A stretch of 64,000 bases of DNA, from the NCBI RefSeq assembly GCF_002097535.1, contig NZ_CP020772.1, positions 2,666,001-2,730,000 on the forward strand, read 5' to 3'. Under the pieces are notes generated by a model that searched no databases, was not told the origin of the DNA, and saw only the letters and a list, made by a program, of their open reading frames with translations. This stretch comes from Halobacillus mangrovi (lineage in GTDB: Bacteria > Bacillota > Bacilli > Bacillales > Halobacillaceae). Positions within the stretch are counted from its first letter, which is position 1, and the number at the start of each line of letters is the position of its first letter. Below, one piece after another: positions 1 to 64,000 of this stretch. The position numbers and the translations under genes were made by a program.

Positions 1-731
1 TTCCTGAAGATGTAAACGAAAACTACGCAAAAGAATGTCAGATTTTCCAGCCAAACGAAAAAGTAAAAGATGTAACCAAGGAGAAAACTGAGCTATATGA
101 GCAATTGAGTAAGGGAATGATGAGAGAAGGTTTTAGTGGTATTAAAAAAGCTAAAAGTATGGGTCAGTTCGAATTTGAAAAAGGCGTGTATTATGGCGGT
201 TCAGAAGAGGAAGAGTCCGCCCAGTACATGAAAACGTGGCAGAGAAAACTGCTTGCCGAATATCCTAGAGTCATCCACATGGATGGGCATACGGCTCTAG
301 GTCCTACCAATGAAGTGACTATGGTCGTGTCAGAACATGATGAACGTGAGGAAGAGGAGATGAAAGAACAATACAGCATGGAGAATATCGAAAAATTCAC
401 GCCTAAAAAGGTAAAAGGCGACTCTACGAACTATTTTCATAAACTTAATAAGGAAGAATATCCGGATACGTACCTTTTCTCAGCTTTGTTTGAGTTTGGT
501 ACTTTCGGTACAAGCAGAAAAGCGGAACTTAGAGAATTCACCACCATCATTTTGGAAAACCAGCTATACTGGGAAGGTGCCGAAAAGGAAGAGGATAGAC
601 AGTGGATTTTAGAAGAATTTCAAAACATGTTCTACCCTGATGAGGAAGAATGGAGAGAAGCCGTATTGAAGGAAGCACGCCTGGGCATAGAATCTGTTCT
701 TACTCAAGAAGGAATTTTAGTTACAGCATAA
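1..731 (+). CDS. M14-type (DUF2817-like) metallopeptidase, C-terminal part
   Basis: The frame is open from the left edge (first whole codon at base 3), so the N-terminus lies outside the window. A TTG at 105 is an internal leucine, not a start. About 242 residues are visible. The segment MDGHTALGPTNE resembles the HTGLGP loop of DUF2817 proteins, which belong to the M14 carboxypeptidase superfamily and carry a zinc-ligand histidine there. The C-terminal half is acidic and mostly helical in composition. Family assignment rests on this one motif recalled from memory. A small unknown gene follows 75 bp downstream before a shared terminator. Confidence 0.55.
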   Translation, partial: PEDVNENYAKECQIFQPNEKVKDVTKEKTELYEQLSKGMMREGFSGIKKAKSMGQFEFEKGVYYGGSEEEESAQYMKTWQRKLLAEYPRVIHMDGHTALGPTNEVTMVVSEHDEREEEEMKEQYSMENIEKFTPKKVKGDSTNYFHKLNKEEYPDTYLFSALFEFGTFGTSRKAELREFTTIILENQLYWEGAEKEEDRQWILEEFQNMFYPDEEEWREAVLKEARLGIESVLTQEGILVTA

Positions 732-806
732 ACAGCAGATGTTTATGTTTACTGTAGACGGATGATTGTAGCCTTAGTGGCCAAACTAAGTCTAGAGGTG
801 ATAATA

Positions 807-1016
807 ATGGAAGAACAACCAAAGAAAAAGTTTGAAATCCCGACGGAAGGTAATCAAAACGGGGAGATCGGGATGCAGAATTCTGTAAACTCAAATCAGC
901 CTTTTGAATTTGAGAATAGCTTTTCAGGAGATTCTGTTAATGAGCATAAGAAATTAGAAGCCTTCAATGAGGATCAGGCAAAAAAGGAAATTGATCAGAT
1001 CTTCAATAATTCATAA
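807..1016 (+). CDS. small hypothetical protein (69 aa)
   Basis: I do not recognise this protein. The start at ATG 807 is chosen because GAGGTG lies 7 bases upstream; the longer frame from 762 has no ribosome site. The product is polar, rich in Asn, Gln, Glu and Lys, lacks membrane segments and cysteines, and ends in a short helical stretch (DQAKKEIDQIF). It follows the peptidase gene in the same direction and is closed by a hairpin terminator, so it may be co-transcribed with it. Confidence 0.5.
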   Translation: MEEQPKKKFEIPTEGNQNGEIGMQNSVNSNQPFEFENSFSGDSVNEHKKLEAFNEDQAKKEIDQIFNNS

Positions 1017-1032
1017 GTAGATGTAGAAAACT

Positions 1033-1073
1033 AAAAAACTCCGCTAGGTCTTATACCCTGCGAAGTTTTTTTA
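1033..1073. terminator. bidirectional hairpin terminator
   Basis: AAAAAACT-CCGC pairs with GCG-AAGTTTTTT around a loop of about 15 bases. It has an A-run on one side and a T-run on the other, so it can end both the plus-strand genes and the convergent P450 gene. Confidence 0.7.
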
Positions 1074-1087
1074 GTTTACTACTGTTT

Positions 1088-4000
1088 TTAAACACCAGCC
1101 CAAACATCTTTAGCGAACCGACCTTCTTTTTCAAGGTTATCTAACCATTCCACAGCATCCTCATAGGAGGTTTGCTGAATATCCTGGTATCCTTTGATCA
1201 AAGTCTCGGTTACTTGTGGGGCCATTTTACTTCCATCGCCACAAATGTACAAAAATCCTCCGTTGTTTAAAAGATCTACAAGCCGTGAGGAATCTTGCTC
1301 CATCAAATGCTGGACGTACGTTTTCTTACAACTCTCATGACGTGAGAAAGCGGTGTGCAGCGTGATTAGCCCTTCTCGCTCTGCTTTCTTCAACTCTTTC
1401 TCATACAAAAAGTCCTGTTCTGGATGACGGCACCCGAAGTATAAGTGGGCATCACCTAACGTTTGCCCCTGCTCTTTTAGAACGCGGCGTGTTTGGATAA
1501 AGCCTCGAAATGGTGCGATTCCTGTTCCTGGTCCCACTAAGACCAGTGGTGCCGCCGAATCTTCAGGGAGCTGGAAGTTGGACTGCGGTGTTCGGATGAA
1601 ACAAGCCACTTTACTGGCTACTTGCCGGCAAGCCAAATAGTTGGATGCGATGCCAAGGAACTCGCCTTTTCCGCTCCATGCAGGTCCGCGAACCACGCTT
1701 ACAGTCACACTCACTTTGTCCTGTTGTACTCGTGGCGAACTGGATATAGAATAATAGCGAGGTTTTAATGCTGGTAATAATGCTAAGAAACGCTCAAAAT
1801 CCAATTCACAAGAAGCATATTCTTCTAGAATCTCAAGCATCGTTTTCCGTTTTTCTAGCACCTCTTGCTTGTACTTATTATCTTCCAGCCACTGTTCCAG
1901 TTCTTTTTTATGCGGTGGACAAGGGTTGCTTGCAGCTAACTCGCGGAGCTGCCTCCTTGTTGCAGGTTCTTGTAGTTCTACATAAGACATAAGCAGTTCC
2001 TTAAGCTCAATAGGTTGTTGAGTAGGCAGGTGCGCTGCTTTCCCCGCATCTTCCCCAAGCACAACATAGTCTTCCCCATTTAAGCCAAAACGCTCTAGCA
2101 CACGGGTAACGAGTTTATCACTATTTTGTGGCAATACTCCCAGGTGATCTCCTTCTTTGTACATGACACCAGCAGGCAACTGCAGTTCAATGTGTCGAGT
2201 ACTACGCTCCTCCATAGATAAAAGTTCTCTATTTTTTGTGACCACAGCTGTGAAAGCATGATGCTCTCGAGCAACAGGCGTGTGGGTTGATCCACTTATA
2301 AATTCCATCGATATATGATTGGATTGCTGATTCGATTCTTCAAGCTTAAGGTTAAAGGTTTTTGCTAATCGATCCCATAGGATTTCTTCCCACTTTTCAA
2401 GATCACCTTCAAAGTCTTCGTTAGCATCCCCTTCTCCACGAGTAACGATTCTCGTAGCGCCTCTGCTCTCAAGTCCTTCATCAATCAGTTTAGGAATCCT
2501 TTGGTAGGTATTCGCCCAATTACGGTCTCCACAGCCAAAAACAGCGTATTGAACACCTTTCAAATCCTCTTGTGGTGTGGATGCTACCCATTCGACAAAC
2601 GAAACTGCGTTGTCCGGCGGGTGACCATTATATGAAGCCGACACAATAATCGTGGCTCCATCTACCGGAAGCTGGCCTGTATAATCATCCAGGGGAGCTG
2701 TCTCGACTTGAAATCCTTGGTGTCTTCCTTTTTCCGCAAGTTCACGACTCACACCTTCAGAAGTTCCTAAGTTTGATCCATATAATACAAGCATTGGAGT
2801 ATTATGGGCATCCACCATAGTGGTCTTTGGATTATTATCTTCTACTGCTTTCTTTTCAGAATGGACAGGCATCTGAATGAAGTCAGCATTTTTTCTGGAC
2901 TTCACTCTCATCGTCAATCCATCAGGCTTCAACGTTAATGTTTCTTTAACATCAAGCTCATAGTTCGAGTGATCCTCTAATTCAAAATGCTGCAATACCA
3001 TGCCAAGAACAAGGGTGGCTTCGTGCAGGGCGAATTGTTGACCAATACAGGCACGCTGTCCATTCCCGAAAGGTTTATAGGCATGATGAGGGATTGAAGA
3101 TGGGTCCTCAAACCGTTCTGGTTTAAAGGTTTCTACATCTTCTCCCCAAACAGACTTATCGCGATGTAGTTCTGGAATAAGGAGCGTAAATGCTTCCCCT
3201 TCTTCTACCTCATCCACACCATCAAGCGATGTATTGTCTTTTGCATACACGGAAAATGCCGGAGCTGTCGGCCATAACCGTAATGCTTCATTCAAAATCA
3301 TGCGTACATATTTTAATTTCTTTACCTGTTTATACGTCGGTGTTTCTTCACCCAGCACTTCGTCTACTTCTTTATAAGCTTTCTCCAGTTTTTCTGGATT
3401 CTTCAATAAGTAATAGAGAGCAAACGACAGAAGCCCACTCGTGGTTTCATGACCTGCAATGAGGAAGGTAATGATCTGAAAACGAATGTTTTCATCACCA
3501 AGGGCTTCTCCAGTTTCTGGGTCCTTTCCTTTCAGCATATGAGCAAGCAAATCGTCTTCTCCTTGATCTCCTGTCTCTTTCCTTTCTTTAATCAACTCGT
3601 CAACCAAATCAAACATATAGTCAATATCTTCTTTGTATTGACGCTTGGATTTAACCATCAATTTATCTTGGATACCAAGTCGCTGGGTTTGGTTCATTGA
3701 TTCATCAAGCGCACGCACCATCTTCTGAACAAAAGGGTGGGAGGTCTCTCGATAAAAACTATTAAAGCGATAATTAAACCCGCATAAACCAATCGTATCC
3801 AAGGTCAGGCGTGTCATATCTTCAGGCACATCGACTTCTTCCTTAGGATTAAGTCTTGCCCACTTTTGTATTAATTGGGTAGCAAGATCGACCATTTTGT
3901 CATGATAGCCCTTCATTGCCTGTTGACTGAAGCTTGGAAGAAGAATATTGTGGGCTTTCTTCCAATTTGGCTCCTCAGTCCCACTAGTGAATAAACCGTC

Positions 4001-4252
4001 CCCGCCGAATGAACGGACTTTTTGAAGCGCAGGGCCCAACTTTTTATCAAATCTTGTTTCATCACAAATTTCAGCAGCAAATCTTGCGCTCGACACGAAA
4101 TTACTTGTTCTTCCTGGGAAATGGAATTGATAGAGTGGTCCGAGTTCCCGAGCAAGCTTCATAAAGGACTGTATTGGTTTTTCTTTATCAATTAAAGGAA
4201 GGTTTCCTAAAGGACCATAAGATTTGGGTTGAGGAAGTGTTTGTGTATTAAT
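1088..4252 (-). CDS. bifunctional cytochrome P450/NADPH-P450 reductase (CYP102, P450 BM3 type)
   Basis: This is a self-sufficient soluble fatty-acid hydroxylase. An N-terminal P450 domain (about residues 1-460) contains AGHETTSG (I helix, oxygen activation), EALR (K helix) and the heme-thiolate loop [10 protein letters not shown]. It is followed by a flavodoxin-like FMN domain ([13 protein letters not shown]) and FAD/NADPH domains ([27 protein letters not shown]). Much of the protein matches CYP102A1 as I recall it, and the length (1054 aa from this start) fits the 1049-aa family model. The start is assigned to ATT at 4252. An almost perfect SD (AAGAGGTGAT) sits 6 bases upstream, and the residues after it align exactly with the CYP102A1 N-terminus. 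The only upstream ATG (4303) lies inside an operator and has no SD. The tetR gene immediately upstream probably regulates it. Confidence 0.95.
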
Positions 4253-4288
4253 CTTAAAATCACCTCTTAAAAGTAAGTTAATAAAACC

Positions 4289-4306
4289 GGAATGAATATT
4301 CATTCC
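4289..4306. promoter_or_regulatory. palindromic TetR-family operator, copy 1
   Basis: GGAATGAATATTCATTCC is a perfect 18-bp palindrome in the short gap between tetR and the P450 gene, about 37 bases before the P450 start. The identical sequence recurs upstream of tetR. By analogy with the FatR/BscR repressors that control CYP102 genes in Bacillus, it is the likely binding site of the adjacent TetR protein. Confidence 0.8.
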
Positions 4307-4334
4307 GAAGTAAATGAGAAGGAACTATGTTCCT

Positions 4335-4910
4335 TCATTCGTGACTGCGGACCGCATCCCAGCAGCTTTCCTCTACACCTGCCAGTAATTCTTCTGACGC
4401 TTCTATTTCTCCTGCACGGATCAATTTGTATAATTCTAAAAAACCCCCGAAAATAATAGCGATTAAGGCTTTAGATGGAAGTTCACGAATTTTATGCTCT
4501 TCCTTTCCTTTATCTAAAAAATCCCGAAGAATGGAGAGTAATTTTTCAAAGCGTTCACGACTTGTTTCATCTAAAAAGTAGGCGGCGTTATGGGTTTTAA
4601 TGAAATACAATGCATGTTCATGTTCATGAGTAAACCGCACCATTCCCTCAAATAAATGATGAAATTGATCACGAATGCTGTGATCGAGTGGGTAATCTTC
4701 AAGTAGTGTATCTGTAAACAATTGTACATAATGTTGAAAAAGTGTGTTGACAAGTACTTCTTTATTTTCAAAATAGCGATAAATGGTCCCAGCTCCGACC
4801 TTCGCGTCATTTGCAATCATAGGTATGGTCGTAGCGTCAAACCCTCGCTCTGCAAACAAGTTCAAAGCACTATGAAGGATGTCCTCTCGCTTGCTTTCTG
4901 TTGTAGGCAT
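4335..4910 (-). CDS. TetR/AcrR-family regulator (FatR/BscR-like)
   Basis: This is a 191-aa repressor with an N-terminal helix-turn-helix (REDILHSALNLFAERGFDAT to VGAGTIYRYFENKE) and a helical ligand-binding domain. ATG 4910 is chosen because AGGGAGG lies 8 bases upstream. A longer frame from 4946 would simply translate the operator. The gene sits directly upstream of the P450 fusion on the same strand. Each gene is preceded by the same palindrome, which implies autorepression and control of the P450, probably relieved by fatty acids or similar hydrophobic ligands (known for the family, inferred here). A 7-bp inverted repeat (AAGGAAC/GTTCCTT, 4319-4335) lies at the stop codon and has no U-run. 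Confidence 0.88.
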   Translation of the reverse strand: MPTTESKREDILHSALNLFAERGFDATTIPMIANDAKVGAGTIYRYFENKEVLVNTLFQHYVQLFTDTLLEDYPLDHSIRDQFHHLFEGMVRFTHEHEHALYFIKTHNAAYFLDETSRERFEKLLSILRDFLDKGKEEHKIRELPSKALIAIIFGGFLELYKLIRAGEIEASEELLAGVEESCWDAVRSHE

Positions 4911-4931
4911 ATATAGATCCTCCCTTATCAC

Positions 4932-4949
4932 GGAATGAATATTCATTCC
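4932..4949. promoter_or_regulatory. palindromic TetR-family operator, copy 2
   Basis: This site is identical to copy 1 (GGAATGAATATTCATTCC). It lies just downstream of the tetR -10 hexamer, so a bound repressor would cover the transcription start and give autoregulation. Confidence 0.8.
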
Positions 4950-4954
4950 ACAAC

Positions 4955-4983
4955 AGTATAAAACATGGATGTAGAAACTTCAA
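4955..4983 (-). promoter_or_regulatory. sigma-A promoter of tetR-P450
   Basis: Reading the minus strand, TTGAAG (4983-4978) and TATACT (4960-4955) are separated by exactly 17 bases. The operator begins 5 bases downstream of the -10. Confidence 0.75.
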
Positions 4984-5108
4984 TCGAACAATAGACTCAT
5001 ATGAGAACGATACCATTTTTATATTTCAAAAATATTTCTTAACAAGGTTTCCTTTTTCCAAATAAGTGGAAATCATTACAATAACTGTTTGTAAAAGGTG
5101 GTCGTAGT

Positions 5109-6446
5109 ATGACGAAAAATCTAAGTAAAGGATGGATATTTTTCTTTGGAGCTCTTGGAGGTTTGCTTTATGGGTACGATACGGGAGTAATATCGGGTGC
5201 CCTCTTATTTATTAATGAGGATATCCCACTCTCTAACTTCCTTGAAGGGCTAGTTGTCAGCTCTCTGCTTGTAGGCGCCATTGTCGGCGCAGGAATGAGC
5301 GGCTATGTATCGGACAGATTTGGAAGAAGGCGTGTCGTATTTGTTATCGCACTAATTTATATTATAGGTGCTCTAGTTCTCGCTTTTGCACCTAACGTAT
5401 CGATTTTAGTTCTGGGACGCGTGATTTTAGGTTTAGGTGTTGGCGGATCGACTGCAATTGTTCCTGTGTACTTATCCGAAATGGCCCCGACCGATTCAAG
5501 GGGTGCCCTCGCTTCTCTCAACCAACTGATGATTACCATCGGAATTGTGCTAGCGTATTTTGTGAATTATGCTTTTACTCCGATCGAGGGATGGCGATGG
5601 ATGTTAGGTCTAGCATCTGTACCCGCCGTTGTACTTATGGTAGGAGTTCTGTTTATGCCAGAAAGCCCGAAATGGCTGCTGAAGCAAAACCGTGAAAAAG
5701 AAGCGAGAAAAGTTATGGGTCTTACAAGGAAACAAAGCGAAATTGACGATGAAGTTGAACAGATGAAAAAAATCGAAGCCGAAAAGGAAAGTACTTGGGA
5801 TGTCTTACGATCCAAATGGGTCCGCCCGATGCTAATTGTCGGAAGCGGAATTGCCATTTTCCAGCAGTTTATCGGGATCAATGCCGTAATTTACTACGCC
5901 CCGACTATATTTACAAAAGCTGGGCTTGGAGACTCTGCCTCCATTTTAGGAACCGTTGGAATAGGAATTCTTAACGTTCTTATGACTCTGGTCGCGATCG
6001 CTACGATTGACAAACTGGGACGTAAAAAACTATTGTTAATCGGAAATGTTGGAATGGTGACAAGTCTTGCCGTATTGGCCACCATTTTATTTACGATGCA
6101 ATTAACAACTAGTGTTGCTTGGATGACAGTCGTTTTCCTCGGTTTGTTTATTATCTTTTTCTCTGCCACCTGGGGACCAGTCGTCTGGGTCATGCTGCCT
6201 GAACTGTTCCCAACAAAAGCTAGAGGTGCAGCAACGGGTTTTACGACCTTGCTATTATCTGCAGCTAATTTAATTGTCTCATTATTTTTCCCGATTCTGC
6301 TTGGAGCCATCGGTACGGCCTGGGTCTTCGTTATCTTTGCAGCGATTGGTGTGCTTGCCTTCTTATTCGTAGCCAAATATGTCCCTGAGACAAAAGGCAG
6401 AAGCCTGGAAGAGATTGAACGTGACTTGCGAGGTCATGCTTCTTAA
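5109..6446 (+). CDS. ywtG: MFS sugar porter (YwtG/CsbC-like)
   Basis: This is a 445-aa, 12-helix transporter of the sugar porter family, likely a sugar or polyol:H+ symporter in the cytoplasmic membrane. Family signatures are visible: GRRRV after TM2, PESPKWL at the end of TM6, FQQFIGINAVIYY in TM7, DKLGRKKL after TM8 and VPETKGRSLEEIE at the C-terminus. The N-terminal LYGYDTGVISGALLFI segment and much of the remainder match Bacillus subtilis YwtG as I recall it. AAAGGTGG precedes the ATG by 7 bases. It stands alone: a composite repeat follows and the divergent P450 operon precedes. Substrate is not predictable. Confidence 0.88.
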   Translation: MTKNLSKGWIFFFGALGGLLYGYDTGVISGALLFINEDIPLSNFLEGLVVSSLLVGAIVGAGMSGYVSDRFGRRRVVFVIALIYIIGALVLAFAPNVSILVLGRVILGLGVGGSTAIVPVYLSEMAPTDSRGALASLNQLMITIGIVLAYFVNYAFTPIEGWRWMLGLASVPAVVLMVGVLFMPESPKWLLKQNREKEARKVMGLTRKQSEIDDEVEQMKKIEAEKESTWDVLRSKWVRPMLIVGSGIAIFQQFIGINAVIYYAPTIFTKAGLGDSASILGTVGIGILNVLMTLVAIATIDKLGRKKLLLIGNVGMVTSLAVLATILFTMQLTTSVAWMTVVFLGLFIIFFSATWGPVVWVMLPELFPTKARGAATGFTTLLLSAANLIVSLFFPILLGAIGTAWVFVIFAAIGVLAFLFVAKYVPETKGRSLEEIERDLRGHAS

Positions 6447-6498
6447 GAGTAGGTTCTGTTAATCGATATGGTTGATTTATTATGTCAGATTTCTTCAG

Positions 6499-6975
6499 TA
6501 TAATAGCAGTAGTCTCAAAGACTTGATTTCGAGATGTTTGTGGGGATGTAGGGTCGTTGGGGAAGGATTCGCTTTCCTGCGAGGGAACTGGCAAGCCTAC
6601 TCGTTCGCTGTGCTCTCTGTGGGGTCTCGCCTCGCTCCTTCTTCCGCAGGAGTCACCCTTCCCCAACGTCCCTTGCTGATGAGGTTCTGGAAATCTTGCT
6701 ACGTAGAATTTACTATCCGTTGCATGAGAATCGTTGGCAATGCAGAATCTTCAATATAACGAACCTTCACATGCTTCAATTCAGAAAAAATCGTTTAACT
6801 TTATATCGTATGGTGGATGGGAAAACGGCGAGACTCGTGTGGGATGAACATGGTAGATGAGACCCCGGAAAACGAAGTTTGAGGAGGCTCAGCACATGCC
6901 CACGGAAAGGGAGTCGTTTTCCCATCCACCATATTTCTCGTGAAAGCCTTGAAACTGTGTCTTCAAGATAAGGAG
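6499..6975 (+). repeat. composite foldback element, copy 1 (about 477 bp)
   Basis: This intergenic element holds two long hairpin modules. Module A (6556-6667) has ends GTTGGGGAAGG/CCTTCCCCAAC and reads in reverse. Module B (6810-6932) has perfect 18-bp inverted ends ATGGTGGATGGGAAAACG and reads forward. Both carry the internal signature GGCGAGACTC...GAGGAGGCT...GGAAAG. The left outer end (TATAATAGCAG...GACTTGATTTCGAG) and right outer end (GTCTTCAAGATAAGGAG) recur at the other copies. Reading frames through it are not genes. Similar modules are widely dispersed in Bacillaceae genomes in my recollection; no transposase is encoded. Confidence 0.8.
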
Positions 6976-7103
6976 ACTTATATTGAAGAGGGATATTCCT
7001 TTGATGTTGGCTATTTATTAACCACATTTTTTAAAAACACAACTTCAAGGAAGAAAATGACCACAGATCGCCACTTAAGAAGTGACGCTCTATTTTTTTA
7101 CCC

Positions 7104-7430
7104 TTATGTGTTTTTAGGTTCTCTAGCAAGGACCACATATACACTCATCCGCTCGGTTCCTGTGTTCTCTAGACTGAGCAATTCTTCCTTACTGCAGTGG
7201 ATGGTGTCTCCTTTTTCTATTTTATATACATGATCGTCAATTTTGCATTCCCCTGTTCCATCAAGCATCAATAAATAAACCTGTGTGTATGGATGGCTAT
7301 GGGAAGGCAGCAGTTGCCCTGGCATAAAATTTAGAACGAACGCCTTACTCTTCTCTTCTTCAAATACCATTTGTTTGGTCATACGGTTTTCATCGAACTT
7401 CTGAAACTCCCTAATTGAATGAACAGGCAT
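7104..7430 (-). CDS. cupin-domain protein
   Basis: This 108-aa single-domain cupin has a metal-binding motif SHSHPYTQVYLLMLDGTG (two His plus Gln of cupin motif 1) and a second motif GDTIHCSKEELLSLENTG in which a Cys/Glu region replaces the usual His. The start is ATG 7430, with AAAGGAGGAG 5 bases upstream. It lies directly downstream of a decayed flavohemoglobin fragment and of a DUF488 gene on the same strand, a setting that hints at a former nitric-oxide or oxidative-stress operon. Its substrate is unknown. Confidence 0.8.
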   Translation of the reverse strand: MPVHSIREFQKFDENRMTKQMVFEEEKSKAFVLNFMPGQLLPSHSHPYTQVYLLMLDGTGECKIDDHVYKIEKGDTIHCSKEELLSLENTGTERMSVYVVLAREPKNT

Positions 7431-7443
7431 ATGTTCTCCTCCT

Positions 7444-7735
7444 TTAAGCGTTTTCAATAGTACTCACAGGACTGAATGCTTCGTTAATGGTTTTCATAAA
7501 AGGGATAGGTCCACAAAAATAGAAATCTTTCTTGTTATCTTTTAGGATTGTTTGTAACCACTATAAATCTATGAACCCTTTATTTCATAATTTTTGTCCA
7601 GTTGATCTGCTTCAGTCGGATTCGAATAACATACGTATGATTGCACATTTTCACATGTAACTGCCAGGTTTTTGATATGTGGTAACCAATCTTCTAATTC
7701 AATGCTAGAATATTCTGGCAGCAAAAGCAATATTT
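7444..7735 (-). pseudogene. hmp: remnant of flavohemoglobin (Hmp) reductase C-terminus
   Basis: Reading the minus strand, one frame gives ENVQSYVCYSNPTEADQ, the NAD-domain signature of flavohemoglobins. It then loses frame near EIKG. A shifted frame continues GFIDL-stop-WLQTILKDNKK, then DFYFCGPIPFMKTINEAF, the Hmp C-terminal motif, and stops at a TAA only a few bases before the cupin SD. One frameshift and one in-frame TAG break it, and the globin and FAD domains are absent. The final helix and FFGP tail of Hmp are also replaced. This is a decaying gene piece, not an expressed protein. Confidence 0.75.
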
Positions 7736-7747
7736 AAAATACACCTT

Positions 7748-8107
7748 TTATCGATTTTCCTTCAGTAAGCGGGCCAATACATTCGCGTGATTATAAGTGG
7801 TTTCCTTTGATCCAAAAAGGATCGTCACTTTTTGATCTTGTGCATATTCCTTAAGTGTTTGGAACCCTTCCTGTTTCTTCTGGTCATTCTCCAACTCTTT
7901 AGTATAGAGACGTTCAAATTCTTCAAACTTATCATTCTCATGATTGAACCATTGCCTTAACTCCTTGCTAGGAGCAACTGACTTTAACCATTCGTCCAGC
8001 TGGGCTTTTCCTTTTGAAACTCCTCTAGGCCAAATTCCATCCACTAAAATACGGAGACCGTCATCCTTTGAAGGATCCTCATAGATTCGTCTCGTTGTAA
8101 TAGGCAT
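7748..8107 (-). CDS. DUF488 family protein
   Basis: This 119-aa protein begins MPITTRRIYEDPSKDDGLRI and contains VDGIWPRGVSKGKAQLDEWL, the conserved WPRG block of DUF488, plus a C-terminal VTILFGSKETTYNHANVL. The family has no settled biochemical function. ATG 8107 has GGGAGG 9 bases upstream. The gene precedes the flavohemoglobin remnant on the same strand. Confidence 0.88.
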   Translation of the reverse strand: MPITTRRIYEDPSKDDGLRILVDGIWPRGVSKGKAQLDEWLKSVAPSKELRQWFNHENDKFEEFERLYTKELENDQKKQEGFQTLKEYAQDQKVTILFGSKETTYNHANVLARLLKENR

Positions 8108-8136
8108 CTTCTTATCCTCCCTCTAATTACATAAAT

Positions 8137-8172
8137 AAAAGAACCCATCTACTATGCATAAATGGGTTCTTT
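8137..8172 (-). terminator. hairpin terminator
   Basis: AAAGAACCCAT pairs with ATGGGTTCTTT around a 12-base loop. It lies between the unknown 86-aa gene and the DUF488 gene and has flanking A/T runs on both sides. Confidence 0.75.
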
Positions 8173-8183
8173 CTCGGGCATTT

Positions 8184-8444
8184 TTACTTTTCTTCAATAG
8201 GTTCATCAAATAAGTCGGTAAATTTAGCAACATTTTCGTAGCTGAATTCAAACGCCATTCTTACTTCACCAAAACCTGGCTGGAAAAAATAGCCTTGAAC
8301 CTCGTAGCTGCTATTGTTTTCTCTAACTTTTGTAAGATGGAAATATCTTTGAATATATTGAGCCATCTCTTCAAGTTTTTTATTCCGTACTTTTATCCAT
8401 TGCTCTTTTAGTTCTTCTGTTGGAAAGTCAGATTCCTTTAGCAT
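8184..8444 (-). CDS. hypothetical protein (86 aa)
   Basis: I do not recognise this protein. It is soluble, with a charged helical N-terminal half and a beta-rich part around YEVQGYFFQPGFGEVRMAFE. ATG 8444 has GAGGAG 7 bases upstream, and a terminator lies immediately downstream, so it looks like a genuine monocistronic gene. There are no cysteines, membrane segments or known catalytic motifs. Confidence 0.65.
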   Translation of the reverse strand: MLKESDFPTEELKEQWIKVRNKKLEEMAQYIQRYFHLTKVRENNSSYEVQGYFFQPGFGEVRMAFEFSYENVAKFTDLFDEPIEEK

Positions 8445-8459
8445 TTGTTCACTCCTCTA

Positions 8460-8740
8460 CGGAAATCAATTCTCTGAAAACTGTTTCTGTCATTATAATA
8501 TAAAAGCTCACACTTATTTTCAACTGCTAGCTTTAAATGTCTGTTAGATTAATAGATTTATTTTCAGAGTTTACTAAAATTATTATATGAGGAAATCGTT
8601 CTATTAGCACTTATCTTTGTCGTTTAATCTTTTTTCTTTACTGAATATAGGATTATTAATTTTAAAATAAAGTATATATTATTATTTCGTAATTTTAGGA
8701 TTTTGTTATGTTAAATGGATTAAAGCCTGACTAAAAGAAA
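8460..8740. other. AT-rich intergenic region, nothing assigned
   Basis: About 280 bases of AT-rich sequence lie between the unknown 86-aa gene and the DUF421 gene. I see no start codon with a ribosome site and no repeat. It probably holds the minus-strand promoter of the 86-aa gene. Confidence 0.5.
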
Positions 8741-8768
8741 AAACAAGTCCCCCAATTGAGACTTGTTT
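8741..8768 (-). terminator. hairpin terminator of the DUF421 gene
   Basis: AAACAAGTC pairs with GACTTGTTT. It abuts the stop codon of the DUF421 gene and is followed by a U-rich tract on the minus strand. Confidence 0.75.
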
Positions 8769-9478
8769 TACGAATGGTACAAAAAAACAGTTAAGTTTTC
8801 GTATTCATCAATCGTAGCTAATAAGATATCACTTAGTTTAACGTCCTTATAGTTGGCGAAGAGTTTATTTAGAAGCCATGCTTCATCTTTTCCAATTTCG
8901 TGCAATTTTACATAATCAATTTTTCTTTCTTTAATGGTGGTTTGAGGAAGTTGAAATGGCTTCAGTGGCGTTCCAAAAGTCGAAGGAGTAATCGGCTGGT
9001 ACTCACTTTTTAAAAAGATTGAAATTTGTCCCCCTGGCTCCCATAACGCAAGCGCTACTTTCTCGATATCTTCCGTGTTTTTCTTCCGCAACTCTGACAT
9101 AAGGACATCAACTGAAATTCTTGCTTTATTCATATTTTTCGAAAGGATCTTCCCGTTCTCTACTAAAGGGTATGGCGTAGGTATAAAAAGTTTTCTTATT
9201 CTGCTAGACCTCAAACTCAGTAAAATACCTAGTAAATATAAGACCAATATCACACACATTGTAATCATAGATCCTTTTAGCCCCAGTCCTTCATCGGAAA
9301 GAGGGTGTGCCATAATATTACCAATCAGCAGGATTATGACCATGTCCAAAATCCCGAACTGTGAAATTGAACGCTGCCCCATAATTTTAGCCAGGATAAG
9401 AAAAAAGAGAAATCCAATTACGGCTCTTAACGCCCACTCTATAGAGTTCAGCGATTCTTGAGAATTGAAAAATTCCAT
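8768..9478 (-). CDS. DUF421 (YetF/YcaP-like) membrane protein
   Basis: This 236-aa protein has three N-terminal membrane helices (ALRAVIGFLFFLILAKIMG, MVIILLIGNIMA, MITMCVILVLYLLGILLSL). A cytoplasmic DUF421 domain follows, with PYPLVENGKI and ISVDVLMSELRKKNTEDIEKV, the typical family core. Paralogues are common in spore-forming bacilli; the role is unknown. AAGGAG precedes the ATG by 10 bases. It appears monocistronic. Confidence 0.88.
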   Translation of the reverse strand: MEFFNSQESLNSIEWALRAVIGFLFFLILAKIMGQRSISQFGILDMVIILLIGNIMAHPLSDEGLGLKGSMITMCVILVLYLLGILLSLRSSRIRKLFIPTPYPLVENGKILSKNMNKARISVDVLMSELRKKNTEDIEKVALALWEPGGQISIFLKSEYQPITPSTFGTPLKPFQLPQTTIKERKIDYVKLHEIGKDEAWLLNKLFANYKDVKLSDILLATIDEYENLTVFLYHS

Positions 9479-9604
9479 TTATGTAGTCTCCTTAAAAAAG
9501 GTTACTGGTATAGTTTGCACCATTATCAAAGAGATTATAAAAAGAGAAACGCCTCGAGTCTTACAATCCGACTCTCCCCATTAAGTTTTAGAGTGTTGAA
9601 AGCC

Positions 9605-9949
9605 TTACTTCTGCTGAATGAGTCCTATCCCGTTACCTGCCGGGTCTACCAAATACGCGAGAAAAAACTCATCAAAATCCATTGGCTCTCTTACCACCAT
9701 CGCCCCGTGTTTTTTTGCTTTTTCAATAGTTTCTTCGATCGATTCCACTTCAATCTGAATCCTTGTACCGTGTGGATAATCTTGCGGCCCCTTACTGATC
9801 CCGCCGCTTAAACTATGCTCTTTACGGAATGAAACAGTTCTGTATCCCCACCTTGGTTCAGAAATTTCCCACCCAAACACTGAGGAATAAAACGCTGCTG
9901 CTTTTTCTGGTTCCTGACTATTGATTTCAAACCCAACTACTCTTCCCAT
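9605..9949 (-). CDS. VOC-family (glyoxalase-like) protein
   Basis: This 114-aa single VOC domain has the paired beta-alpha-beta modules VVGFEINSQEPEKAAAFY...VFGWEI and IQIEVESIEETIEKAKKHGA, ending in LVDPAGNGIGL. ATG 9949 is preferred over an upstream ATG because GGGGAGG lies 6 bases before it. Members are metalloenzymes or binding proteins; no substrate can be read from the sequence. It stands alone. Confidence 0.85.
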   Translation of the reverse strand: MGRVVGFEINSQEPEKAAAFYSSVFGWEISEPRWGYRTVSFRKEHSLSGGISKGPQDYPHGTRIQIEVESIEETIEKAKKHGAMVVREPMDFDEFFLAYLVDPAGNGIGLIQQK

Positions 9950-10119
9950 TCTAAACCTCCCCATATTTTTTGCTAATGATCGACACTTTATATTCATTCG
10001 CTTCTAACTTACTCATTCCTTTTATTATGCTCAAATTGTTTTTAGAATTTTGCCCCCTCATTATCGTATAGAAAACAGAATTCATAAGAATATATGGAAT
10101 TATTTTTAAAATCAAGGTG

Positions 10120-10165
10120 TTGTTATCGAACAATTACGTGATATAATACCGATAACATTCGGATA
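10120..10165 (+). promoter_or_regulatory. xpt promoter with PurBox pair
   Basis: A -10 TATAAT (10142-10147) and a weak -35 TTGTTA (10120-10125) are spaced 16 bases apart. Inverted CGAA cores at 10127-10130 (TTATCGAACAAT) and 10158-10161 (TTCG in ACATTCGGAT) are 27 bases apart, the geometry of PurR PurBox pairs in Bacillus. PurR repression at initiation is inferred. Confidence 0.7.
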
Positions 10166-10170
10166 TAGTT

Positions 10171-10237
10171 TTCATATAATAGCAGGAATATGGCCTGCAA
10201 GTCTCTACCGGCTTACCGTAAATGAGCCGACTATGAA
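10171..10237 (+). promoter_or_regulatory. guanine-class purine riboswitch aptamer
   Basis: The conserved purine aptamer core is present in order: CATATAATAGCAGG, AATATGG, GTCTCTACC, GGCT-ACCGTAAAT-AGCC and GACTATG. P1 is TTCATA/TATGAA. The C in GACTATG (position 74 in the xpt numbering) marks guanine/hypoxanthine rather than adenine specificity. It sits upstream of a terminator and xpt-pbuX, as in B. subtilis. Confidence 0.95.
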
Positions 10238-10303
10238 AAGCAGTTTGATGATGAAACCCCCTGTGTATAGGTGGTCTTTTGTCATTTCTTTTGTGTTTTC
10301 CAA

Positions 10304-10363
10304 GCGCGAAAAGACTTGCTTCCCTCTTAGTCGGGTAGAAGCAAAGCTTTCGCGCATTTTTTT
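10304..10363 (+). terminator. riboswitch-controlled terminator
   Basis: GCGCGAAA...CTTGCTTC pairs with GAAGCAAAG...TTTCGCGC and is followed by a T-run. It lies between the purine aptamer and the xpt start, so purine binding would favour this hairpin. Confidence 0.85.
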
Positions 10364-10374
10364 ATTTATCTTGA

Positions 10375-12266
<1,892 letters not shown>

Positions 12267-12380
12267 ACCACTATTAATTTCGGTTACGTTAGAGGGATGT
12301 TTCCATTCCTTAGTACCAGGATAGCCGCCCTTCTGGATAATTAATCTCCATTTGAATGGGTTCGTTAGGCTGATGAGAAC

Positions 12381-12574
12381 GGGTGTGGATGGGAAACGTC
12401 GAGACTCCCGCGGGAGAAGGAGCTAGGCGAGACACCGCAGGGAGCGCAGCGAGGGAGGAGGCTTGCCAGTTCCCCCGCAGGAAAGCGAGTCGTTTAACAG
12501 CCACCACCAAACCTCTACAATGTGAACGAACCTAGTTATCTTGAAGTCGAGTGTTCCAGATCACTGCTATATTC
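12381..12574 (+). repeat. solo foldback module with one composite end
   Basis: A single forward A-type module (GGATGGGAAACG...GTCGTTTAACAGCC) carries the internal GAGACTCCCGCGGGAGAAGG and GGAGGCTTGCCAG signature. Its right flank (CTTGAAGTCGAG...ACTGCTATA) is the inverse of the left outer end of the three composite copies. It therefore looks like a partial or internally deleted copy lying between pbuX and lysDH. Confidence 0.7.
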
Positions 12575-12587
12575 TTGAATAGATAAT

Positions 12588-12622
12588 AAGAGCCAGCGGG
12601 CATATTACCCTGCTGGCTCTTT
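12588..12622. terminator. terminator of the lysDH operon
   Basis: AAGAGCCAGC pairs with GCTGGCTCTT around a 14-base loop, just after the lysDH stop codon. Confidence 0.8.
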
Positions 12623-12632
12623 CTCGTATTGT

Positions 12633-13787
12633 TTACTTTCTTGTGAATGTTTCTGAGATCACTACTCCACGTTTTGCCATTTCCCCGATATAAATATCTC
12701 CTGGCACAATTTGTTCAGGAGGGCAAACTCCACGCTTGGTGATCGTTTGATGACCAATCAACTGGGCAACAACAGAGATGGTGTTAGCCGTCGCGCGGGC
12801 CATAGCGGTAACTTGATTCTCTCGGTCTTTGTATGTGATCATCTCATATTGATAGGTAGTCTCTTTACCGTCTTGCTTTCCTCCAACTTCCACACGCAGA
12901 AGAACGACATCGTCTTTATCCTTTAGATCTACAATTGGATCAATCGTTTTTAATAAAACTTCACGTGTTTTCACTTTCGTTCCATTCACTTCTACTTCAT
13001 AGTCGCTTCCGGTCAAATTAAGATCTACTAAAAGCTTCATTTTTTCTGCATGACCTGGATAGCGAATGGTCTTATACTCTAAAGTATCGATATCTGGATA
13101 GGACTTCAGTAAAGTAGAAGTTCCTCCAGATGTATGAAAAGCCTCAAGGGGGCCGAACCGTTCAAAGTAGAGCGGTTCAAGTTCTGTCAACGATGTCACT
13201 TCCTGTAGCTTTCCGTTTCTAATAATGGTTGATGGATCTGTATAGTGATCCAATAAGCCTTCCATTGAAAAGACGTGGTTGTATTCAATCGGAGGCTCTG
13301 GCTTAACCGGAATCCCTCCGACAAATAACCGGATAGAGTGTAGATGATCGAGCTTACTAGCGCCATATCCAGCTAGTATATTGATCATTCCTGGTGCTAC
13401 CCCAAGGTCAGGAATCACAGTCACCCCGGCTGCTTTAGCACCTTCATCGTGCTCTAGCACTTTGTCCGTGATATGACCAATGTGACCACCGAGATCGACG
13501 GAATGCACTCCAACTGAAATCGCTGTTTTAGCAACAATTTCATTAAATGAGTAAAATAAGGCATTGATGACAACATCAAAATTCTGAATAAACCCAGCCA
13601 ATGCCTGCGTGTCCCCCGCGTCTACCTGATAGGCTTGAATCTTAGGGGAATGCAGTGATTGACAGACCGCCTGGGCTCTTGTCAGGTCGATATCTGCTAG
13701 TCCGACCTTCTCCACTCCTCGGCTATGGACTAAATCTCGTGCCGCTTCTTTTCCCATCAATCCAGACCCTAGAACAGCTACTTTCAT
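12633..13787 (-). CDS. lysDH: L-lysine 6-dehydrogenase (saccharopine dehydrogenase-like fold)
   Basis: This 384-aa NAD-dependent enzyme is predicted to oxidise L-lysine at the epsilon amino group to 2-aminoadipate 6-semialdehyde. It has an N-terminal Rossmann fold ([16 protein letters not shown]) and the blocks [38 protein letters not shown] and [12 protein letters not shown]. These match Geobacillus stearothermophilus LysDH as I recall it, at essentially the same length. The start is ATG 13787, because a GTG three codons earlier sits against the GAGAGG site. It is the last gene of a four-gene minus-strand operon with an ALDH, a ThDP enzyme and an aminotransferase, 36 bases after the ALDH stop. 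Confidence 0.88.
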
Positions 13788-13823
13788 CGTCTGCACTTCC
13801 TCTCCCTTGGATTACATAAGCCT

Positions 13824-15329
13824 CTACTCCACATCAATTTGGGCCCGCTGAAGTTTCCCGCTAAAATCTACGTATATGGATTTCCATTCAGTAAACACAT
13901 CCAGCGCTGCCAATCCGGAATCCCGGTGTCCGTTCCCGGTTCCTTTTGTACCTCCAAATGGCAGGTGGATTTCCGCCCCTGTCGTCCCTGCGTTTACATA
14001 AACAATTCCTGTGTCTAAATCACGCTGTGCCTGGAACACTTTATTGACGTCACGTGTAAATATCGAACTGGATAGTCCATACTCCACGCTATTATTGATT
14101 TCAATCGCTTCTTCCAAACTTTTAATAGGAATCAGAGAAACGACTGGTCCAAAGATCTCTTCCTTTGCAATCCGCATATCAGGAGATACATCCGTAAATA
14201 GGGTTGGAGCGAAGTAATGACCTTTGGCAAAAGCTCCATTCTCCATAATGTAACCGCCTGCTAAAAGCTTGGCTCCCTCATTTCTTCCAATTTGGATATA
14301 GCTTTTTATTTTATCTAGCCCGCCTTGATTAATAATGGGTCCTACTTTAATTGATTCATCTAGTCCATTACCAATAGAAAGCTTGGCCATCTCATTCAGT
14401 AAGCGCTCTTCTAGTTGATTCTTCAAACTCTCATGGACCATCACTCGGCTGCACGCTGTACAGCGCTGACCGCTTGTCCCGAACGCACTCCATAAAATCC
14501 CCTCTACGGCCAGGGTTAGATCGGCATCATCCATCACGATGACGGCATTCTTTCCACCCATTTCTAAGGAGACCTTTTTCAGTTTCTCCCCACACTTAGA
14601 TGCAATTCTGCGGCCAACGTTGTTAGACCCAGTGAATGAAATGACGCGAATATCATCTTGCTCGATCATCGCTTCCCCAACGCCCGAACCTGAACCGAAT
14701 ACAACATTGATGACCCCGTTTGGAAGTCCTGCTTCTTCAAAAATTTTCGCAAGTTCAAACGCCATGATCGGCGTTTCTGTTGCCGGTTTCCAAACGACTG
14801 CATTTCCCGCTACAATGGCAGGGAATGATTTCCACGTTGCGATCGCAATCGGGAAGTTCCATGGTGTAATGATTCCGACAACCCCAACTGGGGCCCTTAC
14901 ACTCATGGCAAATTTATCTTTCAACTCAGAAGGAGTGGTCTGTCCAAACAGTCTTCGTCCTTCCCCGGCCATATAGAAAGCCATGTCTATACCCTCTTGG
15001 ACTTCACCACGAGCTTCTTCAATCACCTTTCCGTTCTCCATCGTCAACAGTTGGGCGAGATGCTCTTTTCTATCCTTCATAATCAGTCCTACTCGGTAAA
15101 GCACTTCCGCACGCTGCGGTGCCGGCACGAGAGCCCATCTCTTTTGAGCTTTTTTCGCTGATTCTGTGGCAGATTCCACATCTTCCTTATTGGATAATGG
15201 AACTTGGACGAGCGTTTCTTTATTGGCAGGGTTTTTTACCGCCGTGAACTTTTCTGTAGAAGGCTCTACCCATTCCCCATTAATAAAATTGAGAAGTTTT
15301 TCTTGTTTCATGAGCTTTTGATTCATCAT
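13824..15329 (-). CDS. aldehyde dehydrogenase, probable 2-aminoadipate semialdehyde dehydrogenase
   Basis: This 501-aa NAD(P)-dependent ALDH has the Rossmann and coenzyme motif ITPWNFPIA, FTGSNNVGRRIA, catalytic Glu in LEMGGKNAVIV and catalytic Cys in GTSGQRCTACSR. The C-terminal TGAEIHLPFGGTKGTGNGHR is distinctive but is not the ALDH7 (AmaB) ending. Set between LysDH and the ThDP enzyme, it most plausibly oxidises 2-aminoadipate semialdehyde and possibly also glutarate semialdehyde. The family alone would allow other aldehydes. Two adjacent ATGs follow AAGGAGG; the first is used. Confidence 0.85.
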   Translation of the reverse strand: MMNQKLMKQEKLLNFINGEWVEPSTEKFTAVKNPANKETLVQVPLSNKEDVESATESAKKAQKRWALVPAPQRAEVLYRVGLIMKDRKEHLAQLLTMENGKVIEEARGEVQEGIDMAFYMAGEGRRLFGQTTPSELKDKFAMSVRAPVGVVGIITPWNFPIAIATWKSFPAIVAGNAVVWKPATETPIMAFELAKIFEEAGLPNGVINVVFGSGSGVGEAMIEQDDIRVISFTGSNNVGRRIASKCGEKLKKVSLEMGGKNAVIVMDDADLTLAVEGILWSAFGTSGQRCTACSRVMVHESLKNQLEERLLNEMAKLSIGNGLDESIKVGPIINQGGLDKIKSYIQIGRNEGAKLLAGGYIMENGAFAKGHYFAPTLFTDVSPDMRIAKEEIFGPVVSLIPIKSLEEAIEINNSVEYGLSSSIFTRDVNKVFQAQRDLDTGIVYVNAGTTGAEIHLPFGGTKGTGNGHRDSGLAALDVFTEWKSIYVDFSGKLQRAQIDVE

Positions 15330-15348
15330 CCATGTCCTCCTTGATCAC

Positions 15349-16983
15349 TTATTTGTTATAGCGCGCTCTCACCTGCTGGATCGTCGATGTCACTGAAATC
15401 TGCTCTCGATCCATTTCTACTTCAATGAGCACAGGTTTATCTAGCCCCAACGCTTCGTCAAGCGCCTGTTCAAATTCTGCCGGCCGTTTAACAAAATAAC
15501 TTTTTGTCCCTAAGCTCTCAGCGATCGTAGAAAAAGGGACATCACCTAAGTCCGTGCCGATCGTTTTATACGGATAATGCATTTCTTGGTGCATTCGAAT
15601 CGTTCCATACATCCGATTGTTGAACACGATACTAATAACGGGAATCTCATATCTGACGGCTGTTTCGAATTCCTGCATCGTCATCATGAAGCCGCCATCT
15701 CCGGATAAAGAAACGACTGTGCGATTAGGTTGAGCAAGCTTTGCTCCAAGAGCTGCAGGCATTCCGTAGCCCATCGCTCCTGAGGTTGGACCAATATATG
15801 TGTTTCGTTCATTAAACTGATAAAACGCATGAAGCCACCCAGCGAAATTGCCTGCATCATTCGTAAGGATGGCACCTTCCGGCAGACGTTTTTGCAGAAT
15901 GGAAATCAATTGTTGGTTGACGGTTCCGTTTTCAATTAGCGTATCCTTATAAACTTGTCTTCTGGTCTCCATCCACTTCTGCCATCTAGGCCAAAGTTTC
16001 ATTGTTTGAAGGGCTTGGAGCGCTTCTTTTGCATCTGCAACAATGCCCAGGCCCGGAGCATAAACTTTTCCTAACGTTTCACTATCAATATCTATATGAA
16101 TGAGCGTTTGCTCTTTAGAAATTAGGGAGTAATCTTGAGTCGTCACTTCCGAAAGCCTTGTACCAATGGCAAGAATCGTGTCTGCTTCCTTAACCGTCTT
16201 CAATAAGTCGGCACGCATGCCCAATCCTAAGTGACCGACGTAGTGAGGATGATTATTTGGAAACACATCATGCCTCCGGAATGCCGCCATAACAGGTAAA
16301 CTGTATCTTTCCACGAAACGCTGCAATGCCGATTCCCCACCTGAACTTTTCACACCGCCACCGGCAATGACTATGGGCTTTTCTGCGTCCGCAAGCAAGG
16401 CTTCAGTTTGCAAAATCTCAGGTACAGAGGGCCTTGGCTTTGGTCGGATGACTTTCGGACCGAAATTCATCTCCGCCTCTTTCTTTAAGATATCTTCAGG
16501 TAGGGCAAGCACCACCGGTCCCGGCCGCCCGGTTTGTGCAATTCGCAATGCGCGCTGCATCAGCTCTGGGACTCTTGGAGGTTCACGAATTTCGGCTACC
16601 CATTTGGCAATCGGACGAAAGAACGCTTCCAGATCAACTTCCTGGAAACCTTCCCTGCCGCTGAAACTGCTATGGACTTGTCCTAACAAAACAACTAGTG
16701 GAGTGGAATCCTGGTAAGCGGTATGAACGCCGATGGCCAGATTGGATGCCCCAACACCTCTGGTCGCCATCACAACTCCAGGCTTTCCGCTCGCCTTCGC
16801 AAACCCTTCCGCCATAAAGGAGGCCCCGCCTTCATGACGTGCTGAAATGAGTTCAATCTCTGGTTCATTGCGAATAGCATCCATAACCGGAAGATAGCTT
16901 TCTCCCGGTACACAGAACACTTTTGAAATTCCTTCTAGCCTAAGAGATTCAACAATGGCCTGAGCACTAGTAAGTAATCTCAC
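15349..16983 (-). CDS. ThDP-dependent enzyme (acetolactate synthase-like), candidate 2-oxoadipate decarboxylase
   Basis: This 544-aa protein has the three-domain 2-oxoacid decarboxylase/ALS fold: an N-terminal Pyr domain with the catalytic Glu in ARHEGGASFMAEGFAKASG, a central domain, and a PP domain with the ThDP motif GDGGFMMTMQEF...FNN. ALS-type biosynthesis is unlikely because no regulatory subunit or ilv gene is nearby. Its place in a LysDH operon downstream of an aminotransferase suggests decarboxylation of 2-oxoadipate to glutarate semialdehyde; this substrate is an inference. The GTG start overlaps the aminotransferase stop by 4 bases, preceded by GGGAGGG. Confidence 0.8.
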   Translation of the reverse strand: MRLLTSAQAIVESLRLEGISKVFCVPGESYLPVMDAIRNEPEIELISARHEGGASFMAEGFAKASGKPGVVMATRGVGASNLAIGVHTAYQDSTPLVVLLGQVHSSFSGREGFQEVDLEAFFRPIAKWVAEIREPPRVPELMQRALRIAQTGRPGPVVLALPEDILKKEAEMNFGPKVIRPKPRPSVPEILQTEALLADAEKPIVIAGGGVKSSGGESALQRFVERYSLPVMAAFRRHDVFPNNHPHYVGHLGLGMRADLLKTVKEADTILAIGTRLSEVTTQDYSLISKEQTLIHIDIDSETLGKVYAPGLGIVADAKEALQALQTMKLWPRWQKWMETRRQVYKDTLIENGTVNQQLISILQKRLPEGAILTNDAGNFAGWLHAFYQFNERNTYIGPTSGAMGYGMPAALGAKLAQPNRTVVSLSGDGGFMMTMQEFETAVRYEIPVISIVFNNRMYGTIRMHQEMHYPYKTIGTDLGDVPFSTIAESLGTKSYFVKRPAEFEQALDEALGLDKPVLIEVEMDREQISVTSTIQQVRARYNK

Positions 16984-18158
16984 TCCACAGTCCCTCCCTT
17001 CCGAATATTTTTCATACGTTCAACTGCTTCATTTAATCTTTCCGTTGGCACAGATAAGGATATCCGGATGTACCCTTCCCCTCTCTGTCCGAAGGCCGTC
17101 CCAGGTGTTACGATGACACCCGCATGATCGAGCACATATTCAGCAAAGCTTTGCGATGTATAGCCATCTGGAACTTTAGCCCATAGAAAGAACGTTCCTT
17201 TTGTTTTTTTCGCTTCCATCCCAATTTCCTGCAATGCAGGTAATACTGTTTCCATTCGTTTTTGATAAATCTCATTATTATAGCTAACCGATGAAAAATC
17301 GCTATTCAAAGCTGTCACTCCAGCTTTTTGAATCGCAAGAAACTGACTCGTATCCGTGTTGCTCTTCACGATGGATAAGGCACGAATCAAGTCCTCATTC
17401 CCAACCACATACCCGATTCTCCATCCCGTCATATTAAAACTCTTGGATAACGACCCAAATTCTACTCCAATGTCTTTAGCTCCTGGTACTTGTAAAAGAC
17501 TTGGAGATTCATAGCCTCTGAACGTGACTAAATCATAGGCCGCATCATGAGCGATACAAAGCTGGTTATTCCTCGCAAATTCCACCGTTTCTGTAAATGT
17601 CTCCAGTTCAACGGTTGCTCCGGTAGGATTGTTCGGATAGTTTAATATCAACAGCTTGGCCTGTTTTGTGTCAGCATCAGAGATTTTTTCGAAGGCAGGC
17701 ACATATCCTCTTGTCTCATCCAATGGAAAAGGAAGACTTTGGCCGTGAGCCAAGTGAACAGCCGATTGATAGACCGGATAGCCAGGATCAGGCAGCAATA
17801 CGCCATCTCCAGGATTAATCACAGCTTGAATCAGGTGGGCAATCCCTTCTTTTGAACCAATTAATGTCAACACTTCAGTATCAGGGTCCAGCTCTACCTG
17901 GTAATTTTTTTGATAAAAAGAAGCAACCGCTTCTCTGAATTCCTGACAACCTCCATAAGGGGAATATTTATGATTTCCACCGTTTTTGGCTTCTGCTATT
18001 AATCGCTCGATAATAAAAGATGGTGTCGGCAAGTCCGGTGCACCAATCCCTAAATCGATGACATCGATGCCTTGCTCTTCTAGCTTCTTCTTTTTTTGAT
18101 GAAAAATAGAAAACAGATAAGGAGGTAAGCTTTTTACACGTTCTGAACCATAGATCAT
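16980..18158 (-). CDS. PLP aminotransferase class I/II, candidate 2-aminoadipate aminotransferase
   Basis: This 392-aa fold-type I aminotransferase has the PLP lysine in SLSKSFNMTGWRIGY, NYPNNPTGA, and C-terminal arginine RISLSVP for carboxylate binding. The N-terminal IDLGIGAPDLPTP block resembles LL-diaminopimelate aminotransferase-like enzymes, but dapL would be redundant in a Bacillus. As first gene of the LysDH operon it is best read as removing the alpha-amino group of 2-aminoadipate. The pathway role is inferred from context. It is divergent from the CoA-transferase gene across a 296-base control region. Confidence 0.82.
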   Translation of the reverse strand: MIYGSERVKSLPPYLFSIFHQKKKKLEEQGIDVIDLGIGAPDLPTPSFIIERLIAEAKNGGNHKYSPYGGCQEFREAVASFYQKNYQVELDPDTEVLTLIGSKEGIAHLIQAVINPGDGVLLPDPGYPVYQSAVHLAHGQSLPFPLDETRGYVPAFEKISDADTKQAKLLILNYPNNPTGATVELETFTETVEFARNNQLCIAHDAAYDLVTFRGYESPSLLQVPGAKDIGVEFGSLSKSFNMTGWRIGYVVGNEDLIRALSIVKSNTDTSQFLAIQKAGVTALNSDFSSVSYNNEIYQKRMETVLPALQEIGMEAKKTKGTFFLWAKVPDGYTSQSFAEYVLDHAGVIVTPGTAFGQRGEGYIRISLSVPTERLNEAVERMKNIRKGGTVE

Positions 18159-18270
18159 CTTTTTGACCCCCGAATCATTGAGAGTTATTTAGGAGGCTCT
18201 ATTCAGTTTGAGAGCTTCAGCTCTTTCACATGGATTGCCTACTGTTACATCCTATTAAAAAAAAATGGGT

Positions 18271-18297
18271 TTATGATTGATCATTTCATAATCATAA
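18271..18297. promoter_or_regulatory. inverted repeat in the divergent control region
   Basis: TTATGATT and AATCATAA form an 8-bp inverted repeat separated by 11 bases, midway between the two divergent operons. It could be an operator shared by both, but no regulator gene is adjacent. Confidence 0.4.
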
Positions 18298-18385
18298 ATT
18301 CTATCCATTATCTATAAAATGTAATGTAACTCAAAACTATGAGGACAGACCCTATGCCTCTACTCCAATCAATCTAGTAGATCCC

Positions 18386-18429
18386 AAGCCAGCTGGATTC
18401 ATACGTCGTATGGGTTCTGCTGGCTTTTT
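18386..18429 (+). terminator. hairpin terminator upstream of the CoA-transferase gene (possible attenuator)
   Basis: AAGCCAGC pairs with GCTGGCTT, with an inner CATACG/CGTATG stem, and is followed by TTTTT. No plus-strand gene lies upstream, so it would stop a transcript before the GTG at 18455. That arrangement is typical of leader attenuation. Confidence 0.65.
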
Positions 18430-18454
18430 CCTATACAGAAAGGATGTGATCAAT

Positions 18455-19642
18455 GTGACAGCTGCCTTAGAAGGAATCCGGGTACTTGATTTGACTAGAG
18501 TGCTCGCAGGTCCATATTGTTCGATGATTATGGGTGACTTAGGAGCTGAAGTCATTAAAGTGGAAGCTCCAGGTGGAAGTGATGATACAAGAAAATGGGG
18601 GCCGCCTTTTCAGGAGGGGGTCAGTGCTTATTATTTATGTGCGAATCGTAATAAGAAGAGTTTGACCATCAATTTGAAAAGTGAAGATGGGAAAGACATT
18701 ATAAAAAAACTGGTAAAGCAAAGTGACGTTATCCTACACAACTTCAAAACCGGAACTATGGAACGTCTTGGACTTGGTTACGACACGTTAAGTGAGATAA
18801 ACCCTGGACTTGTGTACTGTTCCATTACCGGTTTTGGTGAGACGGGCCCATACAAACATCTTCCTGGCTATGATTTTATTATCCAGGCGATGAGCGGGCT
18901 GATGAGCATTACAGGCGATGCTGAGTCGGGCCCACAAAAATTAGGGGTTGCCATCACGGATATCTTGACCGGTTTGTATGCATGTATTGGTGTTCAGGCT
19001 GCCCTGTTAGAAAAGGGACAATCGGGGAAAGGACAGAAGATTGACCTTTCCTTATATGACTCGGCTGTAAGTTCGCTTATTAATATTGGCAGCAACTTTC
19101 TAATGACAGGACAAGTACCAGAACGATTAGGTAATCATCACGCAAATATCGTCCCTTACCAGACTTTTCGGTCCAGCGATGGCGAAATGGTCATTGCTGT
19201 AGGAAATGACCATCAATTTGCCGCGCTCTGCCAGGTCATCAACCAGACCCACTTGATATTTGATACAAGGTTCCGGACCAACCCTGAGCGGGTCGAAAAC
19301 AGAGAAGAACTGACAAAAGTATTGCAAAGCGCTTTTTCTAAGGAAAATACAGCGTTCTGGCAGGAAAAATGCCAAAAGGCCAATATTCCGTTCGGACCGA
19401 TCCAGACGTTGAAAGATGTAGAGAACGATGATCATTTAAAAGCCCGTGAAATGTTCGTCTCTGCAGACCATCCGAAAGCAGGACGCGTCAAAATGATTGG
19501 CAGTCCTTTGAAACTTTCACGCACACCGGCTCGAGTGAAGCACCATCCTCCTGAACCAGGTGAACATACAGAAGAAGTTCTGCAGGCTTTGGGGTACACC
19601 CGAACCCATATTGAAAAACTGAGAGATTCAAAAACGATTTGA
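18455..19642 (+). CDS. class III CoA-transferase, probable succinyl-CoA:glutarate CoA-transferase
   Basis: This 395-aa CaiB/BaiF-family enzyme begins ALEGIRVLDLTRVLAGPYC and has the catalytic Asp in PGYDFIIQAMSGLM. Within the family, the blocks DDTRKWGPPF, NRNKKSLTINLK and VPYQTF closely parallel human SUGCT (glutarate CoA-transferase) as I recall it. GTG 18455 follows AAAGGATGTGATC; no better start exists. The next gene, an acyl-CoA dehydrogenase, starts 11 bases after its stop. Together they would convert glutarate to glutaryl-CoA and then to crotonyl-CoA. Confidence 0.85.
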   Translation: MTAALEGIRVLDLTRVLAGPYCSMIMGDLGAEVIKVEAPGGSDDTRKWGPPFQEGVSAYYLCANRNKKSLTINLKSEDGKDIIKKLVKQSDVILHNFKTGTMERLGLGYDTLSEINPGLVYCSITGFGETGPYKHLPGYDFIIQAMSGLMSITGDAESGPQKLGVAITDILTGLYACIGVQAALLEKGQSGKGQKIDLSLYDSAVSSLINIGSNFLMTGQVPERLGNHHANIVPYQTFRSSDGEMVIAVGNDHQFAALCQVINQTHLIFDTRFRTNPERVENREELTKVLQSAFSKENTAFWQEKCQKANIPFGPIQTLKDVENDDHLKAREMFVSADHPKAGRVKMIGSPLKLSRTPARVKHHPPEPGEHTEEVLQALGYTRTHIEKLRDSKTI

Positions 19643-19653
19643 GGAGGGTTTTT

Positions 19654-20841
19654 ATGAATTTTGAATTTAGTGATGAACAAGTCATGCTGAGGAAAACAGT
19701 AAGAGATTTCGTAGATAAAGAGATTATGCCTTATATTGGTGAGTGGGATTCTAAAGGACATTTTGAAACGAGTATATTTATAAAGCTGGCCGACCTCGGT
19801 CTAATGGGTGTATGTATACCAACAGAATATGGCGGCAGCGGAATGGATTACAATGCGTTAGCGATCGTTTGTGAGGAGCTAGAACGTGGCGATACGGCTT
19901 TTCGAACAGCTGTATCTGTCCATACGGGATTGAACAGTATGTCGCTCTTGCAGTGGGGAACAGAAGAACAGAAGCAAAAATATTTGGTTCCACAAGCAAA
20001 AGGAGAAAAAGTTGGCGCATTTGGACTGACCGAACCAGGAGCAGGATCTGATGTAGCTGCCCTACAATCTACGGCAAGGCTTGAAGGTGACTATTATATC
20101 CTCAACGGGCAAAAAACTTGGATCTCTCTATGTGACGCGGCGGATCATTTTCTCGTCTTCGCTTATACGAATAAAAACAAAAAGCATCACGGAATCTCAG
20201 CGTTTATTGTTGAAAGGAATATGCCTGGATTCTCATCTAAAGCAACTAAAGGAAAGCTTGGGATTCGGGCGGGGAATACGGGGGAACTATTTTTTGACGG
20301 CGTAAAAGTACCTAAGGAAAACCTTCTCGGCAAAGAGGGGGATGGGTTTAAAATCGCCATGGCTTCGTTGGACAATGGCCGCTTCACCGTCGCTGCAGGA
20401 GCCTGCGGACAGATTATGGCCTGTCTGGAAGCGAGTGTTGCCTACTGCCATGAACGAAAAACGTTTGGTAAAGAAATCGGCAGGCACCAACTCGTCCAGC
20501 AGATGGTCGCAAAGATGGAAGCTGGCCTTCAGATGAGTCGGCTGCTTGTTTACCGAGCAGGTGAACTGAAGAATGAAGGGAAACGAAATACTAGGGAAAC
20601 ATCGCTGGCGAAATGGCAGGCGTGTGATTTTGCGAATCAAGCTGCTGATGATGCGGTACAAATTCACGGGGCGTATGGGTATTCGAATGAATATCCAGTT
20701 GAGCGTTATTTAAGGAATTCGAAGGCGCCTGTCATTTACGAAGGAACGCGGGAGATCCATACGATCATGCAGGCGGAGTATGTGCTTGGTTATCGAAAAG
20801 ATAAGGCTTTGAATAAGATGCTTCCTCCTTGGAAGAGTTGA
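19654..20841 (+). CDS. acyl-CoA dehydrogenase, probable glutaryl-CoA dehydrogenase
   Basis: This 395-aa FAD enzyme has the signatures GAFGLTEPGAGSD, KTWISLCDAADHF and the catalytic base in VIYEGTREIHTIMQAEY. Arg84 in DTAFRTAVSVHTG aligns with the Arg of YRSAMSVQSS in human glutaryl-CoA dehydrogenase, the residue that contacts the distal carboxylate of the substrate. ATG 19654 follows GAGGAGG; the TTG at 19639 is within the ribosome site. It is co-transcribed with the CoA-transferase and ends in a strong terminator. Ordinary short-chain acyl-CoA dehydrogenase is the alternative. Confidence 0.82.
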   Translation: MNFEFSDEQVMLRKTVRDFVDKEIMPYIGEWDSKGHFETSIFIKLADLGLMGVCIPTEYGGSGMDYNALAIVCEELERGDTAFRTAVSVHTGLNSMSLLQWGTEEQKQKYLVPQAKGEKVGAFGLTEPGAGSDVAALQSTARLEGDYYILNGQKTWISLCDAADHFLVFAYTNKNKKHHGISAFIVERNMPGFSSKATKGKLGIRAGNTGELFFDGVKVPKENLLGKEGDGFKIAMASLDNGRFTVAAGACGQIMACLEASVAYCHERKTFGKEIGRHQLVQQMVAKMEAGLQMSRLLVYRAGELKNEGKRNTRETSLAKWQACDFANQAADDAVQIHGAYGYSNEYPVERYLRNSKAPVIYEGTREIHTIMQAEYVLGYRKDKALNKMLPPWKS

Positions 20842-20850
20842 TCATATAAG

Positions 20851-20882
20851 AAAAAACGTCATTCCTGATGAATGGCGTTTTT
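20851..20882 (+). terminator. hairpin terminator
   Basis: AAAAACGTCATT pairs with AATGGCGTTTTT (one G-T pair) after the acyl-CoA dehydrogenase gene. Confidence 0.8.
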
Positions 20883-20924
20883 CAATGTGAAGCGTTTGTT
20901 GTACTTTAATGGCCAGTTTAAGTT

Positions 20925-21396
20925 TATACCATGATAGCGGAAGAGTCGATTTCGAGAATGTTTAGGGGCGTTGGGGAAGGATTCGCTTTCCTGCGGGGAA
21001 CTGGCGAGCTTCCTCGGGCTTCGCCCTGTGGGATCTCGCCTCGCTCCTTCTCCCGCGGGAGTCTCCCCCCTCCCCAACGCCCCTTGCAAAATGAAGTTCG
21101 CGATATATTGCTACGTAGAATTTGCTATTAAATATCGGAAACAGGTGTAAATACTGAATTTCCTACATGAGCGCCTGTCCATGCTTCCTTTCAGATCAGA
21201 AAAGATCGTTTCGAGCATCTTTATCTCATATGGGGGATGGGAAAACGGCGAGACTCCTGTGGGATAACATGTTAGATGAGACCCCGGAAGACGTAAGTCT
21301 GAGGAGGCTCAACACATGCCCACGGAAAGCGAGTCGTTTCCCCATCCACCATCGCTCACACAAAAGTCCCGAAACTGAGTCTTCAGGATAAAGAGG
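20925..21396 (+). repeat. composite foldback element, copy 2 (about 472 bp)
   Basis: This copy has the same layout and orientation as copy 1: left end TATACCATGATAGCGG...GTCGATTTCGAG, reverse A module (20964-21084, 14-bp ends AGGGGCGTTGGGGA), spacer with TTGCTACGTAGAATTTGCTA, forward B module (21230-21352, ends ATGG...GGATGGGAAAACG), right end GTCTTCAGGATAAAGAGG. Spacer pieces are shared with copy 1, which shows that the whole unit, not only the hairpins, is repeated. Confidence 0.8.
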
Positions 21397-21486
21397 TGTT
21401 AGTTGAGGAAAGTCTATAGCTAGTGCATCACCGCCGCCTGACAATAATAAACCTCCCAGGACTATTCCCTCTCAAGTAAGGCCAAG

Positions 21487-21957
21487 TTATATAACCTTCT
21501 TAAATAGCACCCGGTCTTTGTCTCGGCCATCATAATGACTCACAACTGGGATTCCTTCGATTTCTTTGTCCCCTTCTTCGATTTCAAACCCCATCTTTGT
21601 GTGATAAGCAACAGATCCTTTATTCACAGGAGAAGTAACAGCACGTACGATATTTCTATTGTTCACTTTTACTACTTTGAAGAAGGTCTCATAGAGCCTC
21701 CTCCCCACCTCCTGTTTTCTATAATTAGGATCAACTCCTGCAAAATGTATATAAGATTCGTCCAAATAAGTTTGGGATAGAAAACCTATGAGAAATCCGA
21801 TGACCTCTCCGTCTTCTTCTGCTATAAAACTTGTTTGAGAGAAATGGACAAAGAATAATTTGGGAACCATTTGTGCCATTTGCCGGCCGTGCCACCAGTC
21901 GTTTATAAGCGGGGATATCTTTTCATAATCGGAAGGTTCTAAATGTCGAATGTGCAT
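21487..21957 (-). CDS. GNAT-family N-acetyltransferase
   Basis: This 156-aa protein has the GNAT acetyl-CoA loop as VDPNYRKQEVGRRLYETFF and a following beta-strand pair ending VAYHTKMGFEIEEG. It begins MHIRHLEPSDYEKI, typical of the fold. AGGAGG lies 11 bases before the ATG. Substrate is unknown and there is no operon partner. Confidence 0.88.
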   Translation of the reverse strand: MHIRHLEPSDYEKISPLINDWWHGRQMAQMVPKLFFVHFSQTSFIAEEDGEVIGFLIGFLSQTYLDESYIHFAGVDPNYRKQEVGRRLYETFFKVVKVNNRNIVRAVTSPVNKGSVAYHTKMGFEIEEGDKEIEGIPVVSHYDGRDKDRVLFKKVI

Positions 21958-22062
21958 AGTATATATTCCTCCTGTATGTAGGTTAATCTATTTATTTCCA
22001 TTTTTGTTCTCTTTTCCTAACTTCTTTATTTTTCAGCCAAATCCCTTTCTTTCTGTAGAAAT

Positions 22063-22099
22063 AAAAAAGCACAATCCCTTCATAAGGATTGTGCTTTTC
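22063..22099 (-). terminator. terminator of the AraC-VOC operon
   Basis: AAAAGCACAATCC pairs with GGATTGTGCTTTT immediately after the last gene of the operon. Confidence 0.8.
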
Positions 22100-22102
22100 T
22101 AG

Positions 22103-22450
22103 TTAACCTTGTACAAAACTCAGTTCATTCCCATCCAGGTCCAAGATCGTGAACTTTCGACTGCCATATTCCGTGTCAAAAATCCCCTCAATTACCTCCA
22201 CTTTATCTTTTACACTGGTCCAAACAACATCTACATCGTCAACATAAAAGTTGAACCTTCCTCTTGAAGGAATTTGTTCGTGTTCCAACAAGCCAAACAT
22301 CGCACCGTCTTCATGTTCAAAATGTACATAATTCGGATTGTCTGGCGGCCACACTGTTTCCACCACAAACCCTAATGTATCTTCATACCATTGTATAGCT
22401 CTGTTTAGATCTTTTACATTTGCTCTTACATGCCTTAAGCTGGTTTTCAT
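22103..22450 (-). CDS. VOC-family protein
   Basis: This 115-aa protein begins MKTSLRHVRANVKDLNRAIQWY and has a second module FNFYVDDVDVVWTSVKDKVE, ending FTILDLDGNELSFVQG, as in glyoxalase/bleomycin-resistance folds. ATG 22450 follows AGGGGAGG. It is the last gene of a three-gene operon with a second VOC protein and an AraC regulator; the upstream stop lies only 17 bases before this start. Confidence 0.85.
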   Translation of the reverse strand: MKTSLRHVRANVKDLNRAIQWYEDTLGFVVETVWPPDNPNYVHFEHEDGAMFGLLEHEQIPSRGRFNFYVDDVDVVWTSVKDKVEVIEGIFDTEYGSRKFTILDLDGNELSFVQG

Positions 22451-22467
22451 TCTGTCCTCCCCTCTCA

Positions 22468-22899
22468 CTAAAAGTTTAACATCGTACCACGCTCATCAAA
22501 GGTCGAATCTGGATTCCAGGCAACCTCCCACAAATTGTTCTCAGGATCAGCAAAATAAGAAGTGCGTCCTCCCCAGAATGCATCGCTCGGCTCTCTTAAA
22601 ATTTCAGCTCCAAGTCCTCTAACCTGTTCAATGACTTCGTCTACCTCTTGCTTAGAATTGACGTTAATTGCGAGAGTAACTGGGTAATATTCACTGGTCG
22701 AGTGTCTTAACTTGACCCCTGCATCTTTCTCCAATTCTTCGAATGGGAAGAGGGTCAACATCACTCCTGCTGTTTTAAATACGGCATAGTTATCTGAGCT
22801 AATATCAGTTTCTTCCCAACCCAATTTTTGATAAAAGGAACGCAATTTAGGTAATTCATGTGCTCCTAATGTAATTAAAGAAACTCTTTGTGGTATCAT
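22468..22899 (-). CDS. VOC-family protein
   Basis: This 143-aa glyoxalase-fold protein has two modules (VSLITLGAHELPKLRSFYQ and INVNSKQEVDEVIEQVRGLG) and the C-terminal YFADPENNLWEVAWNP, where Glu could be a metal ligand. Its ATG overlaps the AraC gene stop by 4 bases, so the two are coupled. This suggests the AraC protein controls, or senses the substrate of, these VOC enzymes. Confidence 0.85.
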   Translation of the reverse strand: MIPQRVSLITLGAHELPKLRSFYQKLGWEETDISSDNYAVFKTAGVMLTLFPFEELEKDAGVKLRHSTSEYYPVTLAINVNSKQEVDEVIEQVRGLGAEILREPSDAFWGGRTSYFADPENNLWEVAWNPDSTFDERGTMLNF

Positions 22900-23786
22900 T
22901 CCTTCACCCCTTTTTCGTAATCTTCTACTAGTATAGTTTTTCCTCGCTCATCTGTATTGTAAAAATCGGACACTCTTATTGAGGAAGGGTTTATGCCAAC
23001 TCGTTTCTTTATGTCTTTTACAAAGTGAGATTGATCGTAAAAATCAAGATCGTCAGGCAGGTTCAACTTTTTTGTTGGGGACTGGTCAATCCATAAACTT
23101 AATGCCGATTGGAACCGGATGACCTGGCTAAATTTTTTAGGACTCATTCCTATCACTTGATCGAACATACGCTGCATGCGCCGTCTGCCAATCACTTCTC
23201 TTTCACTAATTTCCTTTACAGAAAGCATCCCTCTACTTGAAATAATCTGAAAAAGGATATTTTGTAACTGAACGTCCTCATTCTTTCTAAGTAAAGCATC
23301 ACTCAAAATTTTTCTTAACACATTATCACAAGCTTTAATTAGATCTGAAACTGATCGTGATTCTTGAATAGCCTTTTGAAGCACGCTTTTCATTTGAGGA
23401 GCCAGATGATCTAAACCCGTAATTGACTGAGCCGTTTCTTTCGCCTTTTGTGGAACGAATAGAGAAGCAGTACCAGGATAGAACCGGATCCCGAACGACT
23501 TTTTGGTAGAAGATGTGTCTTCTTTAAACATAAAATGATCTTCAAAAATGCCACAATATCGAAAACTTAAGTCTTCATCGTGATCATGATATTCGATAAT
23601 TATATCTGTGCACCCGTCCGGAATAACCGTAGATATGTACTCTTTCCTCTCCATTAAACTTTTAGAAGCAGAACTCCAATAACAGCATACATAGGGCTGC
23701 AGCATCGGGTGAGGCTTGTATTCCTCATATAGAGTGTAGGGGCTTGTCATGATTTTTGGGGTGTAGGATACAAATAGATTGATCAT
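22896..23786 (-). CDS. AraC-family transcriptional regulator
   Basis: This 296-aa regulator has an N-terminal sensing domain (HPMLQPYVCCYW...VIPDGCTDIIIEY, as in DUF6597-type AraC proteins). Its C-terminal HTH includes SVKEISEREVIGRRRMQRMF and DFYDQSHFVKDIKKRVGI. ATG 23786 is used because the SD GGAGG ends 4 bases before it. It heads the operon AraC-VOC-VOC. Confidence 0.86.
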   Translation of the reverse strand: MINLFVSYTPKIMTSPYTLYEEYKPHPMLQPYVCCYWSSASKSLMERKEYISTVIPDGCTDIIIEYHDHDEDLSFRYCGIFEDHFMFKEDTSSTKKSFGIRFYPGTASLFVPQKAKETAQSITGLDHLAPQMKSVLQKAIQESRSVSDLIKACDNVLRKILSDALLRKNEDVQLQNILFQIISSRGMLSVKEISEREVIGRRRMQRMFDQVIGMSPKKFSQVIRFQSALSLWIDQSPTKKLNLPDDLDFYDQSHFVKDIKKRVGINPSSIRVSDFYNTDERGKTILVEDYEKGVKE

Positions 23787-23927
23787 CAACCCTCCTTAGC
23801 TGTAGTTATTCTATCTATACCTTCATTCAACAAACGATCCGTTTTTTCCTTTTGCGTTTTATTTCCATTCTAATTCAATAGAGAAAACATATAGTTTTAA
23901 TGAAAGATAGACAAGGAGTGATTTTAA

Positions 23928-24491
23928 ATGAGTGATTTCCATCTGTTTGTTATACTTACCGTCGTTTTGGTTGCATCAGCTTCTTTCTTATTATCAATGA
24001 GATTCCAACATACCCTTCATCAAGGTCAAAAGATGGTCTTAGCTATGGCACAAGGAACGACCCTCGGATTTGTTGCTGGACTACTTATCGCTACCCTCTT
24101 TCCATACCAGTTATTTCTCTCCTCTATCATAAGTCTTATTGCAGGTTCTTTTATTGGAGGCTTATGTGGTTATAAACTCGGAATGATTTCATGTTTAGAG
24201 GGAGTAACCTCAGGCTTGATGAGCAGTTTAATGGGGGCCATGCTCAGTGCAATGATCCTTCCTCAACAATCTATTCTCTTTATACAGCTCTTCTTAACTC
24301 TATCGTTTTGCAGCCTTCTGTTCTATCCTGTGTTTACGAACCACTCAAATCGGATACCTTCAAAAAGATGGTTTCTAAAGCCTTTATTGATCTTGCTGAT
24401 CTCGTCTAGCTACCTTATTGCTGGCAGTGTGCTGGATGATACACCAAATCCCCAGCCAATTGACCACCACAAGAACCAGCATCTTTCATAA
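23928..24491 (+). CDS. hypothetical membrane protein (187 aa)
   Basis: I do not recognise this protein. It has about five hydrophobic helices (FVILTVVLVASASFLLSM, TTLGFVAGLLIATLFPY, ISLIAGSFIGGLCGY, GLMSSLMGAMLSAMIL, LLILLISSSYLIAGSVL). The C-terminal tail is His/Asn-rich (PIDHHKNQHLS). AAGGAGTG precedes the ATG by 8 bases and a perfect terminator follows. Because it lies beside a CopB ATPase, convergent to it, a link to metals is conceivable but unsupported. Confidence 0.7.
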   Translation: MSDFHLFVILTVVLVASASFLLSMRFQHTLHQGQKMVLAMAQGTTLGFVAGLLIATLFPYQLFLSSIISLIAGSFIGGLCGYKLGMISCLEGVTSGLMSSLMGAMLSAMILPQQSILFIQLFLTLSFCSLLFYPVFTNHSNRIPSKRWFLKPLLILLISSSYLIAGSVLDDTPNPQPIDHHKNQHLS

Positions 24492-24526
24492 AAACAGGCA
24501 GAGAATGATTTTCTCTGCCTGTTTTC
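24491..24526. terminator. bidirectional terminator
   Basis: AAAACAGGCAGAGAA pairs perfectly with TTCTCTGCCTGTTTT between two convergent genes. Confidence 0.9.
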
Positions 24527-24533
24527 ATTAGAA

Positions 24534-26609
24534 TTATGAGGCTTTTAACAGCTTCGCGTTAATGGCAACTACAATGGTACTAAAGCTCATGAGAATCGCT
24601 CCTACCGCTGGACTTAATACAATACCGATGGGTGCAAGCACGCCAGCAGCCAATGGAATCGCAAAAATGTTGTATCCGGCTGCCCACCATAAATTTTGAA
24701 CCATTTTCTTGTACGTATTCTTAGACAACTGGATGATGGACAGGATATCTTTGGGATTACTTTTAACAAGAACAATGTCCGCTGTTTCCACCGCTACATC
24801 TGTTCCGCTTCCGATTGCGACTCCTACATCGGCTGTAGCTAACGCTGGAGCATCATTAACTCCGTCGCCTGTCATGGCAACTTTCCGGCCTTCTTTTTGT
24901 ACCTTTTTCACCTGGTCGGCTTTATGATCAGGCAGCACTTCAGCATACACTTCGTCGATTCCGATCTGATCAGCTACCCAATCAGCCACTTTCTTGTTAT
25001 CCCCGGTGAGCATGATGGACTGAATGTCATGTTTTTTCAATTCAGCTACGGTTTCTTTAGCGGATTCTCGAACCATATCTGCCATTGCGATCATTCCGAC
25101 ATAGTTTTGATCGACGAGAACAAATACAACTGTTTTTCCTTCTTCTGAAAGCTTATTGAATGCATTGGTATCATAGGAATACCCTTGCTCTTTAATGTAT
25201 CCAGGACTAACGACCTTCACTTCCTGACCGTCTACTTTCCCTTGCAAACCTTTCCCTGTCATGGATTCGAACTCTTTCACTTCCCCCAGGCTGATCTCTT
25301 GCTCACGGGCTTTTTCTAAAATCCCTTGAGCCAGCGGGTGTTCAGAATTTTGCTCCACACTGCCCGCCCAGTAAAGCAGCTGATCCTTTTCCTGATTTTC
25401 TTCAGGAACGACATCGGTCACTCCGAACTCACCTTTGGTTAACGTACCTGTTTTATCAAAAATGACTGCATCAATGTTGCGTGCATTCTCAAATTGAGTA
25501 CGGTTTCTAATCAATAATCCTTGCTTAGCGGAAAGTGACGTAGAGACGGCTACCACTAATGGAGCGGCAAGGCCTAATGCGTGCGGGCAGGTAATGACCA
25601 TAACCGTAACCATCCGTTCAACGGCTGTATCAAAGGCAAACCCCAGGGATGTCCAAATAATAAATGTGGCGATTCCTGCAGTGAGTGCTAAATAAAACAA
25701 CCACTTGGCTGCTCGATTTGCAAAGTCTTGAGCCCGCGATTTAGAGTTCTGCGCTTCTTTTACAAGCGTAATTACTTGAGATAAGTACGTATCATCACCG
25801 GTTTTCTTAACGCGGATCTTTAAGCTTCCTTCTTTGTTGATAGAACCTCCGATGACTTCATCTTCTTCGTTCTTCTCTACGGGCATGGATTCCCCCGTTA
25901 ACATGGACTCATCAATGGCGGATTTTCCTTCATAAATCGTACCGTCTACCGGTATTTTTTCCCCTGGTTTCACTAACACAAGATCATCAGATTGCAATTC
26001 TTGAAGCGGAACATCTTCCGTTTCACCATTTTCGTTCAGACGGTGAGCTTCGTTCGGCATCAGTTTAACGAGTTCTTGAAGCGCATTGGATGCTCCCATG
26101 ACTGATTTCATCTCAATCCAGTGTCCAAGCAGCATGATATCAATTAAGGTTGCAAGCTCCCAGAAAAAGTTACGGCCTGACCAGCCAAACACAACGAGGG
26201 AACTGTACCCATACGCAACTACAATAGCGAGACCGATCAAGGTCATCATGCCGGGTTCTTTATTTTTAAGTTCATCCACAGACCCTGTCAAGAATGGCCA
26301 GCCACCGTAGAAAAAGACGAACGTGGCTAATCCAAATAGTACGTATTGATCATAAGGGAATGAAAACTCAAGTCCAATAAAATCCTGAATCATTGGTGAT
26401 AAAAGCAGGATTGGAATGGTGACAATTAAAGAAATATAAAAACGGCGTTTAAAGTCTTCAATCATACTTCCATGGTCGTGATGATCATGACCTCCATGAT
26501 CGTCATGATGTCCGTGTTCCTCATGATTATTGTGGTCATTCTTCTGCTCATGACTTCCATGATGATCATGCTCATGTTTACGATGATTATGGTTGTGTTC
26601 TTGTGCCAT
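24534..26609 (-). CDS. copB: copper-exporting P-type ATPase, CopB type
   Basis: This 691-aa P1B-3 ATPase starts with about 48 residues very rich in His (repeated [19 protein letters not shown]) that serve as a metal-binding tail in place of an HMA domain. The membrane metal motif is CPH in [13 protein letters not shown], the CopB signature, followed by DKTGTLTKG (phosphorylation) and [11 protein letters not shown]. Copper or silver export is the family role. GGAGGAG precedes the ATG. A TACC-N7-GGTA box lies about 50 bases upstream. A cysteine-rich four-helix copper protein gene lies just upstream on the same strand. Confidence 0.92.
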
Positions 26610-26653
26610 AGCTGACTCCTCCTGTACTCATGATTTCTTATTTGTAATACTAT

Positions 26654-26668
26654 TACCTAGTAGGGGTA
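26654..26668 (-). promoter_or_regulatory. CsoR-like box upstream of copB
   Basis: On the minus strand this reads TACCCCTACTAGGTA, a 15-bp TACC-N7-GGTA pseudo-palindrome similar to CsoR sites in Bacillus (TACCC...GGGGTA). A matching box precedes the neighbouring cysteine-rich gene. Regulator identity is inferred; no csoR is in the window. Confidence 0.5.
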
Positions 26669-26693
26669 TAGTTAAAACATAAAAGATTACAAA

Positions 26694-26731
26694 AATAACC
26701 ACGGATTTGAAAATTCAAATCCGTGGTTATT
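26694..26731 (-). terminator. terminator of the four-helix copper protein gene
   Basis: AATAACCACGGATTTGA pairs perfectly with TCAAATCCGTGGTTATT around a 4-base loop. Confidence 0.9.
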
Positions 26732-26746
26732 CTATGTCAGGATGGA

Positions 26747-27073
26747 TTAAGCTATACTCTTACAAGCATCTGCACACTGGAAGCATGCCTCTGCACATTT
26801 TTGACAGTGGTCGTGATCATGTTTCTTACACTCATTTCCGCAATCCTCACATATCTTCGCACATACATTTGCGAGTTCAGCAGCAAACGGCGTGCCTCTT
26901 ACTAATGCTTGTTCGAGATAACCGCAAATATCCGCACATTCGCGATCTAAACGGATACATTGAGCCATCATTTTGATGTCATCTTCTTGCAGACAGGCAT
27001 CGTAACAATGGTTACAAGCCTCCATGCACTCATGTAAAGCTTTAATGGCAGACTGATAATTTTCGTGTGACAT
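26747..27073 (-). CDS. four-helix bundle copper-binding protein (Csp/DUF326)
   Basis: This 108-aa cytosolic protein has about 15 cysteines arranged on amphipathic helices: CMEACNHCYDAC, CIRLDRECADICG, CAKICEDCGNEC, CQKCAEACFQCADAC. This is the DUF326/Csp family pattern, in which cysteines line the core of a four-helix bundle and store Cu(I). There is no signal peptide, so it is the cytosolic Csp3-like type. AAGGAGG lies 12 bases upstream of the ATG. It is transcribed in the same direction as copB and carries a similar upstream box. Confidence 0.9.
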   Translation of the reverse strand: MSHENYQSAIKALHECMEACNHCYDACLQEDDIKMMAQCIRLDRECADICGYLEQALVRGTPFAAELANVCAKICEDCGNECKKHDHDHCQKCAEACFQCADACKSIA

Positions 27074-27118
27074 AACTAATTAAACGCCTCCTTATAAGAT
27101 ATGGTTCACAAAGACGAT

Positions 27119-27133
27119 TACCCTATACCGGTA
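27119..27133 (-). promoter_or_regulatory. CsoR-like box upstream of the Csp-type gene
   Basis: On the minus strand this reads TACCGGTATAGGGTA, again TACC-N7-GGTA, 46 bases upstream of the ATG. Shared spacing and ends with the copB box suggest common copper-responsive control. Confidence 0.45.
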
Positions 27134-27288
27134 TCATTAAACATATTTTCCAAAAATTAACCAGATCTAATTTTAATTACCATCCAAAATGTGATTGAAT
27201 TCCTAATACGATTGACATGGAATTAAGCTTAGCCAAAGTCTATGATTTTTGGGAACATAACAGAAATCGTAAAGACTATTTAACAAAA

Positions 27289-27322
27289 AAAGAACCTCTC
27301 CTGTTAAAAAGGAAGGTTCTTA
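27289..27322 (-). terminator. terminator of the MFS gene
   Basis: AAAGAACC-TCTCC pairs with GGA-GGTTCTT, with a U-run on the minus strand. Confidence 0.75.
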
Positions 27323-27331
27323 CTTGCAGTC

Positions 27332-28720
27332 TTATTGCTGTGAAACAGGTCTTTTGTATGAAATTTCTTTTTTATTATAAAACAGATAGAATTGCGTCAT
27401 CGATAACAAGATTATTAATGAAAATCCTAAAAAGATGTTGCTGTACACGGACGTATCTCCATTAAATCCTAACCAATTAAACGGCTGAGATGGGTTAAAT
27501 AAGTCCAAGGTTTTTCCAATTACTGCTCCACTTATAGCTCCTGAAACAAAGTTAAGCAAATTGAAAACGCCCATGCCTACGCCTGTTTCATTTTTTTCTA
27601 ACAGGTTGGCAAGAATATCAGCGGAAGACGCCTGAACAAGTGGAAAGCTCATATAAGCGACAATGATCGTTGCGCTGACGACAAATTGGTTGGCACCTAC
27701 GATCATGGAAAGCAGGAAGAAACCAACCGCTAAAAGGGTCATCGCCAAGTAAAGAACGAAGGTGTTGCCTTTTGAGTCGACAAGAGAGCCTCCTTTTTGT
27801 CCCATAAGAGCAGCACTTATTGCGCCCGGGAATAGTACAAGGCCAATGGCCATCGTTCCCAGGTGATAGCTGTCTCTGAACATGATCGGCAGCATGAACA
27901 TCATCCCAAATAAACAAGTGATGCTTAGAAAGCTCGTGATGATCGTCGAACGGTACTTCCCATTTTTGAACAAGTGCGGAGGAATGAACGGCTCTTTAAT
28001 CGACCTCATTCTCCATAAATTCAATCCAAAGAAAAGAACGGTCAAAGCAAAAATCCACGAAATGCCAAGGGTGATTCCAAGCAGGAGCGTAGAGATGAAG
28101 CCAGCAATGAAAACAGCCCCTATATAATCAATGTAACCCTTATTCACCTCTTCTTGAGGTAGATTTCTTCGTAAGAATGGCAAAGTAATGATGATCATTG
28201 CGGATGTTAAAAACAAATATCGCCAGTCGAGGAATCCCGCTATAAACCCTCCAGCTATCGGACCAATTCCAGAAGCGAACGCCATCACAGAAGATACGAT
28301 CCCAAGGACTTTTCCTCGTGTCTTTGGAAAATAACGAATCGGTGCTAAAAAGACTAGTGCTGGGATCATCGCTCCTCCAACGGCTTGAATGACTCTTGCC
28401 ACTAAAACCATTCCATAGTTTTGTGCGAAGAAACCAAATAACGAGCCCACCGCAAAAATCGTTAACCCAAACGTGATCAGTGTACGGAATGGATAATAGT
28501 CAGCTAATTTCCCATACGTCAATGCTCCGACAGCGTAAACCATGATGTAACCCGTCATCACCCAGCTTACTTCCGAAGGCATCAATTGATAAGTCTTGGC
28601 GATATCTGGCACAGCGATATTGAACATTGTTCCGTTCATGACAGAAAGCATAAGGACTGCACATAAAGACACCAGAAGTCTCTTTGGATGTGGAATGTTC
28701 GGTTCGTTTTGCTCATCCAT
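27332..28720 (-). CDS. MFS drug-type exporter (DHA2, 14-helix)
   Basis: This 462-aa transporter has an early VMNGTMFNIAVPDIA (TM1), motif A YGKLADYYPFRTLI, and motif C region in VMAFASGIGPIAGGFIAG typical of H+-antiport exporters. The RVIQAVGGAMIPALVF stretch resembles Tet(L)/Tet(K)-like DHA2 proteins, but resistance to tetracycline cannot be claimed. GGGAGGGG precedes the ATG. It is monocistronic, with no adjacent regulator. Confidence 0.88.
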   Translation of the reverse strand: MDEQNEPNIPHPKRLLVSLCAVLMLSVMNGTMFNIAVPDIAKTYQLMPSEVSWVMTGYIMVYAVGALTYGKLADYYPFRTLITFGLTIFAVGSLFGFFAQNYGMVLVARVIQAVGGAMIPALVFLAPIRYFPKTRGKVLGIVSSVMAFASGIGPIAGGFIAGFLDWRYLFLTSAMIIITLPFLRRNLPQEEVNKGYIDYIGAVFIAGFISTLLLGITLGISWIFALTVLFFGLNLWRMRSIKEPFIPPHLFKNGKYRSTIITSFLSITCLFGMMFMLPIMFRDSYHLGTMAIGLVLFPGAISAALMGQKGGSLVDSKGNTFVLYLAMTLLAVGFFLLSMIVGANQFVVSATIIVAYMSFPLVQASSADILANLLEKNETGVGMGVFNLLNFVSGAISGAVIGKTLDLFNPSQPFNWLGFNGDTSVYSNIFLGFSLIILLSMTQFYLFYNKKEISYKRPVSQQ

Positions 28721-28924
28721 AGGAATTCCCCTCCCTTTTATTTCGTTTCCCGAAATGAATCCTACACAACATGAAGGAGAATTGCAAAGATAAAGTGTCC
28801 ATATTAAGATATTTTATTATTTCTTAACATTCAGATTCAGGTTTCTGGCATTAAGCTGTAGTGAGAAGGTCTTCAGTCCGTTAAAATAGAAGTAGATATA
28901 AAGCTTAATTTTGGAGGGGTTAAG

Positions 28925-29581
28925 ATGAAAAAGTGGGCATTCGTTTCCGATTTTGACGGTACGATCTCGAATAAAGATTTTTACTGGGTTGTCATTGAGA
29001 AGTATTATCCTGAAGGAGAAGAGCTTTTTAAAAAGTGGAAAGCAGGCCATATGAAAGATATCGACTTCCTGAGCACAGTCTTCTCTTCCATCGACCAGGA
29101 TGAAGAAAAAATTATTGATGATATTCTGAACATCCCGATTGACGATCACGTCCCTGCTTTTATAAGAAAAGTACAACAAAACGGTGCTGATGTTTACGTG
29201 CTAAGTGCAGGTACAGATTATTATATCTATCATATTTTGAAGAAGTACGGCGTTGAGGATGTAACGGTCCTATCCAATGAGGGGTACTATGAGAATAAGA
29301 ATATACATATGAACATAGATCCTGAGCACCGGCACTACTCTGAACGTTACGGCATCGACAAATCAAAGGTCATTCAGGAATTAAAAGAAACGTATGACAT
29401 CGTACACTTCGCAGGGGACAGCGAGCCGGATTCCCATCCAGCTGTTTATGCAGACCTCACTTTTGCTAAAGACGTGCTTCAGGATATTTTGAGAAAAAAA
29501 GACGTACCCTTTGTTCCTGTAAAGTCCTTTAAGGAAGTGGAAGAAAAATTAAAAGATGAAGGGTTTATCTCTCATGAGTAA
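28925..29581 (+). CDS. HAD-IB family phosphatase (MtnX-like)
   Basis: This 218-aa protein has HAD motif I SDFDGTIS (nucleophile Asp), motif II SAGTDYYI, and motif III/IV HFAGDSEPDSHPA with the family's acidic residues. It resembles MtnX-like HAD-IB phosphatases, but no methionine salvage genes are nearby. It overlaps the next gene, a glycerol-1-phosphate dehydrogenase homologue, by 8 bases. Its substrate may therefore be a product of that enzyme, such as glycerol 1-phosphate (inference). GGAGGGG precedes the ATG. Confidence 0.85.
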   Translation: MKKWAFVSDFDGTISNKDFYWVVIEKYYPEGEELFKKWKAGHMKDIDFLSTVFSSIDQDEEKIIDDILNIPIDDHVPAFIRKVQQNGADVYVLSAGTDYYIYHILKKYGVEDVTVLSNEGYYENKNIHMNIDPEHRHYSERYGIDKSKVIQELKETYDIVHFAGDSEPDSHPAVYADLTFAKDVLQDILRKKDVPFVPVKSFKEVEEKLKDEGFISHE

Positions 29582-30626
29582 TCCCATAACGAACATCCCC
29601 ATACCTGCTATTTTGGAAATCAAAAAAGGAGCGATTTACCATCTCGAATCACTGCTTAACAAACATGGATTTAAGAAAGTTCTCATTTTATTCGATGGTT
29701 TCACTTTCGATCAATTTGAGGAAAAAGTGCGGGGAGCGTTTTATACATTAGAACTTGAGACCGTTCTTATGAACGATCAGTTGGACATTAAGGAACTTAT
29801 TACGTACGCTTTTTCATTTCATCCATATGACGTAATAGTTGCCATTGGAGGTGGTTCCGTCATTGATTACGGGAAGTATATCAGTTTTTCCCGCGGCACT
29901 CCATTCATAAGTGTACCAACCTCAGCATCCAATGATGGCTTTGCGAGCAGCAACTGCTCATTGCTCATTGAAGGCAAAAAAACAACTGTCCCAGCCAAAG
30001 TTCCCTATGGTATCATTGCTGATTTGGATATTATCCATCATGCGCCAGATAAATTCATTTTGGCTGGCGTTGGCGACTTGATGTCAAATATAACTGCGCT
30101 TTATGACTGGGAGTTCGAGGAGTCTCAAGGCGTAGGATATGTGAACGCTTTCGCATCCATGCTCAGTAAAAAAGCCGTCAACAGCTTTATACGAACCCCG
30201 ATGCAGGACATCAAGAATCCTACGTTTTTAAAAGAGCTCGTCAGCTCCTTAACGATGGGAGGCGTTGCTACCGTCATCAGCGGAAACAGCGCACCGATCA
30301 GCGGATCGGAACATCTGATTTCACATGCCTTAGATAAATATGCAGAACATCCGCAAATGCACGGAATTCAAGTAGGCATCGCCACCTATATCATGGCGAA
30401 TGTCCATGAACACCGGGCAGAACGCATGCAAAAGATTTTTAGCCGAACAGGTTTTTTTGATTATGTAAAAACCCTGGAGATGAAAAAGCATGACTTCCAG
30501 CAAGCAATTGAAAAGAGTCCACTCATGAAGCCAAACCGCCATACGTTTCTGCATGAAGAAGAGTATCGAACAAAAGCGTTACGTTTTGTAGAAGAGGATG
30601 AAGTAATGAACGTCATCTTAAAGTAA
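29574..30626 (+). CDS. glycerol-1-phosphate dehydrogenase family (EgsA/AraM-like)
   Basis: This 350-aa member of the iron-containing alcohol dehydrogenase superfamily has the NAD-binding AIGGGSVIDYGKYIS and the G1PDH block SVPTSASNDGFASS. Metal ligands are visible as Asp in GVGDLMSNITALYDWE, His in GSEHLISHALDKY and His in QMHGIQVG. It is shorter than B. subtilis AraM (about 394 aa) and closer in length to archaeal G1P dehydrogenases. The predicted reaction is DHAP to sn-glycerol 1-phosphate. The start is ATG 29574, overlapping the phosphatase gene. Translational coupling implies a shared pathway. Confidence 0.85.
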   Translation: MSNPITNIPIPAILEIKKGAIYHLESLLNKHGFKKVLILFDGFTFDQFEEKVRGAFYTLELETVLMNDQLDIKELITYAFSFHPYDVIVAIGGGSVIDYGKYISFSRGTPFISVPTSASNDGFASSNCSLLIEGKKTTVPAKVPYGIIADLDIIHHAPDKFILAGVGDLMSNITALYDWEFEESQGVGYVNAFASMLSKKAVNSFIRTPMQDIKNPTFLKELVSSLTMGGVATVISGNSAPISGSEHLISHALDKYAEHPQMHGIQVGIATYIMANVHEHRAERMQKIFSRTGFFDYVKTLEMKKHDFQQAIEKSPLMKPNRHTFLHEEEYRTKALRFVEEDEVMNVILK

Positions 30627-30690
30627 TTGGTAAGGAACTCGATAGCGGGTTCCTTCTATGTTTTTTCGCACATTAAAGTATGAAGGAAAA

Positions 30691-31017
30691 TCAACCTCTG
30701 GGTCCCCATAACATGACTGCCACGCCAATAATGCAAATCCCCGCTCCAAGGATGTCGTAGAAATCCGGTGTTTTCCGATCTATCCCCCATCCCCATAACA
30801 CAGACAGCACGATGAACACCCCTCCATAGGCGGCATAAACTCTTCCGAATGATGGAAAAGACTGAAAGGTCGCGATCACTCCATAAAGGGCTAGAGATAA
30901 TCCACCAATAAGGCCGAAGTAAAATGGTTTTCCTTCTCTCAGCCATAACCAAATTAAATAGCCGCCTCCGATTTCAGCTACCCCTGCGAATAAAAACAGG
31001 AAAATAACGGTAAGCAA
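30691..31017 (-). CDS. YnfA family (UPF0060) membrane protein
   Basis: This 108-aa protein has four membrane helices and the family motifs [20 protein letters not shown] and [23 protein letters not shown] 31017 is the start, since AGGAGG lies 7 bases upstream and no ATG is available. Function is uncertain; the family is distantly related to small multidrug resistance-type folds. It is just downstream of cadA on the same strand, separated from it by a terminator. Confidence 0.9.
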
Positions 31018-31063
31018 TAGACTTCCTCCTAATACGATCTATTTTTCACACAGCAACTATGTA

Positions 31064-31093
31064 AAAAATAGAGAGGGTACCCTCTCTATTTTT
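31064..31093 (-). terminator. terminator of cadA
   Basis: A perfect palindrome, AAAAATAGAGAGGG-TA-CCCTCTCTATTTTT in effect, overlaps the cadA stop codon. Confidence 0.9.
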
Positions 31094-33758
31094 GTCTTAA
31101 TAATCTCATGCTGTTTATAATTACGACAAGAGCTGCTCCCGTATCTGCCAAAACGGCCATCCATAACGTGAGTAAGCCAGGAAAAATCAATAGCAGGGCT
31201 GCGAATTTCGTAATGAGGGAGAACCAGACGTTCTGTTTAATGATGGCTAATGTTCTCCGGCTCAAGCGAACGGTATGAGGAAGTTTTTCCAAATTATCAG
31301 CCATCAGAACGATATCCGCTGTTTCCATTGCGGTATCCGTTCCTGCTCCTCCCATCGCGATCCCTAGATCAGCAGTAGCCAGTGCAGGTGCATCATTAAT
31401 TCCGTCTCCGACCATTGCTACACGTTTGCCTTCTGCTTGAAGCTCTTTAATGGCCTTGACCTTATCTTCGGGTAGAAGCTCAGAGAAATATCTGTCCACT
31501 CCAGCTGATGATGCTATTTTCTTCGCTGTTCCATCATTATCACCTGTAAGCATAACCAATTCATTTAAACCTGCCTGCTTTAAATGCTGGATCGATTGAA
31601 CCGTGATCTCACGGATCGTATCAGAAACTCCGATGATCCCTAACACTTTTTTACGGGTACCCACGAGGACGATGGAACCTCCGTCGTTTTGAATGGAATG
31701 AATTTCACCGTTGACCTTATCCAGGGCAATATTCATCTCCTTGAAAAGTTTAGGGTTGCCAGCGAAATATTCTACACCATCAATCACAGCTTTCGCACCC
31801 TTCCCTGCAATTGCTTCGTAGTCGGTTCCGTTCTGAGCTGAGATGTGTCTTTCTTCAGCGTAAGACGTAATCGCACTTGCGATTGGATGAGTCGAATGCT
31901 CTTCAATGGTACGGGCAATCGCTAATAGATCATCTCTATTATTATTTAAATCTATCAGCTGTGTCACTCTCGGTTTTCCTTCTGTCAGCGTACCCGTTTT
32001 ATCAAAAGCCATTGCCGTAATTGCTCCAGCTTTCTCTAAGAAAGTGCCCCCTTTGATGAGCACCCCGTTTTTCGCTGCATTTCCGATCGCCGAAACGATT
32101 GCTACTGGAGTAGAAATCACTAATGCGCAAGGACAAGCCACTACTAATAAGGCGAGCCCTTTATAAATCCAGTCTCCCCATGTTCCGAATCCTAATAGCG
32201 GAGGGAAGACCATAATAAGGAGAGCGAGAATGAAAACAATCGGCGTATAGACGCTTGCAAATCGATCGACGAATGCCTGAGTGGGGGCTTTCTTTGCCTG
32301 GGCCTCTTCTACAAGGTGAATAATATTTGCAATGGTCGTGTCTTCCACAAGCTTTGTGACCTTGACCTGTATAGAACCATGCTCATTAATGGTTCCAGCG
32401 AACACTTCATCTCCTTGTTTTTTGTCGACAGGCAGCGACTCTCCAGTGATCGGCGCCTGGTTTAAGCTGGAGGCACCAGAGATGATTTCACCGTCGAGCG
32501 GCACTTTTTCACCAGGCTTGATTAAAAGCACCTCTCCTATTGTAATCTCCTCTACAGATTTTTTAATCCATTCACTTCCAGATTTCACTGTAGCTTCTGA
32601 AGGAGTAAGATCGATTAAACTTCGAATCGAGTCTCTTGTACGTTCAATCGACCTATTTTGAAGCATGTTCCCAAGCGCAAACAACCAGACAACCATTGCA
32701 CCTTCAAACCACTCACCAATGAGGGCAGCTCCAAGAGCGGCAGAAGCCATTAGGACATTCATATCTAATGAACCACTCTTAATCGAGTAGAAGGCACTTT
32801 TCGCAGGCTTATATCCTCCGACAAGAATAGATACGGCATAAAACATTACAGATAACATCTCAGGAAGGGCTGTAAAAGAACTGATAAAACCAAGACCTAA
32901 AAAGCTTCCTGAGATCGTCGTTCTCAAGTCTTTTGGTTTCGATTTTACCGTCTCTTCTCTTTTCCCTTTTGAATCCACAGATGCTTTAAATCCGGATTTT
33001 TCTACCTCTTTCATAATAACGTCTGGAGACGCTGTATGTTGTATGTGTAATTTTCCGGTAGAAAAATTGACCCGCGCCTCTTTTACATCTGGATGCTGAC
33101 TGAGATGCTTTTCAATGGTTTGGGCACAAGAACCACAGTCCATCCCTTCAATCACATAAGTTTCAGCCTGATAATTAACTACCGGAGCGGCTATATCAAA
33201 TCCTATTTTACCAACCAGTTTTGGAACCTCATCGAGGACAGCTACACTGGACGCTTCTACCTTAAGCTTCCCTGTTCCATAATTAACTTCTGCTGATTGA
33301 ATGCTTTCATTCTTTCCAAGGCTTTTCTCAATCGTCGCTGCACAAGAAGGGCAATCCATCCCTTCAACTTTATAGGTGCGCAGAGCTAATGAAGGTGAGA
33401 TATTTTGTTTTGACTTCTCCTCGGCTCCTTGTTCACTTGAGCAGCAGCCAGAGTTATTTTTTTCTGAAGTGCTGCAGCATGTACTTTCCTTTTCTGAAAT
33501 GCTTGAGCTCAAGCGATCTCCATCTGAGGTACTGCAGCATGCATTCTCCTCTTCTATGGTACCGGAAATAGATTTTTTCTTCTCTGAAGTACCGCAGCAT
33601 GCACTATCCTTCTCTATAGTACTGGTATTTGGGCTATCTTTTTCAGTAGTTCCACAGCACGATGCATTTGTGTCAGGTTCAAGCATTGGTGTACTTGTAA
33701 TATCTGATGATTCACTTGAACAGCAGCTGTTTTTCGGATGTTCTTCGATGCGACTCAT
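31086..33758 (-). CDS. cadA: Cd/Zn/Co-exporting P-type ATPase with Cys-Cys repeat extension
   Basis: This 890-aa P1B-2 ATPase exports divalent soft metals. It has two N-terminal HMA domains (GMDCPSC at about 133-139 and GMDCGSC at about 205-211), the membrane motif CPC in VVACPCALVISTP, DKTGTLTEG and [17 protein letters not shown]. It is longer than usual CadA because residues 1-111 form a Ser/Thr/Glu-rich extension with six Cys-Cys pairs (12, 34, 54, 74, 94, 105), mostly at a 20-residue period. ATG 33758 is chosen, since GGAG lies 8 bases upstream. It is co-transcribed with cadC, 24 bases upstream. Confidence 0.94.
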   Translation of the reverse strand: MSRIEEHPKNSCCSSESSDITSTPMLEPDTNASCCGTTEKDSPNTSTIEKDSACCGTSEKKKSISGTIEEENACCSTSDGDRLSSSISEKESTCCSTSEKNNSGCCSSEQGAEEKSKQNISPSLALRTYKVEGMDCPSCAATIEKSLGKNESIQSAEVNYGTGKLKVEASSVAVLDEVPKLVGKIGFDIAAPVVNYQAETYVIEGMDCGSCAQTIEKHLSQHPDVKEARVNFSTGKLHIQHTASPDVIMKEVEKSGFKASVDSKGKREETVKSKPKDLRTTISGSFLGLGFISSFTALPEMLSVMFYAVSILVGGYKPAKSAFYSIKSGSLDMNVLMASAALGAALIGEWFEGAMVVWLFALGNMLQNRSIERTRDSIRSLIDLTPSEATVKSGSEWIKKSVEEITIGEVLLIKPGEKVPLDGEIISGASSLNQAPITGESLPVDKKQGDEVFAGTINEHGSIQVKVTKLVEDTTIANIIHLVEEAQAKKAPTQAFVDRFASVYTPIVFILALLIMVFPPLLGFGTWGDWIYKGLALLVVACPCALVISTPVAIVSAIGNAAKNGVLIKGGTFLEKAGAITAMAFDKTGTLTEGKPRVTQLIDLNNNRDDLLAIARTIEEHSTHPIASAITSYAEERHISAQNGTDYEAIAGKGAKAVIDGVEYFAGNPKLFKEMNIALDKVNGEIHSIQNDGGSIVLVGTRKKVLGIIGVSDTIREITVQSIQHLKQAGLNELVMLTGDNDGTAKKIASSAGVDRYFSELLPEDKVKAIKELQAEGKRVAMVGDGINDAPALATADLGIAMGGAGTDTAMETADIVLMADNLEKLPHTVRLSRRTLAIIKQNVWFSLITKFAALLLIFPGLLTLWMAVLADTGAALVVIINSMRLLRQK

Positions 33759-33782
33759 TTCCATCACTCCAATTATCTATCA

Positions 33783-34151
33783 TTATTCATTCGCGTGAGT
33801 CATAGCAATCTTCACAAGCTGGTGAATATGTTCATCCGCTAAATAATAAAAAACTAATTTTCCCTCTTTACGATATTTAGCTAATCCCATGTTTCTTAAT
33901 AAGCGCAAATGGTGTGAAGCGGCCGCATTGGTTGCACGGATAATGTTTGCAACATCACAGACACACAGTTCCTCTTCTAGCGTTAACGCGTAAGCGATTT
34001 TCAAGCGCGTAGAATCTGATAACGCTTTAAAGATCAACTCTACTCCCAGAACGTCATCCATTTTAGGCTGGACACGCTGGACTAGATCTTCATCGTAGCA
34101 AAATGTATCACATGTATCTTTGTTCGTGGTCTTTGTTACTTTTTCACTCAA
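33783..34151 (-). CDS. cadC: ArsR-family metal-sensing repressor (CadC-like)
   Basis: This 122-aa winged-helix repressor has the alpha-3N type metal site expected for CadC: an N-terminal DTCDTFC and the ELCVCDVA motif. The recognition helix is ATNAAASHHLRLLRNMGL. It releases the cad promoter upon Cd, Pb or Zn binding (known for the family). A 9-4-9 inverted repeat of the CadC-box type lies upstream. It is the first gene of cadC-cadA. Confidence 0.93.
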   Translation of the reverse strand: MSEKVTKTTNKDTCDTFCYDEDLVQRVQPKMDDVLGVELIFKALSDSTRLKIAYALTLEEELCVCDVANIIRATNAAASHHLRLLRNMGLAKYRKEGKLVFYYLADEHIHQLVKIAMTHANE

Positions 34152-34225
34152 TCTCTACACCCTCATTCTAATATTCGTTTGAACGTTTGTTTATAGTGTA
34201 TGTTTCTGATGGAATGAAGTCAATA

Positions 34226-34252
34226 CTTTTCATTCAAATAGACATTTGAATG
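34226..34252 (-). promoter_or_regulatory. cad operator and -35 region
   Basis: CATTCAAAT-AGAC-ATTTGAATG (34231-34252) is an inverted repeat of the CadC operator type. On the minus strand a -35 TTGACT follows within 7 bases, with a TACACT -10 candidate 17 bases later. A second partial site (ACGTTCAAACGAAT) lies near the expected transcription start. Confidence 0.65.
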
Positions 34253-34328
34253 AAAAAGAGACCTCCATTTAGAAGTCTCTTTTTCTGCTCTTATAAAAAA
34301 ACAACGGATCACAGGGATCCGTTGTTTT
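34253..34328 (-). terminator. two tandem hairpins after rpsN
   Basis: The first hairpin on the minus strand is AAAACAACGGATC/GATCCGTTGTTTT (34298-34328). The second is AAAAAGAGAC/GTCTCTTTTT with one mismatch (34253-34284). Both have U-runs and insulate the cad promoter from rpsN. Confidence 0.75.
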
Positions 34329-34367
34329 TAGATGATACCGATGCGACAGATTACTGCCCTCGCCTTC

Positions 34368-34637
34368 TTACCAGCTTGCTTTTTTAACGCCAGGCACTTG
34401 GCCTTTATGAGCGTACTCTCTAAAAGCAATGCGAGACATATTGAATTTTCTCATATATCCACGCGGACGGCCGGTAATTTCACAGCGTCCATTCAGACGA
34501 GTTGGTGAAGAGTCACGGGGAAGCTTTTTCAATGCTTCATAATCCCCTTTAGCCTTCAGCTCTTTACGAAGGTCTGCATATTTAGCGACCATTTCTTGTC
34601 GTTTCTTTTCTTTAACGACTTTTGACTTTCTAGCCAT
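34368..34637 (-). CDS. rpsN: 30S ribosomal protein S14, zinc-independent paralogue
   Basis: This 89-aa S14 has the conserved [20 protein letters not shown] and lacks the two CxxC pairs of the zinc-ribbon form, so it is the C-minus type (RpsN2/YhzA). In Bacillus this paralogue replaces the zinc form during zinc starvation and is under Zur control. Two Zur-like boxes lie upstream here. GAAGGAGG precedes the ATG. Confidence 0.95.
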
Positions 34638-34699
34638 ACAGAAAAAATCCTCCTTCTTATAAATTTTTTAATATGAAAAATGTCTATATTCGGCGTGCG

Positions 34700-34723
34700 T
34701 TAATAGTAATCGTTACTAATTAA
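34700..34723 (-). promoter_or_regulatory. Zur-like box 1
   Basis: TTAATAGTAATCG and TTACTAATTAA form a near-palindrome that resembles the Bacillus Zur consensus (AATCGTAAT-N-ATTACGATT). It lies about 65 bases upstream of rpsN, over a plausible -10 (TACTAT). Confidence 0.6.
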
Positions 34724-34739
34724 AAATGAACAAAAATAT

Positions 34740-34764
34740 ATCGCGGGGTTTTTGACCGCGCGAT
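34740..34764 (-). terminator. hairpin between the two Zur-like boxes
   Basis: On the minus strand, ATCGCG-C-GG pairs with CC-C-CGCGAT around a TCAAAAA loop and is followed by ATATTTTTG. It probably ends the upstream flavoprotein transcript. Confidence 0.55.
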
Positions 34765-34772
34765 AATCTATT

Positions 34773-34791
34773 AATAGTAATGATTACGATT
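34773..34791 (-). promoter_or_regulatory. Zur-like box 2
   Basis: AATAGTAATGATTACGATT matches the Bacillus Zur consensus at 17 of 18 paired positions. It lies between the flavoprotein stop codon and its terminator, upstream of box 1. Confidence 0.65.
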
Positions 34792-34833
34792 TATTCTATA
34801 CCAAAAGAATTGATTTGTAAAGCCTTTAGGATT

Positions 34834-35742
34834 TTACATGCTCGGCGTTCCCTGCAGTAGTCGTTTCTGTATCCAGATGGCAGCAATTGCTCCTTCCCCC
34901 ATAGCCGCTGTGACCAGTTCAGAGTGTGCCCCAATGTCTCCTGCTGCCCAAAGGTCAGGAACACTCGTCATTTTTGTACGAGAATCTATGATAAGATGGT
35001 GCTTTTCATTCATCTCTGCACCTATCCTACTTGCAAGCTCTGTCTGTACTTTATTTCCCCCAAACGCTAAGAATCCTTTTTCAACCTTTATGATCTTTCC
35101 ACTAGTTGTCTCCACACTCTCTATTGCACCGTTTTGGTGGTTCACTTTCTCAATGGTTTCATTTCGGATGGGAATGTTCCTATTCTCCAATTCCGTTCTT
35201 CTTCGCTCTGCGATATCCGCTCCATCATGATTAATGTAGGTAATATCTTCGCTCCAGTAGTGGATTGCCTCAGCCATAGCAGCTCCTGCATCTCCTGAGC
35301 CGATGACAATCGTCTTCTTATCCGTAATCTCATACCCATCACAATCTGGACAAATATAGAGGGATAGACCGAGACATTCCTTCAGCCCGGGAATTGCTGG
35401 TAAGTTGTCCTTCACTCCTGTAGCAAGAAGCACCGTTTTTGCCTTGAATAAGGTCCCCTTTTCTACAGAGACAGTGAACCCTTCAGATTCCTTATGTAGA
35501 CGAGTGACTTCATCATTTAAAAATTCGATCCCAAGGCCTTTTGCTTGTGTGACTCCAGCATCCCTTAGTTCTTGGCCGCTTACCCCATTCGGGAAGCCAA
35601 GGATATTATTGTACTTTCTGCACAAGGTGGATCGCCCTTCCCCAGCATCGATCGTCAATACTTTTCTATTGTATCGTCCCAACTGAATAGATGCCTGCAA
35701 CCCTCCAATACCGCCGCCGATGATGATACAATCATAGGTCAT
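34834..35742 (-). CDS. thioredoxin-reductase-like FAD/NAD(P) oxidoreductase
   Basis: This 302-aa protein has an N-terminal FAD motif IIGGGIGGLQASIQL, a redox CPDC in LYICPDCDGYE, an NAD(P)-binding VIGSGDAGAAM and the FAD-closing DLWAAGDIGAHSELV. This layout is thioredoxin reductase-like. Overall divergence from TrxB (for example DAGEGRSTLCRKYNN) suggests an alternative partner. It precedes rpsN on the same strand, with Zur-like boxes between them. Confidence 0.85.
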   Translation of the reverse strand: MTYDCIIIGGGIGGLQASIQLGRYNRKVLTIDAGEGRSTLCRKYNNILGFPNGVSGQELRDAGVTQAKGLGIEFLNDEVTRLHKESEGFTVSVEKGTLFKAKTVLLATGVKDNLPAIPGLKECLGLSLYICPDCDGYEITDKKTIVIGSGDAGAAMAEAIHYWSEDITYINHDGADIAERRRTELENRNIPIRNETIEKVNHQNGAIESVETTSGKIIKVEKGFLAFGGNKVQTELASRIGAEMNEKHHLIIDSRTKMTSVPDLWAAGDIGAHSELVTAAMGEGAIAAIWIQKRLLQGTPSM

Positions 35743-35850
35743 GAATAACGTCTCCTTTTCAAATCCCCTTTCGTTATTCTTCTACTCAATACTTCCCATT
35801 ATGTATGAGGTTTTGAATTCTACACTGTTAAAAGTGAGACAGTTATTCAA

Positions 35851-36264
35851 GGATATAGCAGGTCAGTAGAAGACTTATTTCGAGGTACTGTAAGCTTTCC
35901 GTTGCCATAAGTAGAATTTAGAGGTCCGAGAAATCACTCGCTTTCCGTGAGCATGTGCTGAGCCTCCTCGAGCTAAAGCTCTCCGGGGTCTCACCTATCA
36001 TGCTCTTCCCACAGGAGTCTCGCGATTTACCGGACCTCCTTCCTCCTGTTAAATGGAGCCGTTCATTACGCTACAGGTAGAGTGGATGGAAAACGGCGAG
36101 ACTCCCACGGGAGAAGGAGTTAGGCGAGACCCCACAGAGAGCGCAGCGAACGAGGAGGCTTGCCAGTTCTCCCGCAGGAAAGCGAGTTGTTTTCCAGCCA
36201 ACCTTATGCTTATTACGTAACGGTCCTGAGAATATCTCGAATTCAAGTCTTCAAAATAAAGAGG
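35851..36264 (-). repeat. composite foldback element, copy 3 (about 414 bp, inverted)
   Basis: The left end is GGATATAGCAGG...GAAGACTTATTTCGAG and the right end CTCGAATTCAAGTCTTC...AAAGAGG. Inside, a B-type module (about 35921-36038, ends GAGGTCCG/CGGACCTC) reads in reverse and an A-type module (about 36081-36202) reads forward. Relative to copies 1 and 2 this is the whole element in opposite orientation. The two outer ends are inverse copies of each other over about 15 bases. Confidence 0.75.
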
Positions 36265-36371
36265 CATATCATTAGAGGACAGAACGTTATTGAGGTATTT
36301 TCCACACGGCCGTTCATGATTGTTACTACAAAAAAGCTCATCCACAAAGATGCGGAGGAGCTTTGGCATGT

Positions 36372-36773
36372 TTAAGTTCCTTCAATGATATAAGATGTTA
36401 ACTCTTTAATTTTTGCCTGCTTCCCAGCACTTGTAAACGTATAAATATCGCAGAAGTGAAATTGTTTACCACTATTGAAGAAAAGAGTTCCGTCAGCTGC
36501 ACCTGTACGTCCGTGAGTGATGATATTTTTAATATGAATTTTTGAGATGGGGCTCCCTTCCATATGCTGTAGGGAATCAGAAAAAGCTTTTTTACCTTGG
36601 ATGACTTGATCTCCAACCATGTTCCATTGAATATCATCTGAGACGCAACTTATTATGAACGCAACTTCATTTTTTGCAAAAGCAATGTTGAACTCTTTGA
36701 TTAACTGTTTCTTTGGAGCATTTCCACAATCGTCATAGCAAATGATTTCTGGCTCTTTTCCTCGATTGTTCAC
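36372..36773 (-). CDS. NTF2-like (SnoaL-type) protein
   Basis: This 133-aa protein has NTF2-fold features: IKEFNIAFAKNEVAFIISCV, VSDDIQWNMVGDQVIQGKKAF, and a C-terminal beta-sheet HFCDIYTFTSAGKQAKIKEL. GTG 36773 follows AGGAGG. It starts 11 bases after the stop of an AraC-type gene, so the pair is an operon. No enzymatic function is assigned. Confidence 0.78.
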   Translation of the reverse strand: MNNRGKEPEIICYDDCGNAPKKQLIKEFNIAFAKNEVAFIISCVSDDIQWNMVGDQVIQGKKAFSDSLQHMEGSPISKIHIKNIITHGRTGAADGTLFFNSGKQFHFCDIYTFTSAGKQAKIKELTSYIIEGT

Positions 36774-36784
36774 ATTTCAGCCTC

Positions 36785-37645
36785 CTATTTAACTGGGATC
36801 CATATTTCTGAATAATAGTCTTCGCTGTAGGGATCTTCTTCCGAATATACTTCCAAATCGGGTGTTCCTGCATGTCTATACCCGCTGGAAGGAAACCACT
36901 CCGAATAAATCTGTTTCCATACCTTTTGAATTGCTTCTGGCATGGGACCGTGCACTTCAAATACGGCCCACTTGGAAGCAGGGAGGTCAAGTTTAGAAAA
37001 GCCTTCAGGTACATCTCCTTCATGGGCAGCAGCTATCCAGTAGTCAATATGATTGGCTTTTGTTTCACTTTTATCTACACAAACTCCTAGGACACCTTTG
37101 ATATCTCCATTATTTAATTCGTACAACTTTTGATCCGTTCCATTTTCATTCACCTTATCCCAAAGCTTTGGAATCACCCTGTGATTCTCTCCATTTACAC
37201 ATGAGACTTCCTGTTTTAACCCGACTACTTGGATCGGACCTTTTTCCTTCATTTCGTATTTCATCGGTTCTGCCCCTTTCACATTTACCTGGATCACCAG
37301 GCGGTTATAGGATTTCATCTTTCCCGTAAAGCTCTTCACTTCTCTTGGAGAGATGCCGTGTTGTTTTTTGAAGGCTTTAGAGAAAGACTCAGGAGTGTCA
37401 TAGCCATACTTGTAAGCCATATCGATCACCTTGACGTTTGAGGTTGAAAGCTCATGGGCAGCAAGGGTCAGTCTTCTTCTTCTGAGGTATTCGGCAACAG
37501 GAATGTCCGTTAACAATGTAAACATTCGCTGAAAGTGAAAAACGGACGTATGGGCCTGCTTGGCGATATCCTCAATGGAGATATTTTCAAGCAAATGTGC
37601 TTCCATATAATCAATTGACTTTTGCAATGATTGAACAAGCGTCAT
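36785..37645 (-). CDS. AraC regulator with GyrI-like effector domain
   Basis: This 286-aa protein has an N-terminal double HTH (ISIEDIAKQAHTSVFHFQRM and VIDMAYKYGYDTPESFSKAF) followed by a GyrI-like/AraC_E_bind domain (about 125-286; KGPIQVVGLKQEV, WAVFEVHGPMPEAIQKVW, DYYSEIWIPVK). This is the Rob/BltR-like class that binds small hydrophobic compounds. It probably controls the downstream NTF2-like gene. Confidence 0.9.
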   Translation of the reverse strand: MTLVQSLQKSIDYMEAHLLENISIEDIAKQAHTSVFHFQRMFTLLTDIPVAEYLRRRRLTLAAHELSTSNVKVIDMAYKYGYDTPESFSKAFKKQHGISPREVKSFTGKMKSYNRLVIQVNVKGAEPMKYEMKEKGPIQVVGLKQEVSCVNGENHRVIPKLWDKVNENGTDQKLYELNNGDIKGVLGVCVDKSETKANHIDYWIAAAHEGDVPEGFSKLDLPASKWAVFEVHGPMPEAIQKVWKQIYSEWFPSSGYRHAGTPDLEVYSEEDPYSEDYYSEIWIPVK

Positions 37646-37788
37646 ATGATCACTCCCTGACTCTATACTATCTTTACATCATGACAGAATCCTGTCCGTT
37701 TCTGCTTTGTATGAACAGGTTGATAAGGTGGAAGATCATTTTTCCTATTATACATTTTTTAGAAAAAAAGCGAATGCTCTATTACTTT

Positions 37789-38888
37789 CTACTTATCTTT
37801 CTTCATATAACGTTGGGTCATTTTGTAGAAAATTCCAGGTTCATCAACTTTTACGTAAACGGTTTGAACCCTCTTCTTAAACCCGAAAAACCTTCTTATT
37901 TCAACGGGTTCTTTCAATTTTACGACGTAAGGAATAGATTCCTTTTCGAGACCGTGAAGGGCAAGTTCAAAACAACTCCGATCTCTTGCCACTTCCTCAG
38001 GTGTTTTTATATTTTTCATGACAGCGTCTACCTTTTTCCAAGGGATGAATCCGTAATGTCGATACCTTTTTGAAAATGAATACCTTTTTGGTCAAGAACG
38101 ACGGGCGCGAGTCTAATAGCTTGATAATCTGAGATAATAAAAAGTAACGCGTAGACATCAAAGGCAGTGAGAATTCAGGCAAGTGTGTGACTGTACATGG
38201 CGACCATGACGTGAACGGCGATGATTTCAATGGTCATAGCGTGGACAAGCAAAATGAATACACCCAGATAACTTCCGTCTTTGTGGAAACTAAACGCACG
38301 GCCTTGTCCTTCTGGTATAACAAGTGCTTTTTTTCTCCAGCTGAACAAACTGTAGTAGATAGCTGCTATATCAGTAGCTAAAACCCTCAGTATGCTCTGG
38401 AATTTAGTTATATGGTTAATTTTGAAGGAGAAGGTTTGTTGAATGGCATGAGTAAAACTTGATAAAAAGTGATAACGGGTCTCCTTGGCAATTTTATAAT
38501 TCTCTATTAACAAAGGAAGTCTCTTAAAGACTGCGATAAGAAGAACTAGCTCGATGATAATCACTAATGCTTCGAGCATAATGACAGAGTGGTTAAAATA
38601 GGAGAGGTACCCGTCTGCTTGTTGAGGAATGATCCAATTTGCTAGCAGCAAACCCCAAAACATAAAGCCAACCAATATAACCCGGGATACTCTCTTCTTA
38701 AATCCAAAGAAGTAGAGTAGAAGAGGCAAAATAACGATAAGATCAAGTGCAGTACCAAGCCCTACATAATCGTCAATTGGACCGACGAGCTGAACTTGCA
38801 TAACGAGGTAATTCGGAAGGATGATTAAGAAGAGAAAGAACAACATGCGTTTCCAAGCAATTTCATTCAAGGAAAAAGAAGCTGTCAT
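37789..38888 (-). pseudogene. broken membrane-protein gene (stop plus frameshift)
   Basis: The N-terminal piece (38888-38175) encodes 237 aa with about six membrane helices and ends at a TGA. The same frame continues past it as ILTAFDVYALLFIISDYQAI and VVLDQKGIHFQKGI. After a frame change near 38060 the reading resumes as HYGFIPWKKVDAVMKNIKTP and on to the 76-aa C-terminal piece (to 37789). Reassembled, the product would be about 365 aa: a membrane half and a soluble PH-like tail. Two separate lesions argue for a pseudogene rather than read-through. The family is not recognised. Confidence 0.7.
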
Positions 38889-39191
38889 GCGATTCCCCGC
38901 TTTCCATTAATGGTTATACTTCAAGTATATCTTAAAGGAAATAAATACGTACGTTATTTCGGTGATTTGTACTAAAAATAACACATTTTACCTTTCAGTT
39001 TATTTCATAAGAATATAGGTTTAAATGACCCCTCAATCGGCTATACCTATTCGTGGTGCTATTTACAATCTATTAAACTGTATCATTGTAACAAATACTT
39101 AACAATTTAGCATTAAAATGTAGTTTACTTTTAGTAAAGTTTCTGTTAATTTATAAAAATGTTTAACATATAGAACACCAGGAGGTTAATT
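38889..39191. other. intergenic region upstream of ltaS
   Basis: About 300 AT-rich bases that must contain the ltaS promoter and that of the divergent broken gene. Several TAAAAT/TATAAA hexamers occur, but I cannot pair one convincingly with a -35. No small gene is seen. Confidence 0.5.
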
Positions 39192-41090
39192 ATGTTGAAT
39201 CAAAAACAAAACTTATTGAACAAGGGCTGGTTTTTCTTTGCCGTTGCTGCTCTGTTTCTTTGGGCAAAAACCTATTACGCCCTTCAAAGCGCATTTACAT
39301 TAAACATTGAAAATTGGGTCCAACAATTTATACTAGTGATTACACCGATTAGTTCTTTACTATTTTTCTTAGGATTATCGTTCTTCTTCTCCCCTAAGAG
39401 AAGAAACAAAGCATTTATGACAATTTATTTCTTAATGTCCTTTGCTTTATATGCAAACGTTGTGTATTTCAGATTCTTCAACGATTACATTACTCTTCCT
39501 GTTCTTATGCAATATAAGAACTTCGGGGATCTTGGCGGAAGCGCTAAAGCACTGATTCATCCAATGGACATCCTTTATTGGATGGATATCGTTATTCTAA
39601 TCACATGGCTGGTCGCTAAAAAAGTCCGACCAAAGATGGAATTCCGCAGAAGAACCGTTGCAATGATTTTCGCTGCGTCTCTCGGTTTTGCAGCCGTTAA
39701 CTTAAGTTTAGCGGAAATGGAACGTCCTCAACTACTAGTGAGAACGTTCGACCGTGCCAAACTAGTTAAATTACTCGGAATCTACAACTATCATATCTAT
39801 GATACAGTCATGACAGCAAAAACTTCATCACACCGTGTTATGGCAGATAGTAACGAATTGACGGAAGTCTTAAACTATGTAAACTCTCAACAAGGTAAAA
39901 TGGGTGCAAAAGGGAAATACTTCGGCAAAGCAGAAGGTAAAAATGTTGTCCTGGTGTCCCTGGAGTCTACTCAAAACTTTGTGATTGACCGTAAATTGAA
40001 TGGCCAAGAAATTACACCATTCTTGAATGATTTGAAAGACGATAGCTTCTACTTCAATAACTTTTATCACAACACAGGTCAAGGTAAAACATCTGACTCA
40101 GAGTTTATCATCGATAACTCTATGTACGGCCTTTCAAGAGGAGCCGTCTTTACAACCAATGCAGGAAATGAATATAACGCTACTCCAGAAATTGTGAAGG
40201 ACCACGGATATACGCCGGTAAGCTTCCACGGCAACCATGCAAGTTTCTGGAATCGTGACATCATGTATAAGAGTCTTGGATATGATCACTACTTCTCTAA
40301 AAAAGAATATAACGTGACAGATGAGAACTCCGTAAACTATGGACTGAAGGATATTCCATTCTTCGAACAGTCCATGCCGAAGCTGAAAGGGCTGGACAAA
40401 CCATATTATGCGAAGTTCATTACCATGACAAACCACTACCCATATATCCTAAACGACGAAAGTATGGAAATGATTGAACCTGCCAATACAGGCGACGGGT
40501 CAGTGGACCGTTACTTCCAGACGATGCGTTATCAAGACGAATCGATCAAGAAGTTCTTCCAAATGATGAAGGAACAAGGAGAATATGAAGATACGATCTT
40601 CGTCCTGTACGGTGACCACTATGGTATTTCTGAAAACCATAACCGTGCCATGAGTGAAATTCTTGGAAAAGAAATTCGCCCGTTTGAGCACATCCAACTG
40701 CAAAAGGTACCATTGATTATTCACGTACCGGGAATGGAAGGTAAGGAAATGGAAACCGTAGGCGGGCAAATCGACTTGAAACCTACAATTCTTCACCTGC
40801 TGGGCATTGAGCAAGAAAATGATGTTCAGTTTGGTACAGACCTATTTAAAGAAAATCGTGAAGATATGACCATCCTTCGTGATGGAAGTGTCGTCACTGA
40901 CAAGTACGTTTACGCTGCTGAAAAGGATATTTGCTATGACAAAGAAACAGGAGAAGAAATTGATTCTAAATCCTGTGCACCATTGAAAGAGAAAGCAGAA
41001 ACGGAACTTGGTTTCTCTGATAAAGTCGTTTACGGCGACTTGTTACGATTTATGGATAGTGAACAAAAAGAAAATAAACAGTCAGAATAA
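39192..41090 (+). CDS. ltaS: lipoteichoic acid synthase family protein
   Basis: This 632-aa protein has five N-terminal membrane helices, then an extracellular sulfatase-like domain. Visible are SLESTQNF with the catalytic Thr of NTGQGKTSDSEF, and metal-ligand regions FHGNHASFWNRD and LYGDHYGISENHN. It transfers glycerol phosphate from phosphatidylglycerol to build polyglycerolphosphate teichoic acid. Bacilli carry several paralogues, so the major LtaS or a YfnI/YqgS/YvgJ-type role cannot be told apart. AGGAGG precedes the ATG; it is monocistronic. Confidence 0.93.
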   Translation: MLNQKQNLLNKGWFFFAVAALFLWAKTYYALQSAFTLNIENWVQQFILVITPISSLLFFLGLSFFFSPKRRNKAFMTIYFLMSFALYANVVYFRFFNDYITLPVLMQYKNFGDLGGSAKALIHPMDILYWMDIVILITWLVAKKVRPKMEFRRRTVAMIFAASLGFAAVNLSLAEMERPQLLVRTFDRAKLVKLLGIYNYHIYDTVMTAKTSSHRVMADSNELTEVLNYVNSQQGKMGAKGKYFGKAEGKNVVLVSLESTQNFVIDRKLNGQEITPFLNDLKDDSFYFNNFYHNTGQGKTSDSEFIIDNSMYGLSRGAVFTTNAGNEYNATPEIVKDHGYTPVSFHGNHASFWNRDIMYKSLGYDHYFSKKEYNVTDENSVNYGLKDIPFFEQSMPKLKGLDKPYYAKFITMTNHYPYILNDESMEMIEPANTGDGSVDRYFQTMRYQDESIKKFFQMMKEQGEYEDTIFVLYGDHYGISENHNRAMSEILGKEIRPFEHIQLQKVPLIIHVPGMEGKEMETVGGQIDLKPTILHLLGIEQENDVQFGTDLFKENREDMTILRDGSVVTDKYVYAAEKDICYDKETGEEIDSKSCAPLKEKAETELGFSDKVVYGDLLRFMDSEQKENKQSE

Positions 41091-41096
41091 CGATTT

Positions 41097-41139
41097 AAAA
41101 AAGACAAGCCCAGAGGATTAACTCTGGGCTTGTCTTTTT
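41097..41139. terminator. bidirectional terminator
   Basis: AAAAGACAAGCCCAGAG pairs perfectly with CTCTGGGCTTGTCTTTT between the convergent ltaS and terC genes. Confidence 0.92.
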
Positions 41140-41143
41140 CTTA

Positions 41144-41938
41144 TTAAGAACCTGACTTTTCATAAAGCGATTCTTTTTCACTATTCTGTTGGGATACATT
41201 TCGTCCTGATAAAAACCAGCCGCCAACCGCAATGGATAGCAAAACAGTCCAAAAAGTAATCGTCCAGGCAGTACCATGAGCGAAATGTTCATCCAACACG
41301 CCTACCTCTTTGTGAGACAGGGTGATGACAGCAAGTTTCACACCGACCCAGGCTACAATCAAATAAGCAGTTGTTTCCAAGCTAGGGCGTGTTTCAAGAA
41401 GTTTTACAAACCAGGTAGCTGCAAATTTGATTAAGACCAACCCAGCAATTCCTGCGAAAACGACGACTAAGAATTTACCTCCATCCATTCCACCGAACTC
41501 AGGCAGAGGAGAATTTGGAAGCGCCAACGCTAATGCAACGGCAGCAAGTATTGAATCAATAGCAAAAACTAAATCAGCCGCTCCAATCTTGACAACAGTC
41601 GGCCAGAAGCCCTTCCCTTTTGCCTGGTGTTCCTCAGAAGAGTCTCCTTCCTCGTCTTCTGAACCACCTAAAATATTCTTAAGCCCTAAGTAAATGAGAT
41701 AAGCTGCGCCGAGGGCTTGTACTTGCCAGACACTTGCGATAAAGGAAATGGCAAAAAGTGCTCCAAATCGAAACAGAAATGCAAAGAAAATACCGTAATT
41801 GATCGCTCTTTTCTTCTGATCTTCTGGCAGGTGTTTAGCTATAACAGCCAAAACTAGAGCATTATCCGCAGACAACAACCCTTCTAATCCAATGAGGATC
41901 AACAATGTCCATCCATATTCTAACCAAATTGATTCCAT
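41144..41938 (-). CDS. TerC-family membrane protein (YkoY-like, Mn export)
   Basis: This 264-aa TerC protein has the paired acidic membrane motifs EGLLSADNALVLA and AADLVFAIDSILAA that define the family, and a Glu/Asp-rich loop (GSEDEEGDSSEE). Family members are implicated in Mn2+ efflux or metalation of exported proteins. A yybP-ykoY Mn riboswitch directly upstream supports manganese-responsive expression. GGAG precedes the ATG. Confidence 0.93.
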   Translation of the reverse strand: MESIWLEYGWTLLILIGLEGLLSADNALVLAVIAKHLPEDQKKRAINYGIFFAFLFRFGALFAISFIASVWQVQALGAAYLIYLGLKNILGGSEDEEGDSSEEHQAKGKGFWPTVVKIGAADLVFAIDSILAAVALALALPNSPLPEFGGMDGGKFLVVVFAGIAGLVLIKFAATWFVKLLETRPSLETTAYLIVAWVGVKLAVITLSHKEVGVLDEHFAHGTAWTITFWTVLLSIAVGGWFLSGRNVSQQNSEKESLYEKSGS

Positions 41939-41960
41939 AAACGTACTCCTTTCAAAAAAT

Positions 41961-41994
41961 AAAGGTCTTCACCACTTTCACGCGGTAAAGACCT
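41961..41994 (-). terminator. hairpin between Mn riboswitch and terC
   Basis: AGGTCTTTACCGC pairs with GTGGTGAAGACCT, followed by a U-rich stretch on the minus strand. It lies between aptamer and start codon, so it is probably the expression platform. Confidence 0.75.
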
Positions 41995-41999
41995 CACAA

Positions 42000-42119
42000 A
42001 TAAAGACCTTTACCTTGTTGGCAAAGGTCTCGCTAGCAACTATACAGTCACCAGTAGTGCCGAGAGTAAGTCTATCACTCTGTAATGACGACACCTACTG
42101 TTAAAGCTACTCCCCTTTT
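42000..42119 (-). promoter_or_regulatory. yybP-ykoY manganese riboswitch
   Basis: On the minus strand the conserved segments occur in order: AAAAGGGGAGTAGC, GTCGTCATTACAGAG, ACTTACTCTCGGC, ACTACTGGTGAC, GCGAGACCTTTGCC and GGTAAAGGTC. These match the yybP-ykoY class, which binds Mn2+. The terminator hairpin downstream shares the GGTCTTTA sequence with the aptamer's closing arm, which allows alternative pairing. Confidence 0.92.
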
Positions 42120-42286
42120 AAACTAATTAGTAATATATCAAGTAAGTCAAAAGAGGTCAAGTTAGATTATTCCTAGTCCTGATGATGTTGAAATCTATTC
42201 TTAATAGAATTACCAGCTTAGGAGATTACTGGTTTTCATAGCGGGTATGGATTATTAATGGAAATTATTCAAAGGAGGAAAGTTTA

Positions 42287-43027
42287 ATGAATACTAAAAT
42301 TATCGGTGGAGTTTTCTCTAATGTAGGAGATGCAGAGCGAGCGATTAAGGATTTACAGCATCACGGATATGGATCTAATGACATATCTGTTTTTGCGAAA
42401 GATAAAAGTAAAGTCAATGTATTAGAAGATGAAATGGATACACCCGTGTCTACCAATAAAGGTGGTCGAGGAAAAAATGCTGGGAAAGGTGCTGGATTAG
42501 GCGCTTTATCTGGAGGAGTGCTAGGTGGCATCGGTGGCCTGATTACTGGATTAGGCTTGCTTGCTATTCCAGGGATCGGTCAAATTGCCGCAGCTGGCCC
42601 GATCGCAGCTGCACTAACTGGTGCCGGTGTAGGCGCTGGCGGCGGAGGAATTGTCGGTGCGCTAGTTGGAGCAGGAATGTCCGAACATGAAGCGAAGCAG
42701 TATGAGAGTCATTTGAAAGACGGAAAAATCATCGTCATTGTTGAAGCTTCTGAAAAAATTCAGGATAAAGTCTATCGTACTTTCCTTAGTAATAAAACAG
42801 AAAACGAATCGATGTATCCTGATTCGTACAGAAATAATAATAACCATAATCACAACCATAAACATAACCAAAATTCTCACCATAGCCATACGACGACCGA
42901 TCATTATGATAGAGGAACAAAAGAGGAAGCATACACCGGAAACCCCTCTTCTCAACAGAAAACGGAAACGCGGACAAAAACATCAATGAGGCGCAACGAT
43001 TCTCGGACACAAAGTAGCCGTAGTTAA
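42287..43027 (+). CDS. general stress protein (YflT domain) with glycine zipper and His/Asn tail
   Basis: This 246-aa protein has an N-terminal YflT/GSP17M-type domain (IIGGVFSNVGDAERAIKDL), a Gly/Ala-rich membrane-like zipper (residues about 65-130) and HEAKQYESHLKDGKIIVIVE. The low-complexity tail is rich in Asn, His and Ser/Thr. GGAGG precedes the ATG. A GGGTAT hexamer upstream is reminiscent of a sigma-B -10, but no matching -35 is seen. The role is unknown; the family is stress-induced in B. subtilis. Confidence 0.85.
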   Translation: MNTKIIGGVFSNVGDAERAIKDLQHHGYGSNDISVFAKDKSKVNVLEDEMDTPVSTNKGGRGKNAGKGAGLGALSGGVLGGIGGLITGLGLLAIPGIGQIAAAGPIAAALTGAGVGAGGGGIVGALVGAGMSEHEAKQYESHLKDGKIIVIVEASEKIQDKVYRTFLSNKTENESMYPDSYRNNNNHNHNHKHNQNSHHSHTTTDHYDRGTKEEAYTGNPSSQQKTETRTKTSMRRNDSRTQSSRS

Positions 43028-43057
43028 GGGGTTTAATCCATTCAAGAGGCCACAACA

Positions 43058-43116
43058 AACATAGTTGGTCTGGGAAATCACTCCCGTTTTCCAATTTCCC
43101 GACCAACTATGTTTTT
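43058..43116 (+). terminator. hairpin terminator
   Basis: AAACATAGTTGGTC-GGGAAA pairs with TTTCCC-ACCAACTATGTTT, followed by T-run, after the stress-protein gene. Confidence 0.88.
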
Positions 43117-43250
43117 ATAGTGCAACGAAATACATGCTATTCCAAGAGAAAAGTGAGAACGGACATTTTTTATTACTACTCAATTACGTCCGCAAAAATA
43201 CCTCCCATGCATCGGTTCCAGCTATTAAATCATGATTTATAACTTCTCAT

Positions 43251-44141
43251 TTACTTTCTCTTTCTCAACTTATAATAATCCATCGTCGAAGCAATGGTAA
43301 AACCACAAGATTGATAAAGCAAAAGAGCATTTTTATTATCTACGACGACCTGCAGCATGATTTTATTGACCTGCTTTTCTCTCAATTTATTAACTGCATC
43401 CATTATTATGGCTCTGCCATATCCTTTTCTCCGTTCTTCGGGAAGCACTCCTAAACCATAGATTCCACCCTTATCCTCACTAATTTCTAGGTGAACTTTC
43501 CCTACAGATCTTTCTTCCCTTTCAGCCATATAGATTTCCACGCCATGTTTTTCTTCTTCCTCAGGCAAGGTCAGTCTTGTTTCGTCCATTTGAAAATAAA
43601 TCGCATTTTGTGCCGCGATTTCCTTTGCATCCTCGTTTGTAGCTTTTCTCAACGTGAGTTTACCTGTTGTATTCATATCGCCTGGTACCGTCGTTAAATA
43701 CATATCATGTTCGGAGTGTTCATACTCCGCCCCTTGAGTTTGAATAAAAGCTTGTCCAGCTGGAGATTTAGAGTCATTTAAAAGAAGCATTTCTAGTGAT
43801 TCTCTTCTTTCCCATTCTTCCTTTACATAGGAAAACAATTCACTGAAAACACCCTGTCTTCGATATTCCGGATGAACCATACCGTTTATTTCGAGTGCTT
43901 CTCCGCCAAATTGACATATTCCTATATATCCGATTAGTAAATCCTCATCGTAGTATAGAAATTCATTATTTTGCTCGCTTTCGGTTCTCAAGTGACCTCG
44001 TTTATAATCAAGCTCCAGTTTTAACGTAACAGGCTCATGTTCCACACAAAGTTTTTCCAGTTCTGTTACCTCTATAAATTCTTCTGGGTTCAGTACCGTT
44101 TTCTTTTTAATAGTAGGATGAGAGAGAGGGGACATCATCAT
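43251..44141 (-). CDS. tandem GNAT acetyltransferase
   Basis: This 296-aa protein has two GNAT domains. The first contains VHPEYRRQGVFSELFSYV and the second GVLPEERRKGYGRAIIMDAV, both acetyl-CoA loops, with the C-terminal ALLLYQSCGFTIASTMDYY. Three consecutive ATGs follow GGAG; the second or third would give better SD spacing, a difference of one or two residues. It is followed 19 bases upstream by a DedA gene on the same strand. Substrate is unknown. Confidence 0.88.
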   Translation of the reverse strand: MMMSPLSHPTIKKKTVLNPEEFIEVTELEKLCVEHEPVTLKLELDYKRGHLRTESEQNNEFLYYDEDLLIGYIGICQFGGEALEINGMVHPEYRRQGVFSELFSYVKEEWERRESLEMLLLNDSKSPAGQAFIQTQGAEYEHSEHDMYLTTVPGDMNTTGKLTLRKATNEDAKEIAAQNAIYFQMDETRLTLPEEEEKHGVEIYMAEREERSVGKVHLEISEDKGGIYGLGVLPEERRKGYGRAIIMDAVNKLREKQVNKIMLQVVVDNKNALLLYQSCGFTIASTMDYYKLRKRK

Positions 44142-44159
44142 TCGCTCCTTCTTAAATGA

Positions 44160-44768
44160 TTACATAGCCTTTTTCTTCTTTATAAACCAAATGAAGAATA
44201 AAACAAGGAGAAAGGCTAGCAGGATATAAATAATTTTGGCGTATATATCCATGTAAAGGACGATTTCGTTCCATGATGTCCCTACGGAAGCCCCTACAAA
44301 AACGAGCACCACGTTCCAAATCAGCGTCCCAAATGTGGTCAAAGCAAGGAATAGTGAAAAGCTCATATTCGACATTCCTGCAGGGATGGAAATCAAACTT
44401 CGTACTATTGGAACAAACCGGCAGAAGAGCACTGTCCAAGGTCCATAGCGATCAAACCATAGATCCGCTTTATGAATATCTTTTTTCGTCAATCGTAAGA
44501 AGTGCCCCCACTTGTCCACGATTTTTTCAAGCCTTTCTACATCCAGCTGCAACCCAATTCCATACAGCAATGCTGCCCCTAAGACCGATCCAGCGGTTGC
44601 GGACATAATTACTCCGAATATGCTGATATTACTGATTGTCGTCATAAACCCTCCAAAGGTTAAGATCACTTCAGAAGGAATCGGAGGAAAAATATTCTCG
44701 AGCGCTATCAATAAAAGAATACCAATATATCCATAGGTATTAATGAGATCAATCAACCAATTTTCCAT
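44160..44768 (-). CDS. DedA-family membrane protein
   Basis: This 202-aa member of the SNARE-associated/VTT domain family has the motif LENIFPPIPSEVIL near the N-terminus and FCRFVPIVRSLISIPAGMSNM, with the conserved Arg pair. The family includes undecaprenyl phosphate and phospholipid translocases. GAGGGAG precedes the ATG. It may be co-transcribed with the downstream tandem GNAT gene. Confidence 0.93.
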   Translation of the reverse strand: MENWLIDLINTYGYIGILLLIALENIFPPIPSEVILTFGGFMTTISNISIFGVIMSATAGSVLGAALLYGIGLQLDVERLEKIVDKWGHFLRLTKKDIHKADLWFDRYGPWTVLFCRFVPIVRSLISIPAGMSNMSFSLFLALTTFGTLIWNVVLVFVGASVGTSWNEIVLYMDIYAKIIYILLAFLLVLFFIWFIKKKKAM

Positions 44769-44795
44769 TAGAATCTCCCTCTTATGAGTGTTACC

Positions 44796-45254
44796 TTATC
44801 CTTTTAGATCAATCGTTTCTTTCTTCGTATTTTGCTTGTCCTGCCATTCAATCACCATATAAACACGACTTACTTCATCAAAAGTAACAGGATTACCTTC
44901 CTTGTTTACGTATGTGTCTCCTTTAATAGAACCTGTTTCAATCTTATTGAGTTTGCTCTCTCCACTTACGGACTTTGTATGTACGACTGTATCTGTTTCG
45001 TCAATCACCGCATGGACATCAATCTTGTAAAATTCAGACTTTACATTGTCATTACCTTTAAAGATAATTTTCCCGTCTCCTGCCTTAAATAACTTTGGCG
45101 TACATTTGATCTCATAATGTTGTACTTTCCAATGATTACTTTCTCCATTCAACGATAGATGAAAGTGATTTTCTATATTTTCTTCTTGCTTAGCACAAGC
45201 CAAAAGCGACGATACAATCAGCAAAAGCAGACCACATATTTTGATCATTCTCAT
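44796..45254 (-). CDS. putative lipoprotein
   Basis: A 152-aa protein with a lipoprotein signal: MRMIKICGLLLLIVSSLLAC, the Cys being the expected lipidation site. The mature part is beta-rich and soluble (EWQDKQNTKKETIDLKG at the end). I do not recognise the family. ATG 45254 is used with GAGGTG 9 bases upstream; GTG at 45260 is an alternative. It precedes the DedA gene on the same strand. Confidence 0.75.
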   Translation of the reverse strand: MRMIKICGLLLLIVSSLLACAKQEENIENHFHLSLNGESNHWKVQHYEIKCTPKLFKAGDGKIIFKGNDNVKSEFYKIDVHAVIDETDTVVHTKSVSGESKLNKIETGSIKGDTYVNKEGNPVTFDEVSRVYMVIEWQDKQNTKKETIDLKG

Positions 45255-45388
45255 ATTCACTCACACCTCTGCTAGTTCATTCTATAGTATTTTTCAGTCA
45301 ATCAGACCATTTCGACGTTTTCTCCATTTTTTACAATAACATAAATATCCAGTTATAAATGAACCAAAATTCATTTTCCCACAAAAAA

Positions 45389-45418
45389 AAAGACTGAATC
45401 TCATTCGATTCAGTCTTT
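45389..45418 (-). terminator. terminator of the phospholipase D-like gene
   Basis: AAAGACTGAATC pairs perfectly with GATTCAGTCTTT, with a long U-run on the minus strand. Confidence 0.9.
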
Positions 45419-45425
45419 CAACAAA

Positions 45426-46913
45426 TCAATAAGTGGTAAACCATGTCCATTTCTGCAGGTAATAGGTTACATAACGAATGAAAGTCAGGTTCCCTTGAAA
45501 CTCAGAATATTCGGCTGTATATGTTTCTCCGTTGTCATTGTTCCATATCCGTTTAAAATAGCTGTCCACTTCCTTAAAAACTTCTTCGGAAGGCGGACCT
45601 TTGATGACAACATCTGCTTCAAGATTCAAGTTGGCCAAATTACGTCTTGTGTAGTTGGCAGATCCTGCAATAATAACGTTCTCCTTCTGCTTATCAATAT
45701 AGAGCATTTTCGTATGAAATTGCTCTATATTCACTTCATACCAGCGCATATTGATATTTTTATTTCCTAAATTCTTCATTTCCGCTGCTACAGGTAAATT
45801 CGGCAGTCCAGGTTTTTGGTGCCCGAAGGCTTTCTTATTTGGATCCATGATAATGTTTACTACTGCCCCGCGATCGGCCGCTTTATCAAGCTGGTCGATC
45901 ACTTTCCGGTCAGCTAAGTAATACATGCCGAGCCAGACATTATCGCCTTCCCCCGCTTTTTTTAGTTCCTCGAGGATTGAGCGGTAGATCTTCCCTTCAG
46001 TTACAAATTTGGTTTTCAAATTTCCCTCTTGCTTCTCAAATGTCATATTTTCATACTCTGGAAAATCAGCTTCTCCTGAATAATTGACGACGGCTTCTTC
46101 TGCTTCTAATATATCCTTAATAATTGGGCCTTTCATTTTAAATGCTACATTCTCATGATAGCCGCTTGCATCATGTGGGTTTGCCGTTTGGACAATGGCA
46201 GAATCCTCCGTGACGAGCAGCTTCCGGTGATTCGCTTTAATGTTCAAAAGCTTCATATAAGACCTTAGAGTGACATCTGGCGCTTCTTTAGCGATGGGGT
46301 TGCCAATCCAGCCTTGCCCCTCGGTCCCCATCCAGGAAAAGAACAAGCGCCACACACTTGAATAAAGAGGATTGGAATCCCTCAGTTTGTTTATGTTCGT
46401 GAGTACAACGTCCACCCCGGCATCTTCTAAGCGGCGAATGGTTTCCGATTCATACGATTTATAAATGGTATTGATTTGATCCGTGATAAAAACAACTTTA
46501 AGGTCAGGATGTTTTTCTTTTTGCTGAACAATTTGATCAACAAGGTTCTCCGAAATCGGAGGAAACTTGTTTTTTCCGTTTGTATAGCCATTGAATAAAA
46601 ACATGTCCGCTACAATAAAATCGTCCGCCTCAGAAATTGTACGCCCTAACTCCTGAAAGATTTGACGTTCATGTACCGTCTCTCCGTCTTTATTCTCGTA
46701 TGTTAAATCATAAAAAAATTCGATATCTTCCATCGAATGGGTTTCTCCTTTATAAGATATCCCTTCAGGCAATGGCTTCCAAGAGGTATGATAGGCAATC
46801 ATGAAGGTATTGACGAGGATAAATATGATGATGATCCAAAATATCTTGCTCTTATGAATCTGTCTTAGCTTATTTCTTCTTTTACGCATCCGCTTCTTCA
46901 AAAATCTCTTCAT
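45426..46913 (-). CDS. phospholipase D-like (HKD) membrane-anchored protein
   Basis: This 495-aa protein has a basic N-terminus and one membrane helix (IFWIIIIFILVNTFMIAY), so the catalytic part is probably outside. Two HKD half-sites are present: NHRKLLVTEDSAIVQTANP and FHTKMLYIDKQKENVIIAGS followed by ANYT. It resembles cardiolipin synthase/PLD-superfamily proteins but lacks the second membrane helix of Cls. Its lipid or polymer substrate is unknown. AAAGGCGG precedes the ATG. Confidence 0.88.
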   Translation of the reverse strand: MKRFLKKRMRKRRNKLRQIHKSKIFWIIIIFILVNTFMIAYHTSWKPLPEGISYKGETHSMEDIEFFYDLTYENKDGETVHERQIFQELGRTISEADDFIVADMFLFNGYTNGKNKFPPISENLVDQIVQQKEKHPDLKVVFITDQINTIYKSYESETIRRLEDAGVDVVLTNINKLRDSNPLYSSVWRLFFSWMGTEGQGWIGNPIAKEAPDVTLRSYMKLLNIKANHRKLLVTEDSAIVQTANPHDASGYHENVAFKMKGPIIKDILEAEEAVVNYSGEADFPEYENMTFEKQEGNLKTKFVTEGKIYRSILEELKKAGEGDNVWLGMYYLADRKVIDQLDKAADRGAVVNIIMDPNKKAFGHQKPGLPNLPVAAEMKNLGNKNINMRWYEVNIEQFHTKMLYIDKQKENVIIAGSANYTRRNLANLNLEADVVIKGPPSEEVFKEVDSYFKRIWNNDNGETYTAEYSEFQGNLTFIRYVTYYLQKWTWFTTY

Positions 46914-46985
46914 TAGTCAGTCCGCCTTTTTTATAGGGTGCAGTACTATTTTCACTAAAAAAATAGAAATCAAACCTAATACCTA

Positions 46986-47015
46986 AAAAAACCCTCGTTT
47001 TTATAAAAACGAGGG
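46986..47015 (-). terminator. terminator of thiT
   Basis: CCCTCGTTTTT pairs with AAAAACGAGGG directly after the thiT stop. Confidence 0.88.
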
Positions 47016-47022
47016 CTAAATC

Positions 47023-47589
47023 TTACCTTATGACTAATTGTGGGCGTTGAACGAAAAGCAGAGCTACAATCACTGCACTCAGGACAAAAGCTGGCAGCAT
47101 GTATCCCCCGTTATAAATAAGGGAGTATAACCAGACGGGCTGACCTTCTGGAGCGAACTCTCCGTAAAAGACAATTCCAGCAATAAAGTGCCCAAAAAAG
47201 CGGAGTAAGCTGCCGATAAAACAGCCAACAGTTACCCAGAAAATTAAAGATCCTTTTTCATTCGAAGAGATGGCTTTCCATAGTGGTTTTGCCACAACCC
47301 CTGCTAAACCGATGACAGAAAAGGCGACCAGATAATCGAGAATCGTCTGCAACGGAGTGATGATGTAAGCACCCGTGAGTATTTGGTAAATCCCAAATAA
47401 AAGTCCTGTCGTCATCCCTCCTTTTACTCCCCAGCGAAACGCCATGATAAAGACGGGCACCATCGCAAAAGAGACCGATCCTCCCTGCGCCCATAGTTTA
47501 AACGATAAAAAAGGAATGATATCAAGTAAAATGGCTAAAGCAGAAAAGATCGCCATTTCCACTAGAAATAAAACGCGTTGGTTTCTCAC
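47023..47589 (-). CDS. thiT: thiamine transporter substrate-binding S component
   Basis: This 188-aa energy-coupling-factor S component has six helices; LWAQGGSVSFAMVPVFIMAF, RWGVKGGMTTGLLFG and SLLRFFGHFIAGIVFYGEFAP match ThiT/YuaJ. GTG 47589 is chosen, since AGGAGG lies 7 bases upstream; the longer frame runs back into the riboswitch terminator. A TPP riboswitch directly upstream confirms the role. It works with a shared ECF module not in this window. Confidence 0.93.
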   Translation of the reverse strand: MRNQRVLFLVEMAIFSALAILLDIIPFLSFKLWAQGGSVSFAMVPVFIMAFRWGVKGGMTTGLLFGIYQILTGAYIITPLQTILDYLVAFSVIGLAGVVAKPLWKAISSNEKGSLIFWVTVGCFIGSLLRFFGHFIAGIVFYGEFAPEGQPVWLYSLIYNGGYMLPAFVLSAVIVALLFVQRPQLVIR

Positions 47590-47613
47590 AATTGAGCCTC
47601 CTAGTAAAAGACA

Positions 47614-47672
47614 CAAAAAAAGCAACACCCAGGGGAAGCTTCCTGATGGAGGGTTCCCGTTAAGCATTGCTC
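47614..47672 (-). terminator. TPP riboswitch expression-platform hairpin
   Basis: On the minus strand, AGCAATGCTTAACGGG...CCCTGGGTGTTGCT folds imperfectly and is followed by TTTTTTT before the thiT ribosome site. Confidence 0.65.
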
Positions 47673-47685
47673 AACCATCAAAATA

Positions 47686-47770
47686 GCCACCATCCCTACG
47701 CCAGTGCTAACTGACAGGTTCGAAGGGTCTGAACCGCATTCACTCTCAGCCGGAAGGCTCCCCTTGAAGG
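47686..47770 (-). promoter_or_regulatory. TPP riboswitch (THI box)
   Basis: On the minus strand it shows AGGGGAGCC, GGCTGAGAGTG, CAGACCCTTCGAACCTG, TCAGTTAGCACTGGCG and TAGGGATGG, the conserved TPP aptamer segments in order. It controls thiT. Confidence 0.95.
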
Positions 47771-47894
47771 CTTTATACCGCTTGCTTTTCTTGATTTGTC
47801 TTCTATTATAGTAAAAAAAGAAGGAGAATACAAAAATTTTTATTGCCCGGGAAATCCCCCTATGAAGGGGTTTTACCTTCAGGGCTCACGCATA

Positions 47895-48641
47895 TCACAT
47901 CGTTTTTGTATACATTTGAAAGAACTCTAGACTCCGCTCAATGATTAAGTCCTGGTCATTATCCAATGTGGCTACGTGATAACTGTTTTCCAAATGGACA
48001 ATTTCTTTGTGTTCGGAAAACACAGTATCAAAAATGACCTCAGAGTTGTGCGGAGGGACGACGTGATCTTCATCCGAAACAAACACTAGAATCGGACAAT
48101 GAACGCTTGAGAGCTGGCTTTTCACCTGACTCATTAAATCCAAAAGCTGGTCAATGGAACGAACGGGTGTCCGTTCATAAGCAAGCTCTTCTACTCCTCC
48201 TTTTTTAATATCCGAACCAATCGCATCGACGAACGGGCCGTCCATTGCTTCTGTATTTTCCATCGCCGGAATATCGATCGCCGCATTTATTGGTATGACG
48301 CCCTCAATATCCGGATAGTTCTGGGCGACGTACAATGCGAGTGTCCCTCCCATAGAAAGTCCCACTGCAAATATAACTTTACACCTGTCTTTTAACCATT
48401 CGTAGGCATCATCAATGGAAGTAATCCAGTCCTCATATGTCGACTCTTCCATATCTTCTGGCGTCGTTCCATGACCTTTCAGTCGTGGCGCACAAACGGT
48501 GTACCCAGCCCTTGCGTAAGCTTCCGCAAGAGGTCTCATGCTTTGAGTTGTACCAGTAAACCCGTGGGAAACAAGAATACCAACTTCATTTCCTTTAAAG
48601 TAAATAGGACCTGCACCTTCTAAGACGTTCGTCATTTCCAT
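47895..48641 (-). CDS. carboxylesterase (Est30-like alpha/beta hydrolase)
   Basis: This 248-aa alpha/beta hydrolase has an oxyanion-hole region VSHGFTGTTQSM, nucleophile elbow GLSMGG, an acid residue in VFVSDEDHVVPP and His in ENSYHVATLD. It resembles the thermostable carboxylesterase Est30 of Geobacillus. AAAGGAGAG precedes the ATG. An SDR gene lies 27 bases upstream on the same strand, so both may be co-transcribed. Confidence 0.9.
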   Translation of the reverse strand: MEMTNVLEGAGPIYFKGNEVGILVSHGFTGTTQSMRPLAEAYARAGYTVCAPRLKGHGTTPEDMEESTYEDWITSIDDAYEWLKDRCKVIFAVGLSMGGTLALYVAQNYPDIEGVIPINAAIDIPAMENTEAMDGPFVDAIGSDIKKGGVEELAYERTPVRSIDQLLDLMSQVKSQLSSVHCPILVFVSDEDHVVPPHNSEVIFDTVFSEHKEIVHLENSYHVATLDNDQDLIIERSLEFFQMYTKTM

Positions 48642-48668
48642 GTATTTCTCTCCTTTATCAGTGTATCT

Positions 48669-49502
48669 TCAGGAAAGCAGGTTTTTCAAAACCATTCTTT
48701 CCAACCAACCCCACGGAAGCACCTTCTTTAAGAATAGGTTCATCCTTACTCCTGAACCAATTGGATAACGCAATTTTCGAATATGATCTTTTTCAGCAAG
48801 TTTGGTCATTAGTGCTGCTACTTGCTGTGGATCTCCGTGAGACTCACGATTCAATGCTTTCCAGAGAGCTTTCATATAATCGGCATAAGGTGATTCAGGG
48901 TTATAAACGGCGTTTGGCAACTCCATTCCAGAACTCCAAATATTTGTTTCATAGGAACCTGGTTCAATTAAACCTACATCGATTCCAAAAGGTTTCACTT
49001 CGAACCGCAGACTTTCGGATAGCCCTTCCAGCGCGTATTTCGATGATACGTACGCGGACAATCCTGGAAAGCCAATTCGACCGCTCACGCTGCTGACGTT
49101 TAAGATTTTTCCGCTTTGTTGTTTTCTCATAACAGGGAGCACAGCTTTCGTTACACTTATTACACCAAATAAATTCGTTTCGAACTGACGCCGATAAGCC
49201 TCCAGAGGTACTTGTTCCACAAAACCTCCAATCGCAAAACCCGCATTATTGACGAGCACGTCCACTCTCTCAACTTCTTGAAGCCTTTCCTGAAAGTGAG
49301 CCAATGAGATAGCATCTGTCACATCTAACTGCCAAACTTCAATTCTTCGTTTGACTTCCTCATTTATAGAATCCTTTTTAAATAGCTTCGCTTTTTCCAT
49401 ATTTCTCATCGTTGCGATAACACGGAATCCTTTTTCAGCACATTTCAATGCGGTCATGTAGCCAAAACCACTAGATGCACCGGTAATAACGACCGTTTTC
49501 AT
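48669..49502 (-). CDS. short-chain dehydrogenase/reductase
   Basis: This 277-aa SDR has the cofactor motif TGASSGFGYMTA, NNAG in VDVLVNNAGFAIGG, and catalytic Ser/Tyr-Lys in NVSSVSGRIGFPGLSAYVSSKYALEG. It uses NAD(P)H; Arg-Asn at ATMRNMEKAK after beta-2 suggests NADP preference. The substrate is unknown. AAGGAGG precedes the ATG. Confidence 0.9.
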   Translation of the reverse strand: MKTVVITGASSGFGYMTALKCAEKGFRVIATMRNMEKAKLFKKDSINEEVKRRIEVWQLDVTDAISLAHFQERLQEVERVDVLVNNAGFAIGGFVEQVPLEAYRRQFETNLFGVISVTKAVLPVMRKQQSGKILNVSSVSGRIGFPGLSAYVSSKYALEGLSESLRFEVKPFGIDVGLIEPGSYETNIWSSGMELPNAVYNPESPYADYMKALWKALNRESHGDPQQVAALMTKLAEKDHIRKLRYPIGSGVRMNLFLKKVLPWGWLERMVLKNLLS

Positions 49503-49659
49503 CAGATCAAACCTCCTTACTGTTCTCTACATTTAGTTCGATAGTGGTCCTCCTATTCCCTTTTCTAAAAAGGAATGCTAGGGTTCAATCTTGAATAATG
49601 GTAAGATAGCAGATGGTTTGTTTTAACCGAAATCATTATAGAAAGGAAGTTTCATAGCT

Positions 49660-50784
49660 ATGAGTTCTGACATGAAGCTTCAGAAGCTATCTCCCTTTTA
49701 TGATCCGTGGGAAGCCTACATGGACGTAAAAGAACACGGAAAGATGACCTTATCCAATATTGAATTCACAACGACGACCTTATGTAATATGAGGTGTGAG
49801 CACTGTGCAGTCGGATATACATTGCAACATAAAGACCCAGAAGCATTGCCAATGGAATTGCTTTTAAAGCGGCTTGATGAAATTCCTCACTTAAGAACGC
49901 TGAGTATTACCGGCGGTGAACCGATGATGTCCAAAAAATCTGTGGAACAATATGTCGTACCTTTACTTAAATATGCCCACGAGCGCGGGGTCCGTACACA
50001 AATAAATTCCAATCTGACTCTTCCTTATAAACGATATCTGCCGATTATCCCTTACTTGGATGTATTACATATTTCACACAACTGGGGAACAATTGAAGAA
50101 TTCATCCATACAGGTTTTGCCCATATGGAAAGAAAGCCCACGGAAGAAAACCGTAAAATGTTTTTCGACCGTATGGTAGAAAACTCTCAGCGCCTATCTG
50201 AAGAAGGCGTTATGGTTTCAGCAGAAACAATGCTGAATCGACGGACTTACCCTTACCTTGAGGAAATTCACGATCATGTAAGGGAAATGAAGTGTGCTAG
50301 GCATGAAATTCACCCGATGTACCCTGTGGACTTTGCCAGCAGTTTAGAAACTTTGAGTCTAGAGAAAATGAGAGAAGCTATCAATCGTCTTCTCGACAAC
50401 CGGGACCAAGAGATGTGGATGCTCTTTGGTACCCTTCCCTATTACCCTTGCAGTTCTTCTCAGGATGACTTAGATATGCTGAAACGATTGTATGAAGAGA
50501 AAAATGTGACAGTAAGGAACGATCCTGATGGCCGCTCCCGGTTAAACGTAAACATCTTCAGCGGAGACATTATCGTGACTGACTTTGGAGACGAACCCGG
50601 TCTAGGAAACATCAAAGATACAAAGCTCACAGATGCCTATCAAAACTGGATGGGAACAAAAACAGCGAAAAGCCTAAACTGCCACTGTCCGGCAGTGGAA
50701 TGCCTTGGTCCTAATGTATTAGTCAAAAACACGTATTACCAAGAGATCGACTTCCAAAAACGCAGCACAAATATATCATTATAA
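49660..50784 (+). CDS. yfkAB: radical SAM protein YfkAB
   Basis: This 374-aa protein has the radical SAM cluster motif CNMRCEHC, the ITGGEPMM SAM contact, and a Cys-rich C-terminus (NCHCPAVECLGPN) typical of the CxCxxxxC proteins called YfkAB in Bacillus. The substrate is unknown. GGAAG lies upstream of the first ATG. It is monocistronic with a strong terminator. Confidence 0.88.
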   Translation: MSSDMKLQKLSPFYDPWEAYMDVKEHGKMTLSNIEFTTTTLCNMRCEHCAVGYTLQHKDPEALPMELLLKRLDEIPHLRTLSITGGEPMMSKKSVEQYVVPLLKYAHERGVRTQINSNLTLPYKRYLPIIPYLDVLHISHNWGTIEEFIHTGFAHMERKPTEENRKMFFDRMVENSQRLSEEGVMVSAETMLNRRTYPYLEEIHDHVREMKCARHEIHPMYPVDFASSLETLSLEKMREAINRLLDNRDQEMWMLFGTLPYYPCSSSQDDLDMLKRLYEEKNVTVRNDPDGRSRLNVNIFSGDIIVTDFGDEPGLGNIKDTKLTDAYQNWMGTKTAKSLNCHCPAVECLGPNVLVKNTYYQEIDFQKRSTNISL

Positions 50785-50788
50785 TGAA

Positions 50789-50829
50789 AAGAAGAGCTCT
50801 CCGTTGGAGACTCTTCTTGTAATTTTTTG
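50789..50829 (+). terminator. hairpin terminator
   Basis: AAGAAGAG-TCTCC pairs with GGAGA-TCTTCTT (one mismatch), followed by a T-run, after yfkAB. Confidence 0.8.
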
Positions 50830-50886
50830 ACGGTATTTCCATGTTTGATTACAATAAAATATAATAGCCAGGAAAGGGGAAGCCCT

Positions 50887-51477
50887 ATGCCACTAATTAA
50901 AGATGGTACGACCACCATCGCCTATACCCTACATAAAAAAGCAGATATACATTTTGTGAAGATTTACATTGATGATTTAAATGGAATTAAAGTGACTGCC
51001 TCAGAATTAAGAAGTGAAGATAAGATACAAGCGTTTCTTAATAAGAAAGCAGAATGGATCAAAGATAAATGGACATCTCTCCATGAAAATCTTTATCATA
51101 TAGACCGACTCACCTTAGAGGATGGTCAAAAAATTTCTTATCTCGGCCGATCTTATCAACTCATCATACAGGAATCAGATGAAGATCAAGCAACGTTTCG
51201 CTTTCAAAAAGGAAAATTCCGGTTTACTTATCCACCAGCGATCGATATGGGAGAGAGAAATGAAAAACTGATTCAACTCGCTAGAGAATGGCTTCAATCA
51301 AAAGCAGACGAAAAGTATAGGAAGCTTCATAGTAGCAAGGTTACACGTGAAGAAGACGTCTTTAGATTAGGTGTGAAAGAGACTGATCACATTAAATTGA
51401 ATTGGAGGCTGGTGCAGCAGCCTAAAGCTGAAATTTTAGAGCGAATTGACGACTTAATACAAGAGAAAACATGTTAA
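50887..51477 (+). CDS. YgjP-like protein lacking the HExxH zinc motif
   Basis: This 196-aa protein resembles YgjP/M48-like (DUF45) metallopeptidases in its N-terminal IAYTLHKKADIHFVKIYID and in the block KETDHIKLNWRLVQQP, corresponding to IRLNWRL of the family. It then ends 25 residues later, where the family has the VVHELxH zinc site. The catalytic motif is absent, so it is truncated or non-catalytic. ATG 50887 follows AAAGGGG; the longer upstream frame has no SD. Confidence 0.7.
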   Translation: MPLIKDGTTTIAYTLHKKADIHFVKIYIDDLNGIKVTASELRSEDKIQAFLNKKAEWIKDKWTSLHENLYHIDRLTLEDGQKISYLGRSYQLIIQESDEDQATFRFQKGKFRFTYPPAIDMGERNEKLIQLAREWLQSKADEKYRKLHSSKVTREEDVFRLGVKETDHIKLNWRLVQQPKAEILERIDDLIQEKTC

Positions 51478-51507
51478 AAACCCGCCAGATGAAAATCTGA
51501 CGGGTTT
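51476..51507. terminator. bidirectional terminator
   Basis: AAAACCCG-C-AGAT pairs with ATCT-A-CGGGTTTT between convergent genes. Confidence 0.8.
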
Positions 51508-51511
51508 TGAT

Positions 51512-52318
51512 TTAAATGAATAATAATAGACTTAAGGCCATCACAGCCATTCCTGCGACAACTCCGTATATTGATAGATGTGCTTCTCCATATCTTCTGG
51601 AAGCAGGAAGCAGCTCATCTAATGAAATAAAGACCATAATTCCCGCTACTCCAGCAAACAGAATGCCGAACACCATATCATTCAAAAACGGCATTAATAA
51701 GAGGTAAGCAAGAATGGCACCAACCGGCTCAGACAATCCGCTCAAAAAAGAAAGGTTGAATGCTTTCTTTTTACTTCCAGTAGCGAAATAGACCGGAACG
51801 GAAACAGCAATTCCCTCTGGAATGTTATGGATGGCAATAGCCACAGCAATCGCAACGCCCAGGTTCGGGTCATTTAAAGCAGCCGTAAACGTTGCAATTC
51901 CTTCAGGGAAGTTGTGGATGGCAATGGCTAATGCTGTGAACGTTCCCATTTTAAGAAGCTGAGCGTCCGTTCTTTCAGATTTAGGTTTCTCCATATCCTC
52001 AACTTTCTTCACTTCATGCGGGTTTCCTGCTTTCGGAATAACTTTATCGATTAATGCAATTACGACCATACCACCAAAAAAACCACCGACGGTCACCCAT
52101 CTTCCAGGCACCTCTCCCATTGAATTGACAAGGGCCTCCTGTGCCTTAAAGAAGATCTCTATCATTGATACATAAATCATTACCCCAGCGGAAAAACCAA
52201 GGGATATGGATAAAAACCTCGTATTTGTTCTTGATGTAAAAAAAGCCAGAATACTCCCGATCCCAGTAGCCAAACCGGCGAGAAGGGTCAGGCTAAAGGC
52301 GAGTACAAGATTCTCCAT
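51512..52318 (-). CDS. zupT: ZIP-family metal transporter (ZupT-like)
   Basis: This 268-aa protein has eight helices and the two ZIP metal-path motifs [12 protein letters not shown] (TM4) and [12 protein letters not shown] (TM5). It imports zinc and other divalent metals. The cytoplasmic loop ([19 protein letters not shown]) is charged. ATG 52318 follows AAAGGGAG; the upstream GTG-type extension includes this ribosome site and is not used. Confidence 0.92.
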
Positions 52319-52345
52319 TCTTTTCTCTCCCTTTCGTACGAACAT

Positions 52346-52673
52346 GCTAAAGTCATTGTATCTTATATTTTTTCATTTGAACAACTTTTTTAGTTGGAGT
52401 AACTTTTTATGTTCGCATAGAAATAATATGGCTATGACCTAAGTCATTTATAATATTCACTTTTCGCCCAAGTGTGCCCATTTCCAGTGCGAGTCCAAAG
52501 AAGAAACTATACAACTATAAAACATAAACCATATGGTTAATGCTTACACTGTATCCTATAATTGGGTATTTTTATAAAGAGGAAAAATTACCAATAACAA
52601 AAGAGCATTATATGAGGATAATATTTGGTAAATGTGTTATGGTGGGGACATGTCTGAGATTAGGAGTTGAAGT
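52346..52673. other. intergenic region, nothing assigned
   Basis: About 330 AT-rich bases between divergent zupT and a small unknown gene. No ribosome site with an open frame, no repeat, and no recognisable Zur or other metal box is seen. Confidence 0.5.
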
Positions 52674-52910
52674 ATGGAATTACTTCAATATATAAAAGGT
52701 GAAGGATACACGGAAGCTTCTTTCGTTCATACGGATGGAAACAACTGCTATCTTTCCCTTCGTGAGATAAAAACAAACGAACAGCTCTATGAGCACTTAC
52801 AATTGGTACCCACTCGCGTTCATTATTTCCCGTTGGAGAGAGAACCTTATTTAGAATGTGTAACCTATGAAAAAACAATAAAAATTAAACTAATTAAGGG
52901 CACTCTGTGA
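52674..52910 (+). CDS. hypothetical protein (78 aa)
   Basis: I do not recognise this protein. AGGAG lies 7 bases before ATG. The sequence is polar, without membrane helices, with two Cys not arranged as a motif. A gene with an HEAGH motif follows 73 bases downstream in the same direction. Confidence 0.6.
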   Translation: MELLQYIKGEGYTEASFVHTDGNNCYLSLREIKTNEQLYEHLQLVPTRVHYFPLEREPYLECVTYEKTIKIKLIKGTL

Positions 52911-52983
52911 CCCTTCTTTTTAATTCACGGTCAGCCTCTCCTGATCAACTTCTTAGAAATTAAGCTTCCTATGGAGGGTTTCA

Positions 52984-53463
52984 ATGTTCACACTTAGTGA
53001 TATTCCTATGTTCTTTGTTAACTTTTTTCTTATATTACCCATCGTCACCCTCATCCATGAAGCGGGACATGTATTGACAGCCCGCTTGTTTGGAGGAAAG
53101 ATCAAATTCTGCATAGGCACAGGCGAAACCCTTTTCCATATCGGGTCACTTGAAGTGAAGAAAAAGTACTTTATGGAGGGCTGGTGTCAATATGAGGCGC
53201 TGACCTACAATAAAACATGGGCTCATGTCTCTATCTATCTAGCGGGAAGTTTATTCAATTTAATCGTTATCCTACTGATGAATTACCTCATTATGACGGA
53301 TGTCTTACCCGCGACACTATTTTTCTATCAGTACGCTTATTTTTCCATTTACTTCATCTTTTTTTCGTTATTCCCTTACAGAAATGATGATGGAAAGCCA
53401 AGCGATGGACTGGCTGTCTATGACGTCATTCGATACGGAAAAGCGGAAGATCCTATAGACTAA
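52984..53463 (+). CDS. small membrane metalloprotease (M50-like)
   Basis: This 159-aa protein has a membrane helix containing LIHEAGHVLTARLFGG, the HExxH zinc motif of site-2 proteases, two further hydrophobic stretches, and a C-terminal PYRNDDGKPSDGLAVYD that may supply the third ligand Asp. It is much shorter than RseP/SpoIVFB and has no PDZ or CBS domain. GGAGGG precedes the ATG. A zinc-ribbon-like gene follows 28 bases downstream. Confidence 0.72.
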   Translation: MFTLSDIPMFFVNFFLILPIVTLIHEAGHVLTARLFGGKIKFCIGTGETLFHIGSLEVKKKYFMEGWCQYEALTYNKTWAHVSIYLAGSLFNLIVILLMNYLIMTDVLPATLFFYQYAYFSIYFIFFSLFPYRNDDGKPSDGLAVYDVIRYGKAEDPID

Positions 53464-53491
53464 AACTAATGACGAATTAAGGAGTATCTTC

Positions 53492-53698
53492 ATGAATAAC
53501 TATCAAGTCGGGCAGCTAATTCAAAAAAGATGTACGAGCTGCTATAACAACCAAGTGGCCGTTCTCAAAGTCGACCGAAAAGATTTTAATGAGAAGTCCG
53601 CTTTTTTCATTTGGACACAATGTCCGGAATGCGGAATGAACCATAGCGAACTAATGCCTGAAAAAATGGATAACAACGATAAAAGATCAACCAGTTAA
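53492..53698 (+). CDS. small zinc-ribbon-like protein (68 aa)
   Basis: This 68-aa protein has two Cys pairs, KRCTSCYN and QCPECGMN, spaced 27 residues apart, fitting a zinc ribbon. AAGGAG precedes the ATG. It follows the HEAGH gene closely and ends with a terminator, so the two are probably co-transcribed. Function is unknown. Confidence 0.68.
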   Translation: MNNYQVGQLIQKRCTSCYNNQVAVLKVDRKDFNEKSAFFIWTQCPECGMNHSELMPEKMDNNDKRSTS

Positions 53699-53715
53699 TT
53701 TGGTTGATCTTTTTT
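53681..53715 (+). terminator. hairpin terminator
   Basis: AAAAGATCAACCA pairs with TGGTTGATCTTTT, overlapping the end of the zinc-ribbon-like gene. Confidence 0.88.
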
Positions 53716-53844
53716 ATCTTAACGCGTTCGATTTTGACCATTTATAGCATAAGTGGGGACTCCATATGATCTCCCAAGCTACCAATGAGGATTCCGGCTA
53801 GGAATGAGAATAAAAACAATAACACAAAAACTACAACTGTCAGG

Positions 53845-54129
53845 TTATATCGCTCTCATCACTTTCTTTTCTTTTTGACATCGTTCACACCGATAGATCG
53901 ACCTAGACTTTATTTCTTCGTCCCATCCCACGTGATTGTATTTATGTAAGCCAATCCTGCAAAGAAGGTTGGTTTCTTTCCTGATTACTAAATTGTAAAC
54001 GATGATGCAGAGCACTCCAGCAATAATGAGAACAATGGCCATTACACTCGACACCTTATGATTAAGTGTAAGTAGTAAAAGGATTCCTGTTAATAAAAGC
54101 AATGAACCAGCTAATTGTATTCCTTTCAT
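53845..54129 (-). CDS. small membrane protein with C-terminal Cys motif (94 aa)
   Basis: Two hydrophobic helices (LAGSLLLLTGILLLLTL and VMAIVLIIAGVLCIIVYNL) are followed by a soluble tail CRIGLHKYNHVG...YRCERCQKEKKV, with CxxC and a His that could bind metal, similar to DUF1660-type tails. ATG 54129 follows AAGGTGG. A second small membrane gene lies 40 bases upstream on the same strand. Confidence 0.6.
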   Translation of the reverse strand: MKGIQLAGSLLLLTGILLLLTLNHKVSSVMAIVLIIAGVLCIIVYNLVIRKETNLLCRIGLHKYNHVGWDEEIKSRSIYRCERCQKEKKVMRAI

Positions 54130-54169
54130 GAGCAGAGAACCACCTTCCAATTGGGTCAATCATCTCATC

Positions 54170-54358
54170 TTAGAGAAACTCCAAGCTTAACCCCACATAG
54201 ATAAGTGTAGACACAACGAAAAAGCCAATAATGAACAAGGTTTTGCGGAAGGCCGACCAGCCTTTCATCCACCCCCAGCGTTTTCGGTCTGCATCTAACC
54301 AGAAATAATCAATCACTACTGCAAGAATGAGAAGAAATAACGCAGCAAAAGCCCCCAT
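54170..54358 (-). CDS. small membrane protein (62 aa)
   Basis: Two membrane helices (GAFAALFLLILAVVIDYFWL and TLFIIGFFVVSTLIYVGLSL) flank a basic loop (DADRKRWGWMKGW). ATG 54358 follows GGAGG 9 bases upstream. I do not recognise it; it is probably co-transcribed with the next gene downstream. Confidence 0.6.
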   Translation of the reverse strand: MGAFAALFLLILAVVIDYFWLDADRKRWGWMKGWSAFRKTLFIIGFFVVSTLIYVGLSLEFL

Positions 54359-54394
54359 TCGTAAAAGCCTCCATTCGAGATTTGAACAAAGCAT

Positions 54395-54789
54395 ACCACA
54401 GAACTTCCAAATTCATCCATTACAAAGATCGATTAGGCCTAATAGAGGTGGAGAATTCACGCTTCTTTTCTTTATCAGTAAAATAATAGCATCAACGCAT
54501 TTTCTTCGCGATCTGAGAGATCAATTTGTACTGCCATGCAGCCATTCAATCCCACTCAAACCACTTATTTACTTTCATTCCTTAAACTGAATTTTTGATA
54601 ACTCATCTCATAACCTTATGTTTGAAAGGTTGTATTCATATTTCATTAAATTAATGAAAAATTTAAGTGATGAAGGGGATCCGTACAAACTTTATTAACT
54701 CCAGTGCATAAAAATATTATGTATAATTTTATTCTTTGCGGCTAATACTTTTAGCAATTTGATACGTTTTACAAGAAAGGAGCCGTATC
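54395..54789. other. intergenic region
   Basis: About 395 AT-rich bases. It holds a TATAAT at 54722-54727 that may serve the small gene at 54790, without a clear -35. I see no other gene, repeat or structured RNA. Confidence 0.45.
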
Positions 54790-54936
54790 GTGGTCGAGAA
54801 GTATTTGATTTATTACCAGGCGAAGTCTGGAATTGTAAAAGAGATTCCTGTGTTTGCCTCCCATAGAGAAAAAGCAAGGCAAGATTATTTAAAGAGTAAT
54901 CCCCAAGCTAAAATTATTCATATCCGTCTTCTGTAA
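54790..54936 (+). CDS. small hypothetical protein (48 aa)
   Basis: A GTG-initiated 48-aa frame with AAGAAAGGAG 7 bases upstream and a terminator 17 bases after the stop. The product includes VEKYLIYYQAKSGIVKEIP and ends KSNPQAKIIHIRLL, a basic mix of strand and helix without membrane segments. The gene signals (ribosome site, terminator) rather than homology support it. Confidence 0.55.
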   Translation: MVEKYLIYYQAKSGIVKEIPVFASHREKARQDYLKSNPQAKIIHIRLL

Positions 54937-54953
54937 AAGGGCTTTTGGGCAAG

Positions 54954-54985
54954 CGGCTGAACTAAGCAATGGTTTAGCCGTTTTT
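54954..54985 (+). terminator. hairpin terminator
   Basis: CGGCTGAAC pairs with GTTTAGCCG, followed by TTTTT, after the 48-aa gene. Confidence 0.75.
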
Positions 54986-55185
54986 CCTTTTACAACAATA
55001 CGATTTATTGCTCTAATCTGAGATTGATCATCATTTAATCTACATTTCCAAATTGTTATCTCCTACCACTTCTAAAGTCTTATATAAAAATTCTTGCACC
55101 TCATACAAAGAAGGTTATATTTTGAATCGTTAAGGGAATACGGCTACTATGAATTTCCAAATCTTTTACTTTAGGAGGATATGAA

Positions 55186-55755
55186 ATGTCCGCAAAAAAA
55201 GTATTGATTGTAACCGGTGATGCCGTAGAAGCATTAGAAGTGTATTATCCTTATTTCAGATGTTTAGAAGAAGGTTTTGAAGTGGATATCGCAGCACCTC
55301 ATCAGAAAAAACTGAACACCGTCATCCACGATTTTGAGGATTGGGAAACCTATACGGAAAAGAGGGGGTATATGGTAGAGTCGAACCTGACCTTTTCCGA
55401 TGTGAATCCTGGTGATTACGATGCGTTGATCATTCCGGGCGGTCGTGCTCCTGAACACATCCGCATGAATGAAAATTTACCAGGAATCGTGAGCCACTTC
55501 TTTATTGCAGAAAAGCCTATTGCCGTTATGTGTCATGGAAGCCTTGTATTAACGACGATCGCGGATCAAGTGAAAGGACGGAAGTTAACCGCCTACCACG
55601 CTTGTAAGCCTGAAGTACAAAGTGTCGGAGCAGAATACATGGATGAGATGAATTACGTCGATCATAACCTCATATCCGGACATGCTTGGCCTGATCTTCC
55701 TGCGATTATGAAAGAGTTTGTAAAACAGGTAAATGGTTCAAAAGTAAATACTTAA
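55186..55755 (+). CDS. DJ-1/PfpI family protein
   Basis: This 189-aa class I glutamine amidotransferase-like protein has the nucleophile Cys in AVMCHGSLVLTT, an upstream conserved Glu region (DAVEALEVYYPYFRC) and IIPGGRAPEHIR. Related proteins act as proteases, glyoxalases or deglycases; the activity here is not predictable. AGGAGG precedes the ATG. It is monocistronic. Confidence 0.9.
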   Translation: MSAKKVLIVTGDAVEALEVYYPYFRCLEEGFEVDIAAPHQKKLNTVIHDFEDWETYTEKRGYMVESNLTFSDVNPGDYDALIIPGGRAPEHIRMNENLPGIVSHFFIAEKPIAVMCHGSLVLTTIADQVKGRKLTAYHACKPEVQSVGAEYMDEMNYVDHNLISGHAWPDLPAIMKEFVKQVNGSKVNT

Positions 55756-55952
55756 GCTCAAGCTATTTACCGATGGTGGAGGTTGGTTGCCGCTATTCCC
55801 GTTGAAATCGAGCAATTTTCACGGACACCTACTCTTGTACTAAGTAACGGAAATATTCTAATTCACACAAATATCTTTAATTTGAGTACTCAGGCTATGA
55901 TTATGTGGAGAGTGGAGCTAGCTGAATGATATCCTTCATTATATTTCAATCC

Positions 55953-55990
55953 CACTATAAAAGGGCGATATCAATCGCCCTTTTATAGTG
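55953..55990. terminator. bidirectional terminator
   Basis: CACTATAAAAGGGCGAT pairs perfectly with ATCGCCCTTTTATAGTG around a 4-base loop. Confidence 0.93.
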
Positions 55991-55992
55991 AT

Positions 55993-56160
55993 TCACCTGC
56001 TTTTTTGACAGGTTTCACACAACATTTCTCCTTCATTTCTTAAATAAGATTTCACTTCTGCAAACCCTTTCATTTTAGGGTAGCGTAATTTTACATAGAC
56101 GACATCGTTGCCGCTTATTTCTTTACCGCAACTTGCACATTCGGGTGCTCGATTTAACAA
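55993..56160 (-). CDS. small zinc-binding-type protein (55 aa)
   Basis: TTG 56160 is chosen because a near-perfect SD (GGAGGTGGAT) ends 3 bases upstream; a longer frame from 56259 has none. The product contains CASCGKEI and MLCETCQ, two CxxC pairs about 40 residues apart, consistent with a zinc ribbon, and a basic middle (VKLRYPKMKGFAEVKSY). I do not recognise the family. It is followed by a strong terminator. Confidence 0.65.
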   Translation of the reverse strand: MLNRAPECASCGKEISGNDVVYVKLRYPKMKGFAEVKSYLRNEGEMLCETCQKSR

Positions 56161-56443
56161 TTGATCCACCTCCACATGAATGTCTTCCCCTTTTAACGTA
56201 TTGCTTTTATAAAAAGTTCCTTGCCCCTCTATTTTTTCACTTAACCCCCTAAAATTCAATATTTAAATCATTTTTTATTACATCAAATTTTCTATGAATA
56301 ATCCGTCTACCAACTGGTTTTTCTTTAATTCCCCACCACTCTTGATGAGTGAAAATGAACATGCCGTCCTTTACCCGTTGGTATGTGAATTAAGCTGTAA
56401 TTACTTTTGATTATAAAAGAATAAAAAAGGAGTTTTAAAATTG

Positions 56444-56650
56444 TTAGTCGTGAGCCTTCTCTGACTCCGGTTTAGCCTTCTTCATCACTTGGTAAACGTT
56501 TCTCACTCCCACTAGCACTAATAAGATCATTGCGAACGTGCGGATATCAAACCCGCGCTCCATGTAGATGGCATTAATATACAAAATGATTATAGACGCT
56601 GCGATTAAAATAACGTTCGCAATGAGAATAATTATATTTTTTGCATTCAT
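56444..56650 (-). CDS. small membrane protein (68 aa)
   Basis: Two hydrophobic helices (IIILIANVILIAASIIILYI and FAMILLVLVGVRNVYQVM) and a charged tail (KKAKPESEKAHD). AGGAGAG precedes the ATG by 8 bases. No family is recognised. Confidence 0.6.
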   Translation of the reverse strand: MNAKNIIILIANVILIAASIIILYINAIYMERGFDIRTFAMILLVLVGVRNVYQVMKKAKPESEKAHD

Positions 56651-56790
56651 AGTCTACTCTCCTATTTTCTTGTTACTTGCTTTTATTTTCATAGAAATTC
56701 CATAACAATTATTTCAAATAATTGGAGGTGTGACAAATGTGTCTTTAGCGTGTATCCTATCTAATAGATTTCACTAATCCCAGAATAAAA

Positions 56791-56819
56791 TTGACTTAAT
56801 TTTATGATAATGGTATTGT
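56791..56819 (+). promoter_or_regulatory. sigma-A promoter of rlmN
   Basis: TTGACT (56791-56796) and TATTGT (56814-56819) are 17 bases apart, 65 bases upstream of the rlmN start. Confidence 0.65.
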
Positions 56820-56883
56820 AGTTGTTTATGAGATGAAAATCAATTACTATAGAAATAGCGAATTTTTTATGAGGAGCGTATAT

Positions 56884-57969
56884 ATGAAACCATCCATTTA
56901 CGGATTGACGTTTGATCAATTGACGGACTGGTTGATTGAGCATGGAGAGAAAAAGTTCCGAGCGAAGCAAGTGTGGAACTGGCTCTACCAAAAACGCGTG
57001 ACGGATTTTTCACAAATGAAAAACTTGAACCAATCCTGCGTGGATCTGCTTGATCAGCACTTTACAATTGAAACGTTAGCCGAAGAAATTAAACAGGAGT
57101 CAAAAGACGGAACTATTAAGTTCTTATTTAAGCTTGATGATGGCAATGTTATTGAAACCGTTCTGATGCGGTTTAATTATGGTCTTTCTGTCTGTGTGAC
57201 TACCCAGGTCGGTTGTAATATCGGGTGCTCATTCTGTGCAAGTGGTATTTTGCGTAAAAACCGCGATTTAACGAGCGGTGAGATTGTTGAGCAAATTATG
57301 CAAGTGCAGCACCACCTTGACCAGCAAGGAAAAGACGAACGCGTCAGTCACATCGTTGTGATGGGAATAGGTGAACCATTTGATAACTACGACAACTTGA
57401 TTGACTTCTTAAAAGTCGTCAACGATCAAAAAGGTTTATCCATTGGAGCTCGCCACATTACTGTTTCTACAAGTGGCATTGCACCGAAAATGTACGAGTT
57501 TGCGGATGAAGGCATCCAGATCAATCTGGCTCTATCCATCCACGCACCAAACAATGAGCTGCGTTCGCGCATCATGAAAATCAATAAGGCGTACCCGTTA
57601 GAGAAACTGATGCCTGCAATCGATTACTATCTTGAGAAAACCAACCGCAGGATTACGTTTGAATATATCCTGTTGCGTGATGTCAATGACCACGTAGCCG
57701 AAGCTCATCAGCTAGCGGATTTGTTGATGGATAAGCGTCATTTGTCTTACGTGAACTTGATACCGTATAACCCGGTAGCCGACCATCCTTACGAACGCAG
57801 TGAAAAAGAAGCAATCTTGTCGTTCTATCAAACATTGATGGATCGCGGAATCAAATGCGGAGTACGTACAGAGCATGGCACGGACATTGACGCGGCATGT
57901 GGACAGCTACGCAGTAAACAGATTGAAAAAGAAAAAGCACGTAAGAAGAAAAAGATGCAAACGAACTAA
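56884..57969 (+). CDS. rlmN: 23S rRNA (adenine-C2)-methyltransferase RlmN
   Basis: This 361-aa radical SAM enzyme methylates A2503 of 23S rRNA (and a tRNA adenine in some bacteria). The cluster motif CNIGCSFC is visible, as are [13 protein letters not shown] and the C-terminal methyl-carrying Cys in [12 protein letters not shown] 56884 follows GAGGAG. It differs from the usual RlmN of B. subtilis as I recall it ([12 protein letters not shown] here) and looks closer to the Enterococcus/Staphylococcus type. It may be a second RlmN-like gene in this genome. It is monocistronic. Confidence 0.9.
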
Positions 57970-57972
57970 AAT

Positions 57973-58008
57973 AAAAGCATGAGGCTGATTTGGCCTCATG
58001 CTTTTTTT
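57973..58008 (+). terminator. hairpin terminator
   Basis: AAAAGCATGAGGC pairs with GCCTCATGCTTTT, followed by a T-run, after rlmN. Confidence 0.92.
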
Positions 58009-58199
58009 ATTCCTAAAAGAAAAAGAATGTATTTACTATTGAAAAGGTACTTACTTCCACTGCCACTTTTACACTAAGGAGTCATTACTAAGAGAATGTT
58101 AAAAAATATAACAAATTGATAACAAAGTAATTGAATCAATCCAAATATGTTATAGTAATCAAGGTTTCTTTTAACAACCAATGTAGAAGGAGTAAAGTT

Positions 58200-59324
58200 A
58201 TGAGTAATAATAGAATAGAATCCATTTATTTCTTAAGATTATTCGCAATGCTTATGGTGGTACTCGTTCATGTCACCGCTGTTTTTCAATCAACTCTCAC
58301 ACAAGGAACGGATGCTTATACCACTTATCATTTTATAAATCGAATCATTCGAGTTGAGGCCGGAATATTTATTATGATTACAGCAATGGTTTTTTTCTAT
58401 AAATATATGAATCAAAAAATGGACCTCAATGAATTGAAACTCTATTACAAAAAGAGGGTTCTGTATATCCTTGTTCCATACCTTGTATGGGCGGTCTTCT
58501 ACGAAGCATTTTCTGTTTATACGGGTATTGTTGAATTGAACTTCGTCGAAATGACATGGCGAATTCTTCAAGGCGAGTCATTTTACCAACTCCACTTCAT
58601 CTTCTTGATCGTACAGTTTTATCTAGTCTTTCCTATTATTTTGTATGCGGCAAAGAAGATAACCTTGTTTAGGAAGTATATGTGGTTGATTGGTATTGGA
58701 ATAGAGGTAGGTTTCTATTTTCTTAATCGGGAATTCAACTTGATTCCTTTTAATAGTTTTATCAGTTCCTTAGGACCCTACTTGCTTGGTGCCTGGATTG
58801 GAACGTACTATTTGAAACAAAAGACAAAAGTTTATAATCGATCAACAGTTGGCTGGTTAGTTTTTGCCATTATTACAGGTGCCTCCTTTGTATATTTAAA
58901 CTACCATCTTTATACGGTGGCTTCGTTTACGCTTCCAGGCTATGTATATTTAGTCGTGAATTTATTTTATATCGTAAGCGGAAGTTTCTTTCTTTTCCGC
59001 TTAACGGAGATCATCTGCGATCGATGGCCTGGAATCATTCCTTACGTAAAGAATATAGCTGTTTATTCTTTTGGGTTTTATTTACTGCATCCAATCATAT
59101 TAAAAGTGGTTGCTCAATTCGTTCCCGTATCTGCTGGTGAATGGTTCCACATCGAAGTTGCAGCAAGGTTTTTAATTACACTTGTGTTGTGTTACTTCAC
59201 TATTTATATAACCCATCGGTTCTTCCCTTACCCTGGGTTAATCTTCGGAAAGCTTCCTAAAAAAGCTCGTTTTATTATAACTCCAGAAAAACCTATAACA
59301 GATTACCAAAAGAATGTATCCTAA
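58200..59324 (+). CDS. acyltransferase 3 family membrane protein
   Basis: This 374-aa protein has ten or so membrane helices and the acyltransferase-3 opening IESIYFLRLFAMLMVVLVHV, where the Arg and His are the expected catalytic elements. There is no SGNH domain. Related proteins O-acylate cell wall or exopolysaccharide sugars. ATG 58200 follows GAAGGAG. It is monocistronic, so the acceptor cannot be inferred. Confidence 0.88.
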   Translation: MSNNRIESIYFLRLFAMLMVVLVHVTAVFQSTLTQGTDAYTTYHFINRIIRVEAGIFIMITAMVFFYKYMNQKMDLNELKLYYKKRVLYILVPYLVWAVFYEAFSVYTGIVELNFVEMTWRILQGESFYQLHFIFLIVQFYLVFPIILYAAKKITLFRKYMWLIGIGIEVGFYFLNREFNLIPFNSFISSLGPYLLGAWIGTYYLKQKTKVYNRSTVGWLVFAIITGASFVYLNYHLYTVASFTLPGYVYLVVNLFYIVSGSFFLFRLTEIICDRWPGIIPYVKNIAVYSFGFYLLHPIILKVVAQFVPVSAGEWFHIEVAARFLITLVLCYFTIYITHRFFPYPGLIFGKLPKKARFIITPEKPITDYQKNVS

Positions 59325-59330
59325 CCAGCA

Positions 59331-59361
59331 AAAAGCATGGGGCTCGATGCCTCATGCTTTT
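59331..59361 (+). terminator. hairpin terminator
   Basis: AAAAGCATG-GGC pairs with GCC-CATGCTTTT (one mismatch) after the acyltransferase gene. It resembles the rlmN terminator in sequence. Confidence 0.8.
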
Positions 59362-59364
59362 CGA

Positions 59365-59489
59365 GTTACAGTCGAAGTATTTAGTGTTAAGGGTGTTATC
59401 CTTTGACGGTAGGATACTAATTTTGAGTTAGGGCGTTATCCAACCTCGTTAAGGCGCTACTCCTCTGAATTAGAGCATCTTTAAACTCA
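59365..59489. repeat. degenerate tandem repeat with 21-bp period
   Basis: Six units begin at about 59365, 59386, 59407, 59427, 59448 and 59469. Most start GTTA(A)GGGCGTTATCC or a variant (for example GTTAAGGCGCTACTCC). The region lies between two terminators and holds no gene. Confidence 0.5.
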
Positions 59490-59493
59490 AAAA

Positions 59494-59529
59494 ATAGAGC
59501 CAGTCCCCCACACACTGGACTGGCTCTAT
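59494..59529 (-). terminator. terminator of guaC
   Basis: ATAGAGCCAGTCC pairs perfectly with GGACTGGCTCTAT right after the guaC stop. Confidence 0.9.
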
Positions 59530-59536
59530 AATCACA

Positions 59537-60517
59537 TTATATGTGATCACCGTTCATAATGGAGTTTTTTACGACTACATAATCGACGTGACGAATTGCA
59601 TCAATATAGGTTCCACCTGCGTACGAAATCGCGGATTGGAGATCCTGCTCCATCTCGACAAGGGTATCCTTAAGAGAACCTTTGTGAGGAACCATCATCT
59701 TTTTCCCTTCCACATTCTTCTTCTCACCTTTTTGATACTCAGAGGCACTTCCGAAATATTCCTTATATAGAATTCCATCTTTTTCAATCGTTTCACCTGG
59801 AGACTCTTCGTGACCGGCAAATAAAGAGCCGATCATAACCATGGAAGCACCGAATCGAATTGATTTGGCGATATCTCCATGTGTGCGTATGCCGCCATCA
59901 GCAATGATTGGTTTACTTGCTGCTTTTCCGCACCATTTCAAGGCAGCTAATTGCCACCCGCCTGTTCCGAAACCTGTCTTTAGTTTTGTGATACACACTT
60001 TTCCAGGTCCAATACCTACTTTAGTAGCGTCAGCTCCTGCATTTTCTAACTCCCGTACAGCTTCAGGAGTACCTACATTCCCGGCAATCACAAAAGTTTC
60101 TGGTAAGTGGTTTTTAATATGTTGAATCATTTCGATAACGGAATTGGAGTGACCGTGGGCGATATCAATCGTGATATATTCAGGGACAAGCTCTTCTTCA
60201 GCTAAATGTTGAACAAATTCATACTCCTCCGCTTTAACTCCAACACTGATCGATGCAAGTAAGCCCCTGTCTTTCATGTCCTTCACAAAATCTTTGCGTG
60301 TTTCAGGTTCAAAGCGGTGCATAATGTAAAAGTAACCGCCTTCAGCAAGAGACCGTGCAATATTTTCGTCAATAATCGTCTGCATGTTGGCAGGAACTAC
60401 CGGTAATTTAAACGTGTGATTTCCTAAAGTAACTGTCGTATCACATTCAGAACGACTGTCTACGATGCATTTTGCTGGAATCAATTGAATATCTTCATAG
60501 TCGAATACATTTTCCAT
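59537..60517 (-). CDS. guaC: GMP reductase
   Basis: This 326-aa IMPDH/GMPR-fold barrel converts GMP to IMP with NADPH. Signatures are [18 protein letters not shown] (catalytic Cys in the loop), [17 protein letters not shown] and [12 protein letters not shown]. It is the short GuaC type 2 of Firmicutes, without CBS domains. GAGGTG precedes the ATG. A tight hairpin lies just upstream of the ribosome site. Confidence 0.95.
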
Positions 60518-60535
60518 CGTTAAACACCTCTAAAA

Positions 60536-60558
60536 GCCGAATGTTTTTCATTCGGCAT
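60536..60558 (-). promoter_or_regulatory. hairpin in the guaC leader
   Basis: On the minus strand GCCGAATG-AAAAA-CATTCGGC forms a perfect 8-bp stem, followed by TTTT and then AGAGGTG and the start codon. It could modulate translation or act as a weak terminator. Confidence 0.5.
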
Positions 60559-60761
60559 AAAATAATTGTTCGTCTATAAGTTAATTTACAGTATAAAACA
60601 CCTATTGTCAAAGCATTAGTACTGTTTTTTCCCAGACAATCGTCCGTTACTTTCTCTCATTCGTTCGTGTTCTTACTCATTCTCCAATTTAAGAAAAAAT
60701 TCAATAAAGTTTGAAACATTCTATGTTCGTTTACGTATGAACAGATAAAGGAGTGACAGAA

Positions 60762-61268
60762 ATGGAAGCATGTGTTTATTTTTCGGATAATTTCTTCTCT
60801 ACTGGCCGGACAGATATTTACAATAAAGACAAGGATAAAGTTGGCTCATTACATTTAAAAAGTGCCTTTTCTTCAAGTGTTGACGTGGAAGATATAAACG
60901 GGAAAATAGTAGTTCAAGGTTCTTTTCCAATCTTTTCGAATAGATGGAGTGTGCAGCATTCTAAAGGTGAGGAGCTCGGAAAAGTAAAGACAGGATTTTC
61001 TTTCTTCAAAAAACGTTTTCGTTATGAAACAAGTGAGCAGTCACTTGAGATCGAATCTCCTGCCATGTCAAAAGACTATACAATGACGGATCAATCTGGT
61101 GTAGAAGTAGCTACTTTCCGTAAAGTCAGCAGCTTTTTTCAGTCTGCGGCTTACGAATTAAAAAACCACACTTCTTCTCTATCAACTGAAGAATTGATTT
61201 CAGTAGTCATGGGAGTCAATGCTATTGAAAAAAGAAGAAGCTCCGCAGCGAACGGGTCGCCTACATAA
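60762..61268 (+). CDS. LURP-one/tubby-like protein
   Basis: This 168-aa soluble protein has alternating beta strands (FFSTGRTDIYNKDKDKVGSL, KIVVQGSFPIFSNRWSV, YTMTDQSGVEVATFRKV) consistent with the LURP-one-related fold, though the match is by pattern only. ATG 60762 follows AAAGGAG. It is monocistronic with a terminator; the role is unknown. Confidence 0.6.
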   Translation: MEACVYFSDNFFSTGRTDIYNKDKDKVGSLHLKSAFSSSVDVEDINGKIVVQGSFPIFSNRWSVQHSKGEELGKVKTGFSFFKKRFRYETSEQSLEIESPAMSKDYTMTDQSGVEVATFRKVSSFFQSAAYELKNHTSSLSTEELISVVMGVNAIEKRRSSAANGSPT

Positions 61269-61311
61269 GCACAAAAGCGCATGTAATTGTATTTATCAAC
61301 CCCTAAATAAT

Positions 61312-61341
61312 AAGCCAGAAAGAGGTGCCTCCTTCTGGCTT
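61312..61341. terminator. bidirectional terminator
   Basis: AAGCCAGAA pairs with TTCTGGCTT between convergent genes. Confidence 0.75.
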
Positions 61342-62005
61342 AAGAGAAATATTGAAATTGGGCTTCAACCCTTGCAACAATCTCCTGCTGCCCTGGTTCG
61401 ATTGGAGTGGGAGCTGCAGCGCTCATCACCTCAGCTTTTGGATAAGGACGGATGGGAGCTATCTCACTTCCTCCCTTTTCAATCACTTTCACAGGGGTCT
61501 GGTCCAAATTTAATTGCATTGTGTTCGCAATGGTCTGGGCGTGTGCGAGTGCTTGCCCTAACGCTATCCTTAAGGCTTCTTGATAATATTGCTCTGGATT
61601 TTTCAAGGTGAATTGTATGTTGGAAACCCTGTTTGCCCCATTAGAAACGGCCAAATCGATGATGGCACCTGTTTTATCGATTTCCTCCACTCTTATAGAG
61701 AGAATGTGAGTGACTTGATAACCACGGAATTGCTGCTTGCCATCTACATAATCATATTCAGGAAAAATATAATAATCGGCCGTTTGAATATTCTCTTCAG
61801 GAATGCCTGCTTGAATTAATGTTTGGGTAATCTGATTGATTGTTTCGGCATTCGCCTTCTGGGCCTCCTGTAATTCACGATTGTTTGTCTCTACACCAAA
61901 GCGGAGAATGGCTACATCTGGCCTTGCCACTACCTTTCCTGTTCCGTTTACCGTCATCACCCGTGCTTCTCCATGATTCCGGTTCATTTGAGGATAATAG
62001 TACAA
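61340..62005 (-). CDS. SIMPL-domain (DUF541) protein
   Basis: This 221-aa protein shows the DUF541 pattern: VNGTGKVVARPDVAILRFGV, IQTADYYIFPEYDYVDGKQ, YQVTHILSIRVEEIDKTGAI, and a C-terminal IVARVEAQFQY. TTG 62005 follows AAGGGGG; ATG six codons later is an alternative. It has no signal peptide, unlike many members. Function of the family is unclear. Confidence 0.85.
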   Translation of the reverse strand: MYYYPQMNRNHGEARVMTVNGTGKVVARPDVAILRFGVETNNRELQEAQKANAETINQITQTLIQAGIPEENIQTADYYIFPEYDYVDGKQQFRGYQVTHILSIRVEEIDKTGAIIDLAVSNGANRVSNIQFTLKNPEQYYQEALRIALGQALAHAQTIANTMQLNLDQTPVKVIEKGGSEIAPIRPYPKAEVMSAAAPTPIEPGQQEIVARVEAQFQYFS

Positions 62006-62111
62006 AATCGGAACCCCCTTCCCTTGAAGCTTCTTCTACATTTGATGACTCTATAAAAGAAATTATGCCGGACAATTAAAAGAGCCCCCATTTTAAAGAG
62101 GGCTATCAAGC

Positions 62112-62885
62112 TTATTTTAATTTGTCATACAAGCGCATAAGCGCAACAGCAAATTCTGCACGGGTAAGATTTTTGTCCGGCAAAAAGCGACCATCTGGAT
62201 ACCCATTTAATAGACCAAGGTCTTTTGCCCGTTTAACTGCATCTGCATAATAGGAGTCAGGCGGGACGTCACTGAAATCAGTCTCATCCTCGTTCGAAGG
62301 TGGGATATAAGAGACATTGAAGTATTCGCAGATTCCTTTGGCGTGTTCCACTGCTACCTCACGTTGAAAAGATTCATTTATCATAAGCAAAGCTTCTTCT
62401 TTATTGTCCATAAACCCATTTTCCGTCAGTATTGCAGGCATGTTCGTTTCACGAAGCACGTGAAAGTCCGCCTCTTTAATTCCACGCCAGTTTTGCTTCG
62501 TTCCTTGGCGAAGATATTTACCTACAGCTGTAGCAAGTTTTCCTGACTCTGCGTTTAAGTTACCTGGGTACACATAGATTTCTATTCCACTGGGGTTTTG
62601 TCCAGAAAACGAACCATCAAATGCATTATAATGAATAGAAACGTAAATGTCTGCTTTCCGAACATTCGCTAAATCCGTTCTTTTCACTAAAGGGATATCT
62701 TCATCTGTTGGAGCAACAAGTAGTGTAGCAAACCCGCACCTCTCAAGTTCCTGTCTCAAGATTCTTACAACCGCTCGGTTAAACTCATTTTCTTTAATTG
62801 ACCTTCCTAATTCAGGTATAAACGGAGTACGTTTTCCAGCCGTATTCATACCATGGCCGTCATCCAACGCGATTAGTATTGTCAT
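62112..62885 (-). CDS. N-acetylmuramoyl-L-alanine amidase with one SLH domain
   Basis: This 257-aa protein has an Amidase_3 domain (about 1-180) with zinc-site residues in ALDDGHG, KENEFN and SIHYNAF and the catalytic Glu in LTENGFMDN. A single SLH motif follows (FSDVPPDSYYADAVKRAKDL to LTRAEFAVALMRL). It cleaves the amide between muramic acid and L-Ala. The N-terminus MTILIALDDGHG begins directly with the catalytic domain, so there is no signal peptide. ATG 62885 follows GAGAG. Confidence 0.88.
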   Translation of the reverse strand: MTILIALDDGHGMNTAGKRTPFIPELGRSIKENEFNRAVVRILRQELERCGFATLLVAPTDEDIPLVKRTDLANVRKADIYVSIHYNAFDGSFSGQNPSGIEIYVYPGNLNAESGKLATAVGKYLRQGTKQNWRGIKEADFHVLRETNMPAILTENGFMDNKEEALLMINESFQREVAVEHAKGICEYFNVSYIPPSNEDETDFSDVPPDSYYADAVKRAKDLGLLNGYPDGRFLPDKNLTRAEFAVALMRLYDKLK

Positions 62886-63060
62886 ATTTTTCACTCTCTT
62901 AACTAATATTCAGGGATTTAAAAGGACCACGTATACCATTTGAATCCTATAATGAAAGCTTGTATACCGATTCATGAAAATACTTGTATATCCTCCAAAA
63001 CCCTACTATCAGTAAATGCGCCAGTATTAAAAAGGGATTGTGTGAATGAACCATTCTGTA

Positions 63061-63091
63061 AAAAAAGTCCTCGAGCATCAGCCCCAGGACT
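63061..63091 (-). terminator. terminator of the htrA-like gene
   Basis: AGTCCT pairs with AGGACT, followed by a run of U on the minus strand. Confidence 0.7.
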
Positions 63092-63093
63092 CT

Positions 63094-64000
63094 CTATTCT
63101 TCCTCCTCTTCAGAGGTCAGCTCTTTCCCGCTTCCCTTGAAGATTTTCATCGACTTGTTTTCAAATTTAACCGGATAGGTCACTTTATACTTCTTCACCT
63201 GTACTTCTCCGTCTTTCGTCTCTTCGGCAGTCAAAAACACAGTCACTTCGACGTATTCATCTATTGGATCAGCCACCAAGTTATCAACAGTCACAGACAA
63301 GGTGTTATAGTATCCTGACCTGAACTCTTCAAAAGACATTTCCTCCTGCTGAGTGCTGCCAAGCAAGGAATACGCCGTAACAAAGTCCCCTTGATTGATA
63401 CTGTCATAAAAATAGTGGACCAAATAGGTCGCTTGCTCCGTCGGTGTTCCTGTTACCGGTGACTGAGGCTGATTATCGGTCAGTTCAGGGAAATCAGGCA
63501 AAGATTTCATTGGTTCAGCGCTCCAGTTATTAACCATCGGAAGGACACTGGCAATTGGTATGCTGAAACCGATAGACTCTTTTCCTAGCTTAGCCGAATT
63601 AATACCAATAACTTCCCCTGTATGGCTATCGATCAATGGCCCACCACTGTTGCCTGGAGAAATGGGAGCAGAAATTTGATACACATCCTTATATTCGAAT
63701 GGATCTATGTTCAAATTACGGTTCAATCCACTGATTTCCCCGCGTGTCACAGTGTTTTGCATCCCTAGCGGACTGCCCAGGGCTAAAACTTCATCGAGAA
63801 GCTCTGCTCCACCCTCTGGTCGAATCGGTAACGGTTCTTTTCCTTTCAACCCTGGGACCCTAACCACCGCGACATCTGTGTCACGGCTGACCCCGATTAC
63901 ACTGCCCTGCATTTCTTTTGAATCAGCGGTTACCACCTTCACTTCATTTGAATTAGCGACTACGTGAGCGTTGGTGATCACGTCGCCCTGATCATTGTAA
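63094..64000 (-). CDS. HtrA-type serine protease with NTF2-like C-terminal domain, N-terminus outside the window
   Basis: The frame is open to the right edge (YNDQGD precedes VITNAHVV), so the start and any membrane anchor lie outside. The catalytic triad is visible: His in TNAHVV, Asp in DTDVAVVRV and Ser in SPGNSGGPLID. After residue about 165 the expected PDZ domain is missing. Instead a Pro/Thr linker leads to an NTF2-like segment (YLVHYFYDSINQGDFVTAY...VEVTVFLTAEET). The C-terminus is acidic (TSEEEEE). The protein probably acts at the cell surface in protein quality control; this is inferred from the family. Confidence 0.88.
   Translation of the reverse strand, partial: YNDQGDVITNAHVVANSNEVKVVTADSKEMQGSVIGVSRDTDVAVVRVPGLKGKEPLPIRPEGGAELLDEVLALGSPLGMQNTVTRGEISGLNRNLNIDPFEYKDVYQISAPISPGNSGGPLIDSHTGEVIGINSAKLGKESIGFSIPIASVLPMVNNWSAEPMKSLPDFPELTDNQPQSPVTGTPTEQATYLVHYFYDSINQGDFVTAYSLLGSTQQEEMSFEEFRSGYYNTLSVTVDNLVADPIDEYVEVTVFLTAEETKDGEVQVKKYKVTYPVKFENKSMKIFKGSGKELTSEEEEE

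Follow-up and report, generated by a model that had tools for sequence, protein, structure and literature searches.

A putative lysine-to-crotonyl-CoA gene set with a ThDP enzyme in Halobacillus mangrovi, and a candidate regulatory leader RNA common to glutarate operons of Bacillaceae

Two linked operons in the DNA analysed here (the window, a stretch of 64,000 nucleotides) probably encode a route from lysine to crotonyl-CoA that runs via 2-oxoadipate and employs a ThDP (vitamin-B1) enzyme. A more tentative proposal, to which we give rather less than even credence, concerns a leader RNA that CoAT-ACAD operons and GlaH operons have in common in Bacillaceae. It may represent a new riboswitch class that senses glutarate or a relative such as L-2-hydroxyglutarate, switches on both glutarate routes by antitermination, and labels the branch with free glutarate in a lysine pathway that has a ThDP-dependent 2-oxoadipate decarboxylase.

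The block comprises six long open reading frames (ORFs) between positions 12633 and 20841 in the ORF list of the window. The host is a salt-loving relative of Bacillus. On the minus strand lie a class I/II aminotransferase with an Aminotran_1_2 domain (AT, 18158-16980), the ThDP enzyme with three TPP_enzyme domains (16983-15349), which overlaps AT by 4 bases, an aldehyde dehydrogenase of the Aldedh family (ALDH1, 15329-13824), and LysDH (13787-12633), a protein of the saccharopine-dehydrogenase fold with the Pfam saccharopine dehydrogenase domains. LysDH has its first ATG at 13787, inside an ORF that starts with a GTG at 13796. The plus strand carries CoAT, a family III CoA-transferase (CoA_transf_3, 18455..19642) with a likely GTG start at 18455 in an ORF opening at 18410, and ACAD, a member of the acyl-CoA dehydrogenase family (19654-20841). 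The ORF list and the family assignments thus place all six genes where an earlier note on this DNA had put them.

In the proposed route, LysDH would deaminate lysine at C6 to give aminoadipate semialdehyde. Its best PDB match is 3abi, and it carries all seven published active-site residues (V130, V172, F173, H181, Y238, T240 and R242), which are invariant in 81/81 aligned sequences. They derive from the L-lysine 6-dehydrogenase (LysEDH) of Geobacillus stearothermophilus (PMC6697735); compared through these published residues, the two enzymes are identical at all seven positions, with equal numbering. LysDH is thus predicted to be an L-lysine 6-dehydrogenase that would convert lysine to 2-aminoadipate 6-semialdehyde/piperideine-6-carboxylate. 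ALDH1, a putative aminoadipate-semialdehyde dehydrogenase, would convert the semialdehyde to 2-aminoadipate; it scores under the cut-off of every one of the 25 NCBIfam families among the matches listed. From 2-aminoadipate, AT would form 2-oxoadipate as a candidate 2-aminoadipate transaminase. It scores over the PRK09276 cut-off (523.1 bits vs 507) and under that of the LL-diaminopimelate aminotransferase equivalog TIGR03540 (519.9 vs 593).

The least certain step is the next one, in which the ThDP enzyme would act as a 2-oxoadipate decarboxylase, a role suggested by gene context, and release glutarate semialdehyde by a CoA-free decarboxylation. The enzyme exceeds the cut-off of PRK08199 (739.7 bits vs 539) and stays under those of the other 24 families among the matches listed (25 of 59), including the acetolactate synthase (AHAS) cut-offs listed, the best of which is TIGR00118 (430.7 vs 538). 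Its cofactor motifs, Glu51 (E51), G428-D429-G430 and N455-N456 (GDG...NN), are invariant in 35 orthologues, and the residues invariant in its own clade alone include H251, H385, E217, W337 and E163. The enzyme is AHAS-like in both sequence and fold, which counts against the proposed role; the fold model (pLDDT 91), with AHAS and the BbmA carboligase as its nearest folds, informs on the fold and is silent on specificity. Among the papers listed in literature searches, none was recognisable as an account of a LysDH-ThDP operon or of a ThDP-dependent 2-oxoadipate decarboxylase.

In the D-lysine route of Pseudomonas putida, 2-oxoadipate is an intermediate that HglS (DUF1338) converts to 2-hydroxyglutarate (PMC7286885). 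Both routes have 2-oxoadipate in common; here, by contrast, the HglS profile (PF07063) matched in 0/43 genomes, and a ThDP enzyme stands in an operon linked to glutarate genes. The same profile search was positive in the E. coli and Deinobacterium controls. The suggestion that the ThDP enzyme occupies the place of HglS in the gene set is upheld.

The distribution of the genes was followed in 23 genomes with LysDH, in which orthologues of the ThDP enzyme and CoAT were counted at at least 60% identity. Both occur in 9 genomes, neither in 11, CoAT alone in 3 and the ThDP enzyme alone in 0; the Fisher value of 2.7e-4 for these 23 genomes ignores ancestry and genome choice. Two of the 11 genomes with neither (G059 and G070) hold 44-55% relatives. 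The ThDP enzyme and CoAT therefore tend to be missing together in genomes that keep LysDH. The three CoAT genomes without a 60% ThDP orthologue count against the scheme.

Glutarate semialdehyde would then be converted to glutarate. The earlier note had one ALDH serving twice, which is unsupported because many relatives carry a second one (ALDH2) immediately beside ACAD (29/80 loci, the best 80 of 163 LysDH relatives), and the one examined, P0003, is GabD/DavD-like. A separate enzyme of this type is the candidate for the step. It is missing from the cluster of the window, and elsewhere the same genome holds only 53-56% relatives, a gap that counts against the scheme. CoAT, a putative succinyl-CoA:glutarate CoA-transferase, would convert glutarate and succinyl-CoA to glutaryl-CoA. 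Its best NCBIfam match, the top of seven families, is succinate--glutarate CoA-transferase NF052585, at 432.6 and under the cut-off of 750, a point against this role, and its best PDB match is the succinate--hydroxymethylglutarate CoA-transferase 9br6. Finally, ACAD, a candidate decarboxylating glutaryl-CoA dehydrogenase (GCDH), would oxidise and decarboxylate glutaryl-CoA to crotonyl-CoA. Its Arg83 aligns to Arg97 of the B. pseudomallei GCDH, the partner of the substrate carboxylate, and E76, R83 and Y361-E362 (numbered from the codon at 19657) occur in 70/72 aligned rows. R83 and Y361-E362 reproduce the GCDH hallmark of an Arg (human Arg94) pairing with the Tyr beside the catalytic Glu. Against this identity counts the top family score of ACAD, which is acryloyl-CoA reductase; the score for the GCDH equivalog NF045552 is under the cut-off (380.7 vs 470).

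Conservation of the arrangement was assessed in the best 80 of 163 LysDH relatives, with 71-82% identity to the LysDH of the window, which are near relatives because they were chosen in this way. Among these 80 loci, the order AT-ThDP-ALDH-LysDH is found in 59, the CoAT-ACAD pair in 62, both together in 53, and the ThDP gene after AT in 61. An IclR-type gene with a putative role in regulation is present in 33 of the best 80. In the 62 loci with LysDH and the ThDP enzyme, 29 categories of neighbour are seen on either side of the block when a contig end is counted as a category; since the flanks vary while the block stays, the linkage exceeds background synteny. The claim of conserved linkage thus survived the neighbourhood check. 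The divergent layout of the two operons was seen in Halobacillus and near kin, and not in most other loci, where CoAT-ACAD lies downstream of LysDH in opposite orientation. A distant genome (L160) has all six genes in rearranged order. Together with the families, the LysDH residues and the GCDH residues, the linkage bears out the lysine-to-crotonyl-CoA gene set of the earlier note.

Other neighbourhoods point in both directions. In an order-wide sample of 20 regions around PRK08199 matches, chosen irrespective of LysDH, 13 contain LysDH; the 7 without it count against the lysine reading. Two loci (L124 and L125) combine AT-ThDP-ALDH with genes for a DAO oxidase and an OCD/mu-crystallin protein, a set that fits a possible entry of pipecolate to the same semialdehyde; against this, no OCD or DAO protein reached any pipecolate-pathway cut-off.

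That 2-oxoadipate is instead oxidised by the 2-oxoglutarate dehydrogenase complex, with glutaryl-CoA as product, is unlikely. The ThDP enzyme would then be a carboligase or act on another substrate, as its closest folds would allow, and CoAT-ACAD would take glutarate from elsewhere. The genome of the window also encodes GlaH and an LhgO-like gene, and two loci (L038 and L060) keep ACAD near LysDH without the ThDP enzyme and CoAT; L060 keeps ALDH2 with ACAD although the ThDP enzyme and CoAT are absent genome-wide, for which the proposed scheme has no need. However, most of the best 80 loci carry the ThDP gene inside the LysDH operon, it tends to be missing together with CoAT, and it scores under the listed acetolactate synthase cut-offs in a genome that has separate AHAS-like genes.

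AruH-AruI are a transaminase and a 2-ketoarginine decarboxylase of arginine catabolism in Pseudomonas. By description, they resemble the present pair in joining an aminotransferase to a ThDP decarboxylase, and differ in substrate and first step. An analogous route, in which AT deaminates lysine at the alpha position, the ThDP enzyme converts 2-oxo-6-aminohexanoate to 5-aminopentanal, ALDH forms 5-aminovalerate and a transaminase leads to glutarate, is slightly less likely still. It would leave LysDH without any place, and six loci keep ALDH-LysDH without AT and the ThDP enzyme (L023, L042, L043, L046, L051 and L055), three of them (L023, L046 and L051) without a ThDP orthologue genome-wide; L033 and L060 have AT-ALDH-LysDH without the ThDP enzyme. 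In its favour, and against the lysine reading via LysDH, the ThDP gene adjoins a GabT-like aminotransferase in L126. In L021/L022, ALDH2 and ACAD are separated by a class III-looking aminotransferase that matches the L126 one at 29%, and PRK08199-like paralogues occur in other loci (L128-L133).

The pathway via 2-oxoadipate is accompanied by a conserved element ahead of CoAT. Folding energy and conservation support a terminator-like hairpin with a T-run at 18386..18428 on the plus strand, ending about 27 bases ahead of the GTG at 18455; the region 18376-18440 folds at -26 kcal/mol (z -4.06). The hairpin core is found once, with 0 mismatches, in 27/44 same-family genomes. The GCCAG...YTGGC hairpin is present in 44/62 CoAT leaders vs 0/63 AT leaders. 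A terminator also occurs in 12/14 GlaH leaders in each of two scans, one of which missed L212 and L213 and the other L212 and L216, so that L212 alone was missed by both; these counts leave out two further GlaH copies of G070. GlaH genes lie close to CoAT-ACAD in L144 and L145. The CoAT operon is probably under transcription attenuation.

In relatives, a covarying two-stem RNA lies upstream of the terminator, also ahead of the glutarate hydroxylase gene GlaH. Changes on both sides were counted in 55 cells vs 18.7 in shuffled and 9-15 in slid controls, yet one slid control equals the count of 10 pairs with such a change; the GlaH set alone gave 5 such cells vs 1.5. The first model, R1, was built from 20 Halobacillus-type leaders and gave 21 weak matches in 84 other sources, 16 before CoAT, 1 before ACAD, 3 elsewhere and the remaining one some 1.1 kb ahead of an ACAD paralogue. 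R2 took its place and was trained on CoAT leaders only; each of its 21 matches in 38 genomes stands before CoAT (15), GlaH (5) or ACAD (1). The CoAT leader of the window keeps the terminator hairpin alone, without the two-stem domain (best sense-strand R2 score 2.7 bits). That the hairpin is a mere ordinary terminator of the upstream gene is very improbable: this gene is co-directed with CoAT or not known in 28/62 loci, and 6/7 weak order-wide R1 matches lie before none of CoAT, GlaH and ACAD, but the Halobacillus-type upstream gene is divergent with the hairpin still there (26/34 CoAT vs 1/40 AT divergent leaders), the leader of relatives has the covarying domain, and R2 matches are confined to CoAT, GlaH and ACAD leaders (21/21).

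Terminator-antiterminator leaders of Bacillota include riboswitches, T-boxes and the HutP/LicT type. The present leader is like them in its structure, its intrinsic terminator and a possible competing antiterminator, since in the leaders of relatives a conserved 5' ACTG could pair with the 5' arm of the terminator. It differs in that the window leader, six GlaH regions and one CoAT leader match no Rfam family at the gathering score, the best sub-threshold cis-regulatory match being bglG-cis-reg (27 bits vs 80). The idea of an Rfam element at the operons, such as a lysine riboswitch, was considered and rejected, as none exceeds the gathering score there and the two Rfam matches of the window lie elsewhere.

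In P. putida, gcdH-gcoT form the glutaryl-CoA dehydrogenation pathway, csiD-lhgO a parallel glutarate route, and the proteins GcdR and CsiR are the regulators (PMC6667623). Genes for a CoA-transferase and a glutaryl-CoA dehydrogenase stand together in both systems; regulator proteins serve there, in contrast to the leader RNA common to CoAT and GlaH operons here. The same structured leader would control the CoAT operon and the GlaH gene. Two non-homologous glutarate operons would thus stand under one leader RNA, and a glutarate-responsive RNA is therefore directly testable. If true, such a glutarate sensor would be useful in glutarate biotechnology. The pathway, if correct, would give a function to a PRK08199 clade, in NCBIfam just a thiamine pyrophosphate protein, and a CoA-free decarboxylation of 2-oxoadipate would replace HglS or the 2-oxoglutarate dehydrogenase complex. 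The Bacillaceae would thereby gain a genetic path for the use of lysine as a carbon source.

The six lysine genes lie in two divergent groups, as the earlier note had described and as the ORF listing bears out. Genes for an aminotransferase (AT), a PRK08199-type ThDP enzyme, an aldehyde dehydrogenase (ALDH) and L-lysine 6-dehydrogenase (LysDH) form a four-gene operon on the minus strand, from 18158 to 12633, with a 4-base overlap between AT and ThDP. Facing it on the plus strand, from 18455 to 20841, are the genes for a family III CoA-transferase (CoAT) and an acyl-CoA dehydrogenase (ACAD), a putative glutaryl-CoA dehydrogenase (GCDH). The genome around the window is one contig of 4.14 Mb. A GC-rich repeat, CGAGACTCCCGCGGGAGAAGGAGC, occurs in three copies with at most two mismatches (12400-12423, 21043-21066 and 36097-36120), two of which flank the two operons; shuffled sequences give none. 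Rfam matches over the gathering score are a purine riboswitch at 10152-10253 (plus strand), upstream of an apparent phosphoribosyltransferase and permease gene pair, and a TPP riboswitch at 47676-47774 (minus strand).

In line with the earlier proposal of a joint pathway, linkage of the lysine genes is conserved. Among 80 LysDH loci, the best 80 of 163 relatives (the nearest named ones belonging to Halobacillus), the genes AT-ThDP-ALDH-LysDH keep this order on a single strand in 59, while 62 have the CoAT-ACAD pair and 53 have both blocks. In two further loci, L024 and L080, a short ORF on the opposite strand is all that interrupts the four-gene order. The genes flanking the lysine block vary freely. 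The converse search, for PRK08199 across the order, found it in 20 of 120 genomes and in 0 of 14 control genomes. LysDH occurs in 13 of the 20 regions taken around PRK08199 matches (19 genomes, the window's own excluded) and is absent from seven, several regions ending at contig ends. Locus L160 holds all six genes, differently arranged, at 50-76% identity; in L161, ThDP lies near CoAT-ACAD without LysDH. In Cytobacillus depressus, one AT gene has a ThDP gene of the same subfamily on either side (53% and 48%; L128, 7852-12643). Apparent tryptophan-catabolism genes (KynA, KynB, KynU) stand next to the AT operon, in divergent orientation, in 18 of the 80 loci, counted by the KynU-like cluster (e.g. 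L019, L024, L058), many of them from Virgibacillus, Lentibacillus and Ornithinibacillus. A DUF3870 protein, whose predicted structure resembles IscU, accompanies the lysine/CoAT loci (37 of 80 LysDH loci) and the glutarate hydroxylase gene GlaH (e.g. L148, 10551-10856).

LysDH has saccharopine dehydrogenase domains (Pfam), and its best solved relative is 3abi. The seven residues named in an engineering study of G. stearothermophilus LysEDH (V130, V172, F173, H181, Y238, T240 and R242; PMC6697735) have the same numbering in the window's LysDH and are invariant in 81/81 sequences. In two relatives, LysDH matches split in two by a frame change or a stop (G034:C1:2561176-2562314 and G015:C1:2535790-2536927) may reflect gene decay or sequencing errors. 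The operon's ALDH (ALDH1) reaches the cut-off of none of the 25 NCBIfam families listed. The ThDP enzyme is above the cut-off of PRK08199, whose description names no function, and reaches none of the other 24. AT falls inside the LL-DAP-aminotransferase-like subfamily, yet under the equivalog cut-off. Among the matches listed, the nearest model to CoAT is succinate--glutarate CoA-transferase, with a score under its cut-off; its nearest structure is 9br6. ACAD is closest overall to butyryl/acryloyl types, yet carries the GCDH residue set: E76 (presumably human Glu87), R83 and Y361-E362 are shared by 70 of the 72 rows, the other two being a different acyl-CoA dehydrogenase. In five alignments, arginine stands at the Arg83 position in both named glutaryl-CoA dehydrogenases and in none of the three other acyl-CoA dehydrogenases. 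The aligned counterpart of Arg83 in B. pseudomallei GCDH is Arg97, which pairs with Tyr373 and contacts the substrate carboxylate (PMC3169403). The window's genome has a second GCDH-like paralogue (L139; G000:C1:1318472-1319647), 83% identical to ACAD and with the same Arg/Tyr-Glu set; it adjoins an apparent ABC transporter of the Liv type and a further acyl-CoA dehydrogenase.

Losses were surveyed in 23 LysDH genomes searched with ThDP and CoAT, an orthologue being a match of 60% identity or more. Both are present in nine genomes, neither in 11 (among them G059 and G070, with best relatives at 44-55%), CoAT alone in three and ThDP alone in none. The Fisher value for co-absence, 2.7e-4, is a guide only, since the genomes were chosen partly for a LysDH locus without ThDP and are related by ancestry. 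CoAT occurs without a ThDP orthologue in G066, G075 and G085; in the latter two, a 47-49% ThDP relative adjoins an aminotransferase and an IclR gene. ALDH-LysDH stands without AT and ThDP in six loci (L023, L042, L043, L046, L051 and L055); AT-ThDP lies elsewhere in the L042 and L043 genomes, and in that of L055 the ThDP relative reaches just 52%. ACAD is kept at 78% identity or more in 20 of 27 genomes, including G055, G060 and G073, which have no CoAT match. The G055 ACAD groups in the tree with the second paralogue of the window's genome (85/83) and so may be a different gene. Such patterns suit a division into two units, ALDH-LysDH and ThDP-CoAT, which the 2-oxoadipate scheme (lysine to 2-oxoadipate, glutarate and crotonyl-CoA) predicts. 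From the gene context, the ThDP enzyme would act within this scheme.

A second entry is possible in Oceanobacillus, where two loci carry an extra AT-ThDP-ALDH set (63, 64 and 79-80% identity) joined with a DAO oxidase, an OCD/mu-crystallin gene and a CdaR-type regulator (L124, 1037-10716; L125, 4849-13190). The latter three were profile-scanned in L124 and assigned by eye in L125. They recur in L060 (14106-19096); L060 and L125 also have an apparent SSS-type transporter. These sets likely lead from lysine or piperideine-2-carboxylate via pipecolate to the same aminoadipate semialdehyde; no pipecolate-pathway model reached its cut-off on the proteins scanned. A second ALDH adjoins ACAD in 29 of 80 loci. 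The one scanned (P0003, from L022) is above the SSADH subfamily cut-off and has relatives in 37 of 43 genomes at E 1e-130. The window's genome has matches to it of only 56% and 53%, too distant to mark a glutarate semialdehyde dehydrogenase in this organism. HglS (PF07063) was found in none of the 43 genomes, the E. coli and Deinobacterium controls being positive. GlaH/CsiD (PF08943) matches in 15 of the 43, 14 above the cut-off and the window's genome included, where an apparent LhgO-like gene follows GlaH; GlaH lies near CoAT-ACAD in L144 and L145.

Upstream of CoAT, a long hairpin with a T-run lies at 18386-18428 on the plus strand (18376-18440 folds at -26 kcal/mol, z -4.06). Its core, GGATTCATACNNNGTATGGGTTC, was found in 27 of 44 same-family genomes, each time as a single copy and free of mismatches although two were allowed; a reversed control pattern was absent from the same 44. 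One related row has both sides of an outer pair changed, from C-G to U-A. Hairpins with a GCCAG...YTGGC outer stem precede CoAT in 44 of 62 leaders, against 0 of 63 for AT. With a divergent neighbour only, terminator-like hairpins of any kind precede CoAT in 26 of 34 leaders and AT in 1 of 40, and a further scan found the hairpin in 48 of 63 CoAT leaders, the window included. Across 1.49 Mb of loci, 46 GCCAG hairpins lie in CoAT leaders and 14 elsewhere, of which eight are antisense readings of the CoAT leader element and one belongs to the L060 ACAD leader. Seven control stems together gave none in CoAT leaders and 20 elsewhere.

That survey of the loci also turned up the hairpin before GlaH in the window's genome, and the resulting prediction was then tested. 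In regions from this and 13 further genomes, it precedes GlaH in 12 of 14 in each of two scans and in 13 in either. The aligned leaders have CTG near the 5' end (42/42 rows), followed by stem P1 with hairpin P2 inside it and lastly by the terminator; examples on the minus strand are L079 13069-13179 and L204 1000-1097. Covariation was tested on 30 CoAT leaders and 18 proposed pairs: 87.9% of cells are paired, and both sides change in 55 cells, against 18.7 when shuffled and 9-15 when slid, the structure having been read from the same sequences, which favours it over slid controls. Such changes fall at 10 pairs, against 7.1 when shuffled, with one slid control also at 10. Pairing reaches 94.8% in P1, with four such pairs, and is weaker in P2 (74.9%, six). 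The proposed antiterminator, ACTG-CAGT, is 98.3% paired and lacks covariation support because it is almost invariant. Nine GlaH leaders taken by themselves show both-side changes at five pairs, against 1.5 when shuffled, and five whole leaders fold at z -6.5 to -8.8.

A model (R2) trained on the 30 CoAT leaders alone and run over 38 genomes at E 0.05 gave 21 matches, one per genome, all just upstream of CoAT (15), GlaH (5) or ACAD (1, in G073, where ACAD has become the first gene). Nine are training rows; the other 12 include all five GlaH matches. The remaining 17 genomes, the window's own included, gave no match; a small search gave the GlaH leader of the latter 22.7 bits (E 0.048). The window's CoAT leader has no R2 match (best 2.7 bits in sense), and that of another Halobacillus, L004, scores 8.9 bits, with ACTG upstream of the terminator and no stems in the alignment. 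These scores imply that, in such Halobacillus, the CoAT leader has retained the terminator while no two-stem domain can be recognised in it. Against Rfam 15, the window's leader, six GlaH regions and one CoAT leader gave no match that attained a family's gathering score.

A leader common to CoAT-ACAD and GlaH implies the same signal for both operons and is independent evidence that CoAT-ACAD handles glutarate. Most simply, the signal is glutarate, the common substrate of both routes, which would be sensed by the leader RNA itself or by a protein. In P. putida, separate proteins, CsiR and GcdR, control the two glutarate routes (PMC6667623), whereas these Bacillaceae have one leader RNA common to CoAT and GlaH. 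A literature search on the pathway, with most subscription journals outside its coverage, listed no account of a LysDH-ThDP operon. The proposed pathway would count as a variation on known lysine catabolism, and the leader RNA may rank as more novel still if its ligand is shown.
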